This document shows positions 1-27,401 of a stretch of 27,401 bases of DNA, piece by piece. The notes below the pieces were generated by a model, which did no database searches, was not told where the DNA came from, and saw only the letters and a list, made by a program, of their open reading frames with translations. This DNA comes from a virus, in the IMG/VR virus record IMGVR_UViG_3300009164_003703, positions 1 to 27,401 of that record; one strand, given 5' to 3'. A program made the translations under genes and the position numbers. Position 1 is the stretch's first letter. The number at the start of each line of letters is the position of its first letter.

Positions 1-873
1 AACAGTATTGGCAAGTGGGTTACCTTCAAAAACTTCAGGATAAGTTTTAACATCAAGGACTTTACCTTCAACAATCAATGAAATATCATACCGGCATCCT
101 GAATCAAATTCAGGCTTGGTGTTCAGAATTTTCATTGCGTCCTGTGGAGCTTCGTTGTAGCGATTCATTTCTTCAACCAATGCTTTAAGCATGTCAAAGT
201 TAAACTCAGCAAACAGGTTAGTCAATGAACAAATACGCTCAATGTGTTCTTTGTGTTTAAGATTATCCTCGCAGTATTCAACGATAAATTCTTGTGACAA
301 TCCAGTAAAGTCAATCATGTAGAAAATACGACCAGGCCGATTACGCATGTGTTGATCAACACGCCACTTGTCATTACAAGTTAGAATAAACAATTTCTTA
401 CCTGAGTACACGCCATCAAGTAGGGTAAGAATAGCTTCTTGCTCATCTTTGTCATAGACTTTTTCAAACTCATCAAACAGAATAATACAAGGTTGACTAA
501 TAGTTTGTAGGAGCGTATTGAACTTCTCGCCTGTAAACGCATCGTTAATAACGATGGTTGGTACCGCTTGCTTAGCCAGCTCAATGCTGATCTTTTTGCT
601 TAGTAATGTCTTCCCCGACCCTTTTTCACCTGTAAGCATAACACCAGTAGAACCAGGACGTTCCCAAAATGTGTTGATGATACGATCTGTGTTTTTAAGT
701 GTATCACCGTAAATCTTGCCTGATACATTAAAGCTATCAATATGTTCAAGATATAAGTTTTCAAACATGTCAATCTTGATTACATAGTTACCGGCTGGTA
801 ATGTAGAATGAATATCTAATGCTTCTTCTGAAGCTACTTTGTAGGTATTGCCTGATTTTAAAAAGTGTGCCAT
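1..873 (-). CDS. AAA+ ATPase, partial (3' end outside window)
   Basis: An open frame of 291 codons starts at ATG 873-871 and runs off the left edge without a stop, so the C-terminus is missing. Residues 82-89 are a Walker A motif (GEKGSGKT) and 131-136 a Walker B motif (ILFDEF). A sensor-1-like LTCND lies near 164-168, and an arginine-finger-like NRPGR near 178-182. This is the classical AAA+ module of an ATP-driven remodelling enzyme. The N-terminal 70 residues match no domain I recognise. T4-like phages of marine bacteria often carry an ATPase of this kind; its substrate is not evident here and it is not the clamp loader gp44 by any feature I can see. It has its own consensus promoter (902-930), right after the terminator of the tmRNA unit. 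Only a weak purine-rich AAAGAAAA lies upstream as ribosome binding site. The AAA+ assignment is firm; the role is unknown. Confidence 0.88.
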   Translation of the reverse strand, partial: MAHFLKSGNTYKVASEEALDIHSTLPAGNYVIKIDMFENLYLEHIDSFNVSGKIYGDTLKNTDRIINTFWERPGSTGVMLTGEKGSGKTLLSKKISIELAKQAVPTIVINDAFTGEKFNTLLQTISQPCIILFDEFEKVYDKDEQEAILTLLDGVYSGKKLFILTCNDKWRVDQHMRNRPGRIFYMIDFTGLSQEFIVEYCEDNLKHKEHIERICSLTNLFAEFNFDMLKALVEEMNRYNEAPQDAMKILNTKPEFDSGCRYDISLIVEGKVLDVKTYPEVFEGNPLANTV

Positions 874-901
874 GATTTTCTTTGTGAGTTTGAATACAGT
901 T

Positions 902-930
902 ATTATAAGCTATATGAGGAATAATGTCAA
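902..930 (-). promoter_or_regulatory. Consensus sigma70-type promoter for the AAA+ ATPase gene
   Basis: On the minus strand TTGACA (930-925) is followed after 17 bp by TATAAT (907-902), a perfect match to both boxes. The start codon lies about 28 nt further, leaving a leader of roughly 20 nt. It directly follows the intrinsic terminator at 946-967, so it restarts transcription. Confidence 0.85.
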
Positions 931-945
931 TGATTTTTTTATAAA

Positions 946-967
946 AATAGGGACCGAAGTCCCTATT
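946..967 (-). terminator. Intrinsic terminator of the tmRNA unit
   Basis: A perfect 9-bp stem (AATAGGGAC / GTCCCTATT) encloses a four-base loop that reads TTCG on the minus strand, a very stable UUCG-type tetraloop. A T-rich run follows on that strand. It sits about 40 nt after the tmRNA tag stop codon. Confidence 0.88.
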
Positions 968-1186
968 GCTATTTTCTGTTACTAGGTATAACTACCCTAC
1001 GCCAGTGATTAAACTGCGAAAGTTTCGGCTTTCACTGAACTACGAGCAGAGAAACGAATTCCTTTGCTTGCTGATACAGTTACTTCGCCTTTAGATGCGT
1101 TTGCGTCTAGGTTTTTTCACTTTTAACGTCTATCTGGTGACGATCCCCATAAGTGTAGCTCAACCCTGTCGAATCCTTTCATCCCC
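968..1186 (-). ncRNA. ssrA: tmRNA coding piece
   Basis: The mature 5' end should be G1186, because it pairs with the acceptor strand before the CCA. The piece contains the D-arm signature, the 5' strand of P2 (1155-1147), a possible small stem CGTC/GACG (1142-1139 with 1130-1127) where a pseudoknot PK1 is expected, the resume signal TAGAC, the tag frame, and a bulged hairpin just after the stop (TAGG..TACCTA, about 998-982). The 3' end is not determined and is set before the terminator stem. Confidence 0.8.
1009..1104 (-). other. tmRNA tag reading frame (31 codons)
   Basis: The resume codon GCA (1104-1102) follows TAGAC, equivalent to the TAGTC before GCA-AAC in the E. coli tmRNA and with the A at position -4 conserved. 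The frame then reads A-N-A-S-K-G-E and ends AETFAV before TAA (1011-1009). Typical tags have about 8-20 residues, are acidic or neutral and end in two alanines. This one is 31 residues, rich in Lys, Arg and Ser, and ends in Ala-Val. The middle (ASKGIRFSA) resembles the C-terminal arm of HU-type DNA-binding proteins. Confidence 0.75.
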
Positions 1187-1227
1187 GTTCAAAACATACT
1201 TTATTAAAATATGCTTCAAACGAAGTG

Positions 1228-1297
1228 TGGTGGAGATGGCGGCATACGATAGCCGCGTCCAAGATAGTATTTCACCTATAGTTGCCATTACTGGCAG
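1228..1297 (-). ncRNA. ssrA: tmRNA acceptor piece
   Basis: From 5' on the minus strand there is a hairpin TGCCA-GTAA-TGGCA (1296-1283) with a GNRA-type loop. The 3' strand of P2 follows (1281-1273), then a T-arm with stem GCGGC/GCCGC (1256-1252 with 1243-1239), then the acceptor strand CATCTCC (1238-1232), discriminator A and CCA (1230-1228). The T-loop as drawn has 8 nt instead of the usual 7, which is odd. The 5' end is estimated; the upstream nuclease gene stops at 1303, only a few bases away. Confidence 0.82.
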
Positions 1298-1302
1298 ATT
1301 CT

Positions 1303-1920
1303 TTAATTCAAAATCATTCTATTTTTTCTTATAGCATATTTTGAACCTTTAATATATTTATCTCGCCTATCATCTTTATACTTACCTTCGTCTAGATTCA
1401 ATAACCAATTAAATGGATGATACGCAGTAATACCAAAAATATCAATAAATTTTGATTCCAATGCAAGCGATGCTGGTTCATTTAGAGATTCTTTTACCTT
1501 AATTACTAATATTTCTTTGTTAGTTTTAGCTATCTGTTGTTTTTTCTTGGCATATGAATCATTTCTGGTAGTATCATAGCATCTATCACCAATTCCTTTA
1601 CCAACGTAAAAAGGCTTAAATTGTAATCCTATTTGAGCAGCAAATAAATTTTTAGAATTCTTTGTAGCCACAATTGGTATATTTGGGTCACAGTGAAAAT
1701 AAACATAATATTCACCTGAGCCAGACTCTCCGTATATAGATGAGATATCTGATTCTAATATAGCGTTAAACGATTCAAAAATTTTTTCTTCGCCTCTTAA
1801 AGTATTTGATATTCGTGGCTCAGGTGGTGGCTTTAGCATAAGTTCTTCTTTGATTTTTTTAAGTTTTCGAATCGTTTTATTGATTGAATCTATTTCTGTT
1901 TCATTAAAATCTATTTTCAT
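1303..1920 (-). CDS. GIY-YIG family endonuclease
   Basis: The 205-residue product has a GIY-YIG nuclease core. YYVYFH (71-76) stands for the first signature strand and FYVGKG (104-109) for the second. R113 and E155 sit where the catalytic arginine and metal-binding glutamate are expected. The N-terminal 55 residues are a charged helix-rich segment, and the C-terminus is very basic, fitting DNA contact. Stand-alone GIY-YIG genes in T4-like phages are often homing endonucleases (Seg type) that insert beside conserved genes. Here the gene lies exactly between the tRNA (ends 1948) and the tmRNA acceptor piece (starts about 1297) with no promoter or terminator of its own visible, so it is probably co-transcribed with both RNAs. 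It looks more AT-rich than the flanking RNA genes, in keeping with a mobile origin. A repair or restriction role cannot be excluded. Confidence 0.8.
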   Translation of the reverse strand: MKIDFNETEIDSINKTIRKLKKIKEELMLKPPPEPRISNTLRGEEKIFESFNAILESDISSIYGESGSGEYYVYFHCDPNIPIVATKNSKNLFAAQIGLQFKPFYVGKGIGDRCYDTTRNDSYAKKKQQIAKTNKEILVIKVKESLNEPASLALESKFIDIFGITAYHPFNWLLNLDEGKYKDDRRDKYIKGSKYAIRKNRMILN

Positions 1921-1947
1921 TAATCTTCACATAATTCTTATAATCTA

Positions 1948-2024
1948 TGGTAGGCCCTCTGAGATTTGAACTCAGGATCTCGCCCATTATGAGTGGGGTG
2001 TTTTCACCGCTAAACTAAAGGCCT
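1948..2024 (-). tRNA. tRNA with CAU anticodon (Met or Ile2)
   Basis: The 77-nt gene folds as a cloverleaf on the minus strand. The acceptor stem is AGGCCTT/AGGGCCT, the D-stem GTTT/AAAC with GG in the loop, the anticodon loop CTCATAA with anticodon CAT, and the T-arm CTGAG-TTCAAAT-CTCAG. Discriminator A and an encoded CCA follow. The outermost anticodon-stem pair is a C-C mismatch. CAU may serve elongator methionine, or isoleucine AUA codons after lysidine modification; phages often carry the latter. The sequence alone does not decide. A consensus promoter lies directly upstream. Confidence 0.92.
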
Positions 2025-2041
2025 ATTTGTTACTAGTCACT

Positions 2042-2070
2042 ATTATAACCACATTAACTATAATTGTCAA
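2042..2070 (-). promoter_or_regulatory. Consensus sigma70-type promoter for the tRNA-tmRNA unit
   Basis: TTGACA (2070-2065), 17 bp, TATAAT (2047-2042) on the minus strand. The predicted start is about 10 nt before the tRNA 5' end at 2024. The -35 box overlaps the 3' end of the upstream gene. No other strong promoter or terminator is seen before 946-967, so it probably drives tRNA, nuclease and tmRNA together. Confidence 0.85.
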
Positions 2071-2416
2071 GAAATTTCTTCATATCGCCGTACAAATTGG
2101 CTAACATAGCTTCTTTACTATCAAACAGTATTAAATCAACATTGCGTTTATATATGTGTAGATAATACGGATGTTTTAATTTGTGGTCTAAATCTAGTAA
2201 CATCTTTATACTTACAGAAGGTACATTTAAATCAACAGTATAATGCTCTAGTTCTAGATATTCACTGAATAATTCATAACCTTTATTGGTTAGCCGAAAT
2301 CCACCGTCATTTCTAAGATTTCGCCAGATATCACTATATAACTCATCTATGTTTAAATTTTTATCAAAAGATAATATTTTTGCTAATTCTGTAGTGAGAA
2401 AAAGTTTGGTAGACAT
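2054..2416 (-). CDS. Hypothetical protein, possible winged-helix-like
   Basis: The product has 120 residues and no signal or membrane segment. The segment DIWRNLRNDGGFRLTNKGYE, about residues 29-48, has the look of a small winged-helix or phage-conserved regulatory fold, with alternating hydrophobic residues and a following strand-rich part. I do not recognise a named family and infer no function. The gene lies 8 nt after the stop of its upstream neighbour (2425-2712) and probably shares its transcript. Its last codons contain the -35 box of the tRNA promoter. Confidence 0.75.
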   Translation of the reverse strand: MSTKLFLTTELAKILSFDKNLNIDELYSDIWRNLRNDGGFRLTNKGYELFSEYLELEHYTVDLNVPSVSIKMLLDLDHKLKHPYYLHIYKRNVDLILFDSKEAMLANLYGDMKKFLDNYS

Positions 2417-2424
2417 ATTAATGT

Positions 2425-2712
2425 CTACGGATATATTTTATCGCCATCTTTCAATAAAATTACTGAAAACTTATCTGTTTTAAATTGAGCGTTAAGTTTC
2501 TTGGCAAGATTGATGGCATGTCCTGGATTGCTAAAACTTACTTTTTTATACTTTGGACCTGGATATTGTACTAGTATATTAGAAGTTTTAATATTGATAG
2601 GATTGTTCTCATAATAAACAGCCCATACTCCAACCGAGGCTAAAATCTGCTCGGTCTTGTATGTCTGCTTATTGGTAAGTTCAGCAAGTATTTGTGGCTT
2701 AGGTCTAGGCAT
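2425..2712 (-). CDS. Hypothetical protein
   Basis: The 95-residue protein is basic at the N-terminus (MPRPKPQ) and has a hydrophobic C-terminal strand (FSVILLKDGDKIYP). No catalytic motif is visible. The pattern KKVSFSNPGHAINLAKKLN (about residues 61-79) suggests a small alpha/beta fold. A CTAAATA box lies 7 nt before the ATG and may be a late promoter. Reading-frame quality and the tight spacing to the next gene support a real gene; its function is unknown. Confidence 0.72.
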   Translation of the reverse strand: MPRPKPQILAELTNKQTYKTEQILASVGVWAVYYENNPINIKTSNILVQYPGPKYKKVSFSNPGHAINLAKKLNAQFKTDKFSVILLKDGDKIYP

Positions 2713-2718
2713 AGTATA

Positions 2719-2725
2719 TTATTTA
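2719..2725 (-). promoter_or_regulatory. Possible T4-type late promoter (CTAAATA)
   Basis: CTAAATA on the minus strand resembles the late promoter box of T4-like phages (TATAAATA, with CTAAATA-type variants reported in marine relatives). The start codon at 2712 lies only 7 nt downstream, so the transcript would have almost no leader. Confidence 0.45.
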
Positions 2726-2742
2726 GCAGTAATATACAGAGA

Positions 2743-2952
2743 TTAAAATTTACCTCCTGACAGTTTAATCTCAATAACCTCTTCTTTTGGTGTCTGTATG
2801 GCAGCTTCTTTAAGATTTCTAAGCTCTAACAGCAGTTCAGTTAGGTCAGCTGCCATTCCCTTGGCATCTTTCATGGGCATGACAAAATCTTTGCCACCTC
2901 TTAGGTCATTACCACGAACTCGTTCAATGAACTTTTGTAGATGTATACTCAA
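2743..2952 (-). CDS. Small hypothetical protein with TTG start
   Basis: The 69-residue product begins at a TTG (2952-2950) that overlaps the TGA stop of the upstream MazG-like gene. A purine run AAAGAGAG lies just upstream as ribosome binding site. If only ATG were used the protein would start at residue 25 and lose its most regular part. Residues 1-24 are basic (FIERVRGNDLRGGKD) and 25-55 form an amphipathic helix with leucine-rich spacing (LTELLLELRNL), so it may pair with a partner. No known domain is seen. It is the last gene of a chain of overlapping genes that begins with the exonuclease at 5183. Confidence 0.65.
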   Translation of the reverse strand: MSIHLQKFIERVRGNDLRGGKDFVMPMKDAKGMAADLTELLLELRNLKEAAIQTPKEEVIEIKLSGGKF

Positions 2953-3323
2953 TGTTCTCTCTTTAAAAATTTTGATAAATTAGGTGGTGTCCAGCCTTCT
3001 GGCTTGAGAATTTTTCCATCTTCTCTGCGCCGAACTTTACCCAACTTTCTATCAATCTTGGCAAAGTTGGTGGCCATAACTTCACGCCATGCACCTTCGC
3101 CATCTGCGCCCATGCTATTGATAGCACCAGCAACAACGACCATAATGTCTATTAGTGCATCAAGTGTTTCAACTTTATCACCTGCAGCAATAGCTTCTTG
3201 TAATTCTGTATATTCTTCAGTAATCAATGTTGTGTACATTCTGAACTGATCGTCGTTCATGCCTGTGATGGTTTGTTCACATGCTGTCATGAATTTGTCG
3301 CTGTCGCGGAATGGATTAGTCAT
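2949..3323 (-). CDS. MazG-like / PRA-PH-type nucleotide pyrophosphohydrolase
   Basis: The 124-residue, all-alpha protein has the all-alpha NTP pyrophosphatase pattern. TEEYTE (35-40) supplies the first metal-binding glutamates, and ETLDALIDIMVVVAG (52-66) supplies the second acidic helix. A conserved-type tail WREVMATNFAKID follows near 79-91. Enzymes of this family hydrolyse nucleoside triphosphates or related compounds to monophosphate and pyrophosphate. In phages they are proposed to clean the nucleotide pool or alter (p)ppGpp-like signals. It lies between small unknown genes and overlaps the next start by 4 nt. The substrate cannot be told from sequence. Confidence 0.8.
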   Translation of the reverse strand: MTNPFRDSDKFMTACEQTITGMNDDQFRMYTTLITEEYTELQEAIAAGDKVETLDALIDIMVVVAGAINSMGADGEGAWREVMATNFAKIDRKLGKVRRREDGKILKPEGWTPPNLSKFLKREH

Positions 3324-3324
3324 T

Positions 3325-3558
3325 TTAATTTTCCTGGGGTAATTTGTAAGTAACTTTTTGTGTATTAGTATTACCAGTCATCGGAGATGTCAATTTAGGC
3401 AATGTTCCTCCTAACTCTAACACTTGTTTTCTTAATTCTGTAATTTCTTGCAAGGCTGCTATGTACAATGTTGTCCATGGTGGCCCATAGTTGACAGCAT
3501 TTTCTAGTACATTAACTATGTCTTGATCTAGTATATTCTTTACTGTATTCATATTCAT
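3325..3558 (-). CDS. Hypothetical protein
   Basis: The 77-residue protein has an N-terminal helical half (NILDQDIVNVLENAVNYG) followed by a helix with heptad-like leucines (IAALQEITELRKQVLELGG, about 33-51) that could form a short coiled coil. The tail is polar. It overlaps the upstream gene by 4 nt (ATGA type), which supports translation coupling. No function is recognised. Confidence 0.68.
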   Translation of the reverse strand: MNMNTVKNILDQDIVNVLENAVNYGPPWTTLYIAALQEITELRKQVLELGGTLPKLTSPMTGNTNTQKVTYKLPQEN

Positions 3559-4001
3559 TTAGGTTCTGCCTCTTGTTTAGTATGAAATGGTCCCTGATAA
3601 GGGTATCGTTTGAGAACGATTAGTTTAGGATCTTGTTCTGCTGTCCAATGGCGACCTTTCTTAACGGTGTACCACCCGGCAGCGTACCAAGATTTACTTT
3701 TTCTTGTTTTAGTATATACAGGCAACTTTTGCGGAACATCCCATACTGGATTGTATACACGACCAGCTGCTTGATAACCATGTACAATATTTGAAGTTTT
3801 CTTCTCTGGCTTTGGGATAGTTTCAAAAGTAACATTGATATTTCGTTCAACTAATTTAATAGTTTTATATTGTGCTACTACTTGATTATTGATTTTAACT
3901 TGAAATCCACCATCACATGCCTCAATGTTGCCAATCTTGTTATTATTTTCCTGTAATATCCAAAACTGTTTGTCTACTACTGGTTTTGCTATTAATGTCA
4001 T
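3555..4001 (-). CDS. Hypothetical protein with two aromatic-rich parts
   Basis: The product has 148 residues. The first part (about 12-60) is strand-rich with the pattern WILQENNNKIGNIEA...FQVKINNQVVAQY. The second (75-148) is aromatic and basic (WDVPQKLP, SWYAAGWYTVKKGRHW), resembling a short peptide- or nucleic-acid-contacting module. I recognise no named family. It overlaps both neighbours by 4 nt and belongs to the leftward chain starting at the exonuclease gene. Proteins of this look are common in T4-like phages of aquatic bacteria, from general memory rather than a search. Confidence 0.7.
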   Translation of the reverse strand: MTLIAKPVVDKQFWILQENNNKIGNIEACDGGFQVKINNQVVAQYKTIKLVERNINVTFETIPKPEKKTSNIVHGYQAAGRVYNPVWDVPQKLPVYTKTRKSKSWYAAGWYTVKKGRHWTAEQDPKLIVLKRYPYQGPFHTKQEAEPK

Positions 4002-4189
4002 TCTTTACTCCTCTTTTTACATTCTTCTATTACTGCTTTTGGAAAATCTGGATGCCAGTTTCCGATTAGCATACGGCAATTATATTTTACGGTAACACGA
4101 TCTTTATCTTGTTTTGCTGCTATAAAAGTTAATGCTATTACGAATACCAACACTATTAATGACAGTACTCCAAACAAAAACTTAAGCAT
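3998..4189 (-). CDS. Small single-pass membrane protein
   Basis: The 63-residue product has a hydrophobic helix at about residues 4-25 (FLFGVLSLIVLVFVIALTFI) and a polar, basic C-terminal part with two cysteines. It could be an inner-membrane anchored peptide or an uncleaved signal. It overlaps the exonuclease gene by 8 nt upstream and the next gene by 4 nt, so it is embedded in an operon. No function is inferred. Confidence 0.68.
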   Translation of the reverse strand: MLKFLFGVLSLIVLVFVIALTFIAAKQDKDRVTVKYNCRMLIGNWHPDFPKAVIEECKKRSKE

Positions 4190-5183
4190 CTAATATTCCA
4201 CTATAAGTTTTGTTCATCCAACCACCAAACGAGTCAGCATTTTCACTCAATTTAGCAAGATCATATTTTCCACAGAACTGGAGAAATCTAACTCCAACTT
4301 GCCCTACATCTTTATTGCTGACTTGTTCTTTAATAGCAGTATCAACTGCCAGCTTAATGTCGTCGGGCTGTGCGGTTAGATCTACTAATTTTACATTACG
4401 CTGATAATCATCTAACACACGATGTTCTACTTCGTCTGGATCAGTCCATCGTTGTAACATCATGTTGTTCCATGCGTATCCTTTTTTATCTCGGTCTTCA
4501 AAAGCTTCCGTAAGACCAACCTTCGTTTTAGTGCCTTTGACCCTGACCCCAGGGTATGCTGAGAAGATGTTATCCGATGAATCGCCGCGCATACACTTCT
4601 CGAAGAGTAGCCATGCCGGATTAACTGGCGCTTTAGGTTCTTTAGTTTTCTTATCGATGACAATCTTTCCTTTATCATTAAATGTTCCTTCTAAAGTTAT
4701 TAATTCATCTGTTATGCCGTTATATTGTTTGACATTTGGTGCTACTAACTGAACTATGTCGGTATCACTACTGACAACAACATGTTCATCATTGGGATGT
4801 AATGCGATCCAACGAGCCATAACATCATCACCTTCTGCTATTGGACATCGGATGACACTACAGTTTGTTTTCTCAGACAAATATTTAGTCAAGGATTCAT
4901 ATGCTTCCCAGAACATTTTGTCTTCTTCTATCTGTTGATCTGTTAGTGCTTTCTTAGCTTCTGCACGATTGGCTTTGTATGGTTTGTAAAAATCTTTGCG
5001 CCATGATCGCCCTTCAAGAGCAAACACTACATGATCAGCATTGACCATTCTTGCTACTTTATTAGCAGAAGAAAGAATGATATGTAAACAAAATGCTGTT
5101 TTTTCTTCTGAGGAAGAAGCACGAGATGCTATGTGTCTGGCACGAAAGAACAGATTTGCGGTATCTATAAGAATATATTTCAT
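4182..5183 (-). CDS. rnh: RNase H-type 5'-3' exonuclease (T4 Rnh family)
   Basis: The 333-residue protein is a FEN/PIN-type 5' nuclease like T4 RNase H, which removes RNA primers and flaps from lagging-strand fragments. The N-terminus MKYILIDTANLFFRA gives the first metal ligand (D7). The helical-gateway region GRSWRKDFYKPYKANR (58-73) carries the conserved basic residues. AEGDD (116-120) and SSDTD (138-142) are the acidic clusters. CMRGDSSDNI, near 207, is the second metal site, followed by a helix-hairpin-like G-rich turn before TKVGLTEAF. T4 RNase H has 305 residues, so the length fits. The gene heads a chain of overlapping genes and has a strong promoter (5190-5218) that predicts transcription from the start codon itself. 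Confidence 0.87.
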   Translation of the reverse strand: MKYILIDTANLFFRARHIASRASSSEEKTAFCLHIILSSANKVARMVNADHVVFALEGRSWRKDFYKPYKANRAEAKKALTDQQIEEDKMFWEAYESLTKYLSEKTNCSVIRCPIAEGDDVMARWIALHPNDEHVVVSSDTDIVQLVAPNVKQYNGITDELITLEGTFNDKGKIVIDKKTKEPKAPVNPAWLLFEKCMRGDSSDNIFSAYPGVRVKGTKTKVGLTEAFEDRDKKGYAWNNMMLQRWTDPDEVEHRVLDDYQRNVKLVDLTAQPDDIKLAVDTAIKEQVSNKDVGQVGVRFLQFCGKYDLAKLSENADSFGGWMNKTYSGILDA

Positions 5184-5189
5184 ATGCTA

Positions 5190-5218
5190 AGTATAACAGG
5201 TATACAGTATAAGGTCAA
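5190..5218 (-). promoter_or_regulatory. Sigma70-type promoter at the exonuclease gene, probably leaderless
   Basis: TTGACC (5218-5213), 17 bp, TATACT (5195-5190) on the minus strand. Only six bases separate the -10 box from the ATG at 5183, so transcription is expected to start at or next to the A of the start codon. No Shine-Dalgarno sequence would be in such an mRNA. Confidence 0.75.
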
Positions 5219-5282
5219 ATAAAATCGTGTGAGATTATGTAATTTAGTAAAAATATATTCCAAAATGATTTGTTTTCAGACA

Positions 5283-5657
5283 CTAGCTAACCTCACTACG
5301 GCCATCACCCATATCTCGTGTTTTTACAACTCGGTTGCTCATAGCTTCATATTGTTCATATGTTTCCAATACTACATTTCTGCATACATTGGTAAACCAA
5401 CGATCCACAATGTCAGCATCAGTATCATTCTGATCCATCATGTAACCATGTCTGACTAGATCAGCAATAAACTTTGCGTTCCAGTCTAACTCAAATGATC
5501 CCATGCCCATGCCATTCGGATCAACATCCATGCTAACAATATTAACATAGGCTTCACCGCGATCAGTGGCTAACTCTTTGGCTGTCTTATCTGGTGGGGT
5601 AGGTGCTGCTTGTTCTACTGGTTTCTTTGTAAACCATCTTTTAATCATTTTAAACAT
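5283..5657 (-). CDS. Conserved-type phage hypothetical protein
   Basis: The frame is open from 5717, but the start is placed at the ATG 5657 (MFKMIKRWFTKKP). That start has an AGGA about 10 nt upstream and avoids overlap with the upstream gene, giving 124 residues. The first 10 residues are basic and hydrophobic, then comes a Pro/Ala linker. The body has the pattern GEAYVNIVSMDVDPNGMGMG, followed by FELDWNAKFIADLVRHGY and DIVDRWFTNVCRNV. It resembles a protein that recurs in T4-like cyanophages and pelagiphages (from memory). Function is unknown. About 100 nt follow before the next gene, containing that gene's promoter and no clear terminator. Confidence 0.75.
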   Translation of the reverse strand: MFKMIKRWFTKKPVEQAAPTPPDKTAKELATDRGEAYVNIVSMDVDPNGMGMGSFELDWNAKFIADLVRHGYMMDQNDTDADIVDRWFTNVCRNVVLETYEQYEAMSNRVVKTRDMGDGRSEVS

Positions 5658-5694
5658 ATCTATTATTCCTAATGCTGCGTCTGGTGTTAACATT

Positions 5695-6000
5695 TTACCT
5701 GCCACGCCTAAAGGCATCTGCCCCTATGCGACTGTATCCAATGGTTCGTTTTAGTTCACGACGATCTTCTCGCTTTGCTATTCTTTCTTCTTTAGTTAAG
5801 CGAGGTCTAACAAACTTCATATGCGGAGCAATATCATTGTCAAATATCTGTGCCATTTGCTTCCATAGAAACTCCCGCTCAGCTAGGGTTGTTCCTGATG
5901 ACAATTTACTAGCAAAGTCATCACCCTCAGGTTTATCTAGGCCATAATCATGCCGCCATGTATAGCACATACTAGTTATGATTTGTTCTCTTGTTTTCAT
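5695..6000 (-). CDS. Conserved-type phage hypothetical protein
   Basis: The 101-residue protein has a helical N-terminus (REQIITSMCYTWRHDYGL), a central segment LAEREFLWKQMAQIFDNDIA and a strongly basic tail (RLTKEERIAKREDRRELKR). The tail could bind nucleic acid. The general pattern is familiar from marine T4-like phages, but I know no assigned role. It overlaps the upstream gene by 29 nt. Confidence 0.72.
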   Translation of the reverse strand: MKTREQIITSMCYTWRHDYGLDKPEGDDFASKLSSGTTLAEREFLWKQMAQIFDNDIAPHMKFVRPRLTKEERIAKREDRRELKRTIGYSRIGADAFRRGR

Positions 6001-6334
6001 ATTCTCTTTCCCATTTTAAATGACTATTCATTGCTCCACCGCAGCAGAATTTACCATTTACTTTAAATTTAACTCCGTTTAAAGTAAATGGCTTTAGTAC
6101 ACGATCACCATTCAACCAGCCACGCTCACACGTAATATAACCCTCTGCTTCTAGTTGATTGCGTAATGCTTTAAACTCGGGGCTATCTTCATTTCTAATT
6201 GAGGTAAACTGGTGAGTACCTTTTAAAATCTTAATCAAATCGTTTGCTGTAGGATTCTCTGGATTCTCTAGATAACTACGTACAGAGTGTATAGATACAT
6301 CAAACGGTTTTGATTCGTCAATTGTAAAATTCAT
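5972..6334 (-). CDS. Hypothetical protein
   Basis: The 120-residue product has a helix-rich first half (VRSYLENPENPTANDLIKIL, then FKALRNQLEAEGYI) that could be a small winged-helix-like unit. The C-terminal part is strand-rich and ends in a polar tail, with a CCGG motif near residue 97 and one cysteine earlier. No metal site is certain. Its ATG shares one base with the stop of the Bax inhibitor-like gene (TGATG arrangement), so the two are translationally coupled. Confidence 0.7.
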   Translation of the reverse strand: MNFTIDESKPFDVSIHSVRSYLENPENPTANDLIKILKGTHQFTSIRNEDSPEFKALRNQLEAEGYITCERGWLNGDRVLKPFTLNGVKFKVNGKFCCGGAMNSHLKWEREYENKRTNHN

Positions 6335-7038
6335 CAGTCGTTTTTATTGCCAAATAATTGTAACAAATTAAGAAAGATATTAATGAAGTCAAGGTATAGT
6401 GTCAACGCACCTGTTACTTCAACTGCTGAACTAGAGTCAACACTAACCATTTCACGAATTTGTTGTGTGTCGTATGCTGTCAAACCAAGAAAGATAATGA
6501 TAGCAAGTGCGCTAATTACCATTTGCATTACAGTACTGCCAATAAAGATATTAACAACACCGGCAATAATAATCGCAATTAACCCTATAAACATAAACTT
6601 GCCTAAACTATCTAAGCTTTGTTTAGTAAAATAACCATAAAAACTCATTACTCCAAACAAGATTGCTGCCCCCATGAAAGCACTAACAATACTGCCCATG
6701 GTAAATATGGCAAAGATTGTGGCAAAGCTTAATCCCATTAGTGCCGCAAATCCATATAAACATAATAGGGCAGTACTTTTGCCTGGACTACGTGCCAATA
6801 TCATCGCAACACCAAATACTGCTACCAATGGAGCAAAGATTACAATCCACTTTAAAATTCCTGTGAAAAAGAATTTTAACAATTCAGGACTAGTGCCAAC
6901 AAAATAACTGACCAACATTGATACAATTACTGCTAAACTCATATATCCATAGACTCGACCCATTGCGCTATTAACTTCTTCTGCTGACCGATAAGGCAAT
7001 GCCACAGTATCGGCTTCCATCTGATTTGTATTAAACAT
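6334..7038 (-). CDS. Bax inhibitor-1 (YccA/BI-1/TMBIM) family membrane protein
   Basis: The 234-residue protein has about seven hydrophobic helices after a polar N-terminus of 30 residues. The family's C-terminal signature is clear: GLTAYDTQQIREM (about 185-197) and GALTLYLDFINIFLNLLQL (about 209-227), with the acidic residues in the last helices that line the proton- and calcium-sensitive pore in this family. Bacterial members sit in the inner membrane; E. coli YccA is an FtsH substrate and modulator. A phage copy might protect phage proteins from FtsH or change ion leak in infected cells, which is inference. It has a good AGGAG ribosome binding site and lies downstream of the phosphoribosyltransferase gene in the same probable transcript. 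Confidence 0.88.
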   Translation of the reverse strand: MFNTNQMEADTVALPYRSAEEVNSAMGRVYGYMSLAVIVSMLVSYFVGTSPELLKFFFTGILKWIVIFAPLVAVFGVAMILARSPGKSTALLCLYGFAALMGLSFATIFAIFTMGSIVSAFMGAAILFGVMSFYGYFTKQSLDSLGKFMFIGLIAIIIAGVVNIFIGSTVMQMVISALAIIIFLGLTAYDTQQIREMVSVDSSSAVEVTGALTLYLDFINIFLNLLQLFGNKND

Positions 7039-7059
7039 AATAATCTCCTATTGTAAAAA

Positions 7060-7578
7060 TCATTTATTCCACCAGTTTTCCCATGGGAATTCAACCTGGC
7101 AATCTTCTGTAAACGTATTAATTGTAACAGAGCTATAGTTAATAGCAAGCTCTGATTTGCTCACTTCGTTGTCGTATAGCGTGGCTATACGAGTACTCTT
7201 ACCCCACACATGATCCCAACGTTCATCATGTCCTAAACAGCCGTCTTCCCAATCCTGTTTAATCCAATTAAATTTACCGCCTGTGTAATTGATATCGTTA
7301 ACGATAAGAATTTGCTTTGGAGAATCTAAATAGCCGTATGCATCTTCAGCCATCCATAAGTTAGATTCACATTGGGTGTCATTATTATTAATCTGCAAAC
7401 GAACTTGTAGAGTTTCCATTGGAACATTTAAATATTGACTAATCAAGGTAGCAGGAACTAGTCCACCATGGGTAAGCCCAACTACATAGTCAGGCTTCCA
7501 ATTATCTAGATGAATTTGTCGTATAATGTCCTGACACATGCCTTCAACATCTTGCCAAGTTACAGTTAATTTTTTCAT
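7060..7578 (-). CDS. Purine-type phosphoribosyltransferase
   Basis: The 172-residue protein is a type I phosphoribosyltransferase. GLTHGGLVPA (34-43) is the pyrophosphate loop and ILIVNDINYTGG (90-101) is a PRPP-binding motif in which the usual paired acidic residues appear as N-D. Such enzymes transfer a base to PRPP; xanthine-guanine or hypoxanthine forms are nearest in layout. The family assignment is firm, the base specificity is not. It may salvage purines from degraded host nucleic acid. The gene has a consensus promoter (7608-7636) and leads the unit that includes the Bax inhibitor-like gene, with a TAGGAT ribosome binding site. Confidence 0.82.
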   Translation of the reverse strand: MKKLTVTWQDVEGMCQDIIRQIHLDNWKPDYVVGLTHGGLVPATLISQYLNVPMETLQVRLQINNNDTQCESNLWMAEDAYGYLDSPKQILIVNDINYTGGKFNWIKQDWEDGCLGHDERWDHVWGKSTRIATLYDNEVSKSELAINYSSVTINTFTEDCQVEFPWENWWNK

Positions 7579-7607
7579 TGTAAATCCTATAGATTGAGTA
7601 AAGTTAA

Positions 7608-7636
7608 ATTGTACACGATCTATAGAAATTTGTCAA
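7608..7636 (-). promoter_or_regulatory. Consensus sigma70-type promoter for the phosphoribosyltransferase unit
   Basis: TTGACA (7636-7631), 17 bp, TACAAT (7613-7608) on the minus strand, with a leader of about 25 nt to ATG 7578. The -35 box contains the TGA stop codon of the upstream epimerase gene (7635-7633), a compact overlap of gene end and promoter. Confidence 0.83.
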
Positions 7637-8535
7637 CTTAAAATTTGCCGAATACCCTCTTCAAAACTCAAAGGATTGTAATCAGGCATAATTTCACGCA
7701 GCTTGGTAAGATCTGGACGACGATTGGTCACAGAGCCTGGCATACTAGGTAATTCTTCAAATACCGCGTCAGGGTGTCCTAGTTCATTTGCGATAACACG
7801 AACAGCGTCACCAATTGATATTTCACGGTCATTTCCAACATTTACTAGTACACGATTGGCATTCTCAGCGACATATATACTGGCACGAATAGCATCACTT
7901 ACATGACAGAATGATCGTGTTTCATGTGATCCAATAACTGAAAATACGCCATTTTTGATCTTATCAATTTGATCACCTAAGAAGTGACCTTTCTTTGAAT
8001 TTTCTCCGTATACATTGAAATATCGTAGCATAACGTAAGGCAATTCAGAATTAGCCAGAAAGTTTTCGCTGGTAATCTTAGCTAACCGATAACTCCAACG
8101 TGCGTTATGTATATCCTTAACGAATACGTCTGAGTTCTCAGTAACAGGACTAACAGGATCGTCAGCGACAACTTCAGAGCTTGATGCATACACTAATCGC
8201 TTAAGATTTTTACACTTGACGGCAAAATTGAATACATTTATGTCACTGACAAAGTTGTTTTCTAATACCTTATTTGGCATTTTATAAAAGTTAGTTGTGC
8301 CATTGATAGCACCATAATGATAAATGTAATCAAAATCACGGGGTAATGATGATAGCCCAATAAATCTATCATTTGCCAACAAATCCATTTTATACCATTC
8401 ATCACAAGGAGGAATAGTTTCACTGCGGCTATGATTATCAACTGCCCAGACTTCGTTACCTGCCGCTTTAAGCTGATGGCAAAATTCTGTTCCTAACAAT
8501 CCACTGGCACCTGTTACTAAAATTTTACTCATCAT
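7633..8535 (-). CDS. NAD-dependent sugar epimerase/dehydratase (extended SDR)
   Basis: The 300-residue enzyme begins with the Rossmann motif VTGASGLLG (7-15). The catalytic triad is visible as Ser in VYASSSE (about 118-120) and Y149-x3-K153 in YRLAK. The substrate-binding half carries RYFNVYGE and, further on, the RPDLTKLRE motif typical of nucleotide-sugar 4-epimerases and related dehydratases. It should act on a UDP-, GDP- or dTDP-hexose; the exact reaction cannot be told. Two ATGs stand in tandem at the start. It overlaps the UDP-sugar dehydrogenase gene upstream by 11 nt and is the last gene of the sugar cassette. Confidence 0.88.
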   Translation of the reverse strand: MMSKILVTGASGLLGTEFCHQLKAAGNEVWAVDNHSRSETIPPCDEWYKMDLLANDRFIGLSSLPRDFDYIYHYGAINGTTNFYKMPNKVLENNFVSDINVFNFAVKCKNLKRLVYASSSEVVADDPVSPVTENSDVFVKDIHNARWSYRLAKITSENFLANSELPYVMLRYFNVYGENSKKGHFLGDQIDKIKNGVFSVIGSHETRSFCHVSDAIRASIYVAENANRVLVNVGNDREISIGDAVRVIANELGHPDAVFEELPSMPGSVTNRRPDLTKLREIMPDYNPLSFEEGIRQILS

Positions 8536-9301
8536 TTACCTTTGCGTTATCATCAATAAGGGCTTGAATCATTGAAAACTCTAGTCCTAAACTTTTAACA
8601 AGATTGTTCCATGCACTTGTATCTTTTGGCAAACAATGCCCGCCGAAACCACGAAGGTTCTCATTACACATTAGATAAGCAGGGTTGATACTATCACGTT
8701 GAATGATAGCGTTATATACATTGTTGTAATCTACGCCTAGTTTTTTACATACTTCATATGCAATGTTGGCAAATATAATTTGAGTAGCATGATTTACATT
8801 GTTAAAATATTTTACAACTTCTGCTTCAGCTGGTTTAACACATGCAACATTCTTTGGCAAATTACCATGTATTGCTTTCATCATGACATAATCTTCATCA
8901 CGAGTACTGCCGATAATTAGAAGATCATGATTATACATAAAGTCAGCTAATGCTGTTTTTGCACGAAGAAATTCTGGCACTGAGCAAATACGTAGTTTTG
9001 GATATTCTGCTGATAAGCGATCACATGTGCCAGGTACTACTGTACTTTTAATACTAACTAGCCCTGTGTATTCAGCTGCGTGTAATGCTGATATAACACT
9101 TTCTACAATACTAGTATCACAATCTCCATTTTCAGCTTGATTAGTTGGCACACTGATAAACACACAATCTGTGCCTAAGATATCATTGATTGTTGATCCA
9201 TCATATGCTGGATCAAAAAAACTCATTTCATGTCCTAGATGATTAAGACCTTCGTATACTGCCTTGCCTACTGTTCCCTTTCCTATAATTCCAATTTTCA
9301 T
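8525..9301 (-). CDS. UDP-glucose/GDP-mannose dehydrogenase family, short form
   Basis: The 258-residue protein has an N-terminal Rossmann fold (GIIGKGTVG, 4-12), KSTVVPGT (85-92), PEFLRA (109-114), and the active-site helix AEVVKYFNN (160-168) with Lys164 and Asn168. The catalytic cysteine C223 stands in GFGGHCLPKD. These are the residues that oxidise a UDP-hexose twice to the uronic acid. Usual members have about 390-450 residues; this one stops soon after the central helices and lacks the C-terminal UDP-binding domain. It may bind a different substrate or act as part of a complex. It sits between an SDR and an epimerase gene and overlaps both. Confidence 0.86.
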   Translation of the reverse strand: MKIGIIGKGTVGKAVYEGLNHLGHEMSFFDPAYDGSTINDILGTDCVFISVPTNQAENGDCDTSIVESVISALHAAEYTGLVSIKSTVVPGTCDRLSAEYPKLRICSVPEFLRAKTALADFMYNHDLLIIGSTRDEDYVMMKAIHGNLPKNVACVKPAEAEVVKYFNNVNHATQIIFANIAYEVCKKLGVDYNNVYNAIIQRDSINPAYLMCNENLRGFGGHCLPKDTSAWNNLVKSLGLEFSMIQALIDDNAKVNDE

Positions 9302-9891
9302 TTTGTTTCCTCTGGATACTTCATATCAACTAATTCATTACCTTCAGTTGATGTCATGTTTAAAATTGCTTGCGCTACTTGATCTGGCTCTAGGCAAATA
9401 GCTTTAGTTGACATATCTATCATCGGTGTACGAGTTCTTACAGGATTAATTAGTCCTAATGTTATATTAGATCCTAAAAAATACTCGCAAGCTCCTTGCC
9501 ATACATTATATAGTGCGGTTTTACTAGCAGCGTATAAAATATAGTTCTTTCTTATTGAGTTATAGGAACTAGATCCTACCATGATAATTTTTACTGGTTT
9601 AGTGCTTTTATTTTCCATGTAATGTTTGATAATGCTCCAGTTAGAGCCAACATTAACGTTCATAGTTTTAAAATGAGTTTCTTTATTGGTATCGTCAAAA
9701 TGCCCGACGCAGTTAACAACCACGTCAGGCATAATTTTTCTTAATAACTCATCTACTTGAGTCTGACTTTGTATCCATTCAAAGTCAATTTGCTTACTAC
9801 TAATAGAATATACTGTATATCCGACTGCAGCAAAGGCAGCACAAGTAGCACCACCTATACCACCTTTACCGCCGAATATAACTACTTTCAT
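9298..9891 (-). CDS. Short-chain dehydrogenase/reductase
   Basis: The 197-residue protein is a compact classical-type SDR. The glycine-rich loop is GGKGGIG (7-13), MNVNVG (77-82) carries the structural asparagine, VGSSS (105-109) the catalytic serine and Y120-AAS-K124 the catalytic pair. LINPVRTRTPM (147-157) is the loop after the active site and resembles SDR domains of surface-polysaccharide gene clusters. The substrate is probably a sugar or polyol (inference from context). Overlaps of 4 nt on both sides place it in the cassette. It is shorter than the usual 240-260 residues because loops are trimmed; no catalytic residue is missing. Confidence 0.84.
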   Translation of the reverse strand: MKVVIFGGKGGIGGATCAAFAAVGYTVYSISSKQIDFEWIQSQTQVDELLRKIMPDVVVNCVGHFDDTNKETHFKTMNVNVGSNWSIIKHYMENKSTKPVKIIMVGSSSYNSIRKNYILYAASKTALYNVWQGACEYFLGSNITLGLINPVRTRTPMIDMSTKAICLEPDQVAQAILNMTSTEGNELVDMKYPEETK

Positions 9892-10295
9892 TCTGGAATA
9901 ATAGAATCAACTCTTACTGTATCTGTTTCGTAATCTTCGCCGCCACGAGGACCTTCAGCAAAGGCTATAAAAACACATCCATGCTCACCAGATTTCATAG
10001 TATGAATTTCTTTTGGATCACTGATGATAAAATCTCCCGGAACAGCTTCATAAACTGAAACTGGTTCTGATTTATCTACGGGCTGAGAGTAATAAGTTAA
10101 TCCACCAGCTAGAATATATGTATATTGAATAGTATGGTTATGATAATGGTTACCACGTACTGCACCTGGATTATTACTGATGATGCAGCCGTGATTAATA
10201 GACTTCTTGTAAAAGATATCTACGATAGATCCACGCTCATCATTGAATGAGCCTAGACCAGGTTCTGTGTTGATAGCAACATTGTAACATTTCAT
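9888..10295 (-). CDS. Cupin, WxcM/FdtA-like sugar isomerase or epimerase
   Basis: The 135-residue protein is a single cupin barrel. RGNHYHN (47-53) is the first cupin motif with two histidines, and DPKEIHTMKSG, near 93-103, the second. NDERGSIVDIF (18-28) corresponds to the DxRG start seen in dTDP-4-keto-sugar 3,4-ketoisomerases and 3,5-epimerase-like proteins. These rearrange a 4-keto-6-deoxy sugar nucleotide in deoxy-sugar pathways. Many members bind a metal or use the histidine as base. It overlaps both neighbours by 4 nt. The cupin fold is certain, the exact reaction uncertain. Confidence 0.8.
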   Translation of the reverse strand: MKCYNVAINTEPGLGSFNDERGSIVDIFYKKSINHGCIISNNPGAVRGNHYHNHTIQYTYILAGGLTYYSQPVDKSEPVSVYEAVPGDFIISDPKEIHTMKSGEHGCVFIAFAEGPRGGEDYETDTVRVDSIIPE

Positions 10296-11521
10296 TGTGA
10301 TATAAACCTTGTATTTGGATTAATTTTTAGTAACGCTTGCTTTAGTGGTTCACCGATGTTCCAGCTTAATACTAACGCATATGGTTTCTCATGTAACGCA
10401 AACTCTTCGTCACCCTTAATAGGAATACGTGACAGAGGAGTATACTTACCTTGTTTGAACTCACTAGCATCAGTAATACAATGCAATAGAGTCTTATCTA
10501 GTTTGTGCCAGTTGAGCCAAGTGTTAGCCTTAGCAGCAGCACCTACACCTATAATAACAGCATCTGGTTCATCTGCTAGGATTTGATAAAATTTGCGAAG
10601 CCATTCATTACGTTGTTGCTCAAATTTTGTTTGTAATTTGCTATAAAATTTATAGTTAAACAAACCCATTGCTGTTTCTTTTTCAATGGCACTTTGAATT
10701 AACGCTGGCATTCCGTTACCGGTATCCATTTTAGCAATAACACGCAGACTTCCACCGTGATAATCAACCACATCGTAATCTACAATTGTCATTCCAACTT
10801 GCTGTAGCAAATTCCAAACACTCTTAACAGTAAAATAAGAAATATGCTCATGGTATACCATGTCTACAAAGCGACCACTCTCAACCATACTTGCCCAGTA
10901 TGGCACTTCAAAGACAAACAAACCTTCTTTGTCTAATAAATGGGTAACGCCAACAGCAAACTCAATAGGATCATTGGCATGATTGAATACGTTATTAGCC
11001 ATGATCAAACTTGCTCGTCCATGTTCGCATTCTAGCTTATCAGCTAATTCAATGTTAAACAATCCCTTGACAGTGTTAACACCAGCTGCCTTGGCAATCT
11101 TACACATATCCTTAGACGAGTCAACACCTAATGCGGTAACGCCATCTTCTTGAAATTGTTTAATTAGGTAACCATCGTTGCTGCCGATCTCTACAACTAA
11201 TCCTTTAGGATTAAATTTGCTTTTGATAGTAGTGGCATATTCGTCCCAGTGATCTCTTGCTGTCTTAGAATTGGAACTAGTATAACTATAGCTGTATAAG
11301 TTATAGCGATCCTTGGCATCACTGGCATAACCCAGTTGAATGCCACCTGATTCCGAACTTAAATATAACTGGAGCGGGAATACAGGCTCAGATAAATTTA
11401 ATTGATTTTCAGCAATGAATGTATCAGCATATGCATGTTGTCCAAAATCTAAAATCTTGGTTACTGGAGCATTGCTGATTACACATTGCCATAAATGTTT
11501 ACTTTCTGTAATTTTACTCAT
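10292..11521 (-). CDS. SAM-dependent sugar C-methyltransferase-like protein
   Basis: The 409-residue protein shows the three-part layout of the TylC3/NovU-type C-methyltransferase family. Residues 8-40 match the N-terminal domain (LDFGQHAYADTFI), 109-119 are SAM motif I (VEIGSNDGYL), MANNVFNHANDP (about 174-185) and EVPYW follow, and YHEHISYF is near 233-240. The C-terminal domain contains VIIGVGAAAKANTWLN (about 325-340). The usual N-terminal zinc site (two CxxC pairs) is reduced to a single Cys at residue 13, so zinc binding is probably lost. The enzyme should methylate a keto-sugar nucleotide. It is preceded by the glycosyltransferase-like gene with a one-base stop/start overlap. Confidence 0.84.
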   Translation of the reverse strand: MSKITESKHLWQCVISNAPVTKILDFGQHAYADTFIAENQLNLSEPVFPLQLYLSSESGGIQLGYASDAKDRYNLYSYSYTSSNSKTARDHWDEYATTIKSKFNPKGLVVEIGSNDGYLIKQFQEDGVTALGVDSSKDMCKIAKAAGVNTVKGLFNIELADKLECEHGRASLIMANNVFNHANDPIEFAVGVTHLLDKEGLFVFEVPYWASMVESGRFVDMVYHEHISYFTVKSVWNLLQQVGMTIVDYDVVDYHGGSLRVIAKMDTGNGMPALIQSAIEKETAMGLFNYKFYSKLQTKFEQQRNEWLRKFYQILADEPDAVIIGVGAAAKANTWLNWHKLDKTLLHCITDASEFKQGKYTPLSRIPIKGDEEFALHEKPYALVLSWNIGEPLKQALLKINPNTRFISQ

Positions 11522-12348
11522 TATCGTTTTACCGGTGTTTGTGTCATTTGTTTGTTGATATCATTGGCCCTGAGTTTTTCCCAGGGGTCTTGTTTTCCTG
11601 CTTTAACATTATTCCAAAATGTAAGATCTACATTGTTAGATTCTAAATAGGTAGCAATAACATTAGCATCTGCTATTCTACCATTGCCATACGAAAAGTG
11701 ATGAAAGTCTAGTGGATTACTAGGATTCCCTTCTAGTATATCACGTTTTTGATAAGTTATGTCATTATTATTGCCAGTTAAATCATGTCTATCATGTGTA
11801 GCATAAATTTCTACAATTTCCATAATGTCTAGCATATAAGCAATTTGGCTGAGTTCAGCGTCAGTCATTTGATGGCGAGATACAAATCCAAATAAATCAT
11901 ACCATTCTTTAGGATATATAGGAAAAATTGAATAAGGATGTTCGCGGTGAACATGAATCTTAAGTAACTTAAATTGACCTGTATGATTAGTTACAATTCT
12001 GTCCCATCCTGTAGTTTCCATGAGCGCATCATCATTCCATACGAATAACCAATCGGCATTTGCCTGAGCGGCTAATCCGTTGTAATACCTATTCAATCCA
12101 TTATAGCCCATAGGATCAAATACTACTACACTATATGCTACACCTTTATCTTCTAACCAAGGTTGGATATCAGTAGAGAAATATTTTAATCCCACTTCGT
12201 CGTCATTGTCAAATCCCAACAATAGTTGTACTGAATCTACATCAAGTGCGCGATTGAAGATACTGATAATACTAAGTTTTAATGCTGTAGTTCTAGCTCT
12301 AGTTGGCAATAATACCGCTATTTTATATTCATTTGTGGTGCTGGTCAT
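11521..12348 (-). CDS. Glycosyltransferase-like protein (GT-A type)
   Basis: The 275-residue protein opens with IAVLLPTRARTTALKLSI (about 10-27), the nucleotide-binding strand of GT-A glycosyltransferases. LLLGFDNDDE lies at 42-51 and WLFVWNDDALM near 100-110, where NDD may be the metal-binding DxD-like motif. The rest is polar and without membrane segments. It could move a sugar to a glycan, to a protein or to modified DNA bases; the neighbourhood of sugar-nucleotide genes supports a role at the end of the pathway. It has an AAAGGA ribosome binding site and a late-like AGTAAATA box upstream, and is the first gene of the cassette. Confidence 0.75.
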   Translation of the reverse strand: MTSTTNEYKIAVLLPTRARTTALKLSIISIFNRALDVDSVQLLLGFDNDDEVGLKYFSTDIQPWLEDKGVAYSVVVFDPMGYNGLNRYYNGLAAQANADWLFVWNDDALMETTGWDRIVTNHTGQFKLLKIHVHREHPYSIFPIYPKEWYDLFGFVSRHQMTDAELSQIAYMLDIMEIVEIYATHDRHDLTGNNNDITYQKRDILEGNPSNPLDFHHFSYGNGRIADANVIATYLESNNVDLTFWNNVKAGKQDPWEKLRANDINKQMTQTPVKR

Positions 12349-12369
12349 CTCTATCCTTTTCAGTTGAAC

Positions 12370-12377
12370 TATTTACT
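12370..12377 (-). promoter_or_regulatory. Possible late promoter of the sugar cassette (AGTAAATA)
   Basis: AGTAAATA on the minus strand is one or two changes from the T4 late box. It lies about 21 nt before ATG 12348, with an AAAGGA ribosome binding site between them. It may drive the six-gene sugar cassette. Confidence 0.4.
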
Positions 12378-12390
12378 GAATAATATCAGT

Positions 12391-12410
12391 AGTTAATAAT
12401 TTTATTAACT
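12391..12410. repeat. Perfect 9-bp inverted repeat between operons
   Basis: AGTTAATAA and TTATTAACT face each other with a 2-base centre. It lies between the end of the gene at 12424 and the late-like box at 12370. It lacks a T-run on either side, so it is more like an operator or processing site than a terminator. Confidence 0.5.
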
Positions 12411-12423
12411 ATCGTGTACAAAG

Positions 12424-12732
12424 TCATCGACGCAGCATTTCCATTGAAACTAGCTGCCCCACAGCATGGGCAACGTCTGCACCTTCTGGAATAACATGAG
12501 CTACGATATCCCACTCACGTTCTTTTTTATCCCATGATTTAATTTCTAGGACGCACCCACCGCGAGCAGGCAGCATGGCAAATTTAACAGCCTTGTCCAT
12601 ATTAATTTCATGATCATCTACCTCATTACTTGACAACTTTATATCTGTTTCTTCTACGTATTGTGTATCCTTAAACTGATCACGTTGTGCATCTGCTACC
12701 CATTTAAACAGTAATTTTTTAGCCCACTTCAT
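12424..12732 (-). CDS. Hypothetical protein
   Basis: The 102-residue protein has a basic N-terminus (MKWAKKLLFKWV), an acidic middle and a strand-rich C-terminal half (GGCVLEIKSWDKKEREWDIV, then HVIPEGADVAHAVGQLVSME). No catalytic motif can be seen. It overlaps the CDGSH-like gene by 4 nt and ends the four-gene unit that starts at 13919. Its form agrees with small conserved proteins of T4-like marine phages, but I cannot name a role. Confidence 0.72.
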   Translation of the reverse strand: MKWAKKLLFKWVADAQRDQFKDTQYVEETDIKLSSNEVDDHEINMDKAVKFAMLPARGGCVLEIKSWDKKEREWDIVAHVIPEGADVAHAVGQLVSMEMLRR

Positions 12733-13112
12733 TGTAATTTCCTATTATTGTCAAGATTCATTATATGTTTTGCGAATTCTGGATCTTCCTGCATCAAATC
12801 TTCTAGATTGACTACATTAGCCATCTCTTCAATTTCATCCCTAGTTTTACCTGCAAACTCTGCTTGAATGTCTGTCATGAGTTTTTCAAGTTCTTCTTGT
12901 GTACCATCAAAGTCATCAAAGCAGCCTGGCTCAAAGATAACTTTAATTGGTTTGACTTCTTCATCGTCATCGTCGCCCCAATCAATTTCTTCACTATCTT
13001 GTAATGCTGCGTATTCTTCTTCTGATAGTGCGTGACTGCTATCGCAATAGCCTTCTAGATCTCTAGTACGACCACATCCACACTTGGCAAAGTTTTTAAT
13101 CATTGGTGTCAT
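12729..13112 (-). CDS. Protein with CDGSH-like iron-sulfur motif and acidic tail
   Basis: The 127-residue protein carries near its N-terminus the pattern C-G-C-G-R-T-x6-C-D-S-S-H (residues 11-27). This closely follows the CDGSH [2Fe-2S] signature, in which three Cys and one His hold the cluster. Differences are one extra residue before the third Cys, no proline in the loop, and CDSSH instead of CDGSH. The middle is extremely acidic (WGDDDDEE, 45-52), and the C-terminal half is helical with many Glu. It may be a small redox or Fe-S storage protein or a metal-stabilised adaptor. Overlaps with both neighbours show operon membership. The motif is seen directly; cluster binding is inference. Confidence 0.7.
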   Translation of the reverse strand: MTPMIKNFAKCGCGRTRDLEGYCDSSHALSEEEYAALQDSEEIDWGDDDDEEVKPIKVIFEPGCFDDFDGTQEELEKLMTDIQAEFAGKTRDEIEEMANVVNLEDLMQEDPEFAKHIMNLDNNRKLQ

Positions 13113-13465
13113 TTATTTTCCTCGGTTAATAGTAATATAATATCAAGTTGCTCTTGTGCGTGTTTGGCAGAAGCAAGGGCATCTGCTACTGCAGGTTTAG
13201 TTTTGGCCAATTCTTCTGCCCTATGTTCTTGTGCCATTTTCTTATCGGCCCATTCGATTATTGCTTCTGCACGTTTAGTTAAATTAATTGTTACACTACT
13301 ACCGTACATACCTGTCCAAGACACGCCAGACCAAACTTCTTGTTGTCCATTTATCACTCTAACCGCACCCTGCATGGGGTTAGGACCAGATGGAACATAT
13401 GGTATGCTACCGCTAGTAGTTGAAATTTCTATCCATGGTCCTCCTACCTTAATATGATCAATCAT
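13109..13465 (-). CDS. Hypothetical protein
   Basis: The frame is open from 13498, but the ATG at 13465 (MIDHIKVGG) is chosen because a GAGGA stands about 5 nt upstream and it overlaps the previous stop by only 8 nt. The protein then has 118 residues. The first 60 are strand-rich with Gly, Ser, Trp (GPWIEISTTSGSIPYVPSG, then WSGVSWTGMYGSSVTINL). The second half is a long charged helix (AEAIIEWADKKMAQEHRAEE). It could be a small structural or scaffold-like protein. No family is recognised. Confidence 0.7.
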   Translation of the reverse strand: MIDHIKVGGPWIEISTTSGSIPYVPSGPNPMQGAVRVINGQQEVWSGVSWTGMYGSSVTINLTKRAEAIIEWADKKMAQEHRAEELAKTKPAVADALASAKHAQEQLDIILLLTEENK

Positions 13466-13919
13466 CACTATCCTCATCTGGACGGCTAAGAGCGTCAATC
13501 ATTGCTTGTTTTTCTTTTGCTTTAAGGTCATTGATATCATGTTTGTCAAAACGATATCCATATTTCATAGACGGCATTAGTGCTACTTTTTCAAATAGAT
13601 CCATCTGTTTTGCTGTGACACTAAAAATGTGACCCTGAATTGATCCATCTACTGAATCATTTTTAAGTTTAGATGTACTTTTACTAGTGCCAGTCAAAGT
13701 ATTAGTCCACAAATAATACTCTGCGTCAATAGCATTGACAAAATCACTTAATTGAGCATCATCTTTTTTCTTTGCCCAGACAATGTATAAGTTGTCAGAG
13801 TTATAAAGACTATCATATTCTTCTTGAGTTGAAGTCCGTCGTTCAAAAATTTCATGTAGCGTTGGCATATAATCGTCGGTTCCTGTTACTACTATTAGTT
13901 GGTTAATGGATTTAGTCAT
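13458..13919 (-). CDS. Hypothetical protein
   Basis: The frame extends to 14006, but the likely start is ATG 13919 (MTKSINQLIVV), because a promoter (13925-13953) lies immediately before it. The product has 153 residues: strands near the N-terminus (INQLIVVTGTD), a helix-rich middle and a charged acidic tail ending in DEDSDD. No motif of known function is visible. The predicted transcript would start at the ATG, so it should be leaderless. It is divergent to the ANL-type gene on the other strand, with only 58 bp between the two start codons. Confidence 0.7.
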   Translation of the reverse strand: MTKSINQLIVVTGTDDYMPTLHEIFERRTSTQEEYDSLYNSDNLYIVWAKKKDDAQLSDFVNAIDAEYYLWTNTLTGTSKSTSKLKNDSVDGSIQGHIFSVTAKQMDLFEKVALMPSMKYGYRFDKHDINDLKAKEKQAMIDALSRPDEDSDD

Positions 13920-13924
13920 AACGT

Positions 13925-13953
13925 ATTGTACTATAACAAAAAGAATGTGACAA
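13925..13953 (-). promoter_or_regulatory. Sigma70-type promoter, probably leaderless
   Basis: TTGTCA (13953-13948), 17 bp, TACAAT (13930-13925) on the minus strand. The ATG 13919 starts five bases after the -10 box, so the transcript should begin at the start codon. It lies back to back with the plus-strand late box at 13965-13972. Confidence 0.62.
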
Positions 13954-13964
13954 GCATTTTGGTA

Positions 13965-13972
13965 TATAAATA
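13965..13972 (+). promoter_or_regulatory. T4-type late promoter box (TATAAATA) for the ANL gene
   Basis: A perfect TATAAATA, the T4 late promoter consensus, stands five bases before ATG 13978. T4 late transcription begins about 5-6 nt after the box, so initiation is expected at the start codon. No Shine-Dalgarno sequence is present. Confidence 0.65.
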
Positions 13973-13977
13973 TTCCT

Positions 13978-15057
13978 ATGAAACGTGCCGTGCTATGTGT
14001 TGACAATCCACAACACTTTATTCCTCAGTTAAAAGATCATTCTATAATGATTATAAATCCTAATGCTCCTGAAGCTAGGAATAGATATCTATTAGATAAC
14101 TCTGACTGGAGTTTATACATTACTAAAGACCAAGAAAAAGTTAGAAACGGCAATGACTATCCTAACGAACGAGTACTTTGGTATACATCAGGTACCACGG
14201 GAGATAGTAAGTTTTGTAGTTTCACACAAGCACAGCTAAACAACATGGCTGCTACTATTGTTAGATCATACAATTTGACAGCTAATGATAGATACACCAG
14301 CATCATGAGTCTATGGCATGCCCATGGGCAGGGTTTTTACTGGGCAACTCAGTTAGCAGGATGTGAAACTACCTACATTACTATGAAAGACATTAAAACC
14401 TTTCCTTCTACTAAATCAACTTTTATAACTGCCATTCCTGATGTACTAAGAGTTATTGCTGAATTAGATTTTGACAATTTAAGATTCATACGCTCTGCTA
14501 GTGCTCCTATGCCACACGATTTGTATCACAAGTTAAGCTCAAAGTTTAATGTGCCTATCGTTGAAGCGTTTGGCATGACAGAGGCAATGAGTCACTGTTT
14601 CACTAATCCTCTTGCTGGTCCACAACGAGTTGGCACAGTAGGATTGCCAGATGGCATAGAAGCTAAAATTGAAAATGGTCATTTAATGATTAAAGGTTTT
14701 AATATTTGTCATAGTGATTGGTATGATACAGGGGATCTAGCTGACCAAGACGAAATGGGTTATTATCGTATATTAGGACGTAGTAGAGATCAAATTAATG
14801 TTAAAGGTTCTAAAATCAATCCTGTAAGGATAGAACGACAACTATTACAAAATATTTCCGGAATGAAGGAATGTGTTGTATTTGGAACTGATCGTGTTAA
14901 GTGTTTATATGTAGGCACTTGTGATGAAGATAGTATTAAGAACTTCTTAATAAGTTTAGGTAAACATTGTAAACCAGCTGTACTTAAGTGTGTAGACTCA
15001 ATTCCACTTAGCCCAGCTGGTAAAATATCTAGGGCTTTATTAGATTCCTGTCATTAA
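13978..15057 (+). CDS. Adenylate-forming (ANL / acyl-CoA synthetase-like) enzyme
   Basis: This is the only clear plus-strand gene. The 359-residue product has all core ANL motifs. YTSGTTGDSK (69-78) is the ATP-binding loop, AFGMTEA (197-203) the adenine and substrate motif, YDTGDL (249-254) the ribose-binding aspartate, GRSRDQINVKGSKI (267-280) the hinge, and PAGKISR (346-352) the C-terminal catalytic lysine (K349). It should activate a carboxylic acid as acyl-AMP and pass it to CoA or a carrier. Normal members have about 500-550 residues; this one lacks most of the N-terminal subdomain. No acyl carrier protein is nearby, but an SGNH-like gene converges with it and overlaps its 3' end by 29 bp. 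An acyl-transfer partnership is inference. Confidence 0.87.
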   Translation: MKRAVLCVDNPQHFIPQLKDHSIMIINPNAPEARNRYLLDNSDWSLYITKDQEKVRNGNDYPNERVLWYTSGTTGDSKFCSFTQAQLNNMAATIVRSYNLTANDRYTSIMSLWHAHGQGFYWATQLAGCETTYITMKDIKTFPSTKSTFITAIPDVLRVIAELDFDNLRFIRSASAPMPHDLYHKLSSKFNVPIVEAFGMTEAMSHCFTNPLAGPQRVGTVGLPDGIEAKIENGHLMIKGFNICHSDWYDTGDLADQDEMGYYRILGRSRDQINVKGSKINPVRIERQLLQNISGMKECVVFGTDRVKCLYVGTCDEDSIKNFLISLGKHCKPAVLKCVDSIPLSPAGKISRALLDSCH

Positions 15058-15733
15058 GGAACTTATACATCTCATCAGCATACCAACGATATGCATCATC
15101 AGTTGGATGTAGAGATTTAGAATCCCACATCTTCATATTTTTAGATTGTCTAAAAAGACTATCTGGATGCACATAATTCCAATCAATCTTATCATAATAT
15201 CTGTCAAATTTTTTAAGTTTCAATAGAGTTCTGTACCAAACAAAGGTGTACGGTATACCATACGACTTAAGAGTAGACTGAAGTGATAACGCATGAGTTA
15301 ACATTATCTGATGATTTCTCTCGTATTTTGGCAAAGCATAAAAGTATTCTTTAAAAATTTTATTTTTATATTCGGCATCTTCCTCGGATGGCATTACTGC
15401 ATCAGGAGTATGCGGAAAAATCCAATCTTTTTGCATATATTGATCATGCGGATTTCCACCATTTCTGTCCCAATCAAATAATCTAAGATTATATTTTGTT
15501 CTAAATTCTATACGGTCAGCTATATTCCAAGATACTAATACTAGATCATAATTTCGTTCGGTAACTTCAGCCACTACCGCATCATGCATGTATTGATTGC
15601 CACAACCTGATCGTGATATATTCACAACTTCGCAATTTAATTTTTGCTGTAGATGATGAATCCAAGTTCGTTGTGTCCACGACTTTGATAGATCAGGCAT
15701 TACTACAGAACTGCCACATACTAAAATTTTCAT
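15029..15733 (-). CDS. SGNH-hydrolase-like protein
   Basis: The 234-residue protein resembles SGNH/GDSL-type hydrolases. The N-terminal strand MKILVCGSSVV holds a G-S-S instead of GDS, and NISRSGCGNQYMHDAV (about 38-53) corresponds to block II with Gly and Asn. VLVSWNIADR (about 65-74) has a W-N in the block III place, and LHPTDDAYRWYADEM (about 208-222) is block V with the catalytic His preceded two or three residues earlier by an expected acidic residue that is not obvious. Such enzymes cut or transfer acyl esters on sugars and lipids. It converges with the ANL gene. The nearest T4-like relatives are not known to me. The family call is fairly good, activity uncertain. Confidence 0.65.
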   Translation of the reverse strand: MKILVCGSSVVMPDLSKSWTQRTWIHHLQQKLNCEVVNISRSGCGNQYMHDAVVAEVTERNYDLVLVSWNIADRIEFRTKYNLRLFDWDRNGGNPHDQYMQKDWIFPHTPDAVMPSEEDAEYKNKIFKEYFYALPKYERNHQIMLTHALSLQSTLKSYGIPYTFVWYRTLLKLKKFDRYYDKIDWNYVHPDSLFRQSKNMKMWDSKSLHPTDDAYRWYADEMYKFLNDRNLIKP

Positions 15734-15756
15734 TGTAATAAACCAGTTTATAAAAA

Positions 15757-15778
15757 AGTGGAGGAATAATCCTCCACT
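15757..15778 (-). terminator. Intrinsic terminator after the 15803-16024 gene
   Basis: A perfect 9-bp stem (AGTGGAGGA / TCCTCCACT) with a 4-base loop is followed on the minus strand by TTTTTTA. It ends transcription coming from the clamp gene and its small neighbour. Confidence 0.85.
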
Positions 15779-15802
15779 GTTACTTATAGTGTGGCGATAC
15801 TT

Positions 15803-16024
15803 TTAACTTGATTTACCAAATCTTCTAGCATCTTCAACCCACATATTCTTGGCATTCTTGCCTTGAACAAATTTGTTGTATTGTTGCCACGCATAACTTC
15901 TAAAGTTATACAAATCGTTTTCGTTAAACCGATAACCGTACTCTCTACAAAATTCTAAGAATGTACTTAGATCATCTAGAGTTTGATTCGCACGTTCATT
16001 AGGTTTGAAAGACAATTTACCCAT
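15803..16024 (-). CDS. Small conserved-type phage protein
   Basis: The 73-residue protein is mostly helical with the pattern LSTFLEFCREYGYRFNENDL, then YNFRSYAWQQYNKFVQGKNAKNMW. It is familiar as a small protein beside replication genes in T4-like marine phages (from memory). An AAGGAA ribosome binding site lies upstream, and a terminator follows its stop. Its place directly after the clamp gene suggests a link with replication, but no function is known to me. Confidence 0.78.
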   Translation of the reverse strand: MGKLSFKPNERANQTLDDLSTFLEFCREYGYRFNENDLYNFRSYAWQQYNKFVQGKNAKNMWVEDARRFGKSS

Positions 16025-16047
16025 TTTAATTCCTTTTAATTACTATT

Positions 16048-16069
16048 GTTAATGTTAATGTTAATGTTA
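16048..16069. repeat. Short tandem repeat (GTTAAT, 3.7 copies)
   Basis: Three perfect copies of GTTAAT and a partial fourth stand in the gap between the clamp gene and the next small gene, directly beside the hairpin at 16070-16089. It may be simple slippage. Confidence 0.8.
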
Positions 16070-16089
16070 TTAGATGAATCTGCATCTAA
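16070..16089 (-). other. Small hairpin after the sliding clamp gene
   Basis: TTAGATG and CATCTAA form a 7-bp stem with a 6-base loop, 20 nt after the clamp stop codon. No T-run follows on the minus strand, so it is not a standard terminator; it might attenuate transcription or protect the mRNA 3' end. Confidence 0.45.
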
Positions 16090-16109
16090 GACAGTACTGC
16101 AATAATTTA

Positions 16110-16832
16110 TTACTTGTTTTGTGCTGGGATAGTGTAAGTGTATACAGCTAAGCCTGAGTTAACGATAATCTGGGCAGCACCTTCATCACTAATACGCATA
16201 ACTTTGTCACCGGTCAAATCTAAGATAGCGATAACAGTTTTGATTGGCCATGGCCATGCTCGTTTGATATCACCAACTATATCATGTTGAAATATGAAAC
16301 TACCAGCATGTGTGCTGTGGTCACCAAAGAAGAACTTTAAATGTCCATCTTCAACTTTAGCTTGGAATGTGGTTTGTTCTGCGTTTGCTGTTGCTTGCAT
16401 CTTTAGACGAACAATAGCAGATGCGGTTGGTTCAAACTCAACATTCCACTTAACACCTTTGAATTTAGGTGATTTGATTTTTTCATTGGCAAGTTCAGAT
16501 GCCATGAAACGATAACTATTTTTAAAGTCACCTGCTTTGTTTTCAAAGTTCATTTGATCAGGTTCGCCTTCTGCTTTGCGACTAATTGACAATTTAGCGT
16601 CTTGCTTGTACTCTTGTAAATTCAAAAGAATTTTAAGTTTTTCTAAATTTGGCATACCAAATGTACCAACAAACTCAGGCATTGGATTAATCAATCCACC
16701 TTCTAATACTACTGAACGATCTTCAGCGATACCGTTGAAATTTGTTTCTGTATCTGTTCCTACTACCCGAATTTGATTAATAGATCCTAAGCCATTTGTG
16801 TGACTGACTAAATCTAAGAGTTGATCATGCAT
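16110..16832 (-). CDS. 45: DNA polymerase sliding clamp (T4 gp45-like)
   Basis: The 240-residue protein matches the gp45 type of trimeric sliding clamp (T4 gp45 has 228 residues). The FVGTFGMPNLEKLKILLNL stretch (about 54-72) is a typical marine phage gp45 strand-helix unit. The two-fold repeated beta-rich layout is seen around INQIRVVGTDTETN, near the N-terminus, and LKFFFGDHSTHAGSFIFQ in the second half. The clamp holds the polymerase on DNA and, in T4, also activates late transcription at TATAAATA boxes such as those seen in this window. It is preceded by an AAAGGAAA ribosome binding site and lies two genes after the DNA polymerase. No clamp-loader genes are in the window. Confidence 0.88.
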   Translation of the reverse strand: MHDQLLDLVSHTNGLGSINQIRVVGTDTETNFNGIAEDRSVVLEGGLINPMPEFVGTFGMPNLEKLKILLNLQEYKQDAKLSISRKAEGEPDQMNFENKAGDFKNSYRFMASELANEKIKSPKFKGVKWNVEFEPTASAIVRLKMQATANAEQTTFQAKVEDGHLKFFFGDHSTHAGSFIFQHDIVGDIKRAWPWPIKTVIAILDLTGDKVMRISDEGAAQIIVNSGLAVYTYTIPAQNK

Positions 16833-16857
16833 TTATATTTCCTTTGTTATTAAGTTT

Positions 16858-16863
16858 ATTATA
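16858..16863 (-). promoter_or_regulatory. Possible -10 box before the clamp gene
   Basis: TATAAT lies about 26 nt before ATG 16832. At 17 bp upstream there is only TTTAAG, a poor -35 box. A middle-type promoter helped by a phage factor, or no promoter at all, is possible. Confidence 0.35.
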
Positions 16864-16906
16864 GCGTAATACTTCTGATACTTAAAGTATTTTGGCATAA
16901 TGATAA

Positions 16907-17833
16907 TTATTTTGGCATTATTTTAGCCAATGTTTGTCCACCACGTAATGAAGTTAATGCACCTGGCTTACGTAATTCTAGCCAGGTTTGTGGCCCTTCA
17001 TCATGCCAACAATAATCAATTTCATAACCTAACGTTTTGGCTAATTCAAAGATTAAGCTGCCTGGTGTATAAGAGCCATCCTTCTTCTCTTCCACCAATT
17101 TTACCGCACTCCACCGATCACAATCGTTGAATGTCATCATAAACACTCCACCTGGTCTTAGTTTAGTGTAAATTTCTTCAAGATAACGCTTAATTACTTC
17201 AAGCGGTCTAAAATTAAAAAAATGACATCCAATTATCATGCCAAATTGATTATTAGGAATTTTTCCTAATATTTCTTGATCTGAATCTTCTTTAACTGCA
17301 TATATACGCAATCTTTGTTGATATTGCTGATTGAATTTATTTAATACCGGCTCAATAAATTTATGACTAATATCAACTAGATATAATGGATCATACCCTA
17401 CCAATTCATCAACGAAATTTGCAAAGCCAGGTCGCAAAATCATAGCAGGATAATGCCAGTCTACATTTCGCCTAACCCTGGCATAAAACAAATCAAGATT
17501 AATGTCTGGTTGCCATCTTCTGCCTAGAATATGTAAAGAATCATATATACTTTCATCATGATATGAACTATAACTTTGCTGAAATAGTACTTTTTCTGCT
17601 GTTTCAATATCTTGTTTTAGGCTTGCCTTAAGTGTTGTCACTTCATTATCAAAAGAATCAAATGCTTCTTTTATACCATAATGTTTATTCACAAACTTAT
17701 TAAGATTTTCAGATGAATGATTATCAACCAAATATAAAAATTTATCTAGTGACGCATTTGCCTCTTGATATATAGGAGCAACTGATAATTTTTCTAGTTG
17801 ATTTTTAAAAAATACTAAATCTGTTACTGTCAT
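16907..17833 (-). CDS. SAM-dependent methyltransferase-like protein
   Basis: The 308-residue protein has an N-terminal helical part of about 100 residues, then a class I methyltransferase-like Rossmann core. PLYLVDISHKFIEPVLNKF (about 148-166) is the strand with an acidic end, FGMIIGCHFFNFRP (about 197-210) the post-III region, and LRPGGVFMMTFNDCDRWSA (about 226-244) motif VI-like. The classic glycine-rich motif I is weak. The target cannot be deduced: DNA, RNA, protein or small molecule. It starts immediately after the DNA polymerase stop and lies between polymerase and clamp, so it is expressed with the replication genes. The short sequence ATGCCAAAATA at its 3' end is repeated just after the stop. 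Confidence 0.7.
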   Translation of the reverse strand: MTVTDLVFFKNQLEKLSVAPIYQEANASLDKFLYLVDNHSSENLNKFVNKHYGIKEAFDSFDNEVTTLKASLKQDIETAEKVLFQQSYSSYHDESIYDSLHILGRRWQPDINLDLFYARVRRNVDWHYPAMILRPGFANFVDELVGYDPLYLVDISHKFIEPVLNKFNQQYQQRLRIYAVKEDSDQEILGKIPNNQFGMIIGCHFFNFRPLEVIKRYLEEIYTKLRPGGVFMMTFNDCDRWSAVKLVEEKKDGSYTPGSLIFELAKTLGYEIDYCWHDEGPQTWLELRKPGALTSLRGGQTLAKIMPK

Positions 17834-20491
17834 TTAAAACTCAAATAATGATTGAAATGTGTTTTCTGTATTAGTGGCACTTGCTAAATCCCAGTTTAGA
17901 ACGCTTAATAGATTATCAATTTTTTGATCAACAATAGTTGATTCCATTAAACTATCATCAAACGGCAGTTCTTTAAACCACGGTGGCAATCGTTGTTCAT
18001 CAGTAGGATAACCAATACTACTCCATCCTAACGGATTTGCTTTCAATTTACATACGATAGTTTTCATGCCATCAACTACTTGCATACTGTAATTATCACC
18101 ATTCATCTTACGCAAATTATTCCAGTTCAGTGCAGCACGAACGTGTCCAGGCAGATTAGCTTTACCTGCTGCTTCTTCCTTCTTGGTGTATGATGTTAGA
18201 TTATTCACACGCTTAGGTGTACCTTTTTCCCATGCCGGCCGATCTTTGAATTCAAGTTTAAACTCAAGTATACGTTCAATAATCTCTGCTCGTTCAGTGC
18301 CAGTAAGAACTTTCTGGAGAATTTCGTACAAAAACTCTTGAACAACCTTTGGAGTATCGCTGCGTTTTAGATCTAATCCAATTGCTTTTAATTTGCCAGG
18401 TTTGCCATCTACATCTAAACGGTTACCTTCTAAGTCATAAATTAATACAGCATAACGTTTCTTAGTAATGAACAAACTGTTTGATGCTACTAATTCACGG
18501 CCTGCTCTAATTAACTCACCTGCCTCGCGAGGACAATGAAATGCTTGTTCCATGAATGCAGGAAATGAATTGTTAACTTGATCAGCGATATTGTCATACA
18601 ACTGAATACAAATTTCTTTGTTCCATTCCATAGTGCCCTTGGCAACTTCATCCTTGATAGCAGGCCATGCGGTGAAGTAGCATGAGTCTGTGTCGCCGTA
18701 TATGATAGAATCACCTAAGTGATCTTTTTCACCTAAAATACACTCATTGATGTACCCTGCCATATGTTTAGCAATGCTTCTGCCACACAAAGTAGTTGAC
18801 TGTCCAATACGTTTATCAAAGAATCGGCAATGAGGATTCAAAATAGCACCATATAAACTATTAAGATTAATTTTCTTAACTAACTGTCGTTTGTCCCAGA
18901 AAGCAATTTCTTTTGGATCTGTTGCTGCTTTTTTCTTTGCTTGTAGTTCTTTACGTTCTGAATACCACCGCTCTAGCAACCCCGGGACTACACCCTTGCG
19001 CTCATATGTAACAATAGTGCCGTTTGCTGTTAACATCCACGGTTGATTACTATTGAATATCATATTCCAAATTTCAGCAGCAGAGTGAGTTGATTTATCT
19101 CCATCTTGCCAGTCAATAGTAATTTCTATGCCACGGTTTTGTTCCATCACAGCAGTATACTCAAGAGAAGAGAATAAACCTTCCCATGCTACCGTTGATG
19201 TTTTGCCTTGATCTATAATATCGTTGATGTATTTGTCTGTCATTATTGGTCTTAACTGACCTATAACAGTTTCCATTCCCATATTCAACGCACGAATGGC
19301 AGATGGATACAAACTGTTAATATCAACAGCTCCAATCCAAGGATGCATGCCTTTCTTTGGAAATGCTACATAAGCACCAGCTGCTGCTGTGTCCTCTTGA
19401 GTTGATTTTGTTCTACGATTAGGCACAACTAGTCCACGTTCATGTGCTTCATTGATAATAGCTTGCTCAGTTACAGCAACAGCACCCATGGTAGTGGGTA
19501 TTAGTACCGTATTTGCGTGGGCAAGTTCATTTGCCAAGTCCATCAATTTTAACTTAGTGTCAAGCTTGTTTAGAATCATGGTATCTTGTCTGTTATACTC
19601 AATGAACTTTTTAAAGTTTTGATTATACAGCTGATCTAATGTACCCTCATATTGTGTTTTGTGTTCACCAAGCTCATACTCAGCAATAGCATCTAAACTA
19701 TAGCTATGTCTTTCTTCGTATGTATATTTGCGATACAATTGCATATAGTCCATATGAATACGACCAACTAAGTCATATGTCGTGCTGGTAGCGCCATAAC
19801 GTTCAAAGTCACGAGCTTTTGGATGTTGATCCCATAGACAAAATCTACGAGTATCATCTTTGCTCAGTACACGGGTAATACGATTTACTGTATATGGAAT
19901 ATCGTATCCCTCACTGTTCCATCCTGATAATACATCAGCATCTTCAATAAAGTCTAAGAATGTCTTGAGCATCTCTTCTTCTTTGTCAAATACAATAGTA
20001 TTTTCAAAATCAACAGCAATTTCTATTGCTGTTTCCATACTCATGTGCTTAGGTGGTATTACCAATGTAACTAACTGTTCCATCCATTGTAGATAAACAG
20101 AAATAGCGGTAATAGCATTGAACGGATCTGATGTAGGTGAGTATCCTTTTTCTTTATGAAAGTCTACCTCAATATCAAAGAATGCCACATGTAATGCGGG
20201 TGCATCTTTGTTTTTATAGTTTTCTTCAAGACAACGAAATACGGGGTTGATATCTGATTCGTACAGTTGCTTGCCTTGGTGCATAGCTACTTCTTTACGA
20301 AACTCTTTTAAGTTTCGCGTTGAGAACCTAGCTACAGGAGTCCCATAGATTGATTGGAACTTACCCCTAGGATCATCGTAATAGTAAATGTAGTTGGCAG
20401 GATATTCTTTATAAACTCGCTTGCCATCTACTCGCTCTACTATATGTATACGATCAGAATCCCGCGAATATAATGCGTCTACATAACTCAC
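17834..20491 (-). CDS. 43: Family B DNA polymerase (T4 gp43-like)
   Basis: The 885-residue protein (T4 gp43 has 898) carries the complete set of family B motifs. In the 3'-5' exonuclease these are FFDIEVD (104-110, D106 and E108), SGWNSEGYDIPY (189-200) and YNRQDTM (299-305, D303). In the polymerase they are motif A AVDINSLYPS (388-397), motif B KKINLNSLYGA (539-549) and motif C YGDTDS (598-603). All catalytic aspartates are present, so both synthesis and proofreading should work. The start is GTG (20491-20489), directly after the TAA of the DsbA-like gene, with no ATG before about residue 70. It is transcribed from the promoter at 20777-20804 with the DsbA-like gene, the methyltransferase and perhaps the clamp. 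Confidence 0.96.
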   Translation of the reverse strand: MSYVDALYSRDSDRIHIVERVDGKRVYKEYPANYIYYYDDPRGKFQSIYGTPVARFSTRNLKEFRKEVAMHQGKQLYESDINPVFRCLEENYKNKDAPALHVAFFDIEVDFHKEKGYSPTSDPFNAITAISVYLQWMEQLVTLVIPPKHMSMETAIEIAVDFENTIVFDKEEEMLKTFLDFIEDADVLSGWNSEGYDIPYTVNRITRVLSKDDTRRFCLWDQHPKARDFERYGATSTTYDLVGRIHMDYMQLYRKYTYEERHSYSLDAIAEYELGEHKTQYEGTLDQLYNQNFKKFIEYNRQDTMILNKLDTKLKLMDLANELAHANTVLIPTTMGAVAVTEQAIINEAHERGLVVPNRRTKSTQEDTAAAGAYVAFPKKGMHPWIGAVDINSLYPSAIRALNMGMETVIGQLRPIMTDKYINDIIDQGKTSTVAWEGLFSSLEYTAVMEQNRGIEITIDWQDGDKSTHSAAEIWNMIFNSNQPWMLTANGTIVTYERKGVVPGLLERWYSERKELQAKKKAATDPKEIAFWDKRQLVKKINLNSLYGAILNPHCRFFDKRIGQSTTLCGRSIAKHMAGYINECILGEKDHLGDSIIYGDTDSCYFTAWPAIKDEVAKGTMEWNKEICIQLYDNIADQVNNSFPAFMEQAFHCPREAGELIRAGRELVASNSLFITKKRYAVLIYDLEGNRLDVDGKPGKLKAIGLDLKRSDTPKVVQEFLYEILQKVLTGTERAEIIERILEFKLEFKDRPAWEKGTPKRVNNLTSYTKKEEAAGKANLPGHVRAALNWNNLRKMNGDNYSMQVVDGMKTIVCKLKANPLGWSSIGYPTDEQRLPPWFKELPFDDSLMESTIVDQKIDNLLSVLNWDLASATNTENTFQSLFEF

Positions 20492-20752
20492 TTACAGAGT
20501 TTTTCCTGTTTGTGTTAAGATAGTTTCTAACAAACTATGATCCTGCTGTTCTTTGCCAAATTCAGCTTTGTGTGCTAAGCGAATTGCTTTTTTAAGAATG
20601 CCTGGTTTGATATCAAGCTCTTCTGCCACAGCCTTAATAGTGTCGTTTAATCCACCAGTAAGTGTTTCAATTTCCATCATAACTTGCATACCTTCGTTAA
20701 TCATGGCTTCTAACTTTTTGGTTTGCTCACCTGAAAATGTTCTATCTGACAT
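20492..20752 (-). CDS. dsbA: DsbA-like phage dsDNA-binding / late transcription protein
   Basis: The 86-residue helical protein has a central part IKAVAEELDIKPGILKKAIR (about 39-58), a helix-turn-helix-like unit that fits the phage DsbA family. In T4 that protein binds double-stranded DNA and is linked to late promoters. It is unrelated to the bacterial disulfide oxidoreductase of the same name. It has a strong AGGAG ribosome binding site and a good promoter upstream, and its TAA is immediately followed by the GTG of the DNA polymerase. The name rests on memory of the family's general look and on gene context; another small DNA-binding regulator is possible. Confidence 0.62.
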   Translation of the reverse strand: MSDRTFSGEQTKKLEAMINEGMQVMMEIETLTGGLNDTIKAVAEELDIKPGILKKAIRLAHKAEFGKEQQDHSLLETILTQTGKTL

Positions 20753-20776
20753 GTAATTCTCCTGTTGTAAGTAACT

Positions 20777-20804
20777 ATTATAAACTAATTATTACTTTAT
20801 ACAA
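20777..20804 (-). promoter_or_regulatory. Sigma70-type promoter of the DsbA-polymerase unit
   Basis: TTGTAT (20804-20799), 16 bp, TATAAT (20782-20777) on the minus strand. The leader of about 20 nt contains AGGAG before ATG 20752. It separates the replication unit from the late unit that ends near 20820-20914. Confidence 0.68.
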
Positions 20805-20819
20805 TAGAAAATGGTGAAG

Positions 20820-20840
20820 TGAGGGTTACTTTATCCCTCA
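20820..20840 (-). terminator. Possible terminator hairpin of the late operon
   Basis: TGAGGG and CCCTCA form a 6-bp stem with a 9-base loop, downstream of the late unit and just before the next promoter. On the minus strand it is followed by CTTCACCATTTTC, a weak T-run. The 70 bases before it are unusually GC-rich and contain other short inverted repeats. Confidence 0.4.
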
Positions 20841-20913
20841 GCTCACTACGCGGAGCAGTTCAATTGCGCGGACGCCTTTACCGCAGCATCAAACGTCCCT
20901 AAGGCAGGGTTCT

Positions 20914-20994
20914 TTAAGTGGGTGCGTAGGGATTACGTTTGTAATCACTATCATCACCCTCTTCTTGCTCAGGATATACTGGGTAATTATCCAT
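20914..20994 (-). CDS. Micro-ORF of 26 codons coupled to the 1244-residue gene
   Basis: An ATG (20994-20992) overlaps the last codons and stop of the large late gene (ATGGATAA arrangement), and the frame stops with TAA at 20916-20914. The peptide starts MDNYPVYPEQEEGDD and ends DYKRNPYAPT, acidic then basic, with no hydrophobic part. Start/stop overlap of this type supports re-initiation by terminating ribosomes. A second frame, one base back, stays open for a further 23 codons or so after the stop and ends LNCSA, so a frameshift or an assembly error could join them into a product of about 48 residues. Function is unknown and the gene is tentative. Confidence 0.45.
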   Translation of the reverse strand: MDNYPVYPEQEEGDDSDYKRNPYAPT

Positions 20995-23900
20995 TATGCG
21001 GTTCCCAATTATAATCGACATTTACAACAGATTTATTTTGCTGTTTGTAATATGCTTTAACATCAAATTTTTCATCTTTGATCTTAATACGACTAGTATC
21101 ACCATCATCAAAATGAACGGTCCAGATGTAATATTGTCCAGGCTTTAAGTCACCTTTGCTTTCAGTTAACAGACGATTGTATACTCGCTTTGCATTTTCA
21201 TACACAGCTGGATTAGTAATAACATTATATCCAGATGAAACTGCCCAGGTCAAGAAATTAGATGATTCTGAAAAATCAAATTTACCCTTATGTTTGAGAT
21301 TGCGAGTTAATCCTTTCTTAACATCTAACGCTTTATTTTTGTGAGATCCAGTGCCTGGGCCTGCTGTCTGAGCACCTTTAGCAACTAGATTTCTTGCTTT
21401 AGCACTTGCTAGATTATTGTGATTAGTCATGCCTTTAAAAGGATCTGGAGTTTTCATTTTTATATCTTTGTGCTGTTTCAAATTAGTCAATGGATCAGAC
21501 CGTACTTTCATATTGCCTGCAATCCCCTCTCGTACATTTCCCTGTTGGATCATTTGTTTGATAACCTCTTTGGCGGCATTTGCCGCCCTTTGGTCTTCCT
21601 CGTGATTTTTAGGATACTTTTTGAGCATAGCCTGTACTGTTTCTCTCCACTTGGGATGATTATATATTTGAGAAAGGGAAATTTCACCGGGTGCATATTC
21701 TTTAGGCTTCATTTGGCCGGACTGAATTGCCTGGGTGATTGCCTGAGTATCTTTAGCTATTTGGTCATTGGCATGAGCTCCGCCACCCCCAAACGCAGCA
21801 GCACCAGCAAGTGCCGCTCCGGCTAATTTACTTTTCCATCCTTCTTCCATAGGTGGAGCAATTTTACGTTTTTGTAACTCTTGCTGTAGTGCTTGTAATT
21901 TGTTAGGAGCACGAGCAATGGCATTACGAATATCACCTGCTACACTTGACGGTAATTTTCTTAATACATCATTAACAATTTCTTCTGCATGATTTCGTTG
22001 CTTTCCTAATAAGGCATCTTTGCTAGGAGTATCTACAGTAGCAGGAGTGCCGTAACCGTCGCCTTCATCATCATCGTCACCTTTGCCGTTGAGTAACTTA
22101 TTAATGAAATCTTCATAATCGTGCTTATTATAAACCCAAGCCTTAGCATTCTTTGCTAGTGCTTCTGCGCCCATTTTGGTACCCATTCTAGCAAGAATTT
22201 CAGGAAGATCCTTATTGATTTCACTAAAACTCTTAGGCATGACAAGATTATCTTTTACCATTTTGCCACGAAGGAATTGTTTTAATTCAGCGGCATGTGC
22301 AGGACTTTGTCTAGTTAAGTCATACAAGTCCGTTTGCATTTTATTAACATAGTAAGTTTGAAACCAACGACTGCCAACTCCAGCTGCTACTAAACCAAAA
22401 CGCTTTAGATCACCATTGTTGTCATAGTAACTTTTAGCCATCTTCTTTAATGTGGCATATAGACTAGTGATTGGTTCACCAATGTCATTGGCAATAGCTT
22501 TGACAGTAGTGTTTAAGCTAATAGACTCTTCCATAGATCCAAAACTTTGTCCTGGACGTGGAGCACCTTTTTGTGTGCCTTTATAATATCCTCCAAATTT
22601 AGCGCCAGATGAATGATGGGCTGCGCTAGCCATATCATCTTCTTTTACATTTTTTTTCTTGTTTTTATTATCTAGCATGCCACGCTTGTTAGCTGTAGCC
22701 CATGCTATGTTTTCAGCATCTTTAGAAGATTTACCAGCTTTTTTTTCGCTAGATTTAATGTGTTGAACCATGCGATCAACTTTGGCACCTTCCGACACAC
22801 CTTTTTTCCTAATACTGAGTGCATCAGCAGGATTTCCACCACCAAACATATTATTAAACGCATCACGGGACTGCTGCTTGGTATCAGCTTTTTGTTGCTT
22901 AGCCACTACTTTTTTACCAGTGATACCCTTAAGCATCTTGTCAAACTTTGGATCGCCTGTAGCTTCAGATACACCATCTTCTTTCATTTTATCCAGCTTG
23001 TCTTGTGGAATTCCTTTTCGTCTGAGATAATAGTCTCTCATTTTTTTATCATTCTCAGGGTTATATTTGGCCACCACACTGGTTGGAGTTAATGGCGGAG
23101 GATGTCCATTGGCTTTGATATATGCTTTACGTGCTGCCTTTTCCTCTGGACTGCTCATATCAAGACGTCCACCTTCTGTCATACTCTCAGTCTTAGCTGC
23201 TTTAAGATTAGCTGCGGTAGGAGCACCCTTACTGCCTGGCTTACGCATACGCTCACCACTGCCATGCTTAATACGATTTTGTTTTGCATGTATATTTGCC
23301 CACAAACCAGGTCCAGTTTTGCCTTCATGCATTGTATTATAATCTTGATCAAACCTAGGAGCACGGGTGCTTCTTTGAGTTCTGGCAAGAAAATTATGAA
23401 CTGGCTCATCTGAGTACCTATCTATCTCTAAGTCATCTGGGTCACCTGGCTCAAAATTATCACCGTGATAGTCATAATAGTCTTTTCCTTTCGACTTGCC
23501 TGGGTACTTTGCTGAGAATTTTACTGGCTCTGCTCTTTCAGTAACATCTTCATCATAGTAATTAGGTTGATCCATACGATCTGCATAACCATCTTCCCAT
23601 CTATCATACTCTGGTGTACCTCTTTGGTACGGATTTGGTACCTGTTTAAATCCTGCATACCAACCCTGCTGATATGGATCATTCATATCAGGGCCTATTC
23701 CTTCTGCCATAACATCATCTGGATTAATCATTGTTACTTTTCCATGCTTGCTAGCTTTACGTGATTTTTTAGCAACGGCACCTGCCACGTAGTTAGATAG
23801 ATATTTTTCTATGTTATCTAATTCACCTGGATTGAAGTGATTAACATCTATCTTATCTATATAGTTGCCTATGCGTGATAGTGTTGCATCTGTACGTTTA

Positions 23901-24721
23901 GTAGCATTAACGACATCAAGTAATTGTTTGCAGCGATTTAACTGACTAGTTCGTTGTTGTTCTTCAGCTGAAGATATCTGAGGTTTACGTGGAATTTCAC
24001 GAGTGCGCTCTGGTTTAGCACTAGCAAATGGATTTTGAGCGCGGCCAGCCCCTGACTTATTACTTCTGAAATTAGCCAATTCATCATCAAGTGATTCTGC
24101 TTCATATTCTTCAAAGTTAAACTTACTTTTCTTAAATCCAGTTGTAAGAGCATGTGCTTGCCGTCTGTTTACTAAAGTAGGAGTTAATTTAAAGCCTAGC
24201 TTGTTTGATTTTTCATCAAGTTCATGTGCTGCGTAATCGTCATGCGACATATAGAAATCAGAATCACGGTCGTAATATTGACCTACTTTAGGATCATAAT
24301 AAACAACTTTGCCAGATTTTAACCTAAATGGACCCTCAAGTCCTTCATGACTTAGGTCAGTATAACGTTCACGATTGATGCTAGGAACAACCTTATATCC
24401 TTCATCAACGTCATTATTTTCAACGCTTAATAATGGTTTAATTCTATTCCAATATTTGTCACTCATATTGCCATAGCCGTGGCTCCATGCTTTTTGGCGG
24501 GCCACAAATTCTATTGGATTCATACCAGTCAAACCTGTTTGTTCCATTTTATTGCGCCAGTGTAATCCATTTTGTACTAAAGATGTTTTAAAATACTCTA
24601 ACATTGCAGCAGGAGTAGGATTATCAGTTTCAAATTTAACTTTACTTTTGACTAATGGGTGAGAAAATCTTGCTTCCTCAACATCTTTGCGGTTACTTTC
24701 AAATAGATCAAACAAATTCAT
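20987..24721 (-). CDS. Large probable virion (head/internal) protein with many protease-like sites
   Basis: The 1244-residue hydrophilic, charged protein has low-complexity linkers between short domains. It contains at least twelve sites of the type hydrophobic-x-E before A/G/S, for example at E107, E340, E466, E516, E586, E644, E732, E960, E1065, E1152 and E1187. This is the pattern cut by the T4 prohead protease (I/L-x-E before A/G/S). Recognisable blocks between sites are an aromatic unit NPYQRGTPEYDRWEDGY (363-379), KVDRMVQHIKSSEKKAGKSS (647-666) followed by IAWATANKRGMLDN, an Ala/Gly-rich helix that looks like a signal or membrane segment (964-984), and a C-terminal beta unit with YYIWTVHFDDGDTSRIKIKD (1197-1216). 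It may be an internal head protein processed on assembly, or injected. Homologous parts recur in marine T4-like phages (memory). Confidence 0.62.
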   Translation of the reverse strand: MNLFDLFESNRKDVEEARFSHPLVKSKVKFETDNPTPAAMLEYFKTSLVQNGLHWRNKMEQTGLTGMNPIEFVARQKAWSHGYGNMSDKYWNRIKPLLSVENNDVDEGYKVVPSINRERYTDLSHEGLEGPFRLKSGKVVYYDPKVGQYYDRDSDFYMSHDDYAAHELDEKSNKLGFKLTPTLVNRRQAHALTTGFKKSKFNFEEYEAESLDDELANFRSNKSGAGRAQNPFASAKPERTREIPRKPQISSAEEQQRTSQLNRCKQLLDVVNATKRTDATLSRIGNYIDKIDVNHFNPGELDNIEKYLSNYVAGAVAKKSRKASKHGKVTMINPDDVMAEGIGPDMNDPYQQGWYAGFKQVPNPYQRGTPEYDRWEDGYADRMDQPNYYDEDVTERAEPVKFSAKYPGKSKGKDYYDYHGDNFEPGDPDDLEIDRYSDEPVHNFLARTQRSTRAPRFDQDYNTMHEGKTGPGLWANIHAKQNRIKHGSGERMRKPGSKGAPTAANLKAAKTESMTEGGRLDMSSPEEKAARKAYIKANGHPPPLTPTSVVAKYNPENDKKMRDYYLRRKGIPQDKLDKMKEDGVSEATGDPKFDKMLKGITGKKVVAKQQKADTKQQSRDAFNNMFGGGNPADALSIRKKGVSEGAKVDRMVQHIKSSEKKAGKSSKDAENIAWATANKRGMLDNKNKKKNVKEDDMASAAHHSSGAKFGGYYKGTQKGAPRPGQSFGSMEESISLNTTVKAIANDIGEPITSLYATLKKMAKSYYDNNGDLKRFGLVAAGVGSRWFQTYYVNKMQTDLYDLTRQSPAHAAELKQFLRGKMVKDNLVMPKSFSEINKDLPEILARMGTKMGAEALAKNAKAWVYNKHDYEDFINKLLNGKGDDDDEGDGYGTPATVDTPSKDALLGKQRNHAEEIVNDVLRKLPSSVAGDIRNAIARAPNKLQALQQELQKRKIAPPMEEGWKSKLAGAALAGAAAFGGGGAHANDQIAKDTQAITQAIQSGQMKPKEYAPGEISLSQIYNHPKWRETVQAMLKKYPKNHEEDQRAANAAKEVIKQMIQQGNVREGIAGNMKVRSDPLTNLKQHKDIKMKTPDPFKGMTNHNNLASAKARNLVAKGAQTAGPGTGSHKNKALDVKKGLTRNLKHKGKFDFSESSNFLTWAVSSGYNVITNPAVYENAKRVYNRLLTESKGDLKPGQYYIWTVHFDDGDTSRIKIKDEKFDVKAYYKQQNKSVVNVDYNWEPHNG

Positions 24722-25431
24722 TATGCTTCCTCAATATAATCAGCAGATTCATCAGCAACTTTCTGTGCTTTGCGATGAGACATATACATTTCCAATGCCA
24801 TTTCACATTCTGCTAGACTTTTAAATCGTCTAGGTAATTCTTTTCCAGCACGACGAATACGAAATCCAACACGCTCATCACCATGTATTTCAACCAAAAC
24901 AGCACCGCCGCCACCGCTAAGTCCAACTTCTTCATCAACGGGCACATGCACTGTTTTAACGGGTGCTGACTTCATGCCTTCTGGCAATGTTGGATCTGTT
25001 AGCATAGCTGGTGCTTCGCCAGACGCTGGTTCTTGTGTTGGATCTTCGTCTAATCCATAACTTTCCATTTCTTTATTTCGATGCTTAGGCTTTGCTTGTA
25101 ATGCCAAATCTCTTAGTTCTTTTTTCTTAAGATCTAAGTCTTGTTTCTTTTTAGCAAGTAAATCCTTATCTTGTGCAAGATCAGCTTCAGCAGAGTGTAG
25201 ATAGTCAGCTAAACTTGACTTAACTTTTGACAATACATCTTCTTCCATTGTATCTTCGGCAAATTCAACGCCACCTACCATAGGCGTAACATCTTCACTA
25301 ACTTTTCTTAAATTATTGAAAAGCACAGGTTTCTTTTGCTTAGTTTCTGTAATAGGTTTACTATCCTTTGGAGCAATACGCCCTTCTAGGATAGCTAACC
25401 TTTCGATTATACTGTACATGTCATTTGTCAT
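24721..25431 (-). CDS. Probable virion-associated protein linked to the large late protein
   Basis: The 236-residue protein starts MTNDMYSIIERLAILEGRI (residues 1-19), where LEG again has the form of a prohead-protease site (I-L-E before G). Residues 65-115 are a strongly charged helix with coiled-coil-like spacing (ADLAQDKDLLAKKKQDLDLK). A Gly-rich hinge follows (GLSGGGGAVLVEIHGDERV, about 169-187) before a compact, basic C-terminal domain ending in a helix and the tail DYIEEA, with another site-like motif. It shares one base (TAATG) with the next gene, so both are translated together. A role as internal head, scaffold or tail-linked protein is inferred from context; M5 could be an alternative start. 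Confidence 0.6.
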   Translation of the reverse strand: MTNDMYSIIERLAILEGRIAPKDSKPITETKQKKPVLFNNLRKVSEDVTPMVGGVEFAEDTMEEDVLSKVKSSLADYLHSAEADLAQDKDLLAKKKQDLDLKKKELRDLALQAKPKHRNKEMESYGLDEDPTQEPASGEAPAMLTDPTLPEGMKSAPVKTVHVPVDEEVGLSGGGGAVLVEIHGDERVGFRIRRAGKELPRRFKSLAECEMALEMYMSHRKAQKVADESADYIEEA

Positions 25432-25871
25432 TATGCTCTAGATTCCTTCAAAAAACTTGATATCATCCAGATAAACTTGTTTGTGGCAGTTAATCTTTCA
25501 GCGATAAAATTAGCAATGTCTTGCTTGTTCTCTTCTTCCGCAGCAGCAAAACATTCATTAAGAAGTTCAATCATAGTGTGAGAATCATGCAATAATTCTT
25601 TTAGCATCAATTCAGCACGTGGTATCTTAGTTTGATCCGGTATACGGGTTAATTCATTATAACGGGTAAGGCTGCCAGGAGCATATTCACCTAATGTACG
25701 GATTTGTTCAGCAATTTTATCTACTGCTTCGTATGCATCTTCGTAAACTTTCTGAAGAAACTTGTGATATTGATAAAAGTCTTTTCCTTCCACATTCCAG
25801 TGGAACATATGAGCTTTTAGGTAATAGCTAAAGTCACTGGCCAATAAAGTTTTCATTAAGTCTGATAGCAT
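25431..25871 (-). CDS. Dps-like ferritin (DNA starvation protein family)
   Basis: The ATG at 25871, overlapping the TGA of the upstream gene, is taken as start (a GTG one codon earlier is also open), giving 146 residues. The protein has the Dps four-helix signature AHMFHWNVEGKDFYQYHKFL, followed by a helix with VDKIAEQIRTLG. The ferroxidase residues H24, H36, D51 and E55 stand at spacings of 12, 15 and 4, the same as in E. coli Dps (H51, H63, D78, E82). It should oxidise and store iron and may protect DNA. The N-terminal lysine-rich DNA-binding tail of E. coli Dps is missing. Its place among late, virion-type genes suggests a role in or near the particle (inference). The C-terminus LKESRA includes one L-x-E-S motif. 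Confidence 0.85.
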   Translation of the reverse strand: MLSDLMKTLLASDFSYYLKAHMFHWNVEGKDFYQYHKFLQKVYEDAYEAVDKIAEQIRTLGEYAPGSLTRYNELTRIPDQTKIPRAELMLKELLHDSHTMIELLNECFAAAEEENKQDIANFIAERLTATNKFIWMISSFLKESRA

Positions 25872-26077
25872 CACTTGTTCCGTTTATATGTTTTATAAGA
25901 ATCCGGCGTATTAGGCGTTGGATTCTCATCATTAGTATATTTAGTGAAAAACAAACTATCTGCAGGAATTCTTTTTTGGACAGCACCAAGTGGAGCAGAT
26001 ACAGTGGCAATGCTTCCAGAACTGGTGGAACCAGATGATGCTTCTTCTTTAAGATTTACCGGCTTATACAATGACAT
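25871..26077 (-). CDS. Small hypothetical protein, Ser-rich
   Basis: The 68-residue protein has a Ser/Gly-rich part (EASSGSTSSGSIATVSAPLG, about 12-31) and a basic, polar tail (DSYKTYKRNK). It has no stable fold by eye and may be a disordered virion or decoration-related peptide. It is translationally coupled with the Dps-like gene (TGATG) and with the gene before it, whose stop shares one base with its start. Small proteins of this form are common beside structural genes of marine T4-like phages, but I know no assigned function. Confidence 0.65.
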   Translation of the reverse strand: MSLYKPVNLKEEASSGSTSSGSIATVSAPLGAVQKRIPADSLFFTKYTNDENPTPNTPDSYKTYKRNK

Positions 26078-26361
26078 TATACTATCCTAAAATGCGTGTT
26101 ATCTATAATTTCAACGGGCCCATATTCCACACTTAAATTACCTACTTTTAATTTGGCTAAATTAGGTGACAATAACTCATAATATAGCTTATAATCACCA
26201 GGTTCCGCTTCTATCTGTAAATTCTCTTCTAGCGTACTATCAGTCCAAATCCAAGTTCTTTCACTAAACAGTTCGTCATTGACATATAATCGGTAAATAG
26301 GACTTAATCCTTCCCATTCACAATCAATATTACTCAGTATGCGGACAAATTGTTTAGCCAT
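26077..26361 (-). CDS. Small beta-rich hypothetical protein
   Basis: The 94-residue protein consists mainly of alternating strands (FVRILSNIDCEWEGLSPIYR, LYVNDELFSERTWIW, DYKLYYELLSP, LSVEYGPVEIIDN). This fits a single Ig-like or jelly-roll-like domain. No catalytic residue is visible. It is the first gene of the late unit, and a CTAAATA box stands only four bases before its ATG, with no ribosome binding site in between. A virion role is suggested by the context only. Confidence 0.7.
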   Translation of the reverse strand: MAKQFVRILSNIDCEWEGLSPIYRLYVNDELFSERTWIWTDSTLEENLQIEAEPGDYKLYYELLSPNLAKLKVGNLSVEYGPVEIIDNTHFRIV

Positions 26362-26365
26362 ACTG

Positions 26366-26372
26366 TATTTAG
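26366..26372 (-). promoter_or_regulatory. Late promoter box (CTAAATA) of the virion-type operon
   Basis: CTAAATA on the minus strand, four bases before ATG 26361 and just after the stop of the deaminase-like gene. The transcript is expected to start at the start codon, so the first gene would be leaderless. It probably drives the genes from 26361 to 20914. Confidence 0.55.
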
Positions 26373-26390
26373 TGGATTATTAATTAAAGG

Positions 26391-27401
26391 TTATTCTGCG
26401 GGATATATGTTAATGCCAATGCCCTTTACTTCTGCCACACCAGTCTTCTTTACCTGGGCAGTCTGCTTGAATGCACGATTATATCTATCACTATCCTGTT
26501 TCTCTGGATCACTGATAATTTGGTCAGGGTCACTTTTATGTTTTTGTGCCCGTTGTGTTAGATTAGCAGCCAATGCATCTACTCCTGTAAAACGAGCAGC
26601 AAACTTTAGTTTTTTCATAAATGCTATATCTTCTGGACTTTCTGGTTTAGTATATGCATTTACTTTGAACACAGGAGTTTTACTTGATGCCCTAGGCACA
26701 TCCTTGACTGCTGTTTCCCAGCGCAATGCTTGTGGCTCTGAAGGAATATCTAGTCTTTTAAAATATAAACTACTATTTGTTTTTATGTCTTGTACCCAAA
26801 AATCTCCACCAACCGGAATTTTATTGGCAAGATTATGAATATTAGAGGTTGCTTCCAGCAGACCATTTTGCATTATGGGACCTATCTGTCTGGTTGCTGC
26901 TCTAATAGCTGCATGATCATTTTGATAAATTATCCAACCATTAAGATCATATTTGAAAACTTCAGTATGTCGATGTTGAGTATTTTCATCAAGTTTATTT
27001 TTTAAGAATGTATCAGCTAATTCCTTGCACATTTTCTCTATTTTTTCATTTTTTGTAATAAGAATTTTAAAATCATTATCGTCACGATGTTGAGTTGGAT
27101 CACGATATCCACAATAGGCTATTTTGATGTTCTTTTTATTCAACACTTCTGTGCAAGTTACCTCTTTTATGTCACCGGTATCTTGATTGCACGGACTTAA
27201 TGTAGTAACTACAATACAGTTAGGTGGTAATTCGCCATATTTTTTTTCATAGTTGTCTATGGCGACTCTTTCGGCATGTATACGCTCATTGCCGTACAGA
27301 TAGTTTACGCCTGTGGCTAATCTGCCAGTGGGGTCAATAACAGCAGCCGCTACCATGCCGTAAAAGTCAGGTGCTTCTTCTTGCCCCTTGATTACTTTTT
27401 C
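26391..27401 (-). CDS. Protein with zinc-deaminase-like domain, partial (5' end outside window)
   Basis: The frame stays open from the stop at 26391 to the right edge: 15 further in-frame codons precede the ATG 27356 and read into the domain (APDFYGMVAAAVIDPTGR), so the true start lies outside. Numbered from that ATG, H27-A-E29 is the zinc/proton-shuttle motif of the cytidine deaminase superfamily, and SPC (C56) plus C68 would complete the zinc site. The spacing between the two Cys (11 residues) is longer than the usual 2-4, pointing to a divergent branch. YCGYRDPTQH follows near 81-90. The remaining 220 residues are not recognised; they include GLLEATS, a prohead-protease-like site. Nucleotide deamination, base editing or a structural relic are all possible. 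Confidence 0.7.
   Translation of the reverse strand, partial: EKVIKGQEEAPDFYGMVAAAVIDPTGRLATGVNYLYGNERIHAERVAIDNYEKKYGELPPNCIVVTTLSPCNQDTGDIKEVTCTEVLNKKNIKIAYCGYRDPTQHRDDNDFKILITKNEKIEKMCKELADTFLKNKLDENTQHRHTEVFKYDLNGWIIYQNDHAAIRAATRQIGPIMQNGLLEATSNIHNLANKIPVGGDFWVQDIKTNSSLYFKRLDIPSEPQALRWETAVKDVPRASSKTPVFKVNAYTKPESPEDIAFMKKLKFAARFTGVDALAANLTQRAQKHKSDPDQIISDPEKQDSDRYNRAFKQTAQVKKTGVAEVKGIGINIYPAE

Follow-up and report, generated by a model that had tools for sequence, protein, structure and literature searches.

A permuted tmRNA gene with a long tag and an adjoining GIY-YIG-type nuclease ORF on a jumbo-phage genome

We found that positions 1297-946 on the minus strand of the phage stretch IMGVR_UViG_3300009164_003703 (27,401 nt, analysed whole and called the window here) are a permuted tmRNA gene. 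The Rfam model RF04321 (tmRNA_permuted) matches 1288-1072 (–) above its cut-off (62.1 bits versus 47, E 5.6e-10). A preliminary description made from the letters alone had proposed such a two-piece gene on a phage genome and suggested a scan with the Rfam tmRNA models; the significant RF04321 score bears it out. On reading the sequence, its coordinates for the acceptor piece, spacer, coding piece, acceptor stem and P2 also prove correct. Absent from it were the tag frame at 1104-1009 and a GIY-YIG-like ORF. Overall, the locus probably encodes a functional phage permuted tmRNA that would act through host SmpB, add a phage-specific tag and form a hotspot for a homing endonuclease.

Anatomy and pairing of the gene

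Features of the locus, in window coordinates:
2042..2070, minus strand: sigma-70-type promoter upstream of tRNA-Met, TTGACA-17-TATAAT, 12/12 consensus match
1948..2024, minus strand: tRNA-Met (CAT), by ARAGORN; RF00005 60.4 bits
1144..1940, minus strand: swapped cassette of nuclease ORF and tRNA-like domain, from alignment to L003/L096
1303..1920, minus strand: ORF of 205 aa for a GIY-YIG-type nuclease, immediately upstream of the acceptor piece, from PF22945, motifs and linkage
1228..1297, minus strand: acceptor piece, with hairpin CTGCCA..TGGCAA at 1297-1282, from sequence reading, Rfam and homologue pairing
1281-1273, minus strand: P2 5' strand CTATAGGTG, within the acceptor piece
1256-1239, minus strand: T-arm with 8-nt loop, within the acceptor piece
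1238-1232, minus strand: acceptor strand CATCTCC, followed by A73-CCA at 1231-1228
1187..1227, minus strand: intervening sequence, 41 nt, by analogy to known permuted tmRNAs (PMC11915505)
946..1186, minus strand: coding piece and terminator, with an acceptor strand, the P2 3' strand and the tag-coding part
1186-1180, minus strand: acceptor strand GGGGATG, within the coding piece
1155-1147, minus strand: P2 3' strand CACTTATGG, within the coding piece; 9 pairs with 1281-1273, including G-U
1009..1104, minus strand: tag reading frame, resume codon GCA at 1104, 31-aa tag ANASKGEVTVSASKGIRFSARSSVKAETFAV, stop TAA at 1011-1009
946..967, minus strand: intrinsic-terminator-like hairpin AATAGGGACTTCGGTCCCTATT, then T-rich sequence, from sequence reading

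The gene is ordered as acceptor piece (1297-1228), intervening sequence (1227-1187) and coding piece (from 1186), and on reading the sequence strands 1186-1180 and 1238-1232 form 7 pairs, G3-U70 included. The model RF01850 (beta_tmRNA) matches 1320-944 (–) with 52 bits (E 2.2e-13), under its cut-off of 84; L247, a homologue with the cassette, scores 108.9 with it. ARAGORN calls long-tag tmRNAs in six homologues (L096, L092, L086, L185, L133 and L164) and did not call the window copy, probably because of the 8-nt T-loop (TATCGTAT). This loop is not of the standard UUCGAUU type, which is typical of the permuted tmRNA class and is not demanded by RF04321, and many homologues are likewise atypical. 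A terminator scan placed the hairpin at 946..967 on the plus-strand side; equivalent terminator-like hairpins with different paired bases occur in homologues. Two further Rfam matches were rejected, Plastid-ycf2 as an antisense-tRNA artefact and mir-3613 as chance.

Loss of acceptor-stem and P2 pairing in homologues, named in the preliminary description as an outcome that would speak against the gene, did not occur. The 7-bp acceptor stem with G3-U70 and the P2 helix (1155-1147/1281-1273) are present, and pairing is kept by compensatory change. When all retrieved copies were parsed, G3-U70 was found in 40/40 distinct tRNA-like domains; copies that lacked a paired G3-U70 stem were discarded as parsing errors, so this invariance is partly built in, which is not true of the compensatory variety. 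The domains have 12 different acceptor stems, every one paired 7/7 (shuffled partners reach this in 0/5000). For P2 at restricted positions in 44 types, the cognate mean was reached by 0/5000 permutations. The restricted positions of that test do not include the window's own P2, which is covered by a separate test on five phages; their P2 helices of the window type (8-9 bp) differ and compensate mutually (181/20000 permutations reach this). The compensating versions are CTATAGGTG/CACTTATGG, CCATATAG/CTATATGG, CTTTATAAT/GTTATAAGG, CTTTGTGA/TCATAAAG and CTATAGTT/AACTATAG. An earlier P2 permutation that left the positions loose did not reach significance (424/2000); the position-restricted tests are used in its place.

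The window tmRNA could also be read as a remnant, degraded or hybrid, in which the cassette put a non-working tRNA-like half in the place of a good one. With RF04321 it scores 62 bits where many relatives that lack the cassette score higher, at up to 139 bits, and the 8-nt T-loop and the ARAGORN miss fit a remnant as well. However, the 7 acceptor pairs, G3-U70, A73-CCA, the 9-bp P2 and the tag frame are all intact. Moreover, the same 8-nt loop is found in L103 on a T-stem of different yet paired bases, and the closest relative of the nuclease, in L247, adjoins a tmRNA of 116.9 bits. We consider a remnant distinctly unlikely.

Phage carrier and the long tag

The carrier had been called T4-like. 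Its place in the T4 superfamily stands, and as judged from two proteins it belongs more exactly to a jumbo-phage branch: the nearest named relatives of the exonuclease are PA5oct-like phages (52%), and the DNA polymerase is nearest, among the named phages listed, to that of Sinorhizobium phage Phosso (49.6%). With window gene 4182-5183 (RNase H-like exonuclease) as the query, 80 related viral contigs were retrieved. A search of related phages had been proposed along with the model scan; in the 50 whole records scanned, RF04321 was above cut-off in 24/50. A host-phage chimera at this point, raised as a further ground for doubt, did not emerge: the same locus occurs in many phage contigs of up to 347 kb, and contigs with the long tag have sizes up to 340-347 kb. 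Phosso carries a permuted tmRNA above the RF04321 cut-off (113.3 bits), and RF04321 scans of PA5oct and Atu_ph07 gave no match. SmpB was looked for in 18 phage records, which include fragments, and none was found, which implies the use of host SmpB.

The tRNA-Met gene also neighbours the tmRNA locus in relatives L096, L092, L083, L115 and L154, and the promoter at 2042..2070, as a consensus match, is the likely start of a transcript that takes in the tmRNA. A second sigma-70-type promoter (12/12 consensus) lies at 930-902 (–), directly past the tmRNA terminator and ahead of the next gene. Elsewhere, the window encodes a membrane protein of the Bax inhibitor-1 family (6334-7038; PF01027, E 1.4e-52) and a metabolic gene block (7060-12348 and 13978-15057) with a phosphoribosyltransferase, a cupin, an AMP-binding enzyme on the plus strand and, by eye, apparent nucleotide-sugar genes. 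In L096, a 265-aa ORF (211-1008) between ORF120 and tRNA-Met looks by eye like a PD-(D/E)XK nuclease; if it is one, the locus would be a hotspot for a second nuclease type.

ARAGORN calls the same tag frame as that of the window in homologue L096. Most related contigs have this kind of tag (consensus ANASKGEVTVSGKNxKFSARTAKxxxLAV), with a conserved length of 27-31 aa in the family; other contigs have short tags at the same locus, such as ANDEQFALAA. A degenerate DNA pattern for the tag core matched 91 stretches in viral contigs. RF04321 was over cut-off in 49/49 pattern-matched records tested, and the 80 parsed matches all look like tmRNA tags. The same pattern had no match in 84,980 bacterial and archaeal genomes, and peptide patterns, used in a second search of prokaryote genomes, yielded 78 candidate stretches, 0 of which were confirmed as the long tag. 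Nor was the long tag found in isolate phages; tblastn with a short canonical-tag query also found nothing there, so this absence is weak evidence. Overall, the long tag family, found in uncultured related phages only, appears to be new.

Matches of the tag to PDB entries by phmmer were to repeat proteins and were set aside as compositional. In L273, ARAGORN reports at 2449-2793 (–) the tag GKNSIVAFTRKSSLVVA, which has a slight likeness to the long-tag core (GKNVKFSAR) and which we take to resemble cyanobacterial tags; a tag of this type is a possible origin of the long tag. The 235,812-base contig of L164 (L235, L236), which may be an assembly chimera, has two permuted tmRNAs at a distance of 29 kb; one encodes the long tag, the other the ordinary tag ANDESYALAA.

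The usual tmRNA tag ends in AA, mostly LAA. The long tag ends in AV in 61/65 distinct sequences, which suggests that tagged products undergo slower or otherwise altered proteolysis. In E. coli, degradation of an AAV tag variant is slower than that of LAA (PMC9382460). The idea of redirected tagging, raised in the preliminary description, draws some indirect backing from a tag that is long, conserved and AV-ending.

In 16 homologues retrieved independently of the tag, the tag core has a pN/pS of 0.50 in the tag frame, and the other frames give 1.29 and 1.20 (27/500 column shuffles match 0.50). For the whole tag the ratio is 0.69 on an independent set (shuffles 22/300). A value of 0.24 was discarded as biased, since those sequences had been found by the tag pattern. 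Exchanges of V/I and K/R use unrelated codons (VK to IR is GTC AAG to ATT CGT), and changes in tag length are of whole codons. The low in-frame pN/pS and the multi-base VK/IR exchanges together give moderate support to a peptide-level constraint on the tag core. The region might instead be conserved as RNA, for structure or regulation. Some third positions are invariant (ACT, GCT), as this would predict, and the selection test on the independent set is of moderate strength, but exchanges through unrelated codons, a pN/pS below that of both other frames and length changes in whole codons speak against it, and we find it quite improbable.

The tag also bears on the suggestion that the phage tmRNA mainly titrates SmpB or competes with host tmRNA, as a decoy like the tRNA-like-domain-only RNA of mycobacteriophage DS6A. 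RNA of the DS6A kind strongly inhibits tmRNA (PMC4131195), and the lack of SmpB in the 18 phage records is compatible with titration. However, a long in-frame tag with its stop is kept in dozens of phages with a core constrained in frame, and a pure decoy would require no tag. A decoy is, to our mind, very unlikely.

Cassette replacement and nuclease-tmRNA linkage

Compared with L003/L096, the window is 93-98% identical in the flanks, tRNA-Met included, and 1940-1144 has no counterpart. This cassette comprises the nuclease ORF, the acceptor piece, the spacer and the 5' part of the coding piece through P2. Its right boundary (1143) is identical against L096, L094 and L095 and falls just past P2, so the tRNA-like half has been replaced and the tag half kept. 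The nuclease is hence present or absent at one locus with the adjacent sequence replaced. L115, L154 and L197 share the nuclease and tRNA-like half at 97-100% identity across ~800 bases, and much of the flanks and tag parts is well below 97-100% in at least one pair; on these alignments, the pattern is the apparent footprint of a recent transfer.

The profile PF22945 (LEM-3_GIY-YIG) matches 5/5 members of the nuclease family (best E 3.6e-6); the window protein alone reaches 16.9 bits against a cut-off of 27 (E 0.0067). YVYxH, (P)FYxGKGxGxR, E and N motifs are invariant in five aligned proteins, and their residues presumably have the catalytic roles of the GIY-YIG family. A predicted structure (mean pLDDT 77) has a single plausible fold match, a GIY-YIG nuclease (E 0.056). 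Freestanding homing endonucleases, which act by intronless homing, are well known in phages, the T4 Seg proteins among them. As in the window, their ORF sits next to the presumed target, is polymorphic for presence or absence and goes with co-conversion of the adjacent gene part; the difference is that the putative target here is a tmRNA gene. From these patterns we infer homing, and the ORF at 1303..1920 is a candidate freestanding homing endonuclease.

A profile search of viral contigs gave 80 relatives of the nuclease. A permuted tmRNA over cut-off lies within ~1 kb in 27/35 of the nearest loci, among which L246 is a window-type contig, and two further near loci (L257 and L271) have sub-threshold or ARAGORN tmRNAs. 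The linked tmRNAs are of both alpha and beta type and usually lie tens of bases downstream of the nuclease, sometimes on its other side or on the other strand. Among distant nuclease relatives, a permuted tmRNA was nearby in 0/20. The P-value for this difference (Fisher test, 8e-9) is too small, since some of the near-relative loci are near duplicates. The closest relative of the nuclease (L247, 62%) is beside a tmRNA with the ordinary tag ANDEMFALAA; hence nuclease linkage and the long tag are separate features. A low score of the tRNA-like domain was rejected as a general mark of linkage, because the nuclease-linked tmRNAs of L247 and L272 score 117-119 bits (L247 116.9). By titles and abstracts, we found no paper in the open-access literature on a nuclease-tmRNA linkage, and a swapped cassette of tRNA-like half and GIY-YIG nuclease appears to be new.

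Tight linkage to tmRNA genes could also be expected if the phage used the GIY-YIG protein as a weapon to attack the tmRNA of its host or of rivals, as gene or as RNA, and were itself immune through its divergent tRNA-like half. The unusual tRNA-like halves of the window, L115 and L154 are in line with this idea. However, a nuclease that is present or absent at one locus, where the adjacent half-gene is replaced, is the usual footprint of homing, and some nuclease-linked tmRNAs are not divergent (L247 and L272, as above). We regard a weapon as unlikely and prefer homing into the tmRNA gene.

Known systems and proposed function

PMC9004378 reports a permuted tmRNA of the T4-like Methylophilales phage Melnitz, puts the two-piece tmRNAs of public phage genomes at 53 and finds one in 17/47 related contigs; for unique phage tmRNAs, PMC11915505 gives a count of 79. 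A permuted tmRNA in a T4-like phage was thus already known, and novelty for phages, as implied in the preliminary description, which held permuted tmRNA genes to be known mainly from bacterial chromosomes, is not supported. Melnitz and the pelagimyophages of that report share with the window a phage-encoded permuted tmRNA (Melnitz RF04321 113.4 bits). However, the Melnitz tag (ANDNYVPVDYALAA) is short with an LAA end whereas the window tag is long, and the Melnitz and pelagimyophage tmRNAs are of an alpha-type lineage, whereas the best older model for the window is beta-type and its relative is a jumbo phage. That report also covers a glutamine riboswitch, with no mention of a GIY-YIG gene. 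Phosso (PV764938) is likewise a named jumbo phage with a permuted tmRNA and has the closest DNA polymerase among those listed, but its tag (ANDNVSTKVALAA) is also short and LAA-ending, in contrast to the long tag of the window. Gene order, G3-U70 stem, T-arm, P2, GCA resume codon, tag frame and terminator are those of known permuted two-piece tmRNAs (RF04321, and RF01850 for the beta type), from which the window departs in its tag family (27-31 aa, AV end), its atypical T-loop and the replacement of its tRNA-like half along with a nuclease ORF.

Mobile elements are known to use the tmRNA gene in another way, as group I introns (883 intron-bearing sequences, PMC11915505). Unlike these, the window has no intron; its nuclease ORF is external to the gene and moves together with the replacement tRNA-like half. 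Small ORFs apparently inside the tmRNA intervening sequence occur in L102 (where an AGGAG motif precedes the ORF), L106/L107, L233 (Melnitz) and L243. In G039, a reading as two RNAs was dropped for the more likely one of a single tmRNA with a long spacer that holds an ORF.

We suggest the following course for the window tmRNA. Transcription would probably start from the promoter ahead of tRNA-Met. Host tRNA-processing enzymes would then cut the precursor into two pieces, rejoined through the acceptor stem and P2, and the 41-nt intervening sequence (1227-1187) is expected to be cut out, as in known permuted tmRNAs (PMC11915505). Charging with alanine is expected from G3-U70 and A73. Loaded with host SmpB, the tmRNA would free ribosomes stalled on broken mRNA during infection and add the phage-specific tag of 31 aa instead of a short LAA-type tag. 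The cassette would have replaced a previous tRNA-like half, most simply by homing-endonuclease-driven (repair) conversion at the tmRNA gene.

A bolder view, which we hold possible while leaning somewhat against it, is that a dedicated GIY-YIG family homes into phage permuted tmRNAs and swaps their tRNA-like halves, and that the long tag of this lineage steers rescued proteins away from rapid degradation by host ClpXP. If it is true, what becomes of proteins from stalled ribosomes is under phage control. A conserved, phage-only long tag that mostly ends in AV makes it directly testable whether such phages copy the host system or change it. In turn, the nuclease-tmRNA linkage would put tmRNA among the targets of phage homing endonucleases and would explain how tRNA-like halves come to be exchanged as modules.
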